Source of the DNA: Chloroflexota bacterium
Lineage (GTDB): Bacteria; Chloroflexota; Anaerolineae; J036; Brachytrichaceae
Direction of reading: 5' to 3'
Length of the DNA stretch: 64,000 bases
Assembly: GCA_023382055.1 (NCBI GenBank)
Contig: JAMCQN010000013.1
Span: 1-64,000, forward strand
Positions 1 through 64,000 of the stretch are shown here, piece by piece. Each line of letters opens with the position of its first letter. The stretch's first letter is position 1. Position numbers and translations under genes: made by a program. The notes beneath the pieces are model-generated. The model was not told the DNA's origin. It made no database searches and saw only the letters and a list, made by a program, of their open reading frames with translations.

Positions 1-108
1 CGCTTTGCCTTGGGGGCAATCTTCGTCTATCAGATGGCGTTGCTTTATCGTTTCGAGCATGGTTTGAGTCTCAACATCGGCCTCAAAGCGTTTATGCAGG
101 CGGTCTGA
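1..108 (+). CDS. C-terminal end of an unidentified protein (partial)
   Basis: An open frame enters from the left edge and stops at TGA 106-108. The 35 visible residues hold a hydrophobic stretch (FALGAIFVYQMALLY) followed by an amphipathic tail ending LKAFMQAV. This could be the last membrane segment of a small membrane protein, but 35 residues are too few to assign a family. It lies 47 bp before the glycosidase start on the same strand, so the two may be co-transcribed. Confidence 0.45.
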   Translation, partial: RFALGAIFVYQMALLYRFEHGLSLNIGLKAFMQAV

Positions 109-155
109 TGAATTGTGACCAAGCCTCTACTAACCCTCATAGGAGTACAAGTTCA

Positions 156-1898
156 ATGAATACCGTCACTAGCATACCGAGACCGGAGTATCCCCGCCCG
201 CAATTCACGCGCGCCGACTGGTTGAACCTGAACGGCGAATGGGAGTTTGAGACAGATGCCAGTTTGTCCGGCGAGGAGCGCAACCTCCATCTTGGACACC
301 CGTTAGCAAGGAAGATCACCGTCCCATTTTGTCCGGAAAGCGAGCTTTCGGGGATCGGCGAGAAAGACTTCATGCCGTCCGTCTGGTACAGGCGCGAAGT
401 CGAGCCCCCCGCTGCCTGGAACGCGCCGGGCAAGCGCATTTTCCTGCATTTCGGCGCGTGCGATTATGAAACCACGGTGTGGGTCAACGGCAAAAAGGCT
501 GGCTTCCACCGCGGCGGTTATACCTCATTTTCGTTTGAAATCACCGCCGAGGTCGCGCCGGGAAGCAATGTTATCGTCGTCCGCGCGGTTGACGATACCC
601 GCAGCAAACTGCAGCCCACCGGCAAACAGAGTGAAAGACTCCACTCGTACTCGTGTCTCTATACCCGCACGACCGGCATTTGGCAGACGGTATGGCTTGA
701 GGCTGTTCCGGAGACATTTATCCGAACGGTGAAGTATTACCCCAATATTGACGAAGGAACGATCACGATCCAGGCCGGCATCGACGGCCATACCGATGGC
801 TACCGGTTGCAGACGAAAGTCCTCGGCGATGGAAAGGAGATGGGTAAAGCCGATGTGGCGGCATCCAGTCTGGTGACATTTACAGTGAATCTATCCGAGA
901 CACACCTGTGGGCGCCGGGCGCGCCGTACCTGTATGACGTGGAGTTCACGCTCAGCCGGCCTGGTCAAGCCGGCGACCTGGTGAAGAGCTATTTCGGCTT
1001 ACGCAACATCGTCATCGACGGGAAACGCGTGCTGATCAATCACAAGCCGGTATTCCAGCGCCTGGTGCTGGATCAGGGCTTCTACCCGGACGGCATCTAC
1101 ACCGCGCCGAGCGATGAAGCGCTGCGCCGCGATATCGAACTGTCCATGGCGATGGGCTTTAACGGCGCGCGGCTGCATGAGAAGGTGTTTGAGGCGCGCT
1201 TTCATTACTGGGCGGATCGGCTGGGATACCTGACATGGGGCGAGTATCCCAACTGGGGTCTGGATCACGCGAATCCCCAGGCGCTGGAACGCTATCTGGG
1301 CGAATGGCTGGAAGCGCTGGATCGCGATTTTGACCATCCTTCCATCGTGGGCTGGTGTCCGTTCAATGAAACCAATCCCCAGCAGAATCCCGAACTGTTG
1401 CGCATGATCTACCGCGCCACCAAAGCCGTCGACACGACGCGCCCGGTTATCGACACGAGCGGTTACGTGCACGTAGGGACCGATATATACGACTGCCACA
1501 ATTACGAACAGGACGCGGTGAAATTCGCCGCGGCGTTTGAAGCTGTCAGAACGAGCGATGTGATTTACCAGAACTTCCCGCGCCATGATGCACCCTACCA
1601 GGGCCAGCCTTATTTCTGCAGCGAGTACGGCGGCATCTGGTGGAATCCCGGCCAGACCGATGACCAGTCATGGGGATACGGGGACCGCCCGCGCACGGAA
1701 CAGCAGTTCATCGAGCGCTACCGGGCGCTTACCGAGACGCTGCTGTTCAACCCGAATATGTTCGCGTTCTGCTACACCCAATTAACCAATGTGGAGCAGG
1801 AGGTGAACGGGTTATACACCTATGATCGCAAGCCGAAGTTCGATCCGGAGATCATCCGCAAGATCAACATCCAGCGTGCGGCGATTGAGGTCGTATGA
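156..1898 (+). CDS. Glycoside hydrolase family 2 protein (beta-galactosidase/beta-glucuronidase type)
   Basis: Predicted retaining exo-glycosidase of family GH2, 580 aa. The N-terminal part is a jelly-roll sugar-binding domain (FGACDYETTVWVNG, then GGYTSFSFEIT), followed by an Ig-like domain and a TIM barrel. The acid/base glutamate is E405 in GWCPFNETNPQ and the nucleophile is E490 in FCSEYGGIWW, so both catalytic residues are present. At 580 aa it is shorter than LacZ and close to compact GH2 enzymes; the beta-galactosidase small-chain domain is absent. No signal peptide is visible, so it is probably cytoplasmic. The start at 156 is chosen because AGGAG at 141-145 is well spaced from it; an in-frame ATG at 108 overlaps the upstream stop codon but has no ribosome binding site. 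Substrate cannot be read from the sequence; beta-galactoside, beta-glucuronide and beta-mannoside are all possible. Confidence 0.9.
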   Translation: MNTVTSIPRPEYPRPQFTRADWLNLNGEWEFETDASLSGEERNLHLGHPLARKITVPFCPESELSGIGEKDFMPSVWYRREVEPPAAWNAPGKRIFLHFGACDYETTVWVNGKKAGFHRGGYTSFSFEITAEVAPGSNVIVVRAVDDTRSKLQPTGKQSERLHSYSCLYTRTTGIWQTVWLEAVPETFIRTVKYYPNIDEGTITIQAGIDGHTDGYRLQTKVLGDGKEMGKADVAASSLVTFTVNLSETHLWAPGAPYLYDVEFTLSRPGQAGDLVKSYFGLRNIVIDGKRVLINHKPVFQRLVLDQGFYPDGIYTAPSDEALRRDIELSMAMGFNGARLHEKVFEARFHYWADRLGYLTWGEYPNWGLDHANPQALERYLGEWLEALDRDFDHPSIVGWCPFNETNPQQNPELLRMIYRATKAVDTTRPVIDTSGYVHVGTDIYDCHNYEQDAVKFAAAFEAVRTSDVIYQNFPRHDAPYQGQPYFCSEYGGIWWNPGQTDDQSWGYGDRPRTEQQFIERYRALTETLLFNPNMFAFCYTQLTNVEQEVNGLYTYDRKPKFDPEIIRKINIQRAAIEVV

Positions 1899-1997
1899 GA
1901 GTCCGCTCTATTGTGAACCAGGCTCGCGGTACACACAGGGCGATTACACAGGAATGACTGAAGGGATTAAATACGTCGTTGGCGTATATGCTCAACG

Positions 1998-2003
1998 TAT
2001 AAT
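1998..2003 (+). promoter_or_regulatory. Candidate -10 box of the restriction-modification cassette
   Basis: TATAAT lies 11 nt before the methyltransferase ATG at 2015. No good -35 hexamer is found at 16-18 bp, and no Shine-Dalgarno sequence precedes the ATG, so the transcript would have a very short leader or none. The 116 bp between the GH2 stop and this gene hold no other recognisable element. Confidence 0.4.
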
Positions 2004-2014
2004 GTTTGCAAGAT

Positions 2015-3184
2015 ATGAACACTGACTATCGCGCGTACCCACACTCCTTAGAACTAACTGTAGCTGAATATTTCGCCGGTATTGGCTTAGTCAGAATGGG
2101 ACTAGAACAACAAGGATGGAAAGTGGTATTCGCCAACGACATATCCCTGAAAAAGTTCGAGATGTATCGCACGTTTTATCCAGCTAGTTATGATCACTAT
2201 GTCATAGACGATGTATTTCATCTCATCCCTCGCAATATACCGACAACTGTACTGGCAACATGCTCTTTCCCTTGCATCGACCTGTCGCTTGCCGGGAATA
2301 TGAACGGCATAATTGATGGCAAACACTCAAGCGCATTCTGGGGCTTTATAAGAATGCTCGAGGCCCAGGGAAGCAACGCACCGCCGTTAGTTCTAGTAGA
2401 GAACGTTCCTGGTTGGTTGCTCTCAAATAAGGGCCGAGACTTTAGAGTAACCGTACAAGCATTGAACAAGCTTGGCTATGCGTGCGATGTATTTACACTT
2501 GATGCGCTGCGATTTACACCTCAAAGTCGCTTACGCGTTTTTCTTGTGGGAGCGAAATTACCCAGGTCTTTTAGCGAATTGAGACTAATACCTCAACGTT
2601 CAAGTTCTCTTCTTCCTCAGCAACTGAAGAAGTCTATCGCTGCTAATATTGACTTACACTGGTTTCAGACTCGTATACCGAATCCCCCGCCTCTGAAAAC
2701 ACACGGTCTGGCTAACATCATAGAACAAATCGATCAGTCTGACGAGCGATGGTGGTCCGAAAGCGAAGTACAGCGTCATCTTAATATGATGGCGGAATCC
2801 CATCGAGAACGTGTGTCAATACTAGCCAATGAACCGCGCACGACATATCGGACATTTTACCGAAGAAGGCGAGAAGACCAGCAGCGCGCTGAAGTCCGAG
2901 ACGATGATATATCGGGTTGTTTACGTACTGCCGTGGGCGGAAGCGGGAAGCAATTCCTGATACAAGCGGGCCACGGTCAGATTAAGATGCGCGCTATGAC
3001 GCCTCGCGAGTACGCAAGACTGCAGGGTGTGCCTGATCACTACCCAATCGAAGCAAGCAGCGTCCAGGCACTCACTGGATTTGGAGACGCCGTATGCGTA
3101 CCAGCGATCTCATGGATTGCCCAGAACGTCTTGAACCCGCTCGTTGAAGCATTGCCAATCGCAACCAGAGCCTCTTATGGCTGA
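2015..3184 (+). CDS. DNA (cytosine-5) methyltransferase of a type II restriction-modification cassette
   Basis: Transfers a methyl group from S-adenosylmethionine to C5 of cytosine at a specific site, protecting host DNA. 389 aa. Motif I is EYFAGIGLVRMGLEQ (residues 18-32), motif IV is SFPCIDLSLAG with catalytic C87, motif VI is LVENVPGW with E129, and motif VIII is QSRLRVFLVG. The target-recognition region follows and motifs IX-X are near the C-terminus (MTPREYARLQGVPDHY, then GFGDAVCVPAISWIA). The usual Pro-Cys-Gln of motif IV reads Pro-Cys-Ile here. The gene overlaps vsr by 8 nt (ATGGCTGA), so the two are translationally coupled. The cassette is visibly AT-richer than both neighbours, which suggests horizontal acquisition. 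Recognition sequence cannot be told. An upstream in-frame TTG at 2006 is a less likely start. Confidence 0.93.
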   Translation: MNTDYRAYPHSLELTVAEYFAGIGLVRMGLEQQGWKVVFANDISLKKFEMYRTFYPASYDHYVIDDVFHLIPRNIPTTVLATCSFPCIDLSLAGNMNGIIDGKHSSAFWGFIRMLEAQGSNAPPLVLVENVPGWLLSNKGRDFRVTVQALNKLGYACDVFTLDALRFTPQSRLRVFLVGAKLPRSFSELRLIPQRSSSLLPQQLKKSIAANIDLHWFQTRIPNPPPLKTHGLANIIEQIDQSDERWWSESEVQRHLNMMAESHRERVSILANEPRTTYRTFYRRRREDQQRAEVRDDDISGCLRTAVGGSGKQFLIQAGHGQIKMRAMTPREYARLQGVPDHYPIEASSVQALTGFGDAVCVPAISWIAQNVLNPLVEALPIATRASYG

Positions 3185-3650
3185 CAATCTGTCACCAGTT
3201 GAACGTCGGAAAACCATGAGGGCTGTGAAAGGAAGTGACACAGGTATTGAACGGCGTCTCTTTTCGACGCTAGCAGGTATGCATCTGTCAGGTTGGAGGA
3301 AAAATGACCCGACCACGCCTGGAAAGCCTGACGTTGTTTTCTATACCCAGCATATCGCTATTTTCATTGATGGCTGCTTCTGGCATGGCTGTCCACGCTG
3401 TAAACGCAAACTACCGCAAACAAACCGCGATTACTGGCAACAGAAAATTAACCACAATCGCCAACGCGCACGAACGATAAACCGGAGACTAAGAGCCGAT
3501 GGGTGGACAGTATTCAGACTATGGGAGCACGAAACCCGCGACCAGCACAAAATGCTGGCTTTCAAAGCTAAACTTATCAGCGCGCTCAACGCTGCTCAGT
3601 GGGAGGTAGGACATGGGCGACAAGATGCTCGAGAAAATAATGCTCGATAG
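3177..3650 (+). CDS. vsr: Very short patch repair endonuclease Vsr
   Basis: Nicks 5' of the T in T:G mismatches that arise when 5-methylcytosine deaminates, so that short-patch repair restores C:G. 157 aa, the usual Vsr length. The metal-ligand aspartate is in TPGKPDVVF (D52) and the active-site histidine is in IDGCFWHGC (H70). The C-terminal NRDYWQQKI and WTVFRLWEHE blocks also match the family. It starts inside the last codons of the methyltransferase and its own 3' end overlaps the next gene by 38 nt. Its presence confirms that the upstream enzyme makes 5-methylcytosine, because Vsr is only useful beside such a methylase. Confidence 0.93.
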   Translation: MADNLSPVERRKTMRAVKGSDTGIERRLFSTLAGMHLSGWRKNDPTTPGKPDVVFYTQHIAIFIDGCFWHGCPRCKRKLPQTNRDYWQQKINHNRQRARTINRRLRADGWTVFRLWEHETRDQHKMLAFKAKLISALNAAQWEVGHGRQDARENNAR

Positions 3651-4560
3651 CCGCCAGACAGTGAACGAATGGCTCGCATCATGTACTCGTGGGGGAAAAG
3701 TTTCGAGAAACAGTTTGGCAATTGGCATTGTTGTGCTCGATCACTTGCGAGATGCTTGCCCGGTTATGCGCGATGACGTTGTCAGCAAAGGCGGCGAAGT
3801 TAAAGGAACTCGTTCACGGCTAGGTCAAGTACTTGCCAAATATGAGATACCGGAATCATTCCTCAAGGAAGTAACAACACGGCAGGCTCATCAGGATGGT
3901 CAGCGCCTTTTTGAGCGCTTTGATTGGGGCAAAAGGCTGGCAGAGCTGCCATCCGATAAAAGGAGTCTTGTTCTGACCGACTGCATAGGCATCCTGGTCG
4001 AGCGTGCGAAAGGATGGTTAGAGCGTCAAAACCTAAAGCTTCAACTCGATCGACGCCAAGCGCCATCAAGCTGGGTCAGTATGATTGTTGAGAACGCGGA
4101 ACATAGATCAGGTGGAGTTGTTGAGCAGCATCTCGTGGGCGCAAAGCTTGAGCGACGTTTTAAGCATTTAGAGATCAACAACTACGCTGCTCACGCCGGC
4201 GACCAGCAAACAGAGCGGCATGGGGACTTTGAAATTGCTGATCTCGTATATCACGTTACCGCAACACCGTCAAGAAATGTTATAGAAAAATGCGGGGCTA
4301 ATATCAAGGCTGGACGACATCCAGTACTATTAGCGCCCGATAAAGAAATAAACAAAGCCAGAATTCTCGCCCAGGAAGAAAGCATCGAGAGTGAGATGAC
4401 TATTGTCTCAATTGAAGATTTCGTCGCGTTGAATATCATTGAGATGGCAATTGAGGAAAAGAAAGACTTCTATAGTCTGCTTAAGGAAATTATCGGAATC
4501 TACAACAAGAGATTATCCGAAGTAGAAACTGACCTCTCTCTGCAAATCTCCATCAAGTAG
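3613..4560 (+). CDS. DUF4928-like protein, probable restriction endonuclease of the cassette
   Basis: 315 aa. From memory it matches the DUF4928 family, which recurs next to C5 methyltransferases; I could not run a search. The start at 3613 has a strong GGAGG 6 nt upstream and lies inside vsr, so the three genes form one overlapping unit. The middle has a PD-(D/E)xK-like pattern: E187 in HLEINNY, D205 in ERHGDFEIAD, then YHVTATPS on the next predicted strand. The classical E-x-K is not present in that exact form. The C-terminal third is helical. Position (methylase, Vsr, then this) is the main argument for the restriction enzyme role; a non-nuclease accessory protein is possible. Confidence 0.7.
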   Translation: MGDKMLEKIMLDSRQTVNEWLASCTRGGKVSRNSLAIGIVVLDHLRDACPVMRDDVVSKGGEVKGTRSRLGQVLAKYEIPESFLKEVTTRQAHQDGQRLFERFDWGKRLAELPSDKRSLVLTDCIGILVERAKGWLERQNLKLQLDRRQAPSSWVSMIVENAEHRSGGVVEQHLVGAKLERRFKHLEINNYAAHAGDQQTERHGDFEIADLVYHVTATPSRNVIEKCGANIKAGRHPVLLAPDKEINKARILAQEESIESEMTIVSIEDFVALNIIEMAIEEKKDFYSLLKEIIGIYNKRLSEVETDLSLQISIK

Positions 4561-4567
4561 AAAATCC

Positions 4568-6943
4568 ATGATCCAGGAACTCGCGCCAGAGCAACTACGA
4601 CGGTCAATCCAGCCTGATGCGCTGGGCTTTGACACAACCGAATCGTTGCAGCCGTTGTCGGGCATCATCGGTCAGCAACGCGCTGTCTCGGCGCTGCAAT
4701 TCGGGCTGGGCATGCAGAAAGATGGATTCCATATCTACGTGGCAGGTCCAGCCGGCATCGGCAAGATGACGGCGGTCGAATCGTTTCTGGAACAGTTCGC
4801 CAAACAGAAAAGCACCCCGTCAGACTGGTGCTATGTCAATAACTTCGAAGATCCCTACCAGCCGAAATATTGCAGGCTGCCGCCCGGCGCAGGGCGCCAG
4901 TTCCAGCAGGACATGAAAAACATGATCGACGGCCTGCGCTCGCAGTTGCCGAAGGCGTTCGAAAGCGACGGCTACGGCGCAAAGCGGGATGAAATCACCA
5001 AGGCGCTGGGGAAACAGCGTGAAGTGGTGATTGAGCGCGTCAACGATCAGGCGGCACAGGCTGGATTCCTCCTGCAGTTCACGCCGACCGGCGTCGCCAT
5101 GACGCCGGTTCTCAGCGGTCATGCCCTCACCGATGCGGAATTCCAGGCCTTGCCGATCCCGGCGCGGGACGAATTCCGTTCCCGGCGCGAGGCGTTGCAG
5201 GACAGCCTGAAAGAGGACTTCAAGCAACTGCATAACCTGGAGCGCGCCGCACAGGAAAGCCTGCAGGAGCTGGACCGGCAGATCGCGCTTTATATCGTCG
5301 GCGAACTCGTGGATGGCCTGCAGAAAAAGTACAGCGGCATTGAAGACATCAGTGAATACCTCAAGGAAATGCAGAAGGACATCCTGCAGAATATCGAGCC
5401 GTTCAAGACGGGCGGCGCCGGCGCTGAGGAGGGCGTGCAAACCGCCACTCCCTGGTCGCGTGAGTTACCGTTCCACAAGTACGATGTGAACGTGCTGGTG
5501 AACAACAGCCGGACACAGGGCGCGCCGGTCGTCGTCGCGCTGAATCCCAGCTATACCAACCTCTTCGGACGGGTCGAGAAAGAAACCCAGTATGGGTCGA
5601 TGTACACCGATTTCACGATGGTGAAACCGGGCGCGCTGCACCGCGCCAACGGCGGATATCTGGTGCTGCCCATAGAAGACACGCTGGGGCAGTACGCCAG
5701 TTGGGACAGCCTGAAACGCGCCCTGCGGTCAGGGCAAATCATGATCGAGGAAATCGGCGAGCGCCTCGGGTTCCTGAGCACTAAAACGGTGCAGCCGCAG
5801 CCCATACCACTCGATATAAAAATCGTTCTGGTCGGACCGGCGAACATTTACTACTGGCTGCACGAATACGACTCTGAATTCCCCGAGTTGTTCAAGGTCA
5901 AAGCGGACTTTGAGACCACCATGCCATGCGATGAGCACAACATCGCCGACTTTCTCGCTTTCGTATCCACCCTGTGCCAGCGCGAGAATCTCAGACATCC
6001 CGACAAGACCGGCGCGGCGCGCCTGTTGGAACAGGCGATGCGCCTGGCTGAAGATCAGCAGAAGCTGTCGACCCATTTCGGCGCGATCGCGAATCTGATC
6101 CGCGAGTCGGATTACTGGGCGGGGCAGGAACAAGCCGCCACGATCAGCGCCGCCCACGTGCGCAAGGCGCTGGCGGAGAAGGAATACCGCGCCAGTCTGC
6201 TTCAGGATCGCTCGCGCGAGATGGTATTGCGCGGCACGCTGCTGATCGACACCTCCGGCGAGATGGTCGGCCAGATCAATGGGCTTTCGGTCATCAGCCT
6301 GGGCGATTACGAGTTTGGCCGGCCGACCCGCATCACCGCAACGGTGGAACCTGGTTCCGGCGGCATCGTCGACATCGAGCGGCAGGTCGCACTCGGCGGC
6401 CCGATCCACAGCAAAGGGGTCTACATCCTGGACGGCTATCTGGCCCAACGCTACGGGAAGGAGCGCGTCGTCTCGCTCTCGGCTCGGCTGGTGTTCGAAC
6501 AGAGCTACGGCACGATCGACGGCGACAGCGCCTCGAGCGCCGAACTCTACACACTGCTCTCGGTGCTGGCCGATCTGCCGATCAAACAGAGTATCGCGGT
6601 GACAGGTTCCGTCAACCAGCACGGGCATGTTCAGGCTATCGGCGGCGTCAACCAGAAAATAGAGGGGTTCTTCGACCTGTGCAATGCGCGCGGCCTGACC
6701 GGCGCCCAGGGCGTCATCATCCCGCAGAGCAATATGCTGGACTTGATGCTGCGCGAAGAAGTCATCGACGCCGTCAAATCCGGCCAGTTTCACGTCTGGG
6801 CCGTCAGTAACATCGATGAGGGCGTCGAGTTGCTGACCGGTGTGCCGGCGGGCGAACGCACGCCCAATGGCCGGTATCCTGAGAGCACCGTCAACGCGCG
6901 CGTGGATCAACGCCTGCGCGACCTTGCTGATCCGCCCAGATAG
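4568..6943 (+). CDS. Lon-like AAA+ ATP-dependent protease (AAA_32/LonB-related)
   Basis: Cytosolic ATP-driven serine protease of the Lon-related family with an insertion-rich AAA+ module, 791 aa, near the usual 800. The Walker A is AGPAGIGKMTAV (residues 59-70); the Thr/Ser that normally follows the lysine is Met. A long helical insertion fills about residues 110-280, the second half of the AAA+ module carries EEIGERLGFL, and the C-terminal S16 protease domain holds the Ser/Lys dyad: S654 in DGDSASSAEL and K697 in GGVNQKIEGFF. No transmembrane segment is seen, unlike archaeal LonB. The ATG is 7 bp after the stop of the restriction gene, so at present its transcription probably includes read-through from the cassette. 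It probably does housekeeping proteolysis; membership of a defence system is not supported. Confidence 0.9.
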   Translation: MIQELAPEQLRRSIQPDALGFDTTESLQPLSGIIGQQRAVSALQFGLGMQKDGFHIYVAGPAGIGKMTAVESFLEQFAKQKSTPSDWCYVNNFEDPYQPKYCRLPPGAGRQFQQDMKNMIDGLRSQLPKAFESDGYGAKRDEITKALGKQREVVIERVNDQAAQAGFLLQFTPTGVAMTPVLSGHALTDAEFQALPIPARDEFRSRREALQDSLKEDFKQLHNLERAAQESLQELDRQIALYIVGELVDGLQKKYSGIEDISEYLKEMQKDILQNIEPFKTGGAGAEEGVQTATPWSRELPFHKYDVNVLVNNSRTQGAPVVVALNPSYTNLFGRVEKETQYGSMYTDFTMVKPGALHRANGGYLVLPIEDTLGQYASWDSLKRALRSGQIMIEEIGERLGFLSTKTVQPQPIPLDIKIVLVGPANIYYWLHEYDSEFPELFKVKADFETTMPCDEHNIADFLAFVSTLCQRENLRHPDKTGAARLLEQAMRLAEDQQKLSTHFGAIANLIRESDYWAGQEQAATISAAHVRKALAEKEYRASLLQDRSREMVLRGTLLIDTSGEMVGQINGLSVISLGDYEFGRPTRITATVEPGSGGIVDIERQVALGGPIHSKGVYILDGYLAQRYGKERVVSLSARLVFEQSYGTIDGDSASSAELYTLLSVLADLPIKQSIAVTGSVNQHGHVQAIGGVNQKIEGFFDLCNARGLTGAQGVIIPQSNMLDLMLREEVIDAVKSGQFHVWAVSNIDEGVELLTGVPAGERTPNGRYPESTVNARVDQRLRDLADPPR

Positions 6944-6970
6944 ACGAACCGGACATTGACCAGTAATCAG

Positions 6971-7543
6971 ATGTCGAAATCTATTTGTGTCTACAGCTCA
7001 TCCAGCAACGCCATCCCGCAGGCTTACTACCAGACGGCGGCCGAACTGGGCGCGCTGATCGCGCAACACAACCATATTCTGGTATATGGCGGTTCAAATG
7101 TCGGTTTGATGGGTGAGTTGGCGCGTGCGGTTCACCAGCAACGCGGAAAAGTCGTCGGCGTTATTCCCGAAAGCATCCGGGCGCGCGGCGTGGCGTACGA
7201 ACAGGCCGACGAATTGATCGTGACCCGGGACCTGCGATCGCGTAAAGCCGTCATGGAAACCCGCTCGGATGCCTTCATCGCGCTGCCCGGCGGCTTCGGC
7301 ACGCTGGAAGAGGTCATCGAGGTGCTCACACTCAAGCAGCTCCAGGCGCACGATAAACCGATCGTCTTCTTGAATCAACTGGGATTCTATGTCCGCCTGT
7401 TTGATCTGTTTGAGCAATTCTACGCGCAGCAGTTTACCAAGAGTCAATATCGGCAACTCTATTATGACGCTCCCGATGCGGCGAGCGCGCTCGCCTATAT
7501 CGAATCGTATCAGCCGACCCTTCTGGAGAGCAAATGGTCATAA
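6971..7543 (+). CDS. LOG family protein (nucleotide 5'-monophosphate phosphoribohydrolase)
   Basis: Rossmann-fold protein of the LOG/YvdD family (TIGR00730), 190 aa. It is expected to hydrolyse the N-glycosidic bond of nucleoside 5'-monophosphates, including cytokinin-type ones. The hallmark PGGFGTLEEV is present in ALPGGFGTLEEVIEVLT, with the LVYGGSNVGLMGELA nucleotide-binding loop near the N-terminus and the RKAVMETRSDAF segment carrying the conserved Arg and Met-Glu. The ATG at 6971 is preferred over an in-frame TTG at 6956. The next gene starts 4 bp after its stop, suggesting an operon. Confidence 0.88.
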   Translation: MSKSICVYSSSSNAIPQAYYQTAAELGALIAQHNHILVYGGSNVGLMGELARAVHQQRGKVVGVIPESIRARGVAYEQADELIVTRDLRSRKAVMETRSDAFIALPGGFGTLEEVIEVLTLKQLQAHDKPIVFLNQLGFYVRLFDLFEQFYAQQFTKSQYRQLYYDAPDAASALAYIESYQPTLLESKWS

Positions 7544-7547
7544 GGAC

Positions 7548-8234
7548 ATGATCGTTTGGATTATCGGCGGGTGCATCGCGGTTGCGCTGTTAGGTCTCGT
7601 CATATACTGGCAACTCGCCGTCGCTGAAGGCGCTTACCTGGGCAGCCGCGTCGTTACCCTTCTGTATGACTGGTATGCCCCGCGCTACGATGGCGTCAAA
7701 CAGTACGCGCCGGAACTCGACACAGTCATGCTTGCCGTACCGATCATGAGCCACTTGAGCCGCGCTGCCCCGGCGAAGCCGCTGATCCTGGATATCGCAA
7801 CGGGAACGGGGCGGCTGCCGCAACTGTTGCTCGCACAGCGGCGCTTCCATGGGCATATCATCGCACTCGACCTGTCGGCGCGCATGCTCGCTATTGCACA
7901 GACAAAACTCGCTGAGCACGCTCAGGCGATTACGTGGGCGCGCCACGATGCACAACAATTGCCTTATGACAACAACAGCGCAGACGTAGTCACTTGCCTG
8001 GAAGCGCTCGAATTTTTCCCCGATCCGCAGGCGGCGCTGGATGAGATGATCCGCGTGTTGAAGCCAGGCGGGTTGCTGCTCATCAGCAACCGAGTCGGCC
8101 CGGATGCATGGATGATGCCCGGGCGCACGCTGCCGACGGGCGCCTTTGTGGCGCGTCTGCAACACCTTGGATTGCACGATGTACAGGCAGACCAATGGCT
8201 GGTCGACTACGATATCGTCCGGGCTACAAAATGA
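7548..8234 (+). CDS. Class I SAM-dependent methyltransferase with N-terminal membrane anchor
   Basis: 228 aa. Residues 2-22 (IVWIIGGCIAVALLGLVIYW) form one hydrophobic helix, so the enzyme is probably anchored in the cytoplasmic membrane. The Methyltransf_11-type domain follows: motif I is ILDIATGTGRLPQLLL, the acidic end of strand 2 is in IALDLSARM, and the post-motif block is FPDPQAALDEMIRVLKPGG. The ATG at 7548 has AGGA just upstream and lies 4 bp after the LOG gene stop. Substrate is unknown; a small molecule or a quinone/lipid precursor is possible given the membrane anchor. Confidence 0.85.
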   Translation: MIVWIIGGCIAVALLGLVIYWQLAVAEGAYLGSRVVTLLYDWYAPRYDGVKQYAPELDTVMLAVPIMSHLSRAAPAKPLILDIATGTGRLPQLLLAQRRFHGHIIALDLSARMLAIAQTKLAEHAQAITWARHDAQQLPYDNNSADVVTCLEALEFFPDPQAALDEMIRVLKPGGLLLISNRVGPDAWMMPGRTLPTGAFVARLQHLGLHDVQADQWLVDYDIVRATK

Positions 8235-8247
8235 AATAGGAGTTGTG

Positions 8248-9612
8248 ATGTCAGACCTTGTTATCGCTTATGCGCAACAACAGCGCGAGAAATACCTCAA
8301 TGACCTGATCGAATACCTGGCTATACCGAGTGTCAGCGCGCAGCCGCAACACAAGCAGGATGTGAACCGCGCTGCAGCCTGGTTATGCGATCACCTGCGC
8401 GTTATCGGCATGGAGGCGCGCGTCATGGAAACCGGCGGCCATCCGGTCGTCTACGCCGAATGGTTGAGCGCCGGCGCCAACCGCCCTACCGTGCTGGTCT
8501 ACGGCCATTACGATGTGCAACCCGCCGAACCATTGGATTTATGGCGCAGCGATCCGTTCGCAGCGGTCATCCGAGACGGGGTGATTTACGGGCGCGGTTC
8601 CAGTGACAACAAAGGCCAGCACATGGCGCACATCAAGGCAGTCGAATCTTTCCTGGCGCAAAAGACGCCGTTGCCCGTGAATGTGAAATTCCTGATCGAG
8701 GGTGAGGAGGAGATCGGCGGTCCGCACCTGGGCGCCTTCATTGCGGCGAACAAGCAATTGCTGGCGTGCGATGTCATCATGATCAGCGATTCGGCGCTGC
8801 TCGCGCCGGATCAACCCTCATTACTCTATGCGTTGCGTGGCTTGCTGTACTTTGAGGTCGAAGCGCGCTGTGCGGCGCACGACCTTCATTCGGGCAGCTA
8901 CGGGGGCAACGTACAAAATCCGGCCATGGCGCTGGCGCAGATCCTGGCGCGTTTGAAGGATGAACACGGGCACATCACTGTGCCGGCTTTCTACGACGCG
9001 GTGCGCGTGCTGGACAGCTTCGAGCGCGCAGAAATCGCGCGCATCCCGATGAGCGAGCAGCAGATCATGGCCGAGAGCGGCGCCAGCCAGGTCTTTGGCG
9101 AGCCAGGCTACAACGTCGCCGAACGCATGGGCGCGCGGCCGACCCTCGAGATCAACGGTCTGTGGAGCGGGTATACGGGTGAAGGCGCGAAGACCGTGCT
9201 GCCGGCAACCGCGCACGCTAAGATCAGTTGCCGGCTGGTTCCCCACCAGAATCCCGCCGAGATCTATAAGTCGGTTGTCGAGTACATGCAGGCGCTAACA
9301 CCGCCCGGCGTCAGCCTGTCATTCAAAGTGCTCCAGGAGGGTACGCGCGGCACGCTGATCGACCGCGATGCGCCGCAGATACAAGCAGCCGCCAGAGCGG
9401 CGCAAGCGACCTACGGCAAGGCTCCCATTTATGTACTCGAAGGCGGGTCAATCCCAGTCGTCAACGACTTCCAGGATGTGCTGGGTAAACCCATCGCACT
9501 CTTGGGATTCGGCTTATCCAGCGACAACATTCATGCGCCCGATGAGCATTATCCAGTTCGGTGTTACGAGAAGGGCATCGAAGCCAGTATCCGTTTCTTG
9601 ACGGAGCTATAA
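8248..9612 (+). CDS. M20 family dipeptidase (carnosinase/DapE-like metallopeptidase)
   Basis: Di-zinc aminoacylase-fold peptidase, 454 aa, expected to cleave dipeptides in the cytoplasm. Metal ligands are in LVYGHYDVQPAEP (His, Asp) and YGRGSSDNKGQ (Asp). The general base and the next ligand are in EGEEEIGGPHL, and the last His is in the C-terminal DNIHAPDEHY. The dimerisation domain is intact between them. The length matches the M20A dipeptidase subgroup. The start at 8248 has AGGAG about 6 nt upstream. It closes the plus-strand run, and the 19-bp terminator follows 24 bp later. Confidence 0.92.
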   Translation: MSDLVIAYAQQQREKYLNDLIEYLAIPSVSAQPQHKQDVNRAAAWLCDHLRVIGMEARVMETGGHPVVYAEWLSAGANRPTVLVYGHYDVQPAEPLDLWRSDPFAAVIRDGVIYGRGSSDNKGQHMAHIKAVESFLAQKTPLPVNVKFLIEGEEEIGGPHLGAFIAANKQLLACDVIMISDSALLAPDQPSLLYALRGLLYFEVEARCAAHDLHSGSYGGNVQNPAMALAQILARLKDEHGHITVPAFYDAVRVLDSFERAEIARIPMSEQQIMAESGASQVFGEPGYNVAERMGARPTLEINGLWSGYTGEGAKTVLPATAHAKISCRLVPHQNPAEIYKSVVEYMQALTPPGVSLSFKVLQEGTRGTLIDRDAPQIQAAARAAQATYGKAPIYVLEGGSIPVVNDFQDVLGKPIALLGFGLSSDNIHAPDEHYPVRCYEKGIEASIRFLTEL

Positions 9613-9636
9613 CGCGAGTTAAGGCTGATATTGCCA

Positions 9637-9679
9637 CAAAAAATGCGGTCTCGCCTTACTGGCGAGACCGCATTTTTTG
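9637..9679. terminator. Bidirectional intrinsic terminator
   Basis: Perfect 19-bp inverted repeat around the loop TTACT. The A-run on the left arm and T-run on the right arm make it a terminator in both directions. It serves the convergent dipeptidase (plus) and the ABC transporter operon (minus). Confidence 0.93.
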
Positions 9680-9696
9680 CCCGGTGAAAGGATCGG

Positions 9697-10758
9697 TTAA
9701 GCGTTCAAAATGGGCTTGAGTTGCTTCTCATCTTCAACCCTCTGTTTGGCGACCCAGCAGGCCACCAGATGCCCCGGTTTCAGCTCCTCAAACCTGGGCT
9801 CATCCACTTTGCATTTGTCGATCACCCACGGGCAGCGCGTGTGGAAATTGCAGCCACTCGGCGGGTTAATCGGGCTGGGCACGTCGCCTTCCAGGATGAT
9901 GCGTTCGCGGTGGATCGTCGGATCGGGAATGGGGATGGCCGACAGCAGCGCTTTGGTATAGGGATGCAACGGATCGCGGAACAGCGTCTCGCGGTCGGTC
10001 AACTCCACCATCTTGCCCAGATACATCACGCCGACGCGGTCGCTGATATGTTCAACGACGCCCAGGTTGTGGGCGATGAATAGATACGTCAAGCCAAACT
10101 CCCGCTGCAGATCCTTCAACAGGTTCAGCACCTGCGATTGAATAGAGACATCCAGCGCGGAAACCGGCTCGTCGCATACGATAAACTTGGGGCGCAGCGC
10201 CAGGGCGCGCGCGATGCCGATGCGCTGGCGCTGACCGCCGGAGAACTCATGCGGGTAACGCCGTGCATGGTAATCTTCCAGGCCGACGCGTTTCAGCATC
10301 TCCATGACATACTGATTGCGTTTCTTGCTGTCGCGCTCGCCATGCACCAGCAGACCTTCGGCCACGCTTTCGCCAATCGGCATACGGGGATCCAATGACG
10401 AGTAAGGGTCCTGAAAAATAATCTGCATGTCGCGGCGGACCCTTTTCAGTTCCGATCCCGACAACTGGAAGATGTCCTTCCCCTCAAAGATAACGCTCCC
10501 GCTGGTCGCCGGCGTCAGGCGCAACAGCGTGCGCCCGACCGTGGTTTTGCCGCAGCCGGATTCGCCGACCAATCCCAGCGTTTCGCCTTTTTTTACATTA
10601 AATGAAACGCCGTTGACCGCCTGAACCTGCGCGACCGTGCGCTGCAGGATGCCGCCCTTAATCGGGAAAAACTTGACAAGGTCTTTGACCTGCAATAAAT
10701 CCTCTGAATCGGGATGGGGGATTTCGGATTGTGCTTTGATCTCCGAAGTCATGGTCAT
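9697..10758 (-). CDS. dppF: Peptide ABC transporter ATP-binding protein (DppF/OppF)
   Basis: ATPase subunit of a peptide/nickel-type importer, 353 aa, peripheral on the inner face of the membrane. Walker A is GESGCGKTT, the ABC signature is [15 protein letters not shown], Walker B is [12 protein letters not shown], and the switch His is in YLFIAHNLG. The C-terminal oligopeptide extension has the CNFHTRCPW cysteine motif seen in OppF/DppF, which often binds an iron-sulfur cluster. It is the last gene of the five-gene operon and ends at the bidirectional terminator. It pairs with the DppD-type ATPase as a heterodimer. Substrate specificity cannot be read. Confidence 0.93.
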
Positions 10759-10834
10759 ATTGTTATTCTCCAGCCTGCCTCTTATACCAGAACTATCGAT
10801 TCCATCTTATCTATCTGCGGCTACTGCTCGTATT

Positions 10835-11875
<1,041 letters not shown>

Positions 11876-12084
11876 TCAGTTCTCCTACAAAAGAGTTCGG
11901 CGTATTTGCCGTGTAATACCAATGAAAAGTCTGCCTGAGTATAACCCGGATTTCCTAATATCCCAGATGATTCAAGGCCGCCCGTATACGACCACCGCCT
12001 CAAAACCTAACATGCCTGCCAGTAAGCCTGACAGGTTGTAGCGCACGCGTGCGGGTTTTTGATCCATCCAGCAATCGTCGATGA

Positions 12085-13059
12085 TTACATCTTCAAGCGC
12101 GGATCCAGCGCATCGCGCAAGCCGTCGCCAACGAAATTGATCGACAGCACTGTCAGGAATATGCAGAATCCCGGCCAGAGCGCCTGAACGAACAGATATT
12201 GCAGCGGCGCGCTGCGGGCGTCGTTCAGCATGTTGCCCCAGGTGGGAATGGGGGGCATGATGCCAAAACCCAGAAACGACAATGCGGATTCAGCGATAAT
12301 GACGCCGCCAAAGCCCAGTGTCGCATTCACAATGATCGGCGCGAGCGCATTCGGCACGATATGCCTGAATATGATGCGCGCCTGGCTGGCGCCGAGCGAT
12401 CGGCTCGCGTCGATAAACTCGCGCGTGCGCAGGCTGAGCGCCTGGCCGCGCACCAGACGCGCGTCGCTCATCCAGCCGAATATCGTGAGCACGAAAACAA
12501 TGATCGCGACACCGAGTAAGTCGCCCAGCAGGTCCTGCAATTGGGCGAACTGTCGCAAGCTGGCGGATAGTATCAACAGCAGCGGGAGGTCGGGCAATGT
12601 CAACATGACATCGGTGAACCTCATTAATACAGAATCTACCGCGCCGCCGAAGAAACCCGATACAGAACCGATAAAAACGCCGAATATCGTCACCAGAATC
12701 GTGACGGAGAGCGCAACACCCAGCGACACGCGCCCGGCATAGAGCAAACGCGTGAAGACATCCCTGCCGAGGCCATCGGTTCCCAGATAGTGTGTCGCCC
12801 GTCCCGGCATACCGGGCGTCATAAAGGGAGCATAGGTATGGCGCAGATCGATTTCGTCGTACTTATATGGCGCGATCCAGTCTGCCCCCAGACTGGCGAT
12901 AACAACAACCGCCAGAACAACCAGCCCGAGCATTGCCAGACGGTGGCGGCGCAACCGGCGCCACGCCATTTCCCATTGTCCCATCGGCTTCTGCTGTGAG
13001 AATAAAGATACTTCAGTCTGGCCAATTGCCGAAGATGTTGCAGCCATTTTCAATTCCAC
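12085..13059 (-). CDS. dppC: Peptide ABC transporter permease (DppC/OppC)
   Basis: Integral membrane permease, 324 aa, with an N-terminal OppC_N segment (first helix LAMLGLVVLAVVVIASLGA) and a BPD_transp_1 domain of about five further helices. The EAA-type cytoplasmic loop that contacts the ATPase is near ASRSLGASQARIIFRHI. The start at 13059 abuts the dppB stop; a second in-frame ATG lies 12 nt later. It works as a heterodimer with DppB. Confidence 0.92.
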   Translation of the reverse strand: MELKMAATSSAIGQTEVSLFSQQKPMGQWEMAWRRLRRHRLAMLGLVVLAVVVIASLGADWIAPYKYDEIDLRHTYAPFMTPGMPGRATHYLGTDGLGRDVFTRLLYAGRVSLGVALSVTILVTIFGVFIGSVSGFFGGAVDSVLMRFTDVMLTLPDLPLLLILSASLRQFAQLQDLLGDLLGVAIIVFVLTIFGWMSDARLVRGQALSLRTREFIDASRSLGASQARIIFRHIVPNALAPIIVNATLGFGGVIIAESALSFLGFGIMPPIPTWGNMLNDARSAPLQYLFVQALWPGFCIFLTVLSINFVGDGLRDALDPRLKM

Positions 13060-14154
13060 TTAACCATAAGAAATACGCGGGTCCACCACCGCATAAAGTA
13101 TGTCGGCGAGCAGATTCGAAAATACGACCAGGAACGATGTAATCACCAGGATGCCTTGAACGACAGGCCAGTCTACATTTTCAATGCCCTCAATGAGCAT
13201 GCGCCCCATACCCGGCCACGAGAAAATGCTCTCAGTAATCAATGCGCCGCCGAACAGACTGGGGATTGTCAATGCAAAAATCGTAACGAGCGGTATAAGC
13301 GCATTGCGAAGGCCATGCTTGAGGATAACTACGCGCTCGAGTAAACCCTTCGCTCGCGCGGTGCGCATGTAATCCTGGCGCAACACCTCCAGCATGGATG
13401 AACGGGTAAAGCGGCTCCAGCCCGCGAGGTTAAAGAACGTCAACACTAAACAGGGAAGCGCTACATGCAGGAGACCATCCAGGATCAGTTTGCCTTCCTG
13501 TCCCGCAATCTGTGGATACGCCTTGCCAAGCGTCAAAATGCGGGAAATCGCGTTGATGATGTCTCCTTTGCTGCCGGCGGTGCTTACACCGCCGGTCGGG
13601 AATAAATTCAGACCGACCGCGAATATCGATATGGCCATCAACCCGGTCCAGAACGTCGGCATGGACTGGCCGAAAAAAGCAATCGTGGTAACGATGTAAT
13701 CCGTTTTAGAGTACTGATGCACCGCAGAATAGATGCCGATTGGCACGGCGATGATTATCGCGAGAAAGGTGGAAAGACCCATCAATAATAACGTATAGCC
13801 TATGCGCCCGCCAATCATCGACATCACATTCTGGCCGATTTTCATCGTCCAGGAGACGCCGAAGTTCCCCTGCGCAACTTTAGCCAGCCAGCGCAGGTAA
13901 CGTCCCGGGTCTATGGTGCAGGCCTGCTTGACGCCGGCGACAACCGGGCAATAGGTACCCGGTAATAATGGCTTATCCAGGTCCAATAGCGCGTTCAGGT
14001 GGTCTATCTGCGTCGTAGTGATGCGCGGATTGGCCGTTCTCAACATATCGAAAGGCCCCCCCGGCACGAGGTTCAGTATCAGGTATAACAGCATCGAGAT
14101 CAGGAGCAACAGCAGCAGGGACTGAAAGACGCGCCTGAGGATAAATTTACTCAT
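13060..14154 (-). CDS. dppB: Peptide ABC transporter permease (DppB/OppB)
   Basis: Integral membrane permease, 364 aa, first permease of the operon. The N-terminal helix is LLLLLLISMLLYLILNLVPG, with the family GGPFDMLR motif after it. The EAA loop is in YMRTARAKGLLERVVILKH. There is a longer periplasmic loop between helices 1 and 2 (about residues 45-110) containing a cysteine pair (YCPVV and QACTID), somewhat larger than in E. coli DppB. It is separated from the binding protein by a hairpin. Confidence 0.92.
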   Translation of the reverse strand: MSKFILRRVFQSLLLLLLISMLLYLILNLVPGGPFDMLRTANPRITTTQIDHLNALLDLDKPLLPGTYCPVVAGVKQACTIDPGRYLRWLAKVAQGNFGVSWTMKIGQNVMSMIGGRIGYTLLLMGLSTFLAIIIAVPIGIYSAVHQYSKTDYIVTTIAFFGQSMPTFWTGLMAISIFAVGLNLFPTGGVSTAGSKGDIINAISRILTLGKAYPQIAGQEGKLILDGLLHVALPCLVLTFFNLAGWSRFTRSSMLEVLRQDYMRTARAKGLLERVVILKHGLRNALIPLVTIFALTIPSLFGGALITESIFSWPGMGRMLIEGIENVDWPVVQGILVITSFLVVFSNLLADILYAVVDPRISYG

Positions 14155-14178
14155 ACGGGGATTTTACCAATTGAACAT

Positions 14179-14204
14179 GGGCGAGGGTTCCAGAACCCTC
14201 GCCC
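14179..14204 (-). terminator. Intercistronic hairpin between binding protein and permease
   Basis: GGGCGAGGGT pairs with ACCCTCGCCC around a 6-nt loop. No T-run follows on the minus strand, so it is more likely a 3'-end stabiliser or partial attenuator that lets the binding protein accumulate above the permeases than a full terminator. Confidence 0.6.
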
Positions 14205-14264
14205 ACTCAGTTTTGGTAGTAGTTTTTAGGCTGCCCAAAGCGAACTACCGCCTGTTCACTACCA

Positions 14265-16223
14265 CTACTTCGACAGTTCCCATTCCCAGCTGTTCCAGCT
14301 CATGACGGAAGCCGAAGTCAAACCGGGTTTGAAGTTGGTCAAACCAGCGGCGTAGACATACGGTTCTGTCGCGGCATGCAGCGGAATGACCGGCACGTCG
14401 GCGCTGAAATCCTGGAAGAACTTCTCGATGAACGGCTTGCGCTTGTCGCGCGAGAGCGTGTTCAAAGACTGCTCGGATTCCTTCATCGCCGTGTCGGCAT
14501 CTTTGTTGCACCAGCGCGGGTCGTTCTGTCCGGCATAGTTATTGGCTTTGGTGGGGATATTCGCGCACCCGTATAGCGCATAGAAGTTCGGGTCGTCGCC
14601 GCCGGACCAGGTGTAGATGCCAGCGTCGAACGTGCCAGCCGACAACGGGCCATTGCCGCCGATGGCAAAGAAGTTGCGCGCCTCAAGGAACTGCAGGTTA
14701 GCGTCTGCGCCAATCTTCTTCCACTGTTGCTGAATGACCTGGGCCAACTGAATACGGTCGGAGCGCGTCGTCGTCATCAAAGTAAATGACAACTTGATTT
14801 CCTTGCCGCTGGCGTCTTTCTTCACGCAGGGGAACGCGCTGCAATCCCAGCCGGCGTCCTTCAGTGTGGCCTTGGCCTTGTCGAGATCAAACGGATGCTT
14901 GGTATAGTTATCCGTGTACGCCCATGAGTTGGATGCCGTGGTCGGCCCGGGCAGGTCCACAGCCTCGTTCTTGCCGAAGTACAGGCTGTCGATGTACGAC
15001 TTCTTGTCAATCGCATAGAACAGGGCGTTACGCACCGCGGGATCGTTCAGCGGCGCCTTCGAGGTGTTCAGGTCGATATGTTCCCAGGCGTATCCGGTAT
15101 TCCAAATCACCTTGTACTTTCCGTCTGCAGTCAGTTTGTCGATATCCGGCGCATTGCTGGTGCTCAAACCACCGACATTGCCCGGAACCACGTCAATCTC
15201 GCCCTTCTGCAATGCGGCGATCAGGGGTCCTGCACCGCCGGAGATGAAGCGGAAGATGATGTGCTTCAACTTGGGATTACCCAGCGGGAACGGCTTGTCG
15301 GAGGCATCCATATCCACTTCCTGGCCGGCTTTCCAATCGGTAATCACGAATGGGCCGTCGCCGAGTGGCTTCTTGGCGTAGTCGCTAGCCGCTTGATCTT
15401 TGGGAGCGATCGAACCCAGGACATGCTCGGGCATCCATCCGGGGTTAAAGTCCGCCCAGTATACCGGGTCAACCACTGGACCGGATTGCGCGCCGAAGTT
15501 CAGGCCGTCCGGGCCGTAGTCGGCTTTATTGGCGGCGAAGTCTACATCGCCCTTCAGTGTGCCAGCGGCAGCCTGCTTGGCCTGATTCTCGCTCATCACT
15601 TTGACCAGATAGGTGCTGTCATCCACCGCGGTGACGGAATATATCATTTCGACAAAGGTGCGGTTTGCGACTGCCATATCGGGATTCATGGCCAGTTTCC
15701 AGGCATAAACCGCATCGGATGCCTTAACGGGGGCGCCGTCTGTCCAGCGCCAACCCTGCTTGATCTTGTAGGTGATCTCGAGGTGTTGATCTGCGCCATC
15801 ACCGACCAACTTGGCGCCGCCATTGTCGATTGTCGGCACGGTTTCGCAACCAAGCGCAATCCATTCCGGCGGGTGCTTCTCGTTCTGCCCCATGCAACCG
15901 ACAATCACCGGCGACAGAACATAAACTGCCGATGATTCGTTTGCGAGCAATGGGTGCAGCGTACTGGGTTCCTGCTGCTGGCCGATCACCACAGTATCAA
16001 CTGCCTGGGCTGCCGGGACGGCAGTCGGGGCCTCTGTGGGCGCCGGGGTGGCGGTTACGACAACTTCCTTGGCAACCTCGACGGTCGCCTTAACGACCGA
16101 CGTCTGATTGACAACCACCGTTTCCTTGACAACCTGCGGCGTGGCGGCCTGTCCGCATGCCGCCAGCACCAGACTGCCTACAGCCAGTAAGCTGGCAGCT
16201 CGCCAATATTTCGATCCTGACAT
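14265..16223 (-). CDS. Peptide ABC transporter substrate-binding lipoprotein (SBP family 5)
   Basis: Extracytoplasmic binding protein of the importer, 652 aa. The signal peptide ends in a lipobox (LVLAAC, C23), so it is lipid-anchored. Residues 30-75 form a Val/Glu/Lys/Thr-rich low-complexity linker (for example VVKETVVVNQTSVVK) ending in a Pro/Thr-rich hinge. Such linkers are common in Chloroflexota binding proteins. The family 5 fold follows, with KIKQGWRWTDGAPVKASD matching the family signature. A strong AAGGAGGA Shine-Dalgarno precedes the ATG. It is the first gene of the operon. Ligand class (peptide or other) is not certain. Confidence 0.93.
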   Translation of the reverse strand: MSGSKYWRAASLLAVGSLVLAACGQAATPQVVKETVVVNQTSVVKATVEVAKEVVVTATPAPTEAPTAVPAAQAVDTVVIGQQQEPSTLHPLLANESSAVYVLSPVIVGCMGQNEKHPPEWIALGCETVPTIDNGGAKLVGDGADQHLEITYKIKQGWRWTDGAPVKASDAVYAWKLAMNPDMAVANRTFVEMIYSVTAVDDSTYLVKVMSENQAKQAAAGTLKGDVDFAANKADYGPDGLNFGAQSGPVVDPVYWADFNPGWMPEHVLGSIAPKDQAASDYAKKPLGDGPFVITDWKAGQEVDMDASDKPFPLGNPKLKHIIFRFISGGAGPLIAALQKGEIDVVPGNVGGLSTSNAPDIDKLTADGKYKVIWNTGYAWEHIDLNTSKAPLNDPAVRNALFYAIDKKSYIDSLYFGKNEAVDLPGPTTASNSWAYTDNYTKHPFDLDKAKATLKDAGWDCSAFPCVKKDASGKEIKLSFTLMTTTRSDRIQLAQVIQQQWKKIGADANLQFLEARNFFAIGGNGPLSAGTFDAGIYTWSGGDDPNFYALYGCANIPTKANNYAGQNDPRWCNKDADTAMKESEQSLNTLSRDKRKPFIEKFFQDFSADVPVIPLHAATEPYVYAAGLTNFKPGLTSASVMSWNSWEWELSK

Positions 16224-16661
16224 TTCTTCATCCTCCTTAAGGACTGATCACGTTTACGAACGCTCAATACTGAAAATGGTACAGTGTTGATCTGAATCAA
16301 AACAGTGAGGTTTCTTCTCCTGGCAACACACCTCCTTAAACAGGCTCGTCAGTACACAGCGTACTGGCGAGCAAACCTGCTCGAAATCCTGCGTTACCGA
16401 TATTAATGGCATGGTAAACAGGTGCTAGCATCGTGGACTTCAAAGAGATGACCTGAGCGCCAATAGCCCGATTATCGGTAGCTGAGGTTATATTGTCAAG
16501 CGGGTATTTCTTTCCACTCCTGAGAATCACAGCCTTACAACGTGCTGCAACCATAGCCCATTATCTGTCTTGGCCTGATGTATGGCAAAGGATTTTACGG
16601 CGAGCATTCGATAGTGGTTCATTCTACCCATTTTCGACGGCATGGACTTGAAGGAATATTT
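16224..16661. other. 438-bp non-coding region upstream of the transporter operon
   Basis: It holds the Shine-Dalgarno sequence and presumably the promoter of the binding-protein gene (minus strand). A second strong SD-like AAGGAGG occurs near 16330 on the minus strand and could serve only a 9-codon TTG frame. A 72-codon minus-strand frame ends there, but lacks a ribosome binding site and a recognisable product. No confident -35/-10 pair was found. Confidence 0.5.
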
Positions 16662-18512
16662 CTAACCCGCCAGTCTCTCGGCCTCTGTGACCAACCGCTC
16701 CAGCTCATCGAATCCCACCTGCCAGAAAGCGGGGGCGCTGATATCGATGCCGATGGCAGCCATTTGATCCTTGGGCGACATGCCGCCGCCTGACTCAAGC
16801 AACGCCCGGTATTGCGGCGCAAACGCTGCCCCTTCGCGGCGGTACTTGCCGTACAGCGCCAGCACGAGGAGTTCGCCGAAGGAATAGGCATAGCAGTAAA
16901 AAGGCGTATTGATAAAGTGCGGGATATACGACCAGCCCCACTCGTAACCCTGCGTCAGGTTCACCGAGTCGCCATAATACGGGGCATTCGCTGCGAGCCA
17001 GATGCTGCCGATCTGTTCCGCGTTCAATCTGCCTTTGGCGCGCGCGGCGTAGGCGCCTTCCTCAAAGCGCGTCAGCACCGTCTGGCGGAAGACCGTGGCA
17101 AAGCTATCCTCCAGCTTGCCGCAGATGAGCGCCAGGCGTTTGCGCGGGTCGGTCAGCCGCGCCAGCAGGTCGTCGAATACCAGCATTTCCGAGAACACGC
17201 TGGCCGTCTCTGCCACGGGCAGGCTCATATAGAAGTTGAGCAGGGTCTGTTTGCCGCTCAGGTAGAAGTGGATGCCGTGACCCAGTTCGTGCGCAACGGT
17301 CATGACGTCGCGCATGTCGTCGTTATAGCTGCATAAAACGAACGGGTGCACGGACGGCGCGATCCCGGCGCAGAACGCCCCGCCCCGTTTGCCGGAACGC
17401 GGGTCTGCGTCGATCCAGTTTTCAGTGAAGAAACGCCCGGCGATCCGTGCGAACTCCGGTGAAAATCGGTTCAGCGCCTGCAGGATGACTTCCTGCGACT
17501 GCGTGTAACTATAGGTTTCCTTGACTTCGAACAGCGGTGCATACTGATCGAACAGTTCGAGTTTCGGCAGATTAAGCAGCCGGGCCTTCATTTTGAAGTA
17601 GCGATGGGCGAGCGTGTAGTTGCGCTCCACCGCCGCCATCATGGCGTGAACGGACGCGGCATCGATCTCGTTTGACAGGTGGCGCTGCGCCATCGGGTCG
17701 GGATAATGTCGCAGGCGATTGGAAACCAGGTGATCCTAGAAGCGCGTGTCGTAGATATAAGACAACACCTGGCTGTTTTGCTGCAACGTCGTATAGAGCG
17801 AATCGTAGGCCAGCTCGCGCAACGAGCGGTCCGGGTCGCGCAACAGCGTCAGCACCTGGCTCTGGTTCAATTCCTGCCTGGCGCCGTCACGCTCGACAGG
17901 ATAACGCAGCGCCGATGTGACCTCGGTAAACAGCTTCTGCCACGCACTAATCCCGGTCAGATTCTTGTCATTGATGATCTTCTCTTCCGCCTCGCTCAAG
18001 GTATAGGGCTTGAAGCGCCGTTCCGCCTGCAGATAATGGGCATACCCGGTCAGCGCAGGATCGCCCATGAGCCGCTCCGCGATGTAATCGGGAACCTCCA
18101 GCCATTCCAGTTCGAAGAACAGCAGCTTGTTGCGCAAAGCCGTCATGGCTTCCTCAACGCGCTGCGCCAACACGCGGTGCGCGTCTTTGGCCGTATCAGC
18201 CGCGTACAGCAGCGACGCATAGGCGCTGGTTTTGACCATCGACTCCTGTAGCAACTCGTACTCGCGCAATGCAGCCAGCAGGTGATCGGGCGTTGGGCCG
18301 CCGTCGACTTTCAGCGTGCCGCGATACCGGCGCTCGAAGTCATCCGCCTGCGCTGCGGCATCCTGCAGCGCGGCTGTGATGCGCGGGTCATCCGGTCCAC
18401 TGTAGAAGACGCTCAGATCCCAGGCCACGCCGGCTGCGCTTTTCGATGGTGCAGCGCCTGCCTCAACGCTGTCGGGATAATCCAGAAGAGGGTGTTGCTC
18501 CATGTCCGCCAT
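16662..18512 (-). pseudogene. pepF: Oligoendopeptidase F (M3 family) interrupted by one in-frame TAG
   Basis: Zinc oligopeptidase of the M3B family, cytoplasmic. The frame reads 616 codons, the usual length of about 600. Codon 259 (17736-17738) is TAG, splitting the gene into 258-aa and C-terminal parts in the same frame. The translation on either side is continuous: YIYDTRF, stop, DHLVSNRLRHYPDP, then MAQRHLSNEIDAA. No frameshift is needed. The zinc site HELGHGIHF (H408, E409, H412) and the downstream Glu lie in the C-terminal part, so the short N-terminal product would be inactive. A CAG-to-TAG change (Gln) is the simplest origin. A second start at the ATG at 17693 has no clear ribosome binding site. 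It could be a recent null mutation, a sequencing error or a suppressed codon. Confidence 0.88.
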
Positions 18513-18543
18513 TCTAATGGGTCGTTGGATTCCGGGAGAGAGT

Positions 18544-19917
18544 TTAGAGTTGCGCGGCGCGCACAGCCAGCCCGCTGGCTACGCTGGTGAACAGGTCAGA
18601 CTCAACAACTTTCTCGCGGCCAAACATCTCCGCCAGCATATCGATGAAGTATGGAATTGACGAGGAACCGCCGGTGCGAATCACAAAGTCGATCTGGTCA
18701 ACCCGCAATCCGGCGCTTTCGAGCGTCTGCAGTGTCGTGTCGCGGATCGTTCGGCCGTCGCGGGCGATGAAACTCTCGAACTGCCGGCGCGTAATCGGTT
18801 GCCAGATCGAGATGGCTTCTTCGTCGAAGCCGATTACATCGAACCGTTGTGTCGATAGCGCCACCTTGCATTGCTCGACCCTTTCGTACAGATCAAAGGC
18901 ATAACCCTTGAATACGAAATCCTCAAGCGCGTAAATCCGGATGGGCTGGCTGCAATCCGCCTGCACCTGGCGCAGAAAACCGAGCGTCGGCGCATTGCAC
19001 AGGGCGACCACATCCTGCCAGTCGCCCAGCGCGTCCAGAAGATGAGCGGGCAACGCCAGCTTCTGCGGCCCCCACAATACGCCTTCGCCGAGCCAGGGCA
19101 GCATGGCGCGCCGGAAGATGGACTGGTCGAAATGGTCGCCGGCAATGCCGACCCCGCCGGTCGCCAGCACGCGCTGTTCGCCGCCGCTTTCCACGCGCAG
19201 CACCGCGATGTCCAGTGTGCCGCCGCCGAAGTCAAACACCAGGGCATGGCTTCCGGCTGCCATGCGGCGCTGCGCGCCGAACGCCAGCCCGGCTGCAATC
19301 GGTTCCTGCTCAAATGCCACCCGCGTGAAACCCGCCAGTTCAGCGGCATGCTGCAGGCGCGTCTGTGCGCGGCAATTGTCGGCTTCTACCCTGGCGCCCG
19401 CAAAATTGACGGGCCGGCCAAATACCGCTTCTTGCGCAACCCGACCGGTCAGGTCTTCGACGCGCGCTCGCACGCGCTTCAGGAATTCCGCGATAAGCTC
19501 CTCGAGCGTGTATTCGCGGTCGAACAGCTTGGTGCCGGCATACGCTGTAGCCAGCGGTCCTTTCAACGAGTGCAGCAGCCGGCCCGGCGCATCGGCGTCA
19601 ACATCGGCGAAGACCTCAACAGACATGGCGCCGCCCGGAATATTGTATCCCTTGACCACCGCGTCGCCAATCTCGATGTCGATCACGCCGACCCACGCCC
19701 TGGCAAAGCGGGGCAGACGACCCACATTCTGGGAGCGATGCAGGCGCACGGCCGCGCCGCCCGTATGGATCATGCCGTCGCGCTCGACATACAGCAGCGT
19801 GCGCAAGGTGTTCTGGCCGGAACCATCAGGGTCCAGCGGTAGTACTGTTGGCGCGCCATCGGGACCGATGATGGCGGCGACGGTATTCGTCGTGCCGAAG
19901 TCAATGCCCAGTTGCAT
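18544..19917 (-). CDS. Hsp70-family ATPase (YegD/DnaK-like, actin fold only)
   Basis: 457 aa with the Hsp70 nucleotide-binding fold and little beyond it. PHOSPHATE 1 is LGIDFGTTNTVAAI, PHOSPHATE 2 is VFDFGGGTLDIAVL, and ADENOSINE is VIRTGGSSSIPYF. The substrate-binding beta-sandwich and lid of DnaK are absent, as in YegD-type proteins, so it is not the housekeeping DnaK. The start at 19917 has GGAG 8-9 nt upstream. It lies downstream of the GyrA-like propeller gene and 31 bp before pepF on the same strand. Its partner is unknown. Confidence 0.88.
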   Translation of the reverse strand: MQLGIDFGTTNTVAAIIGPDGAPTVLPLDPDGSGQNTLRTLLYVERDGMIHTGGAAVRLHRSQNVGRLPRFARAWVGVIDIEIGDAVVKGYNIPGGAMSVEVFADVDADAPGRLLHSLKGPLATAYAGTKLFDREYTLEELIAEFLKRVRARVEDLTGRVAQEAVFGRPVNFAGARVEADNCRAQTRLQHAAELAGFTRVAFEQEPIAAGLAFGAQRRMAAGSHALVFDFGGGTLDIAVLRVESGGEQRVLATGGVGIAGDHFDQSIFRRAMLPWLGEGVLWGPQKLALPAHLLDALGDWQDVVALCNAPTLGFLRQVQADCSQPIRIYALEDFVFKGYAFDLYERVEQCKVALSTQRFDVIGFDEEAISIWQPITRRQFESFIARDGRTIRDTTLQTLESAGLRVDQIDFVIRTGGSSSIPYFIDMLAEMFGREKVVESDLFTSVASGLAVRAAQL

Positions 19918-19935
19918 GGTTACCACTCCCCCGCC

Positions 19936-19979
19936 GCAGCGCAAGCGACTGCGGCGGAAGCGGCAGTCGCTTGCGCTGC
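19936..19979. repeat. 17-bp perfect inverted repeat between propeller gene and Hsp70 gene
   Basis: The arms at 19936-19952 and 19963-19979 are exact reverse complements around a 10-nt loop. No T-run is present on either side. As RNA on the minus strand it would fold stably about 20 nt before the Hsp70 Shine-Dalgarno sequence, so it may be a terminator-like or mRNA-processing element. Confidence 0.7.
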
Positions 19980-20020
19980 CGCCTGAACCGTACAGGTATG
20001 CGGAAAATGCTCTGTGACCA

Positions 20021-21166
20021 TCACAACAGGGTCGCGGCGATGATGCGCTGCGAGGAAACTTTGAGCGGCTGGATGTCAGATGGCTTTGATGCGATGGGCA
20101 GCCCTTTCATGCTGACGATATGCAACTCGCCCTGGCTGGATAACAGGGCGACGAGTTCATTTTTGCGCGCCGTGATGCCATAGCACGCCAGCCCGACGAA
20201 ACGCCGTGTCAACGGCCCTGGTTTGGCGCCGGGTTTTTTATGCGGCGCCAGGCCTTCGGTTGCGAGAGCAAAGAGCGACCCATCTGAGCCGATAAACCAG
20301 ACCGCGGCTGGGGCATTCTGCCTGCTCAGAACGGCTGCCGCGGCCACATCGTCGTCCTGATCGAGTGTGACACCGGAGCAACCGATGGACGGGATCATCC
20401 CGACCGGGAAGCGCGTCCAGCGTCCGTTGCGCGTCAGGAGGAGTATGTCGGCATCCGTATCACACGGCCCGATCCACACCGGGCTATCGCCCGTGCCGGG
20501 CAGTGTCATCGACTGGCCGGAGAGCAGGATCGTCTCGGCATGCGACCACGACATGACCCTCACCCAGCCTTGCCGGGTAACCAGCAGCACAGCGCGCGGC
20601 GGATGCAGTTCGTCCAGCGCACAAACTGCTTCCACGCGTTCCGCGCGCGCCAGACCCAGACCGCTGATCGAGCGGGCGTCGCGCCAGTCCAGCTTCTCGC
20701 TGTAACGCAGGCTTAAGCCGTTCACGATCGCGAAACGAACCTTTGACGTCACCGCCAGCAGCGAGTCAAACCACGTGCCGCTGGACAGATAAAGCGGTTT
20801 GAGCGCATCGATTGGCTCATCCGGAGCGGTCAGCACCGTCAGTGTCTGTTCGAGAGGCGCCGGAGCAGCCAGATGCACGCCGTGGCCGCTGAAAGCCAGC
20901 ATGGAGATGACGTCACGATTCAATCCCTTGCGTTCGGCCAGGGATCGCAGATCGCGCAGGTTGGTCTTAAGTCGCTGTACCTGCTCGAGAGAGGTCTGCT
21001 GACCGCCCGTGCGTTTCAGCAGGGCGGTCTCGGCGCGCAACTCATCAGCCTGGCGCTGCAACGTCTGCGCGCGCTCCGCCAGCGCTTCAATGATCTGCTG
21101 CGCTGTGTCAGAGTCATTGCGCGCCTCGGCAGTAAGCCAGGTCAGGTCACGTTCGATTAGAGACAT
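20021..21166 (-). CDS. Stand-alone GyrA C-terminal-like beta-propeller protein with coiled coil
   Basis: 381 aa, no gyrase catalytic domain. Residues 5-75 are helical and coiled-coil-like (ALAERAQTLQRQADELRAE). From about residue 90 there are roughly five to six repeats resembling GyrA/ParC C-terminal blades. The clearest is DILLLTRNGRWTRFPVGMI followed by GCSGVTLDQDDDVAAAAVL. Weaker copies are VLLVTRQGWVRVMSW, VWFIGSDGSLFALATEGL and LVALLSSQGELHIVSMKGL. GyrA blades of this type wrap DNA. The canonical GyrA-box is not seen, so DNA wrapping is uncertain. It starts 25 bp after the nrdJ stop and probably shares that transcript. Function unknown. Confidence 0.75.
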   Translation of the reverse strand: MSLIERDLTWLTAEARNDSDTAQQIIEALAERAQTLQRQADELRAETALLKRTGGQQTSLEQVQRLKTNLRDLRSLAERKGLNRDVISMLAFSGHGVHLAAPAPLEQTLTVLTAPDEPIDALKPLYLSSGTWFDSLLAVTSKVRFAIVNGLSLRYSEKLDWRDARSISGLGLARAERVEAVCALDELHPPRAVLLVTRQGWVRVMSWSHAETILLSGQSMTLPGTGDSPVWIGPCDTDADILLLTRNGRWTRFPVGMIPSIGCSGVTLDQDDDVAAAAVLSRQNAPAAVWFIGSDGSLFALATEGLAPHKKPGAKPGPLTRRFVGLACYGITARKNELVALLSSQGELHIVSMKGLPIASKPSDIQPLKVSSQRIIAATLL

Positions 21167-21191
21167 AGGCGTTGCCGCCAGTCATGCCGGC

Positions 21192-23774
21192 TCAGCACTC
21201 AGAGAACCCGCACGACAGGCACTTCCTGCAACCTTCGGAACGAACGTATGTGCCCATGCCACACGACGGGCATAAGTCGGCGCCGGATAGCTTCCCGTCA
21301 GGGCTGAGGTGTCCGTTGCCATTCACTCCCGGCGTACTGTGTATGTGCTCTGATGGCTGTGTCGGGATGCTGCTGATAATGGGCAACGGCAACTGCTCCG
21401 CATCTTCCTTCTTAAAGTACATCTCGCGCAGAGTGACTGCCAGCGCGTCCGGCAGCGACAGGATGCGGTTCGGTCCCATGCCAACCGAGTGCGAGCCGCC
21501 GATGCCTTCCAGTTGCGAGATGACCAGTTCCATACGCTCGCGCCGGGTCAGCGGCGATGCGATGCGCAGCATTAGTGAAACCAGGCGGCCGATAGCCTCT
21601 GCGTCGGCCTGCAGGTCGCTGCCGGCCTTGCCAATCGTGATGAACACCTCGAATGGGTCGCCGTTTTCATCATGGTTGCTGGTGGTATGCACCGTGCCGA
21701 GCGGCGTATGCTTGCTGATTGTCGAGCCGCTGCGCTGAGCCGGCAATGGCTCCACGGCGTGCTCGAAGCGGAATATCTTCTGGTTGCCGTTCTTGCTGAC
21801 TTTTGCGGCGCCTGCGGTCTTGTCCTCATCCTTGCTCGCGCTTTCGTCTTTGAGCGTCAACACCTGCTCGTCGCGCGACCCGTCGCGGTAGACGGTGCCG
21901 CTCTTGCAGCCGAGTTCATACATCAACTCATAGAGCGAACGCACGTCGTCGACCGTGTAGCTATTGGGCAGGTTGCACGTCTTGCTGATGCTCGAATCGA
22001 CCCAGCGCTGGATATCGGCTTGCACGCGCACGTGATCCTCCGGCGCCAGACTCATGGCAGTCACAAAGTAGGACGGCAATTCCTCACCCGGATGGTCAGC
22101 TTTCCATTCGTCAACGACACTGACGTTCTGTTCGTGCAGCCCCAGGCGCGACTTGCGGAAATAGGTCCACGAGAAGAATGGCTCGATCCCGGTCGATGTA
22201 TCGACCATGGTGCCGATGGTGCCGTTGGGCGCCTGTGTCAGCAGCGTGACATTGCGCATGCCTTTCTTGGCCACGGCCTGGCGTATCGGCTCCGGCATCG
22301 CCTGCATGTAACCGCTCTGCAGGAATTTTTCGGCATCGAACGCCGGGAAAGAGCCGCGTTCCTCGGCCAGGCTGATGGATGCTTCATAGGCGTTGACGGC
22401 GATGAACTCATATAGTTTGTCCAGGAACCGGGATGATTCCTGGCTGCCGTAACGGATACCCAGCCGGATCATCAGTTCCGCCACACCCATGGTATTCAGG
22501 CCGACGCGCCGTTCTTTGAGCTGTTGCTCTTTATTTTCGTCATAGAAATAGGGCGTCGCATCGATCACGTTGTCCAGGAAACGCACGGCATACCGCACAG
22601 TCTCGCCCAGATCGTCCCAGTCGACGTCGCCGTTCCTGTAGAACCGCGCCAGGTTCACTGCGCCCAGGTTGCACACGCCCCAGGCCGGCAGGCCCTGCTC
22701 GCCGCACGGGTTCGTGCAGATAATCGGGGCGTAATACCACGAATTGCTCATGCGGTTATAGCGGTCGTTAAAGAAGACGCCGGGTTCGGCGCTGGCCCAG
22801 GCGCTCTCAATGATGCTGTTCCATATCTCGCGCGCCTTGACGGTCTTATACCGCACTACCGGGCGCCCGCTATCGATCCACTTGCGCAGGTCGCCGTCCC
22901 ATATCGTGTTGTAGTCCGGATAGGCGGTGTCCGGGAAGACCAGATCCCAGTCGCCGTCGACTTTCACCGCTTCCAGCAAAGCGTCTGAGACTGCCACGCT
23001 GATATTGGCATTGGTGATCTTGCCCGCAACACGCTTGCTGTTGATGAACGAAAGGATATCGGGATGCCAATCGTTGAGGATCAGCATCAAGGCGCCGCGG
23101 CGGCTGCCGCCCTGCTCGATCAACCCGGTCACAAAACTGTACAGGCCGCCCCAGGAGACGGCGCCGCTCGAACGGCCGTTCACGCCGCGCACATAGCCGT
23201 GCTGCGGCCGCAATGAAGACAGGTTGATGCCCACGCCGCCGCCGCGCGACATGATCTCGGTCATTTGCGACAAGGTGGTGATGATCCCGGCGCGCGAATC
23301 GGCCGGGCTGGGAATCACGTAGCAGTTGTAATACGTGAGTTGCTGATCGCTGCCTGCGGCGGTCAGGATACGGCCCGCCGGGACAAACTTCCAGCCTTCC
23401 ATGATCGAGCGGAAATTGCGCTCCCAGGCGGCGCGCAGTTCGGGCGTCTTCTCAGCCGAGGCGATCCCGCGGGCGACGCGATCCATCATCTGCGACGGGT
23501 GAGTCTCGATCGGTTTGTCGACTTGTTCCAGGGCAACGGTCATCATCGTTTCGTCGCGCAACTCAACCGTGACAGTGTTGGATTCCAGCGACGCCACGAC
23601 GCCGATCTCGCGCTGGTTTGTGCGCGAGTCAACCAGCACTACAACCGTGTCGCCGGCGGCCAGGGTCTTGCGCGTCATATCCTTCATCGCATAGCGATCG
23701 AGAAAGATCTTCTCCCCCAATTCGTTCAAACGATTAGGATCTGTTTGTTGGTTTGTTTCTATCGCACCCAGCAT
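21192..23774 (-). CDS. nrdJ: Adenosylcobalamin-dependent (class II) ribonucleoside-diphosphate reductase
   Basis: Reduces ribonucleotides to deoxyribonucleotides using a radical from vitamin B12 coenzyme, so it needs no oxygen. 860 aa. The active-site pattern N355-x-C357-x-E359 is in CTNPCGEQ, and the redox cysteines are C151 (YYNCYVIP) and C368 (GVCNLGAVN). The C-terminal tail carries a zinc-ribbon-like CPSCGMGTYV and CRKCLSCGFSEC, which also supplies cysteines for re-reduction. Residues 35-85 form a small beta-rich domain. The ATG at 23774 is preceded by GAGGAA. It lies 47 bp after nrdR and is probably co-regulated by it. Confidence 0.96.
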   Translation of the reverse strand: MLGAIETNQQTDPNRLNELGEKIFLDRYAMKDMTRKTLAAGDTVVVLVDSRTNQREIGVVASLESNTVTVELRDETMMTVALEQVDKPIETHPSQMMDRVARGIASAEKTPELRAAWERNFRSIMEGWKFVPAGRILTAAGSDQQLTYYNCYVIPSPADSRAGIITTLSQMTEIMSRGGGVGINLSSLRPQHGYVRGVNGRSSGAVSWGGLYSFVTGLIEQGGSRRGALMLILNDWHPDILSFINSKRVAGKITNANISVAVSDALLEAVKVDGDWDLVFPDTAYPDYNTIWDGDLRKWIDSGRPVVRYKTVKAREIWNSIIESAWASAEPGVFFNDRYNRMSNSWYYAPIICTNPCGEQGLPAWGVCNLGAVNLARFYRNGDVDWDDLGETVRYAVRFLDNVIDATPYFYDENKEQQLKERRVGLNTMGVAELMIRLGIRYGSQESSRFLDKLYEFIAVNAYEASISLAEERGSFPAFDAEKFLQSGYMQAMPEPIRQAVAKKGMRNVTLLTQAPNGTIGTMVDTSTGIEPFFSWTYFRKSRLGLHEQNVSVVDEWKADHPGEELPSYFVTAMSLAPEDHVRVQADIQRWVDSSISKTCNLPNSYTVDDVRSLYELMYELGCKSGTVYRDGSRDEQVLTLKDESASKDEDKTAGAAKVSKNGNQKIFRFEHAVEPLPAQRSGSTISKHTPLGTVHTTSNHDENGDPFEVFITIGKAGSDLQADAEAIGRLVSLMLRIASPLTRRERMELVISQLEGIGGSHSVGMGPNRILSLPDALAVTLREMYFKKEDAEQLPLPIISSIPTQPSEHIHSTPGVNGNGHLSPDGKLSGADLCPSCGMGTYVRSEGCRKCLSCGFSEC

Positions 23775-23821
23775 TTTTCAGTTCCTCACTTGATTAAGTT
23801 TGACTTCCCCATCAGTTGAAA

Positions 23822-24274
23822 TTACCGTTCCGCAAGCAGTTTCTCGATCTCAAGCTTGACGCTTTCCAGATCTTTCAGATGTAGATAAACGCTCGCGTAA
23901 CGTATATAGGCAACCTCATCCAGGCTGCGCAGGCCGTTCAGGACCATGTCGCCAATATCGCGGCCGGATACCTCCGCTTTGTTCATCGCCAGCACTTGCG
24001 CCTCGATCTGATCGACCAGCCGGTCAATATCATCCGCCGACACCGGCCGTTTTGCGCAGGCAGTCCGGATACCTGCGAGTATTTTGTCGCGGCTAAACGC
24101 TTCTCGGCGGCCTCCACGCTTTACGACCAGGGGCATTGTCTCCACAATGCGCTCCACCGTACTGAACCGCCTCCCGCATGACTTGCACTCGCGCCGGCGC
24201 CGAATGCCTCCGTTTGGTTCACGAACGGTATCAACAACATGTGTACTGCCCGACCCGCAAGCTGGACATTTCAT
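23822..24274 (-). CDS. nrdR: Transcriptional regulator NrdR
   Basis: Represses ribonucleotide reductase genes when dATP is high. 150 aa, full length. The N-terminal zinc ribbon uses C3, C6, C30 and C33 (MKCPACGSG and ECKSCGRRF), followed by the ATP-cone (VVKRGGRREAFSRDKILAGI). It is the first gene after ftsZ and lies directly upstream of nrdJ. Two palindromes in its own leader look like its binding sites, which would make the operon autoregulated. Confidence 0.96.
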   Translation of the reverse strand: MKCPACGSGSTHVVDTVREPNGGIRRRRECKSCGRRFSTVERIVETMPLVVKRGGRREAFSRDKILAGIRTACAKRPVSADDIDRLVDQIEAQVLAMNKAEVSGRDIGDMVLNGLRSLDEVAYIRYASVYLHLKDLESVKLEIEKLLAER

Positions 24275-24302
24275 AATTCCCCTTTAGACAATGTCATTAT
24301 GA

Positions 24303-24349
24303 CCACCACATGTGGGGGTATGTGTTTCGCATAGCCCAATATATGGCCG
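24303..24349 (-). promoter_or_regulatory. Candidate pair of NrdR boxes
   Basis: Two palindromic sites have cores CAATATATGG (plus-strand 24337-24346) and CCACATGTGG (24306-24315). Their centres are exactly 31 bp apart, three helical turns, the spacing typical of NrdR boxes. The first matches the CWATATATWG core at 9 of 10 positions; the second is a perfect palindrome but matches at only 6. Both lie just downstream of the predicted transcription start, a position suited to repression. Confidence 0.6.
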
Positions 24350-24361
24350 TAAGGGAGACAG

Positions 24362-24390
24362 ATTGTAAGCTTTTGCGTCACCCTTGTCAA
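24362..24390 (-). promoter_or_regulatory. Sigma70-type promoter of nrdR-nrdJ
   Basis: On the minus strand TTGACA (24385-24390) and TACAAT (24362-24367) are separated by exactly 17 bp. The -35 is a perfect consensus and the -10 differs at one base. The predicted start is near 24355, giving an untranslated leader of about 80 nt to the nrdR ATG. This separates nrdR-nrdJ transcription from ftsZ read-through. Confidence 0.75.
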
Positions 24391-24472
24391 TCCTTGGCAA
24401 CGTAGGAAAGTTTAAATTTCTGCAGATCCAACAGCGAGCTGCAAGTGGGGCAAGCAGCGCGAAACCATGACG

Positions 24473-24507
24473 GTGATGGGCGAATGCGCAGTACACTCGC
24501 CCATCAC
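24473..24507 (-). terminator. Hairpin after ftsZ, possible terminator
   Basis: Arms GTGATGGGCGA and TCGCCCATCAC pair perfectly over 11 bp with a 13-nt loop, 14 nt after the ftsZ stop. No T-run follows, so termination may be partial or Rho-assisted. Confidence 0.5.
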
Positions 24508-24521
24508 GGCAATGATAAACC

Positions 24522-25670
24522 TTACTTGCGGCGCAGGAAAGATGGCAATTCCAGATTGTCAGGATCGATCGACGTAGCTCGCTGCGAAGGTTGAACCGGT
24601 GTCGGTTCAAGCGGTTCACGGATAACCGGGACGGTCTGGCGACCGATTGGCCGAGCCGATGTTGTGGCCGCTTGTGAACGGATCGCGCGCCGCGGCGCAG
24701 CCGACGTCTGGTCGAAACCCGTCGCGACTACGGTAATACGAATCGCTTCCTTCATCGTTTCATCGATGACGGCGCCAAAGATCACGTTACAGTCGGGATG
24801 CGCCGCCGTCTTGATCAGCGAGGCTGCCTCGTTCACCTCAAACAGGCTCAGATCCGGCCCGCCCGTGATGTTGAACAGGATGCCGCGCGCGCCATCAATG
24901 GTCACATCCAGCAGGTTCGACGTAATCGCCTGCTCTGCCGCAGTGCGCGCGCGTCCCTCACCGGTAGCGGTTCCAACCGCCATAAGTGCGGCGCCGCCTT
25001 CCGACATGATGGTGCGCACATCGGCGAAGTCGAGGTTGATCAGCCCTGGCACTGTTATGACTTCACTGATGCCCTGGATACCCTGGCGCAGCACGTCATC
25101 GGCGGTGCGGAATGACTGTTGCAGGCTGGCTTTCTTATCGACGATATCCAGCAATCGATCGTTCGGGATAACGATCAGTGTATCGACATGCTCCTTCAGC
25201 TTCTCAATGCCGGCTTCGGCTGCGCGCTGGCGCGGTGTGCCCTCGAAGGAGAATGGCCGGGTCACGACGCCGATAGTCAGTGCGCCGAGTTCCTTGGAGA
25301 TGCGCGCGATAACCGGAGCTGCGCCCGTCCCGGTTCCGCCGCCCATGCCGCAGGTGATGAAGACCATATCGGCGCCTTTGATGATCGTGTACAGTTCATC
25401 AGAGGATTCTTCCGCGGCTTTCTCGCCCAGTTCGGGATTGCCGCCGGCGCCGAGTCCCCGAGTAACCTTATCGCCCACACGGACGCGCAATGGAGCGCTG
25501 CTCAGCATGAGCGCCTGTTGATCGGTGTTGACGGCGATAAATTCTACGCCGGCCATTCCCTCGGCAATCATTCGATTAACCGCATTCTGGCCACCCCCAC
25601 CAACGCCGACTACTTTGATTTGCGCTGGTGACTCCGCATGAGTCGACTGCGTATCCATATATGTGTCCAT
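24522..25670 (-). CDS. ftsZ: Cell division protein FtsZ
   Basis: Tubulin-like GTPase that polymerises into the division ring. 382 aa. The G-box [15 protein letters not shown] and the tubulin signature [13 protein letters not shown] (residues 108-120) are intact, as is the T7-loop region [12 protein letters not shown] variable linker leads to a conserved C-terminal peptide ending [10 protein letters not shown], which is the FtsA-binding tail. The start at 25670 has AAGGGG 7 nt upstream; a second ATG follows four codons later. Confidence 0.98.
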
Positions 25671-25731
25671 TAGTTACCCCTTACCTGTCAATAATAACCT
25701 TATAGTGGATCAGCCCACGGGGTGTTCACAG

Positions 25732-25759
25732 ATTTTAGTGAAATGATCCCCAAAGTCAA
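25732..25759 (-). promoter_or_regulatory. Candidate internal promoter for ftsZ
   Basis: On the minus strand TTGACT (25754-25759) and TAAAAT (25732-25737) are 16 bp apart. They lie in the 165-bp gap between ftsA and ftsZ, about 60 bp before the ftsZ start. Extra promoters for ftsZ within division clusters are common, so this is plausible but unproven. Confidence 0.45.
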
Positions 25760-25835
25760 GCGGCTAATCCACACACTTACCTTTAATCTGGAATTTGTCA
25801 TCTGGTTACCGTCATACTCGTCGTCCTGGCTTGCA

Positions 25836-27089
25836 TCATACCAGCCACCCCGGCAGCAGATTTCTCAACCAACCGCCGATCCCGATGGTAAACGTGGGGC
25901 GCTTGCGTTTGCTTGGTCGGGCAACCACATCGTGCATCCCCCACTTCAACAGACCGATGCCGGTTGAGTACGCGGGTGAATGAAGCGAATCCACCAGGCC
26001 TTGTATATCTCTGGGTTGCGCCATCCGAACGGGCAAACCGGTGACCTGACGCGCCACTTCGCGCATGCCAGGCAGCAGTGAGCCACCGCCCGTAACGACC
26101 AGACCCGCCGGCAATAGTCCGTCATAGCCGCTGCGTTTCACCTCCTGCATGACCATTCCAAAAAACTCCTCAGCGCGCGCCTGCAGAATCTCTGCAATCT
26201 CGCGGCGTTGCACGCTGACACGCTGCTCGTCTCCAAAACCGGCTACCACAAAGGGCTGGTCGGCCGGTAAATCCGCCAGATTGGCATGTCCGTGGGACAA
26301 CTTGATCTGCTCGGCAGTTTCCAGCGGCAACCTCAGGACCAACGCGAGGTCGCTGGTGAAATGCGAGCCGCCAACTTCGATACAACTGGTATGCCAGACG
26401 GCGCCATCGATGAAAACGGCGACATCCGCCGTGCCGCTGCCGATATCGACCACAATCGCGCCCATCTCGCGCTCGGTGGAGGTCAGCACCGCCTCAGCAG
26501 ACGCCAGCGGCGCCAGCACCAATTCGGTTACATCAACCTGAGCCTGGCTGGTGCACTTCAAGAGGTTGTGAATCGCCGTTGTCGCGCCCGTGATAATGTG
26601 CGCTTGAACCTCAAGACGAAATCCCAGCATCCCGATCGGGTTGCGCACGCCGTCCTGTTCATCAACCCGGAAGTGGCGCGGTATTACGTGGATGATCTCG
26701 CGGTTATTAGGCACGGTGATGGCCTGCGCCGATTCCAGCGCATGGTTGATATCGTCCACGCCAACACCCTGGTCTCCGCGGCTGATGGCCACCGCCCCCT
26801 GGCTGTTCTGCGAGGTGATGTGGCTGCCGGAGATGCTGACGATCACATTTGTGATCTTCAAACCCGAAGAGCGCTCCGCACCGTCGACCGCTTCACGAAT
26901 AGCCGCCGTGGCTTCATTCACGTTGATAATCTGGCTTCGCTTTACCCCGCGCGATGGAACGATGCCTACACCGATGATACTGAATTCGCCGGGCAGGGTC
27001 GGGACGGTATCGGCGCGTGCTTCGCCTACCAGTGCGACAATCTTCGAACTGCCGACGTCAATCGCTGTGACTATCCTTGGTTCTGCCAT
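25836..27089 (-). CDS. ftsA: Cell division protein FtsA
   Basis: Actin-like ATPase that anchors FtsZ to the membrane. 417 aa. PHOSPHATE 1 is TAIDVGSSKIVALVG, the SHS2/1C domain follows at about residues 85-165, PHOSPHATE 2 is VVDIGSGTADVAVF, and ADENOSINE is VVTGGGSLLPGM. The very C-terminal IGGWLRNLLPGWLV is an amphipathic helix, the expected membrane-targeting sequence. It lies between ftsQ and ftsZ in the canonical order. Confidence 0.97.
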   Translation of the reverse strand: MAEPRIVTAIDVGSSKIVALVGEARADTVPTLPGEFSIIGVGIVPSRGVKRSQIINVNEATAAIREAVDGAERSSGLKITNVIVSISGSHITSQNSQGAVAISRGDQGVGVDDINHALESAQAITVPNNREIIHVIPRHFRVDEQDGVRNPIGMLGFRLEVQAHIITGATTAIHNLLKCTSQAQVDVTELVLAPLASAEAVLTSTEREMGAIVVDIGSGTADVAVFIDGAVWHTSCIEVGGSHFTSDLALVLRLPLETAEQIKLSHGHANLADLPADQPFVVAGFGDEQRVSVQRREIAEILQARAEEFFGMVMQEVKRSGYDGLLPAGLVVTGGGSLLPGMREVARQVTGLPVRMAQPRDIQGLVDSLHSPAYSTGIGLLKWGMHDVVARPSKRKRPTFTIGIGGWLRNLLPGWLV

Positions 27090-27170
27090 AGATTTTCAGC
27101 CATCAGTCATCTGTTTTCGGTAACCCACCGCGCCAGGCCGCAGTTCCGGCCCGTACCAGTCGGCACGCGT

Positions 27171-27989
27171 CTATTTAATGTAATAGGGCGCCCCCATGAA
27201 TCGAACATCGATTACCTGCGGCGCGCTCTTTTGAGCAGCCAGTTGATCGCTGATCTGTTTCACCAACGCCAGCCTGTTGCGCATGTCGCCGTCATGCGCC
27301 GCCACACCCAGACGGATCTGCATGCCGTGCGCCTCGGTAAACATCAAGCCGTATTGCCTGGAGTACGAATAATTCGTTACACCGGGCTGCAGCGCCAGCA
27401 CCTGGTTGAGTGAATTCGATAAATGATCATCGATTGGAGCGCCCAGTGTCGGGAGGCTGCCCTCTTCGACCTGGATAGTCAGTTTCGCTTTCACATCGCC
27501 GAGGGCTTTCTGTACTTTACCCTGCCCATCCGACCACATCTTGTCCGTGTTATCACCGGCGCTCTGCCATACCGCTATTGCCGGCGACGGCTGCACCAGG
27601 ATGACACAACCGGCGCGCCATGTGCAGGTTATCTCGGATGCGCTGATGCCGGGCAGCGCCTGCACGCGCTTAGCCGCGGCATTCAGGTCGACAAACAGGA
27701 TATATTCATCGGTCAGACCGCTGGCGCCCATGATCTGTGTAGCCGGTACCGCCTGGTTATTTTCCACCGTGATGTTGTGAATGCGAAAATCATCGCCCAT
27801 AAACCAGGTGATAAACACCACGACAACCGCGCACAGCAGTATAGCCACCACGACCCCGCGGCGGACCGGCGGCAGAACGACGAGTCCTTCCTGCTGTCCG
27901 TGCATGCGTTTAGCCTGCATGGTATGCGCAGCCACATCGAATCGGGTGCGAGATTTACTACTGCGCTTCGGTCGGTATCTTTGCTCCAT
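27171..27989 (-). CDS. ftsQ: Cell division protein FtsQ/DivIB
   Basis: Bitopic membrane protein linking the division ring to septal wall synthesis. 272 aa from the ATG. A basic cytoplasmic N-terminus (RYRPKRSSKSRTR) leads to one transmembrane helix (VVVAILLCAVVVVFITWFM) and an extracytoplasmic POTRA domain starting FRIHNITVENN. The ATG at 27989 is preferred; a TTG six codons upstream is in frame, and neither has a clear ribosome binding site. An AT-rich hairpin lies just upstream. Confidence 0.9.
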   Translation of the reverse strand: MEQRYRPKRSSKSRTRFDVAAHTMQAKRMHGQQEGLVVLPPVRRGVVVAILLCAVVVVFITWFMGDDFRIHNITVENNQAVPATQIMGASGLTDEYILFVDLNAAAKRVQALPGISASEITCTWRAGCVILVQPSPAIAVWQSAGDNTDKMWSDGQGKVQKALGDVKAKLTIQVEEGSLPTLGAPIDDHLSNSLNQVLALQPGVTNYSYSRQYGLMFTEAHGMQIRLGVAAHDGDMRNRLALVKQISDQLAAQKSAPQVIDVRFMGAPYYIK

Positions 27990-28011
27990 AGGTTTATTAG
28001 AGCCCAATTAG

Positions 28012-28034
28012 AATATAATGAGAAACATTATATT
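28012..28034. repeat. AT-rich hairpin upstream of ftsQ
   Basis: AATATAATG and CATTATATT pair perfectly around a 5-nt loop. On the minus strand it contains TATAAT with TTGACT 21 bp upstream, too far for a standard promoter. Part of it (CCAATTAGAATAT at 28004-28016) recurs upstream of mraZ. Confidence 0.5.
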
Positions 28035-28088
28035 AGGGTTTCGTAAAAGCGCCAGTCAAAGCACAAATGCGAACCATTGTTTCACTCG

Positions 28089-29138
28089 TCATTTATCCTG
28101 CGCCAGTTGGATTAAACGGTCCAGTAACTGTGCATAGGTCATGCCGGTTTCAATCCACAACTTGGGATACATGCTGATCGATGTAAACCCGGGTATCGTA
28201 TTTATTTCATTCACATAGATATCGCCGCTCTGCCCATTGACCAGGAAATCGACCCGGGTCATACCTTGAATGTCGGCCAGCCGCGCGACCTGCACGGCCA
28301 GTTCGCGCAATCGCGCGGTTGTTTCATCCGGCAATGGCGCCGGGATGATCAGTTCGGATTCCTCCTCGCCTTTGACAAGGTATTTGGCTGCATAATCGTA
28401 AAACTCACGGCGCGGCCGCACTTCGCCGACTACGGATGCGCGCAACTCGTCATTGCCCAGCACGCTGACTTCCAGTTCGCGGGCGTGCGGGACAGACGCC
28501 TCCAACAGCACTTTACGATCCCACTTCAGCGCTTCGTCCATAGCCGCAGGAAAATCCTGCGGCGCTTTGACCTTGCTGATCCCAACGCTACTGCCCATGT
28601 TGGCAGGCTTGACAAAGATCGGCCATCCCAACTCTGATTCAATACGCTCCAGTAATGTCTTCCTGCGATTCTGAACCAACTGCAAGCCATCCGCGCCTTG
28701 CGCTGATCCGTCATCCCAGTCGCTGCGCAACACCACCAGCGATTTGGCAACCGGCAGACCGTGCGCGCGCATAATATCTTTGAATATCGCCTTGTCCATG
28801 CCCACGGCGGAACCGACGACGCCGGCGCCTACAAACGGGACGCCCAGCAACTTCAACAGACCCTGAACCGTGCCGTCTTCGCCCATGGGGCCATGCAACA
28901 CCGGGAACACGACGTCAAACTGGCGCAGCGAGTCCAACGGCACGTCCCAGTGTCCTTCTTTGCTGATGAACACCGGCGTCACATCATACTTGGCCTCGTC
29001 GAGTTCTTCCATGACCGAGGCAGCCGACATCAGGCTCACTTCATGTTCGCCGCTCTGTCCGCCGTAGAGCACGGCGACTTTCAGTTTCCGGTTCACCGAA
29101 ACAGTTGCTTCAGTCTTTATCACGCGTATGTGCCTCAT
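28089..29138 (-). CDS. ddl: D-alanine-D-alanine ligase
   Basis: ATP-grasp enzyme that makes the D-Ala-D-Ala dipeptide for peptidoglycan. 349 aa from the ATG. The N-terminal VAVLYGGQSGEHEVSLMS, the substrate loop HGPMGEDGTVQGLL and the metal-binding end VNEINTIPGFTSISMYP are all intact. The start is uncertain: in-frame GTG codons at 29207 (overlapping murB) and close to VNRKLKVAVL are alternatives, and no site has a good ribosome binding site. Confidence 0.94.
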   Translation of the reverse strand: MRHIRVIKTEATVSVNRKLKVAVLYGGQSGEHEVSLMSAASVMEELDEAKYDVTPVFISKEGHWDVPLDSLRQFDVVFPVLHGPMGEDGTVQGLLKLLGVPFVGAGVVGSAVGMDKAIFKDIMRAHGLPVAKSLVVLRSDWDDGSAQGADGLQLVQNRRKTLLERIESELGWPIFVKPANMGSSVGISKVKAPQDFPAAMDEALKWDRKVLLEASVPHARELEVSVLGNDELRASVVGEVRPRREFYDYAAKYLVKGEEESELIIPAPLPDETTARLRELAVQVARLADIQGMTRVDFLVNGQSGDIYVNEINTIPGFTSISMYPKLWIETGMTYAQLLDRLIQLAQDK

Positions 29139-29173
29139 TGGCGCGGGCTTGCGCCCACGTGTGTTACTGCCCG

Positions 29174-30109
29174 CTAATTGCTTATCTGTAACCGTTCTGT
29201 ATCCCACTCGCCGATCAATTCGATCTCCAGTTCAATGTTCACGCCGAACTTCTCGAGCACGGTTTTATGCGCCAGGTCAATCAATGCTTTGACGTCGCTC
29301 GCCTTTGCGCTGCCGGTCACGTTCACGAAGAAGTTGGCGTGGACGGGTGAGATCATCGCACCGCCAAACGTCGCTCCCTTCAGTCCGGCCGCCTCGATCA
29401 ACCGGCCGGCATAATCGCCGGGCGGATTTTTAAACATGCTGCCCATCGTCGCGCCGGGCGGCTGGGAAGCCTTGCGCTTCGCAATATATTCGTTCGCGCG
29501 GCGTTCGAGATTGGTGCGATGGTCGCGCTTCAGGTCAAATATGGCCGAAAGCACCACCGGGCGCTCGGTTGGCGCATACTGCTTCAACGCGCTCTTGCGA
29601 TAACCAAACGCCAGTTGGCGGGGCGTCCAGTATTCCGGGGCAAGGCCGCGCCGCATGACTTTGGCCAGGTACAGGTTGGCGCTTGTATCGCTGCCGTGCG
29701 CGCCGGCGTTGCCGACGATCGCGCCGCCGATGGTTCCGGGCACGCCAACCGCCCACTCAAAACCAGACAGACCGCGCTCGATACAATCCCGCGCCACCGT
29801 CGCCAGCACCACGCCGGAGTCCACCTCAAGACGCGCCGATATATCGCGGATGATGAATTTCAACTCCTTGGTTCTGTTGATGATGACCAGACCGCGCACG
29901 CCGAGATCGCTCACCAGCATGTTCGCGCCGCCGCCCAGAACGATATAGGGCAGGCCGATTTCATCCGCCCGTTGCGCCAGCGCAATCAATTCCTCAGTCG
30001 TGCGGGCTTCGATCAACAGATCGGCCGGCCCGCCGATGCGCGCTGTCGTATACTTCGCCAGCGGTTCGTTGCGCTTGGCGCGGTCTTTAAGCAGTGTGAC
30101 TGTGTCCAT
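29174..30109 (-). CDS. murB: UDP-N-acetylenolpyruvoylglucosamine reductase
   Basis: FAD enzyme that reduces UDP-GlcNAc-enolpyruvate to UDP-MurNAc in the cytoplasm. 311 aa, the short type II form. FAD-binding motifs VLGGGANMLVSDLGVRG and GVPGTIGGAIVGNAGAHG are present, the catalytic Ser is in ATMGSMFKNP, and the C-terminal Glu is in LEIELIGEW. The start codon abuts the murC stop. Confidence 0.97.
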   Translation of the reverse strand: MDTVTLLKDRAKRNEPLAKYTTARIGGPADLLIEARTTEELIALAQRADEIGLPYIVLGGGANMLVSDLGVRGLVIINRTKELKFIIRDISARLEVDSGVVLATVARDCIERGLSGFEWAVGVPGTIGGAIVGNAGAHGSDTSANLYLAKVMRRGLAPEYWTPRQLAFGYRKSALKQYAPTERPVVLSAIFDLKRDHRTNLERRANEYIAKRKASQPPGATMGSMFKNPPGDYAGRLIEAAGLKGATFGGAMISPVHANFFVNVTGSAKASDVKALIDLAHKTVLEKFGVNIELEIELIGEWDTERLQISN

Positions 30110-31501
30110 TCACCTCAGCATCTCAAGCAGTCTTTCGCCCACCAGGTTGCCATCTCCGGCGCTCAACGTGATCACGACGTCGCCGCCATGCACCTGCGAA
30201 ACCAGCATTCCCAGCGCATCGCCCAGTGAAGCGGCATTGCGCACATGCTTGTGCCTGATGCGGCGCGAGAGTTCAATCGGATTCAACGCATTGGCCTCGA
30301 AGCCAAAATCCTCCGCCCGTTCACGCGCGGCATAGATGGGCAACACGATAACCTGGTCGGCGTCGTCGAAGGCGACCGCGAACTCATCCATCAACGCCGC
30401 TGTGCGGCTGTAGGTATGCGGCTGCCAGATCGCCCATATATTGGCTACCGGGAAACGCATCCTGGCGGCGCGCAAAGTCGCCTTGATTTCAGTCGGATGG
30501 TGGGCGTAATCATCGAATACGCGGATACCGCGCTTTTCGCCTTTCAATTCGAAACGCCGGGCTGCGCCGCTGTAGCGGCCCAACGACGCGACGGCATCAT
30601 CGACCGACACACCGACGGCCTCCGCCGTCGCCAGCGCCGCCGTCGCATTAAGCACGTTGTGCTCTCCCGGCGCCAGCAATGACACCGCGCCGGCATAACC
30701 GCCGATGCCAGTGAAAGAGAAGTCGTATCCTCCCATCGGATTGGCGCGCGGATTGTAGCAGCGCCACGATCCGCGCTTGAACCCATAGTCAACGATTGGC
30801 GCCGCGAGCGGCGCTGCGCGCTTCAGCATCTCAGACACGCCATCGTCATCGGCGCAAGCGATCAACGCGCCGTCGGCGGGCAGGCTGCGCGCGAACATGG
30901 CAAAGGCGTCGATGGTGTCATTCAGGTCCCTGTATATATCCGGGTGATCGAATTCGATATTGGTGACGACGGCGATCCTGGGCGACAGGCGCAGGAAAGT
31001 GCGGTCGTATTCATCGGCTTCGACCACAAACGCCGCACCTGCGCCGGCGCGCGCGTTGACGCCCAGGGACAAAGGCGTCGCGCCGATGATGTAGGACGGT
31101 TGCAGACCGGCGTCTTCCAGGATCGTCGCGATCATGCCGGTTGTCGTGCTTTTGCCGTGCGTGCCGGCCACCGCAATGCCGATGGTCGGCTGGCCGGCGC
31201 CGCGATCGCGCATGAGCATGTTGAGCACGTCGCCGCGATGCCACACCGGGATTCCCCGTTCGCGCGCCGCCAGCAGCTCAGGTTCGCTTTTCGCGATGGC
31301 CGATGATGGCGCAAGTACGTCGATGCCATCGAGGTGCGCAGGGTCATGGCCCACAGTGGTCTGGATACCCTCTGCCTGCAGCGCATCCAGCACCGGAGAA
31401 GCCGCGCGGTCATCGCCGGTCACGGTAATGCCGCGCGCGTGCAGGATGCGCGCAATAGCGCTCATCCCTGCTCCGCCGATACCCATGATATGGATTTTCA
31501 T
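30110..31501 (-). CDS. murC: UDP-N-acetylmuramate-L-alanine ligase
   Basis: Adds L-Ala, the first stem-peptide residue, to UDP-MurNAc. 463 aa. The N-terminal Rossmann motif is IMGIGGAGMSAIAR and the ATP loop is AGTHGKSTTTGMIA. The central and C-terminal Mur ligase domains are complete (FDDYAHHPTEIKATL). The frame stays open upstream to 31879, but the ATG at 31501 begins the conserved fold and lies 11 bp after the cvpA-like stop. Confidence 0.97.
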   Translation of the reverse strand: MKIHIMGIGGAGMSAIARILHARGITVTGDDRAASPVLDALQAEGIQTTVGHDPAHLDGIDVLAPSSAIAKSEPELLAARERGIPVWHRGDVLNMLMRDRGAGQPTIGIAVAGTHGKSTTTGMIATILEDAGLQPSYIIGATPLSLGVNARAGAGAAFVVEADEYDRTFLRLSPRIAVVTNIEFDHPDIYRDLNDTIDAFAMFARSLPADGALIACADDDGVSEMLKRAAPLAAPIVDYGFKRGSWRCYNPRANPMGGYDFSFTGIGGYAGAVSLLAPGEHNVLNATAALATAEAVGVSVDDAVASLGRYSGAARRFELKGEKRGIRVFDDYAHHPTEIKATLRAARMRFPVANIWAIWQPHTYSRTAALMDEFAVAFDDADQVIVLPIYAARERAEDFGFEANALNPIELSRRIRHKHVRNAASLGDALGMLVSQVHGGDVVITLSAGDGNLVGERLLEMLR

Positions 31502-31512
31502 GTCAGGCCGTC

Positions 31513-32067
31513 TCAGACAATGACAACGATCACAAATAAAAACACGGCTATTAGTACCACGATCAGTGTGGTTCCCGATAATACGGTAATCGCAGCGCTC
31601 TTCAGAAAAAACAACTCTCCCCACCCGCCCACGGGCGCCAGGAACAAAGGCGACTGGTTTGCGCCGGGAGGCGGCGGGCTGTCCAGGATTCCTGCCCGCC
31701 ATGCGATAAACGCCACGGTGCTGAAGATGATGTACCCATTGATCATGCCGATGAGGAAGGCCAGAATGCCCTGCTCCACTTTGCCGCGCATATTCTGCTC
31801 GAACCGACTGCGCACCACCGCCGGCCCCAGATAACCGAAGAACGCGATGAGGAACAATGGCAGAGATCGCAGCAGCCATTGCTCACTGCTTTTCTGGGCC
31901 GTAAGGCCGGCGACCAGAGTATTCCACTTATCGCCCAGTTGGTTCAACACAAACAACGCCAGAATCAGGCTGGCTGTAACGATCACCTCGCGCACCCAGC
32001 CGCGCATCGCGCCAACCAGGCCGAAGATGCCGACGAACATGATGAAAACCAGATTCGAGTTGATCAT
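31513..32067 (-). CDS. CvpA-like membrane protein
   Basis: 184 aa with four to five predicted transmembrane helices. The N-terminal block FVGIFGLVGAMRGWVREVIV fits the CvpA family glycine/arginine pattern. The first four helices span residues 6-130, and a last helix is at the C-terminus (TTLIVVLIAVFLFVIVVIV). CvpA proteins influence envelope integrity and secretion; the mechanism is unclear. It sits between murG and murC, which is not the standard place for a CvpA gene and suggests a role with lipid II export or septal synthesis. Confidence 0.75.
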   Translation of the reverse strand: MINSNLVFIMFVGIFGLVGAMRGWVREVIVTASLILALFVLNQLGDKWNTLVAGLTAQKSSEQWLLRSLPLFLIAFFGYLGPAVVRSRFEQNMRGKVEQGILAFLIGMINGYIIFSTVAFIAWRAGILDSPPPPGANQSPLFLAPVGGWGELFFLKSAAITVLSGTTLIVVLIAVFLFVIVVIV

Positions 32068-32113
32068 GCTGCACCTGTGAGTCAGTGACCGGCTCAGCGC
32101 CTGTCAAGACTCA

Positions 32114-33340
32114 TCACGCCATTTGTTGAACTCCAGTTCCGATCCTGAACAATAGCTGCGCTATATCACGCGCACCGTCGCGCCCGCCCATTGCCAGCAA
32201 TGCCCGCCGCATGGCTGCCAGCCGTTGCGGATCATCCAGTAATTGTTTCACCTCACTCAACATGGCATCAGACAGCCTGGCATCTTCGACAATCACCGCC
32301 GCGCCGCGGTCAACCAGATACTGCGCATTCACTTTTTGATAGCGCCACGCATACGGATACGGCGCCAGGATGGCAGGCAATCCCAGGAACGGCAATTCGC
32401 CCAGAGACGACGCTCCAGACCGGCTGATCGCCAGGTCGGCTGCCGCCATCGCATCGGCCATTTCCTCATGCAGATACTCAAATGCCATATAGCGCTCGCG
32501 CCATTGCGACGGCAGATTATCGCGCGCCGTTCGCACCTCATCCCAGTCGCGCCTGCCCGCCACGTGTATCAATCGTAAACCCTCGTCGCCCAACAACCCG
32601 TGCAGATTGGCGATGACAGCCCGGTTGATGCTGCGCGCGCCCGTGCTGCCGCCGACGACCAGAAGCGCCTTTTCATCCAGCCCGATGCCGAAGTGTGCGC
32701 GGGCTTTCTCGCGCGTCGCCGCGTAAAATCCCTCACGCACGGGATACCCGGTCACGACCATCTTGTCTCGCCGTATAAATTGAGCGGACGCCTCCGTGGT
32801 CGTCGCAACTTTCTGCGCCAACCGCGCCATGACCTTCAACGCCAGACCGGGCTCTATATCGGGCAGGTACACGACCACCGGCGCGCGCCGCAGCCACGCC
32901 GCAATGCTGACAGGAACGCCGACGAAACCTCCGGTCAGAAAAACGACATCCGGGCGAAACTCGCCCAGGATGACCCATGCGCGCGCCACGCCAGACAGCA
33001 TTCTTACGAAGCCGCGCGCCATCCGCACAGGACCGACGCCGTGCATTGCGCCCGCCCGGATGCCTGCGAACTTAACGCCCTCGCGGGTAACCAGATCCCG
33101 TTCCATACCTTCCATCTCTCCAACGAACAGCGCTTCTAATTCGCGTCGCGCCGGATCCTTTGCGAAGCCGGGGCGTGAATTTGACATCTCTTCCGACGAT
33201 GCTTGACGCGTCGCGCCCATGGTCTTCAAGCTTTTGAGAACGGTCAGTGCGGGCAGCACGTGACCCGCTGTCCCGCCGGCGGATAGTAGTACTCGCACTG
33301 TTATCTGGTTTCCCTCCAAGAAGTTCATCAGCCCCTTCAT
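32114..33340 (-). CDS. murG: UDP-GlcNAc:lipid I N-acetylglucosaminyltransferase
   Basis: Makes lipid II at the inner face of the membrane. 408 aa. The N-terminal loop SAGGTAGHVLPAL, the second glycine loop FLTGGFVGVPVSIA, the UDP-GlcNAc site VVGGSTGARSINRAV and SRSGASSLGELPFLG are all present. There is an insertion of about 30 residues after helix 1 (ATRQASSEEMSNSRPGFAK), which explains the long size. The ATG at 33340 has GAGGA 8 nt upstream; a GTG at 33298 would also keep the whole fold. The 5' part overlaps the ftsW tail in another frame. Confidence 0.95.
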   Translation of the reverse strand: MKGLMNFLEGNQITVRVLLSAGGTAGHVLPALTVLKSLKTMGATRQASSEEMSNSRPGFAKDPARRELEALFVGEMEGMERDLVTREGVKFAGIRAGAMHGVGPVRMARGFVRMLSGVARAWVILGEFRPDVVFLTGGFVGVPVSIAAWLRRAPVVVYLPDIEPGLALKVMARLAQKVATTTEASAQFIRRDKMVVTGYPVREGFYAATREKARAHFGIGLDEKALLVVGGSTGARSINRAVIANLHGLLGDEGLRLIHVAGRRDWDEVRTARDNLPSQWRERYMAFEYLHEEMADAMAAADLAISRSGASSLGELPFLGLPAILAPYPYAWRYQKVNAQYLVDRGAAVIVEDARLSDAMLSEVKQLLDDPQRLAAMRRALLAMGGRDGARDIAQLLFRIGTGVQQMA

Positions 33341-34523
33341 TGTCAGAATCCTCGCCGCTGGGGAGTATTCTGGTGCCTCGCGATATGCTCACCAGGATGC
33401 CGCAGGCCGCCAACACCGCTATCAGCGACGACCCGCCGACGCTGAGAAACGGCACCGGCACGCCGGGCAATGGCAGCAAGCCCGTCATGGCCAGCAGGTT
33501 CAGCAGGGTCTGCATCATAATCCATACGATGATGCCGATAGCCCAGAATGCGCCGAATGTGGTGTCCGCTTTCTGCGCGATGCGCAAGCTGCGATAAGCG
33601 AGCAAAGCGAATAAACCGAGTACGACGGCGACGCCGAGAAGGCCCATCTCTTCGGCGACGACGGCGATCACGCTGTCGGTATGAGGCGTCGGCAGCAGCC
33701 CGAACTTCTGATAGCCTGCGCCGATGCCTTTGCCGAATATCCCGCCTTCGCCGAAAGCAAGCAGCGACTGCAGGATGTGATAATGCGGGCCTTGCCCGTT
33801 AGAGAACGAGGTAAAGAAGCTGGTCAGGCGGTCGGAGGCATGCTGGAAGACATTGACCATCAGATACGCAAAGCCAACCGCAGCGCCGCTCACCAGCACA
33901 ATCTGGATCAAACTTGCGCCGGCCAGGAAGAACATGGCGGAAGCAGCCAGCAGGATGATAGCGCTGGTGCTGAAATCCGGCTCGATGGCGATGAGGGCTA
34001 CTACGATGCCGATGATGACTGCGAACGGGATCAGACCGACGCTGATACTGGTCACCTGTTTGCGCCGCGACGCCAGCCACGTTGCGCCATACATCAGAGC
34101 GACAATCTTGGCAGGTTCGCTGGGCTGGAAACCAAACAGCGTTCGTTTCGCGCCAAAAGCGCTCTCGCCCCAGATGAGAACCGCGACCAGTACGAGCAGC
34201 GTCAATAAAATCGCGGGCAATGACAAGCGATTCCAGATGCCATAGTCCAGCCGGCTGAGCACGATAAAAAGGACGATGCCGATGGCGGCAAAGCCCAACT
34301 GTTTGAGAAGCTGAGTAAACGGGCTGCCATCCTTGCTGGCGCTGGCTGACCAGTAGAATGTCGTGCTGTAGGCCATCACAATGCCCAGCACGAGCAACGC
34401 GCCGACCACAAAGACCAGCACCCAGTCCATCTCGGGCAACTTGGCGTCCCGCGCTTTGCGGCTGGTATGCGTTATCGAAGACCTCGGGCTGCGGTCAGAT
34501 CGAATCGGTTGAATCGTTGCCAT
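33072..34523 (-). CDS. ftsW: SEDS-family septal peptidoglycan polymerase FtsW
   Basis: Membrane glycosyltransferase that polymerises lipid II with its partner transpeptidase. 483 aa. About ten transmembrane helices span residues 35-395, with conserved ALIAIEPDFSTSAII (catalytic Asp) and VPFLSVGGSSLIAVL. The last 100 residues are a charged, Arg-rich cytoplasmic tail with no similarity that I recognise. Most of that tail is read from the murG region. The ATG at 34523 has GGAG 8 nt upstream and follows the murD stop by 25 bp. Confidence 0.95.
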   Translation of the reverse strand: MATIQPIRSDRSPRSSITHTSRKARDAKLPEMDWVLVFVVGALLVLGIVMAYSTTFYWSASASKDGSPFTQLLKQLGFAAIGIVLFIVLSRLDYGIWNRLSLPAILLTLLVLVAVLIWGESAFGAKRTLFGFQPSEPAKIVALMYGATWLASRRKQVTSISVGLIPFAVIIGIVVALIAIEPDFSTSAIILLAASAMFFLAGASLIQIVLVSGAAVGFAYLMVNVFQHASDRLTSFFTSFSNGQGPHYHILQSLLAFGEGGIFGKGIGAGYQKFGLLPTPHTDSVIAVVAEEMGLLGVAVVLGLFALLAYRSLRIAQKADTTFGAFWAIGIIVWIMMQTLLNLLAMTGLLPLPGVPVPFLSVGGSSLIAVLAACGILVSISRGTRILPSGEDSDNEGADELLGGKPDNSASTTIRRRDSGSRAARTDRSQKLEDHGRDASSIVGRDVKFTPRLRKGSGATRIRSAVRWRDGRYGTGSGYPRGR

Positions 34524-34548
34524 ATCACTCACTCCGTACTCAAACGTA

Positions 34549-35952
34549 TTAGTCCTTATAAGCCCACACAAGCTGCACGAAATAGTCGCCGCGTTCCTCG
34601 AAATCCTTGAACGCGTCGTAGCTTGTCCCACCCGGTGAGAGAAGAACCACATCCCCCGGCTGCGCCGTTTCTGACGCATTCAGCACCGCCTGTTCCAACG
34701 TGTCGCATCGAGTCACTGCAACGCCTGCCTGCTGGCGCTCGATTTCGGCATGCACCAGTCCGGCCATCTCGCCGAACAGCACAATGCGCCTGCATCGCTT
34801 GCCCATCAATTGGACAGCCTCCGTCCAGGGCAGATGCTTGTCGCGACCGCCGCATAACAGCACCACCGGCTGCGTAAAGCAGCGCAAGGCCGCCATCAGG
34901 CGCTCCGGCGCGGTAGCAATCGAGTCATCGTAGTAGCGCACGCCGTTCAGCTCCCGCACCAGTTGCAGCCGATGCGCCACTCCCTTGAAGGTGGCGGCCG
35001 CTTTGCGTATGCTTTCAAGCGACGCCCCGGCCAGCGCGCTGATCAAGCCTGCGGTCAGCACGTTCCCCGCGTTGTGGTCGCCCATGAGCAGCAGATCGCT
35101 CGTGCTGCAAATGACGTCGTCCATGCCTCGCGCGCTGATGCGAATGCGCAGCCGCATAGATTCATCCAGCCACGCGCCGTCTCCGTCCGGCTGGCGCTGC
35201 AGGCTGAACCATACTTTGCGCGCCCGCGTCTGCAGTTGCGCCGTCACGTTGTTATCCGCGTTCAGGACCGCCCAGTCATCCGCAGACTGAAAGTCCAGAA
35301 TATGGCTCTTGGCCCTGGTGTAAGCATCCATCGTGCCGTGTCGATCCAGATGGTTGGGCGTGATGTTCGTGATACAGGCGATATGCGGGCTGCGCGTCAT
35401 CAATTCCAACTGGAACGAGGACAGTTCCATGACCACCCGGTCCTGCGCCTTGATGGAGCCGACGTCGGCGATAAGCGGATTGCCGATATTCCCGCCCACC
35501 CAGACGTTGACGCCGGAGACGGTATGCGGTTGACCGGTATCGTATCGGCGGTATTCCGCTTTCAGTATCTCGCCCGCCAGCGTTGTCGTAGTCGTCTTGC
35601 CCGCCGAGCCCGTAATGCCGATGATCGGCGCGGGACACACATCGAAAAATATCTGCGAATCGTTGCTGAGAGGAACGCCGCGACGGCGCGCCTCCAGAAC
35701 AATCGGAAGGTCAATCGGCACGCCGCCGCTGAGACAAAGCACATCGCATTCATCGAGCAGAGACGTCGGATGACCGCCCAGCACATAGCGGATCGGCAGG
35801 TCATCCATCGCAGACAATTCGGCTTCCAGAATCTGTGCAGGCTTCATGTCGCTCAACGTGACCTGAGCGCCGCGCGCAACGAGATACCGCGCCAGGGCTA
35901 TTCCCTGTCTCGCAAATCCCAGAATCGTCACTCGCCGGTTTGTCCAGTCCAT
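34549..35952 (-). CDS. murD: UDP-N-acetylmuramoylalanine-D-glutamate ligase
   Basis: Adds D-Glu, the second stem-peptide residue. 467 aa. The N-terminal domain begins VTILGFARQGIALARYL, the ATP loop is GITGSAGKTTTTTLAGEIL, and the central ITNITPNHLDRHG block is intact. The C-terminal domain contains VLLCGGRDKHLPW, typical of MurD. It lies 9 bp from mraY. Confidence 0.97.
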   Translation of the reverse strand: MDWTNRRVTILGFARQGIALARYLVARGAQVTLSDMKPAQILEAELSAMDDLPIRYVLGGHPTSLLDECDVLCLSGGVPIDLPIVLEARRRGVPLSNDSQIFFDVCPAPIIGITGSAGKTTTTTLAGEILKAEYRRYDTGQPHTVSGVNVWVGGNIGNPLIADVGSIKAQDRVVMELSSFQLELMTRSPHIACITNITPNHLDRHGTMDAYTRAKSHILDFQSADDWAVLNADNNVTAQLQTRARKVWFSLQRQPDGDGAWLDESMRLRIRISARGMDDVICSTSDLLLMGDHNAGNVLTAGLISALAGASLESIRKAAATFKGVAHRLQLVRELNGVRYYDDSIATAPERLMAALRCFTQPVVLLCGGRDKHLPWTEAVQLMGKRCRRIVLFGEMAGLVHAEIERQQAGVAVTRCDTLEQAVLNASETAQPGDVVLLSPGGTSYDAFKDFEERGDYFVQLVWAYKD

Positions 35953-35961
35953 CTCAATTCA

Positions 35962-36981
35962 TCAACGATTACCGAATAACGCCATGCCGACTCCGACCAG
36001 GCCGCTCAATATCGCGATCAACCAGAAACGTTGCACGACCTGTGTTTCGCTCCAACCCAGCAACTCAAAGTGGTGGTGGATCGGAGCCATCTTAAAAAGG
36101 CGCTTGCCCTTGGTCAACTTAAAATACCCGACCTGCAGCATGACGCTTAGAACCTCGGCCACCGGAATGATCGCGATGATGGGCAGCAGCAGCCATTGCC
36201 CGGTCATGAGCGCGACCACGCCCAGCGCGCCGCCCAGCGCCTCACTGCCGGTGTCGCCCATAAACAGGGCGGCCGGGTGCACATTGAACCACAGGAAACC
36301 CAGCAGCGCGCCAACAGTCACCATGCAGAACATGGTCAGGAATACCTGACCCTGTAAATATCCGATCACACCGTAAGCGACGTACATCACAACGCTGATC
36401 AAGGCGGCCAGTCCGTCCAACCCGTCGGCGAAATTAACCGCATTGGTGACGCCGACGATAATGAAAACAGCAATGGGTATCCACAGCAGGCCCAGCTCGA
36501 TCGGCACAGCCAGCCCCGGCACGCCCATACGGCTGATTCCCAGGTACAGGTTCATCACCACGGCGGCGATCAGCGCAATCACTACCTGGATAATCGCTTT
36601 GGTTCGGCCGCGCATGCCTTCACCGCGCCGCACGCCGCGCACACCCATGTAGTCATCGATTGCGCCCAGGATGGCATACAACAGCATCACGGTCATCGGC
36701 ACTACCAGCGACTTTCCGACAAGCACCACGCCGCCGAAGTTGAAGCCCACGCGGGCTGCGACGCGGGTGTACAGGTACATCGCCGAGATCATCACCAGCA
36801 CCGGCGCGATAAACATGATGCCGCCCATCGTCGGCGTGCCTGTCTTCACCTGATGCGACGACGGCCCTTCGATCCGAATCTGTTTGCCAATCCGCCAGTG
36901 TTTCAACAGGCGGATCAAGGGACGCCCGCATAAAATGGAAGCGAGGCAGGCCACGCTGGTCATGATCAAAGAAATATCCAT
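35962..36981 (-). CDS. mraY: Phospho-N-acetylmuramoyl-pentapeptide transferase
   Basis: Membrane enzyme that transfers phospho-MurNAc-pentapeptide to undecaprenyl phosphate, making lipid I. 339 aa with ten predicted transmembrane helices. Signature loops are GTPTMGGIMF, AIDDYMGVRG (acidic catalytic pair), TNAVNFADGLDGLAAL and IHHHFELLGWSE. It lies between murD and murF with gaps of 9 and 15 bp. Confidence 0.97.
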   Translation of the reverse strand: MDISLIMTSVACLASILCGRPLIRLLKHWRIGKQIRIEGPSSHQVKTGTPTMGGIMFIAPVLVMISAMYLYTRVAARVGFNFGGVVLVGKSLVVPMTVMLLYAILGAIDDYMGVRGVRRGEGMRGRTKAIIQVVIALIAAVVMNLYLGISRMGVPGLAVPIELGLLWIPIAVFIIVGVTNAVNFADGLDGLAALISVVMYVAYGVIGYLQGQVFLTMFCMVTVGALLGFLWFNVHPAALFMGDTGSEALGGALGVVALMTGQWLLLPIIAIIPVAEVLSVMLQVGYFKLTKGKRLFKMAPIHHHFELLGWSETQVVQRFWLIAILSGLVGVGMALFGNR

Positions 36982-36996
36982 CGTTTTGACGCTCTA

Positions 36997-38472
36997 TTAC
37001 ACCAAGCCGGCCATCTCCGCCAGACCGTTGACAATCTCTTCCATGCGCATCCCGCGCGAACCCTTCACCAGAATGACCGATTTCTCGCGCACCAGCTCCC
37101 GCAATACCGCCAGAGCCGCCGCGTTGTCTTCGACATGGCGCACGTGCTGCTCAGCCGCGCCGCAGGCAATAGCCTCCTCCGCAATCCATCGAGCGCGTTG
37201 TCCAACGCAAATCACATCGCGTGCTACCAGCGCGGCGCGGCAGCCCACGTTGCGATGAGCCTGCTCCTCTGCGTCGCCCAGTTCCAGCATGTCGCCCAGC
37301 ACCGCGATGTGCGGGCTGCCGTTGATCTCCTCCAACAGGTTTAGCGCCGCCAGGGTCGACTCCTCGCTGGCGTTGTAGGTATCATCCAGCACCAGTGATC
37401 CGAACGGGCCTCCCGCCACCGCCAGGCGCAACTGTGGCGCCGGCGTCAGGAATCCCTCCAGGATTTCCTCCCAGGTCAGTCCTTCCACGCGCCCGACTGC
37501 CGCAGCGCGCAGAGCGGTATGCACGCTATGCCTGCCCAGCAGCGGCACGCGCATCGGAAATGACTGTGCGCCCTGGTGTATCCGGAATGAAATGCCATCC
37601 AGCCCGTAACTTGCTATCTCGTCCGCCCATATATCAGCCCGCGGCGTCAATCCATAGGTCATGACTCTCGCTTTGGCGGCGGATGCCATGGCGCGCACAT
37701 ACTCGTCGTCATCATTCAGGATAGCCACGCCGTCGGCGGGCAATGCTTCAACCAGTTCCGTCTTTGCGAGAACGATGTTTTCAAGAGATCCCAATCGTTC
37801 CAGGTGAATGTGCGCGATCATCGTCACAACGCCGATGTGCGGCTTTGCCAGCGACGCAAAAAGCGCGATCTCGCCGCGCGTGTACATGCCCATTTCAATC
37901 ACCGCATACTCGTACTCCGGCGTCAACTTCAACAGCGTCAGCGGCACGCCAATTTCGTTATTCTGATTGCCTTCGCTTTTAAGCACCCTGTAGCGCTTGC
38001 TCAAAACCTGCGCCGTCAACTCTTTGGTGGTCGTTTTGCCTATGCTGCCCGTAATACCCACCACGCGCAAACCGGGTGAAAACCTGTCCCGCCAATATGC
38101 CGACAGGCGCTGCAATGCGTCCAGCGTGTCGTTGACGCGTATGATGAGCGACGCGCCCTCCCGGTAACTGATCGCATCTGTCCTGGCGTTCATGGCAGCC
38201 TGGCGCACATCGACCCACACGGCGTCGGGGAAGTCGTCACGGGCGATATCCTCATGCACAAACACGGCGATCGCGCCGCGCCCCAGCGCATGTCCCACAA
38301 AATCATGGCCGTTGACTTTCTCGCCAGGCAGAGCGACAAACAGATCACCGCGCAGCACCTTGCGCGAGTCAATCACGACCTCATGCACCGGGTAGTTGGC
38401 TAACTCCGGCGCAAGTCGGTCTACAAGGCCCTTGTCGATCAAACTGGCAAAAACATCAGCTAGTGTCAACAT
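36997..38472 (-). CDS. murF: UDP-N-acetylmuramoyl-tripeptide-D-alanyl-D-alanine ligase
   Basis: Adds D-Ala-D-Ala to the UDP-MurNAc tripeptide. 491 aa. The N-terminal domain holds VIDSRKVLRGDLFVALPG, the ATP loop is GITGSIGKTTTKELTAQVL, and the C-terminal domain contains VLDDTYNASEESTLAAL, typical of MurF and not of MurE. No murE gene precedes it, although that is its usual neighbour. Confidence 0.97.
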   Translation of the reverse strand: MLTLADVFASLIDKGLVDRLAPELANYPVHEVVIDSRKVLRGDLFVALPGEKVNGHDFVGHALGRGAIAVFVHEDIARDDFPDAVWVDVRQAAMNARTDAISYREGASLIIRVNDTLDALQRLSAYWRDRFSPGLRVVGITGSIGKTTTKELTAQVLSKRYRVLKSEGNQNNEIGVPLTLLKLTPEYEYAVIEMGMYTRGEIALFASLAKPHIGVVTMIAHIHLERLGSLENIVLAKTELVEALPADGVAILNDDDEYVRAMASAAKARVMTYGLTPRADIWADEIASYGLDGISFRIHQGAQSFPMRVPLLGRHSVHTALRAAAVGRVEGLTWEEILEGFLTPAPQLRLAVAGGPFGSLVLDDTYNASEESTLAALNLLEEINGSPHIAVLGDMLELGDAEEQAHRNVGCRAALVARDVICVGQRARWIAEEAIACGAAEQHVRHVEDNAAALAVLRELVREKSVILVKGSRGMRMEEIVNGLAEMAGLV

Positions 38473-38542
38473 AGTCGGTTACAGCGAACTGCCGTCTGCG
38501 GCGGCCGGAGCCGCGCCAGCGTTGACGGCTGTGCGATTCTGA

Positions 38543-40276
38543 TTACTTGGCAGCCTCCTGGATTACGTCCGGCGGAATACCCAGGATCTGGGCGGTTCGT
38601 TCCGCTACGTCATGGAAAACCGGGAGCGCCGTCTTGGCGGCAAACTGGTCCGTACTAGGCTGGTCAAACTTGACCAGCACCGTGATGCGCGGATCCTGGG
38701 CCGGCAACCACCCGATATAAGTCACAATGGTCGTTTTCTGCGGAATTCCCCGCAGGTACCACGTCGCCGTGCCGGTCTTGCCCGCGACCGTGTAGCCTTT
38801 TGGCAGCGCGGCGGGGGTGGCCGTTCGCGTGGATTCCGCGATGACCTGCTTCAACTGATGAGCCGTATCGGCGGAGATGACCCGCTGTACCTGTACCGGC
38901 CGTTTGTTGATCACTTGACCGTCAGCCATACGCCACTGCTGCACCACGTAAGGCTGCATTAATACGCCGTCATTAGCAATGGCGTTGATCGAGTTCAATA
39001 CCTGGTATGGGGTCATAGCCATGCCCTGGCCGAAGCTATTCGTCGCCAGGTCAATCTTCGACCAGTTTGAATCAGCCGGCGTGCGTATCTCGCCCACCCC
39101 TTCATTACTCAGGTCGATGCCGCTTTTGCGCCCGACGCCGAATGACCGGAAACGCTGGTAAAAAAGGTCCGGTCCCATCCTGGCAGATATCTGCGCCGCC
39201 ACGACGTTCAATGAGTGTTGCAGGACGCCCAGAAGCGTGACACGGCCGTGCCCCGCAAAGTCCGAGTTGCGGATCACGACACCGCCGACCACGAACCGGC
39301 CGCTATCCTCAAAAACGGTTCGCGTGGTGATGATGCCCGCGTCAACGGCCGACGATGTTGTGAGCAGCTTGATGACCGAGCCGGGTTCATAGATGTCACT
39401 CACCGCTGCATCGCGCAGTTGCTTGGCTTTAGGCGTGCCCACGACATCCATGGCTTTATTGGGATCATAACCGGGATATGAAGCCGATGCCAGTATCGCG
39501 CCGGTGCGCGTCTCCATCACGATGATCGAGCCGCCATTAGCCTTGTAATCGGATACGCCTTTGGCCAGGCGCTGCTCGACGTAGTTCTGCAGGACGGAAT
39601 CGATCGTCAGCACCAGGTCGGCGCCTGGAACTGTCGGCGTCACGGTAATGAGGTCGAATGGACCGCGCTCATAGCGCACACCCTCCGACGCGGACAACTC
39701 GCGGTCGTAATATCCTTCGATGCCGGAGTAACCGCGCGGTTGCAGGCTGACGAAGCCCAGTGTCGGCCCGCCAATCGATCCCTGCGGATATTGGCGCGTC
39801 CAGGATGACTCGACCTGCACGCCTTCATACAGGACATCCTGCGCTGCAATCGTTGCGGTCAACTGGTTGGCAACCTGTGGCGGTACGTTCGCGTACAGGA
39901 TATTGGATAACGTCGGCGTGGGCAGCTTCGTATCTGCGATCAGGTTATCGATGCGATTCTGCACATCACCGAGGGGGTGCGAGAGGATCGGCGCAATCGC
40001 CGCGGCGGCAGCCTGTGCGGACTTGGTGTCGCTGATGATCTTGGTGTTGATGCGCACGATATAGGACTGCGTACTCACCGCCAGCACATTCCCGCTCCGG
40101 TCAAAAATCGTCCCGCGCGGCGATTGGCTCTGCACCACATTGAGCTGCTGGCTTTTGGCGCGCGGCGCCAGTGACGACGATTCCAGAACCTGGATCTGGA
40201 AGCTGCGCAGCAGAACCACCAGGACAGGCAGCATGATCACGACTGCCAATATGAAGAGCCGCCGCGGCGATATCAT
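38543..40276 (-). CDS. ftsI: Penicillin-binding protein, FtsI-type septal transpeptidase
   Basis: Class B PBP that crosslinks septal peptidoglycan, partner of FtsW. 577 aa. The N-terminal signal anchor (LFILAVVIMLPVLVVLLRSF) is followed by the pedestal domain (RGTIFDRSGNVLA) and the transpeptidase with S300-V-I-K303, S355-L-N357 and K500-T-G. No PASTA domains are present. Its start overlaps the ftsL-like stop by 4 nt (ATGA). Confidence 0.96.
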   Translation of the reverse strand: MISPRRLFILAVVIMLPVLVVLLRSFQIQVLESSSLAPRAKSQQLNVVQSQSPRGTIFDRSGNVLAVSTQSYIVRINTKIISDTKSAQAAAAAIAPILSHPLGDVQNRIDNLIADTKLPTPTLSNILYANVPPQVANQLTATIAAQDVLYEGVQVESSWTRQYPQGSIGGPTLGFVSLQPRGYSGIEGYYDRELSASEGVRYERGPFDLITVTPTVPGADLVLTIDSVLQNYVEQRLAKGVSDYKANGGSIIVMETRTGAILASASYPGYDPNKAMDVVGTPKAKQLRDAAVSDIYEPGSVIKLLTTSSAVDAGIITTRTVFEDSGRFVVGGVVIRNSDFAGHGRVTLLGVLQHSLNVVAAQISARMGPDLFYQRFRSFGVGRKSGIDLSNEGVGEIRTPADSNWSKIDLATNSFGQGMAMTPYQVLNSINAIANDGVLMQPYVVQQWRMADGQVINKRPVQVQRVISADTAHQLKQVIAESTRTATPAALPKGYTVAGKTGTATWYLRGIPQKTTIVTYIGWLPAQDPRITVLVKFDQPSTDQFAAKTALPVFHDVAERTAQILGIPPDVIQEAAK

Positions 40277-40629
40277 CGCCCGCCTCCACTCAGCGTTACC
40301 GTGGAAGAGACGACCGTCGCGGTCGGCTGTGACATCAGGAATTCCACCCTGTCGGGAACGGTATATCCCGCATCGCGCATGCGGCGATCCATCTCCAGCG
40401 GCGCTGTAATGTCACCAATCTGTTTCCACAACGAGTTAGTCTCATCGGTGATTTGCGCCAGTTGGGCGTCATAGGCATCCAATTGACGGCTCATCAAGGC
40501 AGTGTGGGTCGAAATGGCCAGCCACAATATAACCAGTGTGAATAGCAAAATGCCGCTGCAGACAGCCGCCATGAGCGCCTGCCGGTTCGACGGATATCGG
40601 AACTGCTTCAGCATTTGCATATGATTCAT
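40273..40629 (-). CDS. FtsL-like bitopic division protein
   Basis: 118 aa: short cytoplasmic N-terminus, one transmembrane helix (LMAAVCSGILLFTLVILWLAI), then a heptad-rich extracytoplasmic coiled coil (LMSRQLDAYDAQLAQITDET). FtsL has poor sequence conservation, so the assignment rests on topology and on position between rsmH and ftsI. It would form the FtsQ-FtsL-FtsB type complex with FtsQ from the same cluster. It overlaps ftsI by 4 nt. Confidence 0.75.
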   Translation of the reverse strand: MNHMQMLKQFRYPSNRQALMAAVCSGILLFTLVILWLAISTHTALMSRQLDAYDAQLAQITDETNSLWKQIGDITAPLEMDRRMRDAGYTVPDRVEFLMSQPTATVVSSTVTLSGGGR

Positions 40630-40679
40630 AGCAGACTGCAGATAACCACAAACCCGATCATTTTCGTGACGGCTCCCGA

Positions 40680-41588
40680 CTACGACAGCTTCTCGACTAC
40701 TCTCACTTTGGCGCTGCGCGCTCGCGGATTCGCCGCAATCTCTTCTTGAGAAGCTGTGATTGGCTTCCTGTTCACTGGAAGCGCCATCGCGTGCAACGAC
40801 TGGCCCTGCCCGAATCCGGGCTGGGGTTCCATATTCATCGTTGCATCGCGAAACGCCTGCTTCACGATTCGATCCTCCAGCGAGTGAAAGGTAATCACCG
40901 CCAACCTGCCGCCCGGCGCAAGAATCTCGAGCAACAGCGGCAGCGCCTCTCTCAACCGCCTTAACTCGTCATTAACCGCGATCCGCAACGCCTGGAATAC
41001 CTGCGTTGCCGGGTGAATGCGCCCACGGCTGCGCGCCACTCCTGCGACAGCATCGCGCAACTGCGCCGTCGTCGTCAACGGCCTGGCTTCCCAGATCGCC
41101 TCGGCCACCTGCCGGGCGCGCTCTACCTCGCCATACTCGCGCAACAACTGCGTCAGGCCATTCACATCGGAGGTGTTGATCAACGTCGCCGCTGACACAC
41201 CCCGGCTCGAGTCAAACCGCATATCCAGCGGACCATCGCGCATAAACGCGAAACCGCGCGTCGGGTCATCCAGTTGGTTCGACGACAAACCCAGGTCGGC
41301 TAATATGCCGTCAAAACCTTTGAACCCCAACTGCCGCGCTACGGAAGGCGCCTCATCCAACCATGCCTGCCGCAGGACCACGCGCGGGCCGAAACGGCTT
41401 AACCGCTCCGCCGCCTGTTGTATCGCGCGCGCATCAGCATCTGTACCGAGTACGCGGCCATCCGGTGCGCTGGCCTCCAATATCCCTTCGGCGTGGCCTC
41501 CGCCGCCGACGGTGACATCCAGATAACATCCGCCGGTTCCGGGCTTTAGTGCGTTAATAACCTCGCCAAAAAGAACGGGTGTATGCAT
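40680..41588 (-). CDS. rsmH: 16S rRNA (cytosine1402-N4)-methyltransferase
   Basis: Methylates C1402 in the ribosomal P site. 302 aa, usual length. Motif I is YLDVTVGGGGHAEGIL, LADLGLSSNQLDDPTRGF is the family hallmark, and AVITFHSLEDRIVKQAF is near the C-terminus. It lies 9 bp after mraZ in the standard order. Confidence 0.97.
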   Translation of the reverse strand: MHTPVLFGEVINALKPGTGGCYLDVTVGGGGHAEGILEASAPDGRVLGTDADARAIQQAAERLSRFGPRVVLRQAWLDEAPSVARQLGFKGFDGILADLGLSSNQLDDPTRGFAFMRDGPLDMRFDSSRGVSAATLINTSDVNGLTQLLREYGEVERARQVAEAIWEARPLTTTAQLRDAVAGVARSRGRIHPATQVFQALRIAVNDELRRLREALPLLLEILAPGGRLAVITFHSLEDRIVKQAFRDATMNMEPQPGFGQGQSLHAMALPVNRKPITASQEEIAANPRARSAKVRVVEKLS

Positions 41589-41597
41589 CTGTCGATC

Positions 41598-42026
41598 TCA
41601 GATTCCCAGTTTGGCCCAGATGCTCTCCTGCGCAGCATGCTCAGCGATCTCCGACCGCGCACGCTGCCACTCTTCAGGGCTCCACATCTCTATGAACTTA
41701 CCAACACCGACAATGACTACGTCTGCACTGATACTTGCATATTGACGCAGCAGCTCCGGTACGATGATGCGCCCCTGTTTATCCGGAATAGCATCATTCG
41801 CGTTCACAAACAGCAACCGGCGCAGCGTCGCAGCGTCGCGCCCTGTCAGCGGCAGGTGATTTACCTTTTCCGCCAGGAGTTCAAACTCGGCGCGTGGATA
41901 GATCAGCACGTAGTGATCCATCCCGGCTGTCATGACCACACCCTGCTGCAGTTCCGAGCGGAACTTGGCCGGCAGCGTGATGCGGCTTTTGTCGTCGAGC
42001 GAGTGTCTGAACTCTCCTAAAAACAT
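41598..42026 (-). CDS. mraZ: Transcriptional regulator MraZ
   Basis: AbrB-like DNA-binding protein that represses its own division cluster. 142 aa with two SpoVT/AbrB-type repeats: the first near HSLDDKSRITLPAKFR, the second near NDAIPDKQGRIIVPELL. It is the first gene of the long minus-strand run. Three GTGG repeats spaced 10 bp in its leader are its probable operator. There is no strong ribosome binding site before the ATG. Confidence 0.97.
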   Translation of the reverse strand: MFLGEFRHSLDDKSRITLPAKFRSELQQGVVMTAGMDHYVLIYPRAEFELLAEKVNHLPLTGRDAATLRRLLFVNANDAIPDKQGRIIVPELLRQYASISADVVIVGVGKFIEMWSPEEWQRARSEIAEHAAQESIWAKLGI

Positions 42027-42083
42027 GGCTGATACCAGTTGGACTCTTGCACCGAAGGAGTCAGTGGAACTGACTTACATGTG

Positions 42084-42109
42084 CTCCACTTTACTCCACT
42101 TCCTCCCAC
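42084..42109 (-). promoter_or_regulatory. MraZ operator: three direct GTGG repeats
   Basis: On the minus strand the sequence reads GTGGGAGGAA, GTGGAGTAAA, GTGGAGCACA. The GTGG cores start exactly 10 bp apart, so MraZ subunits would dock on one face of the helix. Repeats of this kind upstream of mraZ are the known MraZ-binding sites in several bacteria. The site lies just after the predicted transcription start. Confidence 0.8.
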
Positions 42110-42121
42110 CTATGGTTTCCG

Positions 42122-42150
42122 ATGATACTCCGAACGTGTTTATATCGCAA
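42122..42150 (-). promoter_or_regulatory. Candidate promoter of the mraZ-led cluster
   Basis: TTGCGA (42145-42150) and TATCAT (42122-42127) are 17 bp apart on the minus strand, matching consensus at 4 and 5 of 6 bases. The predicted start near 42115 is 6 nt before the MraZ repeats. The rest of the 362-bp divergent region to 42388 holds one palindrome and no gene. Confidence 0.55.
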
Positions 42151-42224
42151 GTAGAAAATAGAATCACCGGCGTATCTGTGATATCCTTCTTTGGATAATT
42201 TAAAGTATGTACTTTGAATCCAAT

Positions 42225-42243
42225 TAGAATATGTCATATTCTA
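42225..42243. repeat. 19-bp AT-rich palindrome in the mraZ/exporter divergent region
   Basis: TAGAATATG and CATATTCTA flank a single central T. It lies about 75 bp upstream of the mraZ -35 and about 145 bp upstream of the exporter gene, so it could be an operator for either. No matching regulator gene is adjacent. Confidence 0.5.
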
Positions 42244-42388
42244 CATGACAATACGCTTTTCAGCCAAGAATTTGCAAAGATTCCAGTTAGATAACTGACG
42301 TGAGGAAAACGATCACAGCATCTGCCGCTCAGAACTGACACACGCACGAACGCCTTTGCATTCCGGTGGGATAATCTCGACCTGCATC

Positions 42389-43318
42389 ATGGATATTTTT
42401 GGAATTCTCGTCCTGGCCCTGATCTGGGGCTCGTCGTTTCTTTTTATCAAAATCGGCTTGAACGGCGGCATGTCGCCGTTGCTGGTGGCAACCTGGCGGC
42501 TTGCAGTCGGCGCCGCCGTGATGTGGGGGATCGTGGGGGTGAGACAGCTCATCGCTCCCGCTACATTCAAACAGCCGGCGCCAACCGGGCGTGCTACCTG
42601 GGCCAAGATCGCGATCGTCGGTCTAGTCAACAACGCGATCCCGTTTGCTTTGATTGCATGGGGCGAACAACGCATCAGTTCCGGCCTGGCATCGATTTTC
42701 AACGCATCGATGCCGCTCTTCACGGTGATCGTGGCTCACTTCTTCACACACGACGACCGCATCATTCCGTTGAAAGCCGCGGGCGTGTTTGTCGGCCTGG
42801 CCGGTGTGGCGGTGGTCATCGCGCCAACCGCAGGGGATTTCAGCGGAGAGTTGCTGGGCAGTCTTGCGGTGATCGTCGCCTCGTTGTCCTATGCCGCAGC
42901 CACCGTATTCGTGAAGAAGAACCTGACCGGCGCAACAGATCCCATCGCTACAGGAGCAGGCCAACTGGTCACAGCATTGGTATGGCTGGCGCCCCTGGCG
43001 CTGCTCACCCATGCGACGGCCAACATCGGCGCCCTGCCCGTATCAGCCATGCTGGCTGTCACAGTACTCGGTTTCTTCGGCACCGGTCTGGCCTATGTGA
43101 TCTATTACCTGATCATCCAGCGCGCCAAAGCCTCGCAGTTGTCACTGGTCACCTATCTTCTGCCGGTGACTGCGCTGATCTACGGCGCGGCGTTTCTCAA
43201 CGAACAGGTGACGCCGTTCGCGTTGATTGGTTTCGTCTTGATCGTGGCGGGCATCGCGCTGGTGAACCGGGCCAATAACACCGTGCAGAGCATTCCCAAG
43301 CCCGGCGCTGCCCGCTGA
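42389..43318 (+). CDS. EamA/DMT-superfamily transporter
   Basis: 309 aa with ten predicted transmembrane helices in two EamA repeats. The first repeat begins FGILVLALIWGSSFLFIKIG with the family GSSF motif, and the second begins GSLAVIVASLSYAAATVFVKK. Members export small metabolites or drugs, but substrate cannot be predicted here. The ATG at 42389 lacks a ribosome binding site and has GATAAT 13 nt upstream, so the transcript may have almost no leader. Confidence 0.9.
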   Translation: MDIFGILVLALIWGSSFLFIKIGLNGGMSPLLVATWRLAVGAAVMWGIVGVRQLIAPATFKQPAPTGRATWAKIAIVGLVNNAIPFALIAWGEQRISSGLASIFNASMPLFTVIVAHFFTHDDRIIPLKAAGVFVGLAGVAVVIAPTAGDFSGELLGSLAVIVASLSYAAATVFVKKNLTGATDPIATGAGQLVTALVWLAPLALLTHATANIGALPVSAMLAVTVLGFFGTGLAYVIYYLIIQRAKASQLSLVTYLLPVTALIYGAAFLNEQVTPFALIGFVLIVAGIALVNRANNTVQSIPKPGAAR

Positions 43319-43341
43319 CGGCAGCGATTGCCGGAAATGAA

Positions 43342-43369
43342 GCAGCCCGTACATTGCTGTGCGGGCTGC
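43342..43369. terminator. Hairpin between convergent exporter and oxidase genes
   Basis: GCAGCCCGTACA pairs with TGTGCGGGCTGC, with one G-T wobble, around a 4-nt loop. It lies between two stop codons 73 bp apart. There is no long T-run on either strand. Confidence 0.6.
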
Positions 43370-43391
43370 GAGCACACCAACGACATGACGG

Positions 43392-44432
43392 CTATTTGAC
43401 CACGATGGCCGTGACCATGCCAAACATGCCGTTTGAGGACTCCGCATGGCTCAAGATATGGCAATGGAAAGCCCAGATGCCGGCAGTATGCGCGGTAACG
43501 ATCACATCCCAGCGTTGGCCGGGCGCGATGTTGATCGTGTCGCAGTAATACGGATTCGGCAGGTTCCAGCCGTCCGCAGCGAAGACCAACTGCTCCAGCC
43601 CATGCAAATGCATCGGATGGATCATTAAGCCCTCGTTCATGTAACGAATGCGGATCTTTTCGCCCAGCTTTGCCACAATCGGCTGTGTATAAGGAAAGCC
43701 TTTGCCATTCAAGGTGAACCCGCCTACGCCATCATTCAGGATCAGGGTGTAATCGCTGTCAAAGGCTGGATCCTTTGTCTTGTCCTTGCGATCGACGATG
43801 AACGGGCCAAGCAAACCGCGCGTCACTTGCTCAGTCGAATTGTGATGCGAGTGATACATGCTTGATCCGACATTCCTGGCCGTAAACTCGTAAGTGAAGG
43901 ACTGTCCGGGCTTGATCGGCGGTTGCGTAATGAACGGGACGCCATCCATGTTGTTCGGCACTGCCTGCCCGTGAAAGTGCACCGCTGTGCTCTGCATTTT
44001 CAGTTCATTCTTCACTATGACCCGTACCTGGTCGCCTTCCGTAACGCGCATTTCAGGACCGGGTACTGTGCCGTTGTACACCATTGCATCAGCCATCGCC
44101 CCGCCGCCGGCGTCCCACTTGATTTCAGTGCATGAGATATTGAACTCCTTGACGCCACCAACGACCTTCGGCTCCAACTTATTCCCATAGAACCTGGGAT
44201 CCTTGCCGATGTTATCCAGAAACTTCTTAATGCCCGCCTCGTGCATGGCATCCATGTCGACCATGGTGGCCACCGGTTCGGGGGTCATGGCTGCCATATC
44301 TTCATGAGGGGCGGTTGTTGCTGTGGGACTGACCGGGGCAACACCGGCTGCACAGGCGGCTGCGCCTAAACCAATACTCGCAATGCCTGCCAACTTGATA
44401 AATTCTCGACGCGACTTCAACTTTACATCCAT
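43392..44432 (-). CDS. Two-domain multicopper oxidase, Tat-exported lipoprotein
   Basis: 346 aa with two cupredoxin domains. The signal has a twin-arginine motif (SRREFIKLAG, R8-R9) and a possible lipobox ending at C27 (GAAAC), so it is probably exported folded and lipid-anchored. All copper motifs are present: AVHFHGQ, MYHSHHN, HPMHLHG and HCHILSHAE with a following Met as axial ligand to the type 1 copper. This is the small laccase/nitrite-reductase-like architecture, which would act as a trimer; the complete trinuclear set favours an oxidase over a nitrite reductase. Substrate is unknown. GAGGAGAGG precedes the ATG. Confidence 0.9.
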   Translation of the reverse strand: MDVKLKSRREFIKLAGIASIGLGAAACAAGVAPVSPTATTAPHEDMAAMTPEPVATMVDMDAMHEAGIKKFLDNIGKDPRFYGNKLEPKVVGGVKEFNISCTEIKWDAGGGAMADAMVYNGTVPGPEMRVTEGDQVRVIVKNELKMQSTAVHFHGQAVPNNMDGVPFITQPPIKPGQSFTYEFTARNVGSSMYHSHHNSTEQVTRGLLGPFIVDRKDKTKDPAFDSDYTLILNDGVGGFTLNGKGFPYTQPIVAKLGEKIRIRYMNEGLMIHPMHLHGLEQLVFAADGWNLPNPYYCDTINIAPGQRWDVIVTAHTAGIWAFHCHILSHAESSNGMFGMVTAIVVK

Positions 44433-44584
44433 GATAAATACCTCTCCTCTATATTCTCTACAACCAACCTGCCCGTTACAAGCTATATCAATACTCCTGC
44501 GCGGTCACAGCCTGACGGTACTACAAGTGAAGTGTAGAGATCGGCAGACAGGAAGCAAATGTTAAATGTCACTAATATTCATGT

Positions 44585-44590
44585 GATAAT
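44585..44590 (+). promoter_or_regulatory. Candidate -10 box of the coiled-coil gene
   Basis: GATAAT lies 8 nt before the ATG at 44599, with TTAAAT 17 bp upstream. There is no Shine-Dalgarno sequence, so the mRNA is probably leaderless. Confidence 0.4.
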
Positions 44591-44598
44591 CTTCCAGT

Positions 44599-46254
44599 AT
44601 GGATGAGCTTATTCCCATCATCCGTTCATGGTCGGCGCGCGCACGACTGCAATCCAGCCTGTACTGGATCTTCCCCGGGCTGGCGGCTGGACTAGCGGCG
44701 GCGCTGGCGCTCGCCATCGCAGCGCGCATCTTCCCGATTCTCGACACCTCGACGCTGGCGACTTTCGCGTTGATTCTCAGCGTGGGCGGCGCCCTGATTG
44801 CGTTCATAGGACCCTGGATTGTGACAGCGCGCCGCACGCAGGCACACTGGGCACGGAGGTTCGATCACCAGTTCAGGCTGAAGGAACGCATGTCAACGGC
44901 GCTCGAACTGCGCGAAGGCGTCGTCACCACGAATAATGAGCGCATGCGCCAGCGCCAGCGCACTGACGCCCTGCTGGCCGCCGGCAGCATCAAGGCAAGC
45001 AAGCTGCTGCCATTACGGGTATCGGCGCGTTTCATGGTTATGGCTCTGGCAATGGCACTGGCGTTAACCGTCGCGATTGCGCTGCCTAACCCGCAGGATA
45101 TCGTGCTGGCAAACCGTTCGCAACTGCAGCAGGCCATACAGGAACAGTTGCAGCAGCTTGAGAATGCCAGGCAACAGATCCTGCAGTCTCAGACGCTGAA
45201 CGACAGCCAGAAAAGGCAACTCGTTCAGGCGCTTGAAGATGCGCAGAATGCCCTGAGCGATCCCAATACCGGCCCGGAAAAAGCGCTGGCGGCCATCAAC
45301 GACGCCCAGTCAAAACTGGACTCGTTGCGCGACCAGTCTTTCCAGAACCAAAGCGATGACCTGCAACGCGCCGGCCAGTCGCTCGCTCCGGATAAACTGA
45401 CAAACCCGCTTGCTAACGCGCTGGAGAACTCTCAGATGCAACAGGCTGCCAGCGCGTTGCGCAACCTGACCCAGAACAACGGCAAGCCGCTGGACGATGC
45501 ACAACGCCAGCAGATGGTAAACCAGCTTGAGCAGATCGCGAAAAATGTGCAGAACTCCGATCAGGCGACAGCCCAACAGCTTCGCTACGCCGCGCAGAAC
45601 CTGCGCCAGCAGAACGACCAGGCGGCGCAGGCCGCGCTCAACAAGGTCGCCGACACGCTGGACAAAGCCGCACAGAAACAGATCAGCGAACAACAGATCA
45701 GCGCGGCGCAGTCCAGCATCGAAGAGGCGCGGCGCGCCATCAGCGCCGCCCAGCAGAAGACACAAGTAGCCAGCCTGCCATCGGGGCAACAAAGCGCAAT
45801 CAACCAGTCGTCGGCGCAGGGACAGCAAACTGGCGGCGACCAACTAGGCAACGCTGCGGCGCAGTCCACCATCGATAATACTCAGGGACAGAGCAGCGCG
45901 GGGAGCGGCGACTCTCAGCAGCAGGGCAATGGGCAGAACCCTGCACTGAGTAATAACAGCGATAGCATGCACAGCGAAGATACAGGCACTGACAACAGTG
46001 TGCTGGACCCGTCGCGCATCAATGCAGAGGGGCAGAATGTCATCCTTCCCGATGACAGCGGCATAAATGTCTCAAATCCGAACGCGTCTGTCAACCCGGG
46101 CGTGAGTAACCAGGCAACAGTTCCCTACCAGCAGGTCTACGCACAATACGCCAAAACCGCAGACGATGCGATCCAGAGTGGTTACGTGCCGGCAGGTCTG
46201 CGCGATTACGTGCGCGACTATTTCAGCTCGCTTGATCCACGCCAGAGCAAGTAG
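44599..46254 (+). CDS. Gln/Asn-rich coiled-coil membrane protein, function unknown
   Basis: 551 aa. Two transmembrane helices (about residues 20-42 and 52-76) are followed by a short cytoplasmic region (ARRFDHQFRLKERMSTALEL) and a third helix (about 145-165). Residues 170-400 are helical with many Gln, Ala and Asn in heptads (QQAIQEQLQQLENARQQIL). Residues 400-490 are low-complexity Gln/Ser/Gly/Asn. The N-terminal three-helix pattern recalls the DUF4175-type proteins found near MoxR/DUF58 genes, but none of those neighbours is here. The stop codon directly abuts the stop of rbsK on the other strand. A scaffold or envelope-spanning role is possible. Confidence 0.8.
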   Translation: MDELIPIIRSWSARARLQSSLYWIFPGLAAGLAAALALAIAARIFPILDTSTLATFALILSVGGALIAFIGPWIVTARRTQAHWARRFDHQFRLKERMSTALELREGVVTTNNERMRQRQRTDALLAAGSIKASKLLPLRVSARFMVMALAMALALTVAIALPNPQDIVLANRSQLQQAIQEQLQQLENARQQILQSQTLNDSQKRQLVQALEDAQNALSDPNTGPEKALAAINDAQSKLDSLRDQSFQNQSDDLQRAGQSLAPDKLTNPLANALENSQMQQAASALRNLTQNNGKPLDDAQRQQMVNQLEQIAKNVQNSDQATAQQLRYAAQNLRQQNDQAAQAALNKVADTLDKAAQKQISEQQISAAQSSIEEARRAISAAQQKTQVASLPSGQQSAINQSSAQGQQTGGDQLGNAAAQSTIDNTQGQSSAGSGDSQQQGNGQNPALSNNSDSMHSEDTGTDNSVLDPSRINAEGQNVILPDDSGINVSNPNASVNPGVSNQATVPYQQVYAQYAKTADDAIQSGYVPAGLRDYVRDYFSSLDPRQSK

Positions 46255-47181
46255 TCAGGCATACGCATCGACTTCGGCGCGCGTGGGAAACGAGATCTGG
46301 GCGCCAATGCGGGTCACCGACAGCGCCGCCGCCGTGTTTGCCCGTTTGATCGCGTCAACAAGCGCCATTCCTTCACCCAGGCACACGGCTAGTGCGCCGA
46401 TGAAAGCGTCGCCGGCCCCGGTGGGATCTACCGCATTAACCTTCAGCGCCGGCACATGCAACACCGAACCGGAATCCATGGCAAGCGCCCCTCGCTCACC
46501 CAGCGTAATGACCACGGTGTGCAGCCCGCGTTCTAATAGCGCACGTCCGGCGGCCTCAGCTTCTTCCAGCGTGTTCACTGCCATGCCGGTGAGTTGCTCC
46601 GTCTCGGTTTCATTAGGCGCGCAAATATCGCTCAACGCCAGTAATTCCTCCGGCAGTGTTTGCGCCGGCGCGGGATTCAAAATCGTGCGCACACCGCCGG
46701 CCTTGCCGATGCGAAATGCCTCCAGCGTCGCCTCAATCGGCACTTCCAACTGGCATACGACCGCGCTCGATGCCAGAATCGCGCCGCGCGCCGCCCGCAC
46801 ATCAGCCGGCGACAACGCGCCGTTTGCCCCTGCAACGATCACGATCACATTCCGCGCCTGATCGTCCACAAAGATGGGCGCCACGCCGGACGAACGGCTG
46901 TCATCAACCAGTACGTGCGTCGTGTCGATGCCGTACTCGGTGAAATTGCGCAGCATCCCCTCGCCGAACACGTCCTTCCCCACCCTGGCCACCATGCTGA
47001 CAGCGCCCCCCATTTTCGCCGCCATGACAGCCTGGTTGGCGCCCTTACCGCCATATACGAGGTGAAACGATCTCCCGTGCAGTGTCTCGCCTATCCTGGG
47101 CAGGCACGAGACACGCGTTATCAGATCCATGTTGACGCTGCCGACCACACATATCAGTGGCCGTGTTGATCTTGAACTCAT
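46255..47181 (-). CDS. rbsK: PfkB-family sugar kinase, ribokinase-like
   Basis: Phosphorylates ribose or a similar sugar with ATP in the cytoplasm. 308 aa, the size of ribokinase. The N-terminal GSVNMDLITRV, the PfkB signature 1 region VYGGKGANQAVMAAKMGG and signature 2 DPTGAGDAFIGALA with the catalytic Asp are present. GSVNMDL and GGKGANQA favour ribokinase over fructokinase. No ribose transporter is adjacent, but uridine phosphorylase nearby would release ribose 1-phosphate. The ATG at 47181 is chosen because conservation begins just after it. Confidence 0.88.
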   Translation of the reverse strand: MSSRSTRPLICVVGSVNMDLITRVSCLPRIGETLHGRSFHLVYGGKGANQAVMAAKMGGAVSMVARVGKDVFGEGMLRNFTEYGIDTTHVLVDDSRSSGVAPIFVDDQARNVIVIVAGANGALSPADVRAARGAILASSAVVCQLEVPIEATLEAFRIGKAGGVRTILNPAPAQTLPEELLALSDICAPNETETEQLTGMAVNTLEEAEAAGRALLERGLHTVVITLGERGALAMDSGSVLHVPALKVNAVDPTGAGDAFIGALAVCLGEGMALVDAIKRANTAAALSVTRIGAQISFPTRAEVDAYA

Positions 47182-47413
47182 GTTTGTTACTTTGCGGAAG
47201 CTGCCCTTCCAGATTACCTGTCTTATGACAACCGTGTACTCGCCACAACCGCTACGCACCATCCAGGCGCGGGTAGACGACCGTTCATTATCGCAAAATC
47301 AACGGGGATCAACGGTTTCCACAACTGGATTTCCTGATAAGATATACAGGGCAGACATGGGCAGTCTTTGCTGATCGAAGCAAGGCGAGAGCATCACAGT
47401 ACAGGAGATCACA

Positions 47414-47674
47414 ATGGAACTTATCAAAGTCTCAGCAAACTCTCGTTCTACCGCAGTCGCTGGCGCTATTGCGGGCGTCATACGCGAACATGGCCGGGCT
47501 GAAGTACAGGCAATCGGCGCAGGCGCTGTAAACCAGGCTGTGAAGGCGGCCGCAATCGCACGCGGGTATTTACTGCTGGATGGCATCAACGTCATACTCA
47601 TACCATCGTTCGGAGAAGTTGAAATTGAAGGCTCTGAGCGCACGACTGTAAAGCTGACGATAGAACCGCGTTGA
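47414..47674 (+). CDS. spoVS: Stage V sporulation protein S
   Basis: 86 aa, full length, with the compact SpoVS fold of the Alba-like superfamily (ISANSRSTAVAGAIAG-type N-terminus, then AEVQAIGAGAVNQAVKAAAI and GYLLLDGINVILIPSF). AGGAG lies 7 nt before the ATG. In sporulating Firmicutes it affects late spore stages; here no other sporulation gene is visible, so it is probably a nucleic-acid-binding regulator. It is a single-gene unit. Confidence 0.95.
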   Translation: MELIKVSANSRSTAVAGAIAGVIREHGRAEVQAIGAGAVNQAVKAAAIARGYLLLDGINVILIPSFGEVEIEGSERTTVKLTIEPR

Positions 47675-47724
47675 CTGAAACGATGTCCACTGCGAATGTA
47701 CTGCCATGCTGGTCAGCGACTGCT

Positions 47725-48507
47725 CTATATCCCAAATTGGCCAGCTGTAAGCATTGCCACACGAATCGCGGAATCGATGGCTGCCGATTTCCGTTCCTGC
47801 ACGATGGACTCCGCGCTGGTGCGCTGCGCGATCACGCCGCAGACACAGCCCGCACGAAAGCCATACACGCCGCCCATCTTGAATAATGTGCCGCACTCCA
47901 TTTCATAATTCAATACGTTCAAGCGCCGATATTCTTCCGTCATGCCCTGCAGGCGGCGCATCAGATGGGGATTCGCGGAAGTTTCGCTGCGTTCCTGCCC
48001 TTCGTAAAAGCTGTCAACCGAGGCCGTGATGCCAACGTGGTAATCAACGCTCAACTCACGAGCCGCATTCACAAGCGCCACCGTCAGGAATGGGTCAGCC
48101 GCGGCGGGATACTCCAGCGGCGCGATATCGTCGGCGGCTCCCTGACGGCATAAAGCCGCGTGGGTGATGACGACACTGCCCGCCTTGACGTAATCCTGAA
48201 TCGAGCCAGTCGTGCCGATGCGGATGATGACGCGAATTCCGGCCTGAACCAGTTCGTTTACGACGATGCTCAATGACGGCGCGCCCATCCCGCTGGTGGC
48301 CGATAACACCGGCCGTCCATTGGGCAGCAACCCCAGGTAACTGTTCAGACCGCGGTTCTCAGCCAGCATGCGGACACCGCGCAGGTGCGTCTGGGCGATC
48401 AAATGGGCGCGGTTTGGATCTCCGGAAAGGACGGCTACAACCGGCGGGTTCGAGCCAAGGTCCGCTCGCCCGAATCCGACGTGATAGAAGTAATCCGAGT
48501 TCGACAT
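47725..48507 (-). CDS. udp: Uridine phosphorylase
   Basis: Phosphorolysis of uridine to uracil and ribose 1-phosphate in the cytoplasm. 260 aa. VAVLSGDPNRAHLIA is the phosphate-binding N-terminus, TSGMGAPSLSIVVNEL is the PNP/UDP family signature, and NYEMECGTLFKM carries the ribose-binding Met-Glu. RIGTTGSIQ is the second phosphate site. The start is 3 bp after the stop of the methyltransferase-like gene, so the two form an operon. Confidence 0.92.
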   Translation of the reverse strand: MSNSDYFYHVGFGRADLGSNPPVVAVLSGDPNRAHLIAQTHLRGVRMLAENRGLNSYLGLLPNGRPVLSATSGMGAPSLSIVVNELVQAGIRVIIRIGTTGSIQDYVKAGSVVITHAALCRQGAADDIAPLEYPAAADPFLTVALVNAARELSVDYHVGITASVDSFYEGQERSETSANPHLMRRLQGMTEEYRRLNVLNYEMECGTLFKMGGVYGFRAGCVCGVIAQRTSAESIVQERKSAAIDSAIRVAMLTAGQFGI

Positions 48508-48510
48508 GGG

Positions 48511-48993
48511 TTAGTATACAAACGGTATCAGTTTGCGCACCCTCAAGCGGTAATCCGCATATCCAGCATACTTCTCAGTCAGCCAGGCTTCCTCGCGGCG
48601 CGACTTCCGATCAAAGAAAACCAGAATCAACGCGGCCATGACGATACCTGCCAGGCTGGCGAAGAGCAGAGCCATACCGAAGGTACCGAAGATAATGCCG
48701 GCGTAGATGGGGTGTCTGACCAATGCGTACAGTCCGGTCTGCACCATGTGGCCGTCATCGATCGGATGCGGCACGGCCGTCAGGTTCCTGCCCAGCCCCA
48801 GGACGCCGCCAAATGCAAACAGCGCGCCAGCGGCCAGGCACAGGATTGATACCCCAACAAGCAGATAACGGACGAACGGCGCAACCACCAGACTACCCCT
48901 GGCATAGTAATCCGCCAAGAGTGCAATCGGCAGAAGCACAAACTGCGCCACCACCCACCACTCGCCTTTTGCGCCGAATTTCCCGCTTGACAT
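48511..48993 (-). CDS. Isoprenylcysteine carboxyl methyltransferase-like membrane protein
   Basis: 160 aa with four to five transmembrane helices. The C-terminal half has the family motif GLYALVRHPIYAGIIFG and the Glu-rich end REEAWLTEKYAGYADY, which bind SAM in ICMT/PEMT enzymes. Bacterial members methylate varied substrates, so the target is unknown. TGCTATAAC lies directly before the ATG and no ribosome binding site is seen. Confidence 0.85.
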   Translation of the reverse strand: MSSGKFGAKGEWWVVAQFVLLPIALLADYYARGSLVVAPFVRYLLVGVSILCLAAGALFAFGGVLGLGRNLTAVPHPIDDGHMVQTGLYALVRHPIYAGIIFGTFGMALLFASLAGIVMAALILVFFDRKSRREEAWLTEKYAGYADYRLRVRKLIPFVY

Positions 48994-49154
48994 GGTTATA
49001 GCATCTGTCTATTACGTCGATACACCCTTACCTCAACGCCTACTATAACGCAGTTCTCTGGTTTCTCTCATACAGGTCATATGATTAGCATTATGATCTT
49101 AGGTGTTACTGATTCTTCCTGTAGAGAAGTATCAGAACGGTGGAGGTACGAGGC

Positions 49155-49847
49155 GTGTTCTTTTTTGACCCAACCTATCTGTTGTTTGCGCTGCCCGGCC
49201 TGCTGCTGGCGCTATGGGCGCAATGGCAGGTAAAAAGTGCGTTTAACACCTATTCAAAGGTTTCTACGAGTCGCCACGTCAGCGGTCTGGAGGCGGCCAA
49301 AATTCTGATGCGGAACAATGGTCTGAACATCGGCATCCAGGGGATCGCCGGTCAGTTAACTGACCATTATGATCCGCGTGACAAGTCGATCAGCCTCTCA
49401 GATAGTTCGGCGGACAACTCCATTGCTGCCGTTGCCGTCGTCGCGCACGAACTGGGCCACGCCCAGCAGGACGCGGAGAACTATTTTCCCCTGAAACTGC
49501 GCGGCGCCATCGTGCCGGCTGTTCAGATCGGCGGCTGGGTCGGACCCGCGCTGTTTTTCATCGGTTTCCTGATCGGTATAACCGAACTGGCGTGGCTGGG
49601 GGTGCTGGCATTCGCGTTGACAACCATCTTCGCGCTGGTGACCCTGCCAGTGGAGTTCGATGCCAGCAATCGCGCGATGCGTATGCTGCAGACAAGCGGT
49701 ATCCTGGTCAATGACGAGTTGACCGGGGCGCGAAAAATGCTCAACGCCGCTGCGTTGACTTATGTGGCGGCGGCATTGCAGTCGATCCTGACCATGCTCT
49801 ACTATGTCATGCTGCTGGGTGGAGGTTCGCGGCGTGGGCGACGCTGA
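49155..49847 (+). CDS. YugP-type membrane zinc metallopeptidase
   Basis: 230 aa. An N-terminal membrane helix (YLLFALPGLLLALWAQW) is followed by the zinc site VVAHELGHAQQD (H98, E99, H102) and two or three more helices (GGWVGPALFFIGFLIGI, ALTTIFALVTLPVEF). The third ligand is probably in the EFDASNRAM block. GGAGGT 7 nt upstream supports a GTG start at 49155; an in-frame GTG at 49140 is less likely. Family members are found widely in envelope stress contexts, but the substrate is unknown. Confidence 0.9.
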   Translation: MFFFDPTYLLFALPGLLLALWAQWQVKSAFNTYSKVSTSRHVSGLEAAKILMRNNGLNIGIQGIAGQLTDHYDPRDKSISLSDSSADNSIAAVAVVAHELGHAQQDAENYFPLKLRGAIVPAVQIGGWVGPALFFIGFLIGITELAWLGVLAFALTTIFALVTLPVEFDASNRAMRMLQTSGILVNDELTGARKMLNAAALTYVAAALQSILTMLYYVMLLGGGSRRGRR

Positions 49848-49866
49848 CGGGCTTCTGTCATCCGGT

Positions 49867-49923
49867 AGATTCTGATATGAAAATAGGCATGAAAACAGCC
49901 TGCCTATTTTCATATCAGAATCT
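49867..49923. repeat. 23-bp perfect inverted repeat with 11-nt loop
   Basis: The arms at 49867-49889 and 49901-49923 are exact reverse complements. The element lies 20 bp after the zinc protease stop and is AT-rich, without a T-run. It is longer than a standard terminator stem. Confidence 0.8.
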
Positions 49924-49947
49924 CCGGTATGATACACTCGTAGCAGG

Positions 49948-49973
49948 CAAAGGCGCTCGCATGAGCGCCTTTG
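49948..49973 (+). terminator. Hairpin terminator before the YtxH pair
   Basis: CAAAGGCGCTC and GAGCGCCTTTG pair perfectly around the loop GCAT. The stem ends in TTTG followed by ATATT. It may end transcription from the zinc protease gene. Confidence 0.65.
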
Positions 49974-50012
49974 ATATTATGGCAGTCGGTATTCGTCCAG
50001 ATAGCGTCTGTT

Positions 50013-50021
50013 TGCTATAAT
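50013..50021 (+). promoter_or_regulatory. Extended -10 promoter
   Basis: TGCTATAAT is a consensus extended -10. It lies 17 nt before the ATG at 50039; no good -35 is found, which is usual with an extended -10. Confidence 0.55.
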
Positions 50022-50038
50022 CTCTGTGAGTGGGCTGA

Positions 50039-50575
50039 ATGAACGAACAGAACAAAGCTGAGTCATCAGCACAATCGCCTTCGCAACCGGCATCCAGTGG
50101 CGCCGCGGCGGGGCCAGCGCTGCCGGAACCAACCAGAACCAACTACAAGTTGCTGTTCGGGATCATCTTCGGCGCGATTCTCGTGATAGCGATCCTCGTG
50201 GGGGTCGTTTTCCTGCTGTACACCAACCCCGGTCCTACAGCGGTCATCAGGGACATCTTCATCATTGCGCTGGCGTTTACCAGCCTGTTCATCGGCCTAT
50301 TGATGCTCGTTCTAATCTTCCAATTGCAGTCGTTGATCGCTCTGTTACGCAACGAGATAAAACCGATGCTCACCAATGCCAACCAGACCGTGAATACGGT
50401 GCGCGGCACGGCGGTTTTCGTCAGCGACAATCTGGTAAAACCGACGATCGGGTTCGCCAGCTTTCTCGCGGGTGTGAAAGGAGTCCAGCAGGCTGTGATG
50501 GGTAAAATGAGCACATCCGGCAGCCGGACAAGCCGCAAGACAACATCCAAGAGCCAGACTGGAAAGCAGCCATAA
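50039..50575 (+). CDS. Two-helix membrane protein of unknown function
   Basis: 178 aa. Residues 1-35 are Ser/Ala/Pro-rich and disordered, two transmembrane helices lie at about 37-60 and 73-100, and the cytoplasmic part (LLRNEIKPMLTNANQTVNTV) is amphipathic and helical. The Ser/Thr/Lys-rich tail is basic. The helical part recalls DUF948-type envelope proteins, which often precede YtxH genes. It starts the two-gene unit with the YtxH gene 26 bp downstream. Confidence 0.75.
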   Translation: MNEQNKAESSAQSPSQPASSGAAAGPALPEPTRTNYKLLFGIIFGAILVIAILVGVVFLLYTNPGPTAVIRDIFIIALAFTSLFIGLLMLVLIFQLQSLIALLRNEIKPMLTNANQTVNTVRGTAVFVSDNLVKPTIGFASFLAGVKGVQQAVMGKMSTSGSRTSRKTTSKSQTGKQP

Positions 50576-50601
50576 GTGGCTAAGATAAAGGAGATTTTCA
50601 T

Positions 50602-50976
50602 ATGGCACAGCAAGATTCAGGTGTTGAGATTGGCGCATTTTTCGCGGGTGTGCTCATCGGCGGGCTAGTGGGCGCCGCAGTGGCTTTGTTGATCGCGCCG
50701 CAATCCGGCGAGGAGACGCGCAAGCAGCTATCAAAGACAGGCGAGGATTTTCGCGATCGGGCGCAGGATATGATGGAAGACGCGCGCGAGCGCGCTGAGG
50801 CCACTATCGCCGATTCACGGCGCCGCGCTGAGCGAATTATTGAAGAGGCGCGCACACGGGCTCAGGCGATTACTGAAGAGGCTCGCGAACGTATCGAAAA
50901 GGCAGCGGAAGAAGCCAAAGCCAGGAGCGAAAAGGCCGCCCCTGCCGCCCAGGAACCGGCAGCCAGCGAGTCCTGA
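50602..50976 (+). CDS. YtxH-domain protein
   Basis: 124 aa. The N-terminal YtxH motif (AFFAGVLIGGLVGAAVALLIAP followed by QSGEETRKQLSK, read as one helix plus the GEETR box) anchors a long charged coiled coil (residues 45-110; Glu, Arg and Ala heptads). AAGGAG lies 8 nt before the ATG. YtxH proteins are linked to general stress, but a molecular role is not known. Confidence 0.88.
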   Translation: MAQQDSGVEIGAFFAGVLIGGLVGAAVALLIAPQSGEETRKQLSKTGEDFRDRAQDMMEDARERAEATIADSRRRAERIIEEARTRAQAITEEARERIEKAAEEAKARSEKAAPAAQEPAASES

Positions 50977-51002
50977 TCGCCAGAATGCACCTCAATTGAA
51001 CA

Positions 51003-51042
51003 CGCGCCATCCTGTCTGAGACGGGATGGCGCCGTTATTTTG
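51003..51042 (+). terminator. Intrinsic terminator of the YtxH unit
   Basis: GCGCCATCCTGT pairs with ACGGGATGGCGC (one wobble) around a 5-nt loop and is followed by CGTTATTTT on the plus strand. Confidence 0.75.
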
Positions 51043-51099
51043 CGCGTACGCGCGTACCCATTCAGGCACGCCGAAGTCGGACATCATCAGGATGGGCTT

Positions 51100-52092
51100 T
51101 CAATGCACCAGTGGGGTCACGGTAGCTGCGACGACTGTGAGGATGATCACAACGATCAGCACAAATAGCAGCAGGATCGCTGCGGGCGCTATGACACGGT
51201 ACAGGATACTGCTTGGAATGCGAGGCACTGGGGTCCGGCGCGTTCTGGGACTCCCCGCAGAAACGCCGGTGTGAACCGCGTGAGCATTAACTAAGCTCTT
51301 CCGGCGTACGAACCAGCCGCTAATCAGACTCAGCGCGATGCCGACGCCGCCGATGATGGCCGCAGGCGCAGCAATTCCGGCGCTGGAAGAACCCCTGACG
51401 ATGAAGGGCAGGATAATGGCGCAGGCGGTCAGCCCCACACCGCTGAACACACCCACCTTCGCCAAAGTTGCGCCGATGGATTCGACTTTAGCTTCCTCGG
51501 TGGGCGTCACAGCGCCGTGAAAAACCTCGGCCGCGCCGGCGGCTGTTGATTGCAGCATACGGCCAAACACCATCACCATCAGCGCACCGGATATGACAAC
51601 CGGGGAGAACCCAATCACCATGAGGAAGCGCGCATCCGGGTTGGCTTCGCCTTCGCTCAAGACGAATGGCGCAACTGCGCCGGCCAGCCCGAATAACAGA
51701 CCGAAGATGAGCCCTGCCAGAGCGCGTGTTCGATCCAGCCGCGCCTGGCGGCCTTTCAAACGCACTCGTGCGGCCTCGCCGCCCCGGACACTGCGAGATG
51801 CCTGCTGAGGCGACGGCGCTCCGACCGCTGCCCTGGCGCCGCCTGAATCCACAGACGTGTAAAGCATCAGCGTTCCGGCCAGCCCGAATAACACCGTCAC
51901 AATGAGCACCTCGCCGCGCTGCTCGACGGGCGATATCAACGGCGCTACTACAGCCAGCAACAACATTATGGATCCGCCGACGGCGCTGACCGCGGCGTGG
52001 TGACGAGTCAGCCAGTGCACAGGGCTGGTATGGTTGCCGCCCCTTGAGGCCTTGTTATCAGGTTCTGATCCGGGTGTGATATTGGCGTTCAT
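51100..52092 (-). CDS. Multi-helix membrane protein of unknown function
   Basis: 330 aa with about eight predicted transmembrane helices in pairs (for example AVGGSIMLLLAVVAPLIS and ALAGLIFGLLFGLAGAVAPF). Two basic or Ala/Ser-rich cytoplasmic loops lie at residues 80-115 and 270-300. I recognise no family. It is a single-gene unit whose promoter region faces the antiporter-like gene. Confidence 0.7.
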   Translation of the reverse strand: MNANITPGSEPDNKASRGGNHTSPVHWLTRHHAAVSAVGGSIMLLLAVVAPLISPVEQRGEVLIVTVLFGLAGTLMLYTSVDSGGARAAVGAPSPQQASRSVRGGEAARVRLKGRQARLDRTRALAGLIFGLLFGLAGAVAPFVLSEGEANPDARFLMVIGFSPVVISGALMVMVFGRMLQSTAAGAAEVFHGAVTPTEEAKVESIGATLAKVGVFSGVGLTACAIILPFIVRGSSSAGIAAPAAIIGGVGIALSLISGWFVRRKSLVNAHAVHTGVSAGSPRTRRTPVPRIPSSILYRVIAPAAILLLFVLIVVIILTVVAATVTPLVH

Positions 52093-52152
52093 TCAGAGTT
52101 GCATTATCTCAGCTATTCCAGCCATTGCACCCAAGCGTGATAAACTGCGCTT

Positions 52153-53748
52153 GTGTTGTACTTTCTCGTTATCGGCCTGATTGGGCTGCCATTTGCCGGC
52201 TCCGCTCTGGCGTTGCTGGCTCAGCGGATCAAACCGATTCACACTTTACCCGTCGCAATCTATGTGGCTTCTATCGCCATTACGCTGATCCTCGGATTGA
52301 TCCTGCGCCCCGCGCAGGTGGAGATGATCCTGGGAGACTGGTCGCCGGTGTCATTCACCGGCACGCCCCTGATTATCGCCGCCAATCCGGATGGCATCGC
52401 GCTACTGATCGCCGTCGTCGCAGTGATGGGGTTATCGATATCACAGGAAAACAGGCCTGTAAACCACCGCAGTCTGCTGATAGCCGGGTTGGTATTCGCC
52501 GCGCTAGCCATCACCGTACTGGCCTATGATCTGGTGACACTGCTGGTGGGGCTCAGCCTGCTCGATCTGTTGAGCGGGGTCTATGCGCTGCTGCAGACAC
52601 ACCACCCAAGACGCGTGTTGCGAGACGCTCTATTCAATGCGGCGTCCATCGCGGCGCTGGCGATTGCGTTCACACTGTACGCAGCATCAGGCAACAGTCT
52701 TTATATGCCGCTGGCACACCTGCCGAGTCGATTGATGCCTTTCATTTCAATCGCACTGCTATTGCGTTTCAGCCTGCTGCCATTGCGTTCAGTCACTGAT
52801 CGACACATTGGCATCGACTGGATCGGAAAGGCCAGTCTTGCCGCTGGCATGCTGGTTCTGGCCCGCCTGCCGCAGTTGGCATCGCCGCAATTGCACGCCT
52901 GGTTTTTCGCGTTTGCATTACTGACCGCCATCTGTGCACTGATCATAGGCGCCCTGTCGAACAGCCGCACTACACTGCTGGCTGCACTAGAGGCTGGTTC
53001 ACTGGCGCTGGCGCTGACTGCCGCGGTCACATGGCAAAGCGGTGTCATCGTTGCCGCCGCTATCGCCTGGTTGCTTGGCACAACCTTGATTGCCGAGACC
53101 CAGATGAGTTATCCCGCGAGATTCAAGAGACTGGCTGCCATACCGCGCATCGGTGCGGCATTATGCCTGGCTGGCCTGCCGCTGACAGTCGGCTTCATCG
53201 GCAGAGCCGGCGTCATCAGCGCCTGGGCGGAGCGCGGCCTGGGGGGGGCAGTTCTCATTGCGGGAATGGCAGCCGCGCAGTTTCTGTTGACCATAACCTT
53301 GCTGCGCCTGGCGTTATGGCAGGATGCACCGACAGGGGTTGAGGAGCACTCGGCCACGGACCTGATTCGTTTTGCCTGGTTGTTCGTGCCACTCTCGTTT
53401 CTCGTTTTATTCGGCATTGCGCCATCGATGCTGAATGCCGCCGGATTGTCAACCCAGTTGAGCAGTTATGGGCTGGTCGGTTGGGTGTTTTGGCTGTTGC
53501 CGACCCTGCTGGGGGCATTAGCCTGGTATTACGAAGCAAGCTGGCTGAAGTTGATCGCGAATGTGCGCGACCGCCTGGTTCTTATTCTGGAATTGAACTG
53601 GTGGCAGGATATTGTCAGCGGCGCATTGAACCGACTGGCAATACCATTGAACGGCGTGTTTACATTCCTTGAAGGCGATGGCGCATTGCTATGGGCGGTC
53701 ATCGTCATTTTGATCGCTGTGTTGATATCGCGCCCGGGAGGGCCTTAA
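52153..53748 (+). CDS. Antiporter/NuoN-like membrane protein, probably degenerate
   Basis: 531 aa with about 14 predicted transmembrane helices. The overall pattern recalls the proton-channel subunits of complex I and Mrp antiporters (NuoL/M/N): KASLAAGMLVLARLPQ and CLAGLPLTVGFIGRAGVISAW resemble the helix 8 and helix 10-11 regions. The glutamate of helix 5 (GLE in true pumps) is replaced in LVGLSLLDLLSGVYALL, so proton pumping is doubtful. The GTG start has no ribosome binding site but has GATAAA 8 nt upstream. Four bp separate it from the DUF2085 gene. Confidence 0.72.
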   Translation: MLYFLVIGLIGLPFAGSALALLAQRIKPIHTLPVAIYVASIAITLILGLILRPAQVEMILGDWSPVSFTGTPLIIAANPDGIALLIAVVAVMGLSISQENRPVNHRSLLIAGLVFAALAITVLAYDLVTLLVGLSLLDLLSGVYALLQTHHPRRVLRDALFNAASIAALAIAFTLYAASGNSLYMPLAHLPSRLMPFISIALLLRFSLLPLRSVTDRHIGIDWIGKASLAAGMLVLARLPQLASPQLHAWFFAFALLTAICALIIGALSNSRTTLLAALEAGSLALALTAAVTWQSGVIVAAAIAWLLGTTLIAETQMSYPARFKRLAAIPRIGAALCLAGLPLTVGFIGRAGVISAWAERGLGGAVLIAGMAAAQFLLTITLLRLALWQDAPTGVEEHSATDLIRFAWLFVPLSFLVLFGIAPSMLNAAGLSTQLSSYGLVGWVFWLLPTLLGALAWYYEASWLKLIANVRDRLVLILELNWWQDIVSGALNRLAIPLNGVFTFLEGDGALLWAVIVILIAVLISRPGGP

Positions 53749-53752
53749 GTCA

Positions 53753-54580
53753 ATGGTGAGTGGCCGGGAACAACTGATAACCAAAGCCAGCAAGCTCTCG
53801 AACTACGTGCTCTGGCCCGTATATGCGCTGCTGGTGCTGGCGGTCGCCGCCGCGCTTGCGCCCAGGCAAGTCCTGCAGCCTCTCGACTGGGTGGGATACG
53901 CCGTATGCCACCGCATCCCAAGCCACTCCATTTTCATCGCCAATACGCAATTGCCCGTCTGCGCGCGGGATACCGGCATGTTCACCGGCGCTCTCATCGG
54001 CATCGTCAGTTTCGCTGTGGTCCAGCGCAAACGCTATACGCAATTTCCCAGCTTCCCCTACGTGCTGGCAATGGCGGCGTTTTTTCTGATGTGGGCCTTT
54101 GACGGATTCAACTCCTACATGCAGTTGCTGCGCGGAACAGTGTTCATATATCCATCAGCGAATTGGCTGCGACTGGTTACCGGCGCATTCATGGGCGTCG
54201 CGCTCAGTTCATTTGTGGTACCGCTGTTCAACTCGGCTGTCTGGCAGCCTGAACTCTCGGTTGGCGAACCCAGCATCCGCTCCTGGCGCGACATGCTGCG
54301 CCTGGTCGTGATCGCGTTCGGTATCATCGTCATCGTATTGTGGCAGCCCGACTTTCTCTATGGCCCTATCGCGCTGATCAGCGCTTTGGGCGTGATCACG
54401 TTGCTGGTCGTGGTCAACTCCCTGCTGGTGATCCTGTTGATGAAACGCGAGGCGCGCTACGAGCGCTGGTCACAGCTCGTATTCCCGCTCGTCGCCGGCG
54501 TGTTCTTCGCCTTGACGGAAATCATGGTCATTGATATCGTGCGCGCCACACTGACCCGCCAGCTTGGATTGCCGTATTAA
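53753..54580 (+). CDS. DUF2085 membrane protein
   Basis: 275 aa with six to seven transmembrane helices. The DUF2085 core is AVCHRIPSHSIFIANTQLP followed by VCARDTGMFTGALIG, with conserved Cys-His and Cys-x-Arg. Such residues could bind a metal, but no function is established. It follows the antiporter-like gene by 4 bp and precedes the GH lipoprotein by 48 bp, so the three may be co-transcribed. Confidence 0.85.
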   Translation: MVSGREQLITKASKLSNYVLWPVYALLVLAVAAALAPRQVLQPLDWVGYAVCHRIPSHSIFIANTQLPVCARDTGMFTGALIGIVSFAVVQRKRYTQFPSFPYVLAMAAFFLMWAFDGFNSYMQLLRGTVFIYPSANWLRLVTGAFMGVALSSFVVPLFNSAVWQPELSVGEPSIRSWRDMLRLVVIAFGIIVIVLWQPDFLYGPIALISALGVITLLVVVNSLLVILLMKREARYERWSQLVFPLVAGVFFALTEIMVIDIVRATLTRQLGLPY

Positions 54581-54628
54581 GCAACCGGAAAGCGGCCATG
54601 TAAAGATGTCCGTTTGGCGGAGCGAGCG

Positions 54629-56986
54629 ATGCACCAGAGACATCCAGCCTTTTTACTGCTCATCCTCACGCTTCTCAGCGCCTGCAGCCCGCCGCCGGCG
54701 CTGACGGTATCCCCGGCGCCGATGCCGGTCATAGGCAATGTGTTGGTGATCGACGACTTCGAGAATCCCGTTACCTCGTGGGCGCCCGGAACGTGGCCCG
54801 ATTTCCACGACAGCAGCGCCACGCGCGTAGTCATATCGGAACAGCATGCCAGCCGCGGATCGCATGCGCTGCAGATGCTGTTCGATGAGGGCAACCAGCC
54901 CAAGGCCATCTTCCACCTGGATCGCCGCCTGGACATCAGCGGGACACAAACTGTGGCATTCGATCTCTACAACGAGGATGGGGCGGCACGGGCAGTGGGC
55001 ATCGCGCTGCGCAGCGGCGCAGAACAGCAGTGGCAGGAAAGCAGGCCGGCGCCGGTCAAACCGGGTGAGAACGCAGTGCAGTTCGATCTCGGCGCTTCCG
55101 CGTATAAAACAGCGGCCACAAACTGGCAATACAGCGCGACGCTGCAGGCGCTCAACGACGTGCGCCAGTTGGCCATCGTTGTGTACCCGAACAAGAGCGG
55201 CAGCGTCTATCTGGATAAACTGCTGGCGACACGCGCCGTCGAATCCGCACAGGCGAAAGCAGCGCCCTTGAACACGGACAGTAGCTCTCCTTATATCAGT
55301 CTCAGCGCAGAAGCGCAGAACATCGATCAAGACGGTCGGCTCGATCTGGATATCAGCACCAACGTTCAGGTTGACAATCCATTCGACCCCGACCAAATCG
55401 CGATCGACATTCATCTCAACTCCCCCACAGGCAAGCCGATCACCATCCCGGCTTTCTTCACGCAAGACTTCAGACCCGCCACACACGAACCGATTTGGCC
55501 GCAAACCTGGAAGGCGCGCTTTACGCCGACGGAAGAAGGCACATGGACGGCGCATGCCACGCTGAAAGCCGGGACAACCAACCTGACCAGCCAGGCGATC
55601 AATTTCGCAGTAGCGCCCGCCGTCTCGCGCGGATTTGTGCGTGTCAGCGCCAGCAATCCACGCTACCTGGCCTTTGACAATGGCGAATCGTTCTTCCCCG
55701 TGGGCATCAACCTGGGCTGGGGGCACGATGACCCTTTGAAGGATTACGAACGCTGGTTTGACGCGCTACAGCAAAACGGCTCGAACGTCGCGCGCATCTG
55801 GATGGCCTCGTGGTCGTTCGGGATCGAGTGGAGCGACAGCGGGCTGGGGCGTTACCGGCTCGACCGCGCCTGGCTGCTGGACCAGGTGATGCAGATGGCC
55901 GAACAGCGCGGCATTTACATCATCCTGGTGCTGATCAACCACGGCGCATTCAACGTCACGGTGAATCCTGAGTGGGATAAAAACCCCTACAACGCCGCAC
56001 TGGGCGGGCCGTGCCAGACGCCTGCGGATTTCGCGACCAATCCCCAGGCTATCAAGCTGTTCAAACAACGCCTGCGCTACATCGCTGCGCGCTGGAGCTA
56101 CTCCCCTAACCTGCTGGCGTGGGAATGGTGGAATGAGGTGAACTTCACGCCGCTGGCGGACCCCAATCTACTGAAACCCTGGCTGGCCGAGATGACCCCT
56201 TACCTGCACAGCGTCGATCCGTATCACCATCTCACCAGCATCAGCTATTCCGATACCATGGATCCGCGCATCTCCAGCCTGCCTGAACTGGATACGATCC
56301 AGCAGCACATGTACAGTTCGCTTGATCCGCGCAACAGCATGCCCAACGCATACACAAAACTAAGCGTTGACGGCATCACAAAGCCAAATAAACCGGCCCT
56401 GTTCACGGAATTTGGACTGGATGCATCGGGAGAGCACCCCACCAAATTCGACATCGAGGGGGTGCAGTTCCACAATGGGCTGTGGGCTTCGACATTCAGC
56501 GGTTTCGCCAGCGCCGCCATGTACTGGTGGTGGGACAGCTACATCGAGCCGAACAACTACTGGTATCACCTGAAAGGACTGGCGGGGTTCCTGGCCGATC
56601 AGGATGTATCCAGTCTCAAACCGGCGGCTGCCGAGGTATACACGACGACCGCGCAGGCATCCGCGCTGAAGCGGGACGACCGCGCACTGGTATGGCTGCG
56701 CAATTCGCAATACACCGTCGACGCCGCCATATCGGCTCACAGGAATGACCTTTTTTTCAAGGGAATCAAGGAGGAAAACTGGCGCTACGAGTTGCAGACG
56801 CGCAGCGCCGTGACCGTGACACTGACCGGCATGCAGGTCGGCGATTATCGAGTGGCCTGGTATGACACGCGCACCGCCATGATGTTGAGCAGCAGCACGA
56901 CGCGCACTAACGATGGGAATCTCGTCATGACAGCGCCGCCATTTGATCGCGATATCGCCGCCAGGATCCTGCGACTGTCGCCATAG
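54629..56986 (+). CDS. Secreted lipoprotein glycoside hydrolase, cellulase-like
   Basis: 785 aa. The signal peptide ends in a lipobox (LTLLSAC), so it is lipid-anchored outside. Residues 35-210 form a beta-rich carbohydrate-binding-like domain (DDFENPVTSW opening). Residues 220-345 resemble a DUF5060-type Ig domain ending in PRYLAFDNGESFFPVGINLG. The catalytic TIM barrel follows, with acid/base E503 in WEWWNEVNFTP and nucleophile E594 in PALFTEFGLDASG. A C-terminal beta domain completes the protein. This matches the GH5-like/DUF4038 arrangement. Substrate is probably a plant or microbial polysaccharide. GGAG lies 6 nt before the ATG at 54629. Confidence 0.85.
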   Translation: MHQRHPAFLLLILTLLSACSPPPALTVSPAPMPVIGNVLVIDDFENPVTSWAPGTWPDFHDSSATRVVISEQHASRGSHALQMLFDEGNQPKAIFHLDRRLDISGTQTVAFDLYNEDGAARAVGIALRSGAEQQWQESRPAPVKPGENAVQFDLGASAYKTAATNWQYSATLQALNDVRQLAIVVYPNKSGSVYLDKLLATRAVESAQAKAAPLNTDSSSPYISLSAEAQNIDQDGRLDLDISTNVQVDNPFDPDQIAIDIHLNSPTGKPITIPAFFTQDFRPATHEPIWPQTWKARFTPTEEGTWTAHATLKAGTTNLTSQAINFAVAPAVSRGFVRVSASNPRYLAFDNGESFFPVGINLGWGHDDPLKDYERWFDALQQNGSNVARIWMASWSFGIEWSDSGLGRYRLDRAWLLDQVMQMAEQRGIYIILVLINHGAFNVTVNPEWDKNPYNAALGGPCQTPADFATNPQAIKLFKQRLRYIAARWSYSPNLLAWEWWNEVNFTPLADPNLLKPWLAEMTPYLHSVDPYHHLTSISYSDTMDPRISSLPELDTIQQHMYSSLDPRNSMPNAYTKLSVDGITKPNKPALFTEFGLDASGEHPTKFDIEGVQFHNGLWASTFSGFASAAMYWWWDSYIEPNNYWYHLKGLAGFLADQDVSSLKPAAAEVYTTTAQASALKRDDRALVWLRNSQYTVDAAISAHRNDLFFKGIKEENWRYELQTRSAVTVTLTGMQVGDYRVAWYDTRTAMMLSSSTTRTNDGNLVMTAPPFDRDIAARILRLSP

Positions 56987-56993
56987 TTGCCGG

Positions 56994-58664
56994 TTACAGC
57001 GAGCGGGTCACCAGGGTTTCAGCGCCCAGGATATCCGTGATCTTTACCGCAACCGTAACGGTGCGCTGAGATATCGGCAATTCATACACGCCGCTGACCA
57101 GATCGCGTTTACGGCGCGGCGCGTCGCTCAGCGCAATATTCAATACCCGGCCGTCATAGTCCGGATCAATCATGACGCTATCCACGGCCATCCGCCAGTC
57201 GGCGAAGTCGTGTGGCGGGCGATGTGCGCCCTTTACGCTGGCTTGCAGTCTCGCCGTTAGCGCCGGCGATTGATATCCTGTCACAACTACCTTGACTTTC
57301 TGGCGACCCTGGCTGACTACGCGCTCAAAGGCGACATCTGCTGTGCCTTTTGTATCTGCATCGCCTGCCTTGTCCGGCGTGCCAACCCGGTACATTCTGA
57401 GTTCCGGTTGTGACTCGCATTGCTTTTCAGCCTGCTCCACCAGCGCCCAGTGCAGGCGTTTAGCGATGGTCTGCACCGCGACAGGGTTTACGTCACAGGC
57501 AATCCAGCGCCGTCCCGTTTTCTGTGCGACGGCGGCCGTAGTGCCGCTGCCGGCAAAACAATCGAGCACTATATCGTTCGGGTTGGTGGCCACGGCGATA
57601 ATCCGCCGCAACAGCGCCTCGGTCTTCTGAGTCGGGTAACCCAGGTCTTCACTGGGGGTTGTGCCCAGGCCCGGGATGTCATCCCACAGGTTGTCGATGC
57701 CGCGTTCCACTGCATACTTGCCGCGCCCCAGCGATTTCAGATAGTACTTGACGCCGATGTTGCCGCCATTTGAAGCGTAAACGCGCCGGAGTGTCTCGTC
57801 AACGACGACATCGCCGCCGAATGGGGCATACAGCCTTCCGTGCGCATGTAACTTGCGCAGGCTGTCGAAGCTATACGAACCCGGATCGGACGTGCGAAAA
57901 TATCCCCCGTCATCGTGCATATACTCCGCTGCCGCAGCGGCCTCGCTCATCGTGATCCATTTGCGCGCAGGATTCCAGGTGGTGGGCGCAGAGCGATTCT
58001 TCGCAAATATCTCGATGTACTGCGTACTGTAGGGAAAATAGAATGCGTTCACCTTAGCCCCGCGCGTGGTCTGGCTGCGCCACGAAATCGTGTTGAGGTA
58101 GTTCTCGGGGCCGAACACCTCTTCCAGAAGCAGCCGGAGATAGTGCGCGCGCCGGTAGTCGCAATGCAGCCAGATGCTGCCATCGTCGGCCAGCAACTGG
58201 CGCATCAAGGGCAATCGCTCGTAGATGAATTGCAGGTAGGTATCCGCCGTCCAGGAGTCCGCGTACTGCGACTGCCTGCCCAAGGCCAGCGCGTCATCGC
58301 GCAGCGAACGGCGCGTGCCGCAGCCGCGCAACGTCACCTTGCGCGAGAAGTCATTGCCGGTGTCGAACGGCGGGTCAATATAGATGAGCTTCACCCTGCC
58401 CTGCCAGCCATTGGCGAGCAGACAGGCCATCACGGCCTTGTTGTCGCCATGGAATAGCAGCGCCGGGGAATCCGGGGCAGCCGCACAGGGAAAGCCGGGC
58501 GCGGGATCATGCGCGGCAGAGCGGAGAGATGGGACGGTGCGAAATGTTTCGACCAGCGTCGCCTGGCTGACAGTAACGCGCCTCAGCGGACGTTTATCTT
58601 CCCACGTTAATAACGACCGGCCTTGCGGCGCGGGCAGTTGAAGGCGGCGAATCTTGTCGGCCAT
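56994..58664 (-). CDS. Beta-class site-specific DNA methyltransferase (N6-adenine or N4-cytosine), orphan
   Basis: 556 aa. Motif order IV then I marks the beta class: IYIDPPFDTGNDF (D97-P-P-F100) near the N-terminus, then the SAM-binding DCFAGSGTTAAVA (about residue 368). A central target-recognition part lies between. The catalytic DPPF suggests N6-adenine methylation. No endonuclease gene is next to it, so it is probably an orphan. Its start is uncertain: an in-frame ATG at 58706 and an open frame to 58847 are alternatives, and no site has a ribosome binding site. It is convergent with the GH lipoprotein (7 bp between stops) and divergent from lysW. Confidence 0.88.
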   Translation of the reverse strand: MADKIRRLQLPAPQGRSLLTWEDKRPLRRVTVSQATLVETFRTVPSLRSAAHDPAPGFPCAAAPDSPALLFHGDNKAVMACLLANGWQGRVKLIYIDPPFDTGNDFSRKVTLRGCGTRRSLRDDALALGRQSQYADSWTADTYLQFIYERLPLMRQLLADDGSIWLHCDYRRAHYLRLLLEEVFGPENYLNTISWRSQTTRGAKVNAFYFPYSTQYIEIFAKNRSAPTTWNPARKWITMSEAAAAAEYMHDDGGYFRTSDPGSYSFDSLRKLHAHGRLYAPFGGDVVVDETLRRVYASNGGNIGVKYYLKSLGRGKYAVERGIDNLWDDIPGLGTTPSEDLGYPTQKTEALLRRIIAVATNPNDIVLDCFAGSGTTAAVAQKTGRRWIACDVNPVAVQTIAKRLHWALVEQAEKQCESQPELRMYRVGTPDKAGDADTKGTADVAFERVVSQGRQKVKVVVTGYQSPALTARLQASVKGAHRPPHDFADWRMAVDSVMIDPDYDGRVLNIALSDAPRRKRDLVSGVYELPISQRTVTVAVKITDILGAETLVTRSL

Positions 58665-58844
58665 GTGCAAACCGATGATACCTCGAACATTTTCGGTTTT
58701 CGACATTTGACAGTTAAGCCCGTGCGTGGTATTAGTTGTTCGCCATGAAATGCACATGGATTGCTTTCGTTGATAAGCGCAAGAGCGACAAGCCGGGCAG
58801 CAGGATGTCTGGTTAGCTCTGTGCATCATGTGAGATATGATTGA

Positions 58845-58876
58845 CAAGCTCCCAGGCGAATCCAGTCCGGGAGCTT
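58845..58876 (+). terminator. Terminator-like hairpin in the lysW leader
   Basis: AAGCTCCC and GGGAGCTT pair around a 16-nt loop and are followed by TTATTTT on the plus strand. No plus-strand gene ends just upstream, so it belongs to the lysW leader. A TATGAT hexamer at 58835-58840 could be the -10, which would put the hairpin at the very 5' end of the mRNA. It may be an attenuator or a stabilising 5' hairpin. Confidence 0.55.
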
Positions 58877-58920
58877 TTATTTTGCTTCAAAAAGGGTTAT
58901 TCAATAGGAGAATACAAGAC

Positions 58921-59091
58921 ATGGTTACGGCAGAATGCTCCGAATGCGGAGGCACGGTCACATTTAAAAGCGCTCCAATTCTCCATGAATTGATCCGCTG
59001 CCCCGAATGCGGCGCGGAACTCGAGGTCATCACGTTAGAGCCGGTCGCAATGGCGCCTGCGCCGACTGAAGAGGAAGACTGGGGAGAATGA
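58921..59091 (+). CDS. lysW: Amino-group carrier protein LysW
   Basis: 56 aa. It carries 2-aminoadipate and later lysine as a protein-bound intermediate on its C-terminal glutamate. The zinc-ribbon cysteines are in ECSECGGTV and RCPECGAEL, and the acidic tail ends EEDWGE, the conserved modification site. GGAG lies upstream at a suitable distance. It overlaps lysX by 4 nt. Too small for many gene finders, but certain from its motifs and position. Confidence 0.96.
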
Positions 59092-59939
59092 TGAAAGCTG
59101 CCATTATCTGTTCGCTGGTGCGCCCCGAGGAGAAAATGCTCATCGAGGCGTTCGCAAAACGCGGCGCGCCCTGTGAGGTTGTGGACGATCGCGGCATCAA
59201 ATTCGATTTACACGCGCTGGAATCCTGGAAGCAATACGATGTGGTCGTCGAGCGCTGCGTGTCGCAGAGCCGCGCGCGCTACATCCTGCGGGCGTTGAAA
59301 CTGGCCGGTATCAAAACCGTCAACACATTCGACGTGGTGGAGAACTGCGGCGATAAGTTCGTCACGTCGCAACTGCTGGTGCAGAACCACATCCCCACCC
59401 CGCGCACGAAGCTGGCCTTCACGCCGGAATCCGCATTACAGGCGATCGAGGAAATGGGCTACCCCTGCGTGCTCAAGCCGGTGGTCGGATCATGGGGACG
59501 CATGGTCACGCGCATCAACGACCGCGATTCGGCGGAGGGGATGCTCGAACTGCGCGACGTGCTGGGCAATTACGAAGCGCATATTTACTACATCCAGGAA
59601 TACATTCACAAGCCCAGCCGCGACATCCGCGCGTTTGTCGCCGGCGATAAAACGATTGCGGCGATATACCGCTCATCGGAGCACTGGATTACCAATACCG
59701 CCCGCGGCGGGAAGGCGGCCAATTGCCCGGTCACGCCCGAACTGGACGCCCTGTGCACCGCAGGCGCCCGGGCTGTCGGCGGCGGCGTCGTCGCAGTGGA
59801 TGTCCTGGAGGACGCGGAGCGCGGGCTGCTGATCAATGAAATCAACCACACGATGGAGTTCCGCAATAGCGTTGCGCCGACCGGCGTGGACATCCCGGGC
59901 GCCATCGTGGACTATGCAGTGAAAGTGGCAGGCGGTTAA
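59088..59939 (+). CDS. lysX: LysW-2-aminoadipate ligase
   Basis: ATP-grasp (RimK-like) ligase that attaches 2-aminoadipate to the C-terminal Glu of LysW. 283 aa. ATP-grasp features are [16 protein letters not shown] and the metal-binding end [10 protein letters not shown] (N253 region), followed by [16 protein letters not shown]. The ATG at 59088 overlaps the lysW stop. A glutamate-specific relative (ArgX) exists in some lineages, so the family alone does not exclude ornithine synthesis. Confidence 0.94.
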
Positions 59940-61003
59940 TGGCAAAGCTATCTTGCACGATCGTGGGCGGCACGGGTTACACAGGCGGCGAACTGCTGCG
60001 CATACTCAACGCCCATCCGCAGGCTGAAGTCACGCAGATCACATCGCGCACGCGCATGGGCGAGTACGCCTACTCGGCGCATCCTAACCTGCGCAGCACG
60101 CCAGCCGGGAACCTGCAATTTACCCGGCCGGAGGATGTCGGCAAAAGCGATATGATTTTCCTGTGCCTGCCGCATGGGGAAGCCGCCGTGCAGATCGATC
60201 GCTGGGCCGGTCTCGCCGGCGCAATCATCGATCTGAGCGCCGATTTCCGTTTGCGTAACCAGGAGCTCTATGCCAGATGGTATGGCGGCGCGCACCCGGC
60301 GCCGCAATGGTTGGACAAGTTTGTGTACGGGTTGCCGGAATTAACCCGCCAGGAACTAAAGGGCGCGCGCTACGCCAGCGGCGTCGGTTGCAACGCGACA
60401 GCCACCAACCTGGCGCTGATGCCCCTCGTGAAGGCCGGGCTGCTGGACGCCAGCAAGCCCATTATCAGCGACACCAAAGTGGGCAGCAGCGAAGCCGGCG
60501 CGGAGGTGACTGACGCTTCGCATCATCCTGAACGCAGCGGGGCCGTGCGCTCTTATGCCCCTGCCGGCCATCGTCACGCGGCGGAGGTCGAGCAGATGAT
60601 CGCCACGGTGAGCAGGACTGCGGCAACCGTGCCGGTGCACATGTCGGCCACTTCGATTGAAATGGTGCGCGGCGTGCTGGCGACGGTGCACTGCTTTACC
60701 AGAGAGCCGGTGCAGGATAAGACACTGTGGAAGGCTTTCCGCGATTGTTATAAAAGCGAGCCATTCGTGCGCATCGTAAAGACCAGCACGGGGATTTTCC
60801 GCGCGCCGGAACCGAAGATACTCGCCGGCAGCAACTTCGCCGATGTCGGGTTCGCCATCAGCGAGGATGGCCGCAAGGTAACGCTGCTGTGCGCGATCGA
60901 TAACCTGATGAAGGGCGCAGCGGGATCGGCAGTGCAATGCCTGAACATCATGCATGGGTTCGATGAGCGCGCCGGTCTGGAATTCCCTGGATTGCATCCA
61001 TAA
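59939..61003 (+). CDS. lysY: LysW-aminoadipate 6-phosphate reductase
   Basis: NADPH-dependent reductase of the ArgC family acting on LysW-bound acyl phosphate. 354 aa. The Rossmann start is IVGGTGYTGGELLRIL, the catalytic Cys is C151 in SGVGCNATATNLAL, and the substrate loop is APAGHRHAAEVEQM. In place of the ArgC GCYPTA-type signature it reads GCNATA, as in LysY. It overlaps lysX by 1 nt. Confidence 0.94.
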   Translation: MAKLSCTIVGGTGYTGGELLRILNAHPQAEVTQITSRTRMGEYAYSAHPNLRSTPAGNLQFTRPEDVGKSDMIFLCLPHGEAAVQIDRWAGLAGAIIDLSADFRLRNQELYARWYGGAHPAPQWLDKFVYGLPELTRQELKGARYASGVGCNATATNLALMPLVKAGLLDASKPIISDTKVGSSEAGAEVTDASHHPERSGAVRSYAPAGHRHAAEVEQMIATVSRTAATVPVHMSATSIEMVRGVLATVHCFTREPVQDKTLWKAFRDCYKSEPFVRIVKTSTGIFRAPEPKILAGSNFADVGFAISEDGRKVTLLCAIDNLMKGAAGSAVQCLNIMHGFDERAGLEFPGLHP

Positions 61004-61069
61004 CGGGATGGTTCATGTGAATCAAACGGCATACATGCGCGCAGTTCACGACAGCCAACTGGAGAGCAT

Positions 61070-61876
61070 ATGATCGTCGTCAAAGTCGGCGGTTCCGCCG
61101 GTATAAACTACGACCTAGTGTGCGATGACATCGCCGCGCTGGTCAAAGAAGGCAACCAGGTGATTCTGGTACACGGCGGGTCGCACGAAACAAACGTCAT
61201 CTCCGAGAAACTCGGTAAACCGCCGCGCATCCTGACATCGCCGCAGGGTTACACCTCGCGTTATACGGACGCGGAGACGATGGATATATTCGCCATGGTT
61301 TACGCGGGCAAAATGAACACGCGCATCGTCGAGCGCCTGCTCAAACGCGGGATTGAAGCCATCGGATTGAGCGGTCTGGATGGCCGCCTGCTGGTCGGCC
61401 CGCGCAAGACCTCGGTCCGCGCAGTCGAAAATGGGCGTCAAATCCTGGTGCGCGATGACTATACCGGCAAGGTCGAATCGGTCAACACCGCATTGCTCAA
61501 CCTGCTGCTGGGCGCCGGTTATACGCCGGTCATCACACCACCCGCATGCAGCACGCAAGGTGAGGCGATCAACGTGGACGGCGATCGCGCTGCCGCGATG
61601 ATCGCGTCGGCGGTCGGCGCCAGGCAGCTTATCATTTTGTCCAATGTGCCGGGACTCCTGCGCCAGTTCCCGGATGAGAGCACCCTCATTCCAGCACTTA
61701 AGCATGCGGAACTCGAGCAGGCGCTTTCATTCGCCGAGGGGCGCATGAAGAAAAAAGTGCTGGGCGCCAGCGAGGCGATCGCGGGCGGCGTCGAGCAGGT
61801 CATATTCGCCGACGCCCGTATCCCGCAACCAGTCAGAATGGCGCTTGCCGGCAAGGGAACAGTAATCAGTAAGTAG
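61070..61876 (+). CDS. lysZ: LysW-aminoadipate kinase
   Basis: Amino-acid kinase of the ArgB family, phosphorylating the side-chain carboxyl of LysW-bound aminoadipate. 268 aa. IVVKVGGSAGINYDLV is the glycine-rich start, LVHGGSHETNVISEKLG binds substrate, and GEAINVDGDRAAAMIASAVG is the nucleotide site. A 66-bp gap separates it from lysY. Confidence 0.94.
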   Translation: MIVVKVGGSAGINYDLVCDDIAALVKEGNQVILVHGGSHETNVISEKLGKPPRILTSPQGYTSRYTDAETMDIFAMVYAGKMNTRIVERLLKRGIEAIGLSGLDGRLLVGPRKTSVRAVENGRQILVRDDYTGKVESVNTALLNLLLGAGYTPVITPPACSTQGEAINVDGDRAAAMIASAVGARQLIILSNVPGLLRQFPDESTLIPALKHAELEQALSFAEGRMKKKVLGASEAIAGGVEQVIFADARIPQPVRMALAGKGTVISK

Positions 61877-61907
61877 AGATCAATCGGTCTCTAAAGGAAG
61901 TCAAGAA

Positions 61908-63071
61908 ATGACAATTCAGGATCTAGAACAGCAGCACACACCCGGTATCTATCAGAAACGCGACCTGGCCATCGTGCGCGGCAAGGATGCCGTGTTGTGG
62001 GACAGCGCCGGCAACAGTTACATCGATTGCGCGTCCAATCAGGGCGTCAACACGCTGGGCTACAGCAATGATGTGGTCGTCAAGGCGATTGCAGATCAGG
62101 CGGCTACGCTGATCAATTGCTCCGAAATCTACTACAACGATAAGCGCGCCCAGTTTATGGACCTGCTGTATACCATCCTGCCCCAACAGTTGCACCGCAT
62201 CTTCCTGTGCAATTCGGGAACAGAGGCGAATGAGGCGGCGTTAAAATTCGCGCGCCTGAGCACCGGGCGCACGGACGTGGTGGCGACGGTGCGCGGCTTT
62301 CACGGCCGCACGATGGGTTCGCTCTCGGCCACCTACGAACCGAAATATCGCGATCCGTTCAAGCCGCTGGTGCCGGGGTTCTCACACGTGCCCTATAACA
62401 ACCTGGACGCCATGAAAGAAGCGGTCACCGAACACACGGCGGCCATCCTTGTCGAGCCAGTGCAGGGAGAGGGCGGCGTTTACCCCGGCTCGTTCGAATA
62501 CCTGCGCGGCCTGCGCGAGCTGGCGGATGAGCGCGGCGCGCTGCTCATACTGGATGAGGTACAGACTGGTTTCGGGCGCACGGGCAAGTGGTTCGCCTGC
62601 GAGCACAGCGGCGTGACGCCGGACTTGCTGGTGATGGGCAAAGCCATCGGAGGCGGCATACCGATGGGCGCCGTCGGCATCAGCGACACAATCAAGAATC
62701 TGGCCCCCGGCGTTCACGGCACCACTTTTGGCGGCAATCCGCTGGCGTCGGCAGCAGCCATCGCCTCGCTGAACGAGATGAAGCGCCTGGACATTCCAAA
62801 AATGGCGGCGGAAAAGGGCGCCTATTTCAAGGAGCGCCTGGAGGAGATCAACTCTCCATTGATTCGCGAGGTGCGCGGTCTCGGCTTGATCCTGGGCACC
62901 GAATTGAAGATGAAAACGGCCCCCTATATCAAAGCGCTGCAGGGTGAAGGCGTGCTGGCTATCCCGGCCGGGATCAACGTCCTGCGCTTCCTGCCCCCGG
63001 CCGTCATTACCTACGAACAGATCGACACGGTGATTGATAAAGTTGCAAAAGTGCTTACGGCGTCGGCTTGA
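61908..63071 (+). CDS. lysJ: LysW-lysine aminotransferase
   Basis: PLP-dependent class III aminotransferase that makes LysW-lysine from the semialdehyde with glutamate. 387 aa. LCNSGTEANEAALKFAR is the phosphate-binding block, ILDEVQTGFGRTGKWFA holds the Asp that pairs with the PLP nitrogen, and K245 in VMGKAIGGGIPMG is the Schiff-base lysine. GGAAG lies 6-7 nt before the ATG. It is close to acetylornithine aminotransferases; context assigns it to LysW. Confidence 0.93.
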   Translation: MTIQDLEQQHTPGIYQKRDLAIVRGKDAVLWDSAGNSYIDCASNQGVNTLGYSNDVVVKAIADQAATLINCSEIYYNDKRAQFMDLLYTILPQQLHRIFLCNSGTEANEAALKFARLSTGRTDVVATVRGFHGRTMGSLSATYEPKYRDPFKPLVPGFSHVPYNNLDAMKEAVTEHTAAILVEPVQGEGGVYPGSFEYLRGLRELADERGALLILDEVQTGFGRTGKWFACEHSGVTPDLLVMGKAIGGGIPMGAVGISDTIKNLAPGVHGTTFGGNPLASAAAIASLNEMKRLDIPKMAAEKGAYFKERLEEINSPLIREVRGLGLILGTELKMKTAPYIKALQGEGVLAIPAGINVLRFLPPAVITYEQIDTVIDKVAKVLTASA

Positions 63072-63074
63072 GCC

Positions 63075-64000
63075 ATGATTGAGCTTCTCGAAGCGTGCGT
63101 GCGCATCCGCAGCCTGAGCGGTCAGGAACAGGTCGTGGCGGAGTTCCTGCGCGACCAGATGAACGCGCGCGGATTCCATGCTCACGTCGATCCCGCCGGC
63201 AATGCCGTCGGCGTAATCGGCGCCGGCCCGCGCCAGTTGGTCATGCTGGGCCACATGGATACGGTGGATGGTATCGTGCCGGTGCGCTACGAGAACGGCG
63301 CGCTCTACGGGCGCGGCGCCGTGGATGCCAAAGGGCCGCTATGCGCGTTCATACTGGCCGCCGCGCATGTGGGCGCCGCCTCACCGGAACTGCTCGAGCA
63401 GTGGCAAATCATCGTCATCGGCGCAACCGAAGAGGAAGCGGCATCGTCGAAAGGGGCTCGGTATGCGATGACGCAATATCGGCCGCAGTTTTGCATCATC
63501 GGCGAGCCAAGCGGTTCGGACGGCATTACGCTTGGATATAAAGGCCGGTTGCTGACCTATGCCCGCTTCGAACAACCCTCACAGCACACGGCGATGCCCG
63601 GGCCCAGTCCGGCCGTGCAGGCCATCCGGCTGTGGAACACACTGGATGAGTTCACGCAGCGGTACAACGCAGATAAGCCCAGGGCATTTGACCAGGTGTT
63701 GCCCACACTGCGCAAGATCAGCTCGGATGATGATGGGTTGCTCGCATGGTGCGACATGCTGATCAGCCTGCGCCTGCCGCTGGAAATGGGTCCGCAACAG
63801 ATGCAGGAGCAGTTTGAGGTCTGGTGTCGCACCGACCGGTGCGCCGCAGCACGTTTGACGTTCAACGGGCATGAGCACGCCTATCGCTCGTCGCGCGAGA
63901 CGCCTCTGGCTCGCGCATTCGTGGACGCCATCAGAGCAGAACATGGCCGGCCGGCATTTAAGATGAAGACGGGCACGGCGGATTTCAACGTTGTCGGGCC
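63075..64000 (+). CDS. lysK: LysW-lysine hydrolase (partial, runs off the window)
   Basis: Metallohydrolase of the M20 family that releases lysine from LysW. About 308 residues are visible and the end is missing. The metal site is in [14 protein letters not shown] and [12 protein letters not shown], and the general base is in [31 protein letters not shown] is the family-specific dimer/substrate block. It starts 3 bp after the lysJ stop, so it is the sixth gene of the operon. Confidence 0.93.

Follow-up and report, generated by a model that had tools for sequence, protein, structure and literature searches.

The window analysed here is a stretch of 64,000 nucleotides in which a run of minus-strand genes comprises, in order, ftsA, ftsZ, a small overlapping ORF, nrdR, nrdJ, the gene of a 381-aa propeller protein, an Hsp70-like gene and a split M3 peptidase gene (Table 1). 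The propeller ORF lies on the minus strand, not the plus strand, and is separated by 25 bp from nrdJ on its upstream side and by 103 bp from the Hsp70-like gene on its downstream side. It is a real gene, because homologues were found both in four congeners (63-76% identity) and in other genera (36-43% identity). The gene for oligoendopeptidase F (M3), downstream of the Hsp70 gene, contains an in-frame TAG; the frame is open on either side of this codon and the homologue at locus L027 is intact. The TAG is due to a nonsense mutation or to an error in the assembly.

Table 1. Genes and protein features at the propeller-Hsp70 locus (positions in the window).
Feature	Positions	Strand	Basis
nrdJ	21192..23774	-	
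Stand-alone GyrA-CTD-like propeller protein P0001, 381 aa	20021..21166	-	gyrA profile, PDB match, AlphaFold model, Foldseek, VIA
P0001, N-terminal helices, residues 8-79, probable coiled coil	20930..21145	-	AlphaFold2 model and conservation
P0001, predicted six-bladed beta-pinwheel, residues 84-381, GyrA-CTD fold without GyrA box	20024..20917	-	AlphaFold2, Foldseek, VIA
P0001, most conserved blade, residues 226-277 (D227, D240, R246, G248, R252, F253, G262, D272)	20336..20491	-	homologue alignment
Partner P0002, YegD-like Hsp70 ATPase domain, 457 aa, no substrate-binding domain	18544..19917	-	Pfam, NCBIfam, alignment
P0002, Hsp70 phosphate-2 motif DFGGGTLD, residues 229-236	19210..19233	-	invariant in alignment; aligns with DnaK DLGGGTFD
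P0002, Hsp70 adenosine motif VIRTGGSSSIP, about residues 412-422	18652..18684	-	sequence and alignment
Oligoendopeptidase F (M3) gene	16662..18512	-	
In-frame TAG in the M3 gene	17736..17738	-	

The structure of the 381-aa protein was predicted with AlphaFold2 from an alignment of 10 homologous sequences. In the resulting model (mean pLDDT 86.2, pTM 0.77), N-terminal helices (residues 8-17, 19-52 and 60-79) are followed by six strand blades that span residues 85-380. The helical region shows the pattern D-x(2)-W...E...P..A...E.LA.R...L...E.LR.E, which is kept across homologues encoded, like the window protein, separately from the Hsp70 (hereafter, split), and D7, R32, L36, R44, L50 and L66 are invariant among 15 homologues. 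Comparison of the model with the PDB using Foldseek yielded 20 significant matches (E <= 0.001), all of them to GyrA/ParC C-terminal domains (CTDs) or subunits, with quoted E-values from 6e-15 to 3e-7. The best match in the VIA comparison was 1suu (Z 30.7, 273 residues, rmsd 2.3 A); GyrA/ParC matches ranged from Z 30.7 to 14.4, the next unrelated propeller scored Z 4.4, and every compared chain with Z above 5 was a GyrA/ParC CTD, which assigns the modelled fold to the GyrA/ParC beta-pinwheels.

The relationship is also detectable in the sequence. The NCBIfam gyrA models cover residues 133-370 (NF004043, E 3e-10; TIGR01063, E 1e-8), and the solved GyrA CTD 3l6v was matched in a phmmer search (E 4.6e-8). 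Pfam PF03989 produced a match under its cut-off (E 0.046), and the assignment by sequence, for which a match to either a gyrA or a PF03989 profile counts, comes from the gyrA models. No topoisomerase (breakage-reunion) domain with its catalytic tyrosine was found in the 381 aa by Pfam or NCBIfam, and the protein does not qualify as a gyrase subunit A. Since the strong fold matches are confined to GyrA/ParC CTDs, the reading given in the original prediction, that of a GyrA-tail-like propeller with a coiled-coil start, five to six blades and no topoisomerase domain, is right as regards the fold, the helical start and the absent domain, the blades numbering six in the model, and the protein is a predicted GyrA-tail-like beta-pinwheel. 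The window genome encodes two other, full-length GyrA/ParC-type subunits (open frames of 925 and 852 aa), both of which score above the family cut-off and have C-terminal matches. The 381-aa protein is therefore not a detached piece of gyrase, which rules out the possibility that it is the missing or detached tail of the genome's own enzyme.

The product of the downstream gene matches the Hsp70 family (PF00012, E 8e-28). The best-scoring Hsp70 model is the YegD-type model PRK11678 of NCBIfam (E 5e-42), at 144 bits against a curated cut-off of 331, so that the protein is YegD-like without being assigned as a YegD equivalog. YegD is not known to have a substrate-binding domain (SBD). The phosphate and adenosine motifs of the Hsp70 nucleotide-binding domain (NBD) are both present, with the ATP-binding motifs intact, and K119, which is invariant among the split-pair Hsp70s in the alignment, may be the counterpart of the DnaK catalytic lysine, judging by alignment order. 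The protein stops at the NBD, before any interdomain linker or SBD, and no SBD follows the NBD within its 457 aa. The neighbours named in the original prediction, nrdJ at 25 bp before the propeller gene and an SBD-less YegD-like Hsp70 adjoining it, are thus both in place.

The Chloroflexota class of the window genome was searched with protein profiles (396 genomes, most of them draft assemblies) and the neighbourhoods of the matches were then read; the counts below come from sampling within one class and one phylum. Four congeners share the order nrdR-nrdJ-propeller-Hsp70. Within this genus, the nrdJ at the site is of two kinds, one of 860 aa in the window genome (G000) and G004, and another in G001-G003 that is about 1,220 aa long and carries PF08471 at its N-terminus (PF08471 was checked in G001 and G002). 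Two unlike class II ribonucleotide reductases hence occupy one site after nrdR in a single genus (the window nrdJ; L027:5536-9213; L029:3933-7628), a case of replacement in place.

Beyond the genus, neither nrdJ nor ftsZ was present in the stretches read in four genomes of the same family (G005, G007, G012 and G017) and one genome of another family (G029), where the propeller and Hsp70 genes alone remain of the window neighbourhood. The pair extends to families f9, f27, f45, f54 and f55. Altogether, of the 19 genomes with a split-type propeller gene, which belong to seven families, 18 have an Hsp70 gene downstream of it on the same strand, with measured gaps of -4 to 110 bp and, in G029, one unrelated gene between the two; the exception is G285, in which no trace of an Hsp70 was found in the 3.1 kb downstream of the propeller. 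One genome (G389, L065:1463-4185) carries a propeller gene followed by two tandem Hsp70-like genes, a local duplication. Phyla other than Chloroflexota were covered by a single motif scan of genome contigs (GTDB), which, with a sub-alignment as the query, recovered 7 matches, including two more pairs from Chloroflexota (L171 and L172); the titles of all 7 are Chloroflexi/Chloroflexota, Anaerolineae, Anaerolineales or Ardenticatenales. The scan of genome contigs with the window protein as the query returned no relatives.

The conserved partner of the propeller is the downstream YegD-like Hsp70, not nrdJ or the division genes. Of the nrdJ-propeller-Hsp70 neighbourhood that the original prediction suggested searching for, the propeller-Hsp70 part is widely conserved and the nrdJ part is confined to the genus. 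A functional link to nrdJ, nrdR or ftsZ was accordingly rejected, given the conservation within the genus only and the two reductase types at one site, and with it the proposed tie to dNTP synthesis and division.

A search of the class with the Hsp70 alignment revealed many Hsp70 genes whose open frames are close to 800 aa long. We read 16 fusions of 768-823 aa, in which the Hsp70 ATPase domain is N-terminal (residues about 1-445) and a gyrase-type propeller is C-terminal (about 480-797), at the place usually taken by the SBD. These fusions occur in other families than the split pairs. In L119 and L120, HSP70 and DNA_gyraseA_C (PF03989) both exceed the Pfam gathering cut-offs; residues 497-779 of L118 match the A3 propeller profile (E 1.6e-22), and the NCBIfam gyrA model matches L111 at residues 500-800 (E 1.2e-11) and L118 at residues 531-786 (E 1.1e-10). 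The AlphaFold model of L111 (pLDDT 83.9) contains an NBD that aligns with DnaK at Z 35-37, after which three- and four-stranded blade units continue up to the C-terminus. The top of the Foldseek list for this model consists of Hsp70 domains only, so that the identification of the fused propeller relies on sequence profiles and predicted secondary structure. The fused proteins are devoid of the long N-terminal helices of the split propeller, in place of which they have a linker containing short helices. The class also encodes a further group of Hsp70-like proteins, of about 606-631 aa (L126:5203-7026 and L127:6037-7869), that are extended at the C-terminus by about 160 aa; Pfam detected no domain in this extension.

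In a phylogenetic tree of 69 Hsp70 domains, the 16 fused Hsp70s (support 99) are sister to the split-associated ones (98), both lying within one clade (94). The sister clade consists of 25 solo Hsp70s, almost all of which come from elsewhere in the phylum; no adjacent propeller was found in their flanks (about 1.5 kb read per side for most). Within the propeller-associated clade, the Hsp70s without an adjacent propeller are L116 and L117, which are second copies in genomes with a pair, and L097/G280; L121 also appears alone, being cut by the contig end. Upstream of the propeller-less clade Hsp70 in G280 lies a 421-aa gene without a Pfam match (L115:8071-9336), perhaps a replacement partner. 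An Hsp70-propeller fusion in G118 (L128:4884-7190), the Hsp70 of which falls outside the main clade on a long branch, may have arisen independently. In the propeller tree, topoisomerase tails, solo tails, split propellers and fused propellers form four separate groups; the grouping of split with fused propellers is weakly supported (69), and that of split propellers with topoisomerase tails is not rejected (p-AU 0.49). Because the two domains are fused in one lineage and encoded by adjacent, co-oriented genes in another, within one ATPase clade, the Hsp70 and the propeller most likely work as one machine.

The GyrA box, Q(R/K)RGG(R/K)G, is required for chiral wrapping of DNA by gyrase (PMC9348778). 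This motif, expected of a gyrase subunit A, was found in 0 of the 19 split and 0 of the 16 fused propellers, that is, 0 of 35 Hsp70-linked propellers, and because of its absence, gyrase-like DNA wrapping by these proteins seems unlikely. Their net charge ranges from -9 to +7 and is near zero in most. At the alignment columns where at least 60% of topoisomerase tails have a basic residue, such a residue is present in 30% of the split and 36% of the fused propellers, against 79-82% of hydrophobic-core columns kept; acidic columns (41-44%) have decayed about as much as basic ones, and therefore the loss of basic columns supports the loss of a wrapping surface only moderately.

These features bear on two DNA-centred explanations. 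The first is an ATP-regulated DNA-binding machine, in which the box-less pinwheel would still bind or bend DNA, as ParC tails may, with the Hsp70 controlling the binding, and the whole would serve as a nucleoid or topology factor. The nearest folds are indeed the DNA-binding tails of gyrase and topo IV, and some ParC-like subunits of the same genomes also have no detectable box at the usual place; however, the absence of the box from all Hsp70-linked propellers, their low net charge and, as a moderate test, the decay of basic columns relative to the core make this explanation unlikely. Far less probable still is the function put forward in the original prediction, in which the protein wraps the nucleoid or modulates gyrase and is linked to dNTP synthesis and division. 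It would accord with the GyrA-like fold and with the location, in this genus, after nrdJ and near ftsZ and ftsA, but outside the genus the gene does not adjoin nrdJ and ftsZ, the nrdJ type varies among congeners, and the missing box, near-zero charge and sparse basic columns leave wrapping or gyrase modulation without support.

A family of solo GyrA-tail proteins (about 340-430 aa) is widespread in the same class (L011:1108-2253, L058:1477-2547, L061, L084 and others). Like the window propeller, these proteins are GyrA-CTD-like and have no topoisomerase domain; unlike it, they keep the box or a close variant, belong to a separate clade and have no Hsp70 gene beside them. The loose pattern QxRGGxG detects the box in 11 of 15 solo tails, most of which contain QRRGG-x-G and some QRRAGMG or QHRAGMG, and all three that were scanned exceed the Pfam cut-off. 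Compared with the window gene, the solo, box-keeping family is the better fit for the idea of a detached gyrase tail.

We propose that the 381-aa protein is probably a dedicated second subunit of a YegD-type Hsp70, the two forming a two-part machine in which a GyrA-derived pinwheel replaces the SBD. As the propeller is located where the SBD of an Hsp70 stands, the simplest model would be an ATP-gated recognition module. The propeller and Hsp70 products would bind each other, and the Hsp70 domain, as it binds and hydrolyses ATP, would open or close access to the pinwheel, which in turn would recognise a macromolecule, more likely a protein or a complex than wrapped DNA. Docking or dimerisation would be provided by the N-terminal helices in the split form and by the covalent linker in the fused form.

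The same long helices, combined with a beta domain and encoded by a dedicated gene adjoining an SBD-less Hsp70, could also be those of a co-chaperone or nucleotide-exchange factor, loosely GrpE-like, that acts on the Hsp70 ATPase cycle instead of replacing the SBD. This is improbable, considering that the fused propeller is C-terminal to the ATPase domain, at the place of the SBD, that the N-terminal helices are absent from the fusions, and that no similarity to GrpE was found with Pfam or NCBIfam. A role in anti-phage defence was also considered and discarded, as no PADLOC model matches the pair or the fusions. If the pinwheel does take the place of the SBD, the pairs and fusions could, more tentatively, represent an as yet undescribed class of Hsp70 machines with a pinwheel instead of a peptide-gripping domain, in which the nucleotide cycle drives the propeller on a new class of clients, such as a nucleoprotein complex or DNA bound without being wrapped.

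Few molecular machines have been studied as much as Hsp70, whose engine normally drives a single kind of output domain. The repeated association, in one lineage, of the same engine with a gyrase-derived propeller amounts to a natural swap experiment on the client-gripping half, and the gyrase tail, for its part, has been re-used outside topoisomerases after the loss of its signature motif; both claims are directly testable with recombinant fused and split proteins. Each half belongs to a known superfamily, and the combination, whether split or fused, seems not to have been described before: no description of an Hsp70 ATPase combined with a gyrase-type propeller was found in the open-licence literature. 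The nearest published parallel that we found, the GAP1-N2 GTPase conflict systems, contains SBD-less HSP70 components, and its description mentions neither gyrase nor GyrA (PMC7159879). These systems resemble the pair described here in that an Hsp70 domain without a peptide-binding domain is part of a multi-gene system, but differ in also holding GTPases and GrpE or DnaJ-fused proteins (PMC7159879). Compared with the GyrA/ParC CTD (the PF03989 beta-pinwheel), the 381-aa protein shares the predicted six-bladed fold and the gyrA profile homology, whereas it has neither a topoisomerase domain nor a GyrA box, is near-neutral and possesses N-terminal helices of its own, and propellers of its type are paired with or fused to an Hsp70 ATPase domain. 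The partner, in turn, has the whole ATPase domain of DnaK-type proteins and YegD (PRK11678), with conserved nucleotide motifs, and resembles YegD in the absence of the SBD; in contrast to both, the Hsp70s of this clade have a gyrase-type propeller, either as a partner or as a C-terminal fusion.
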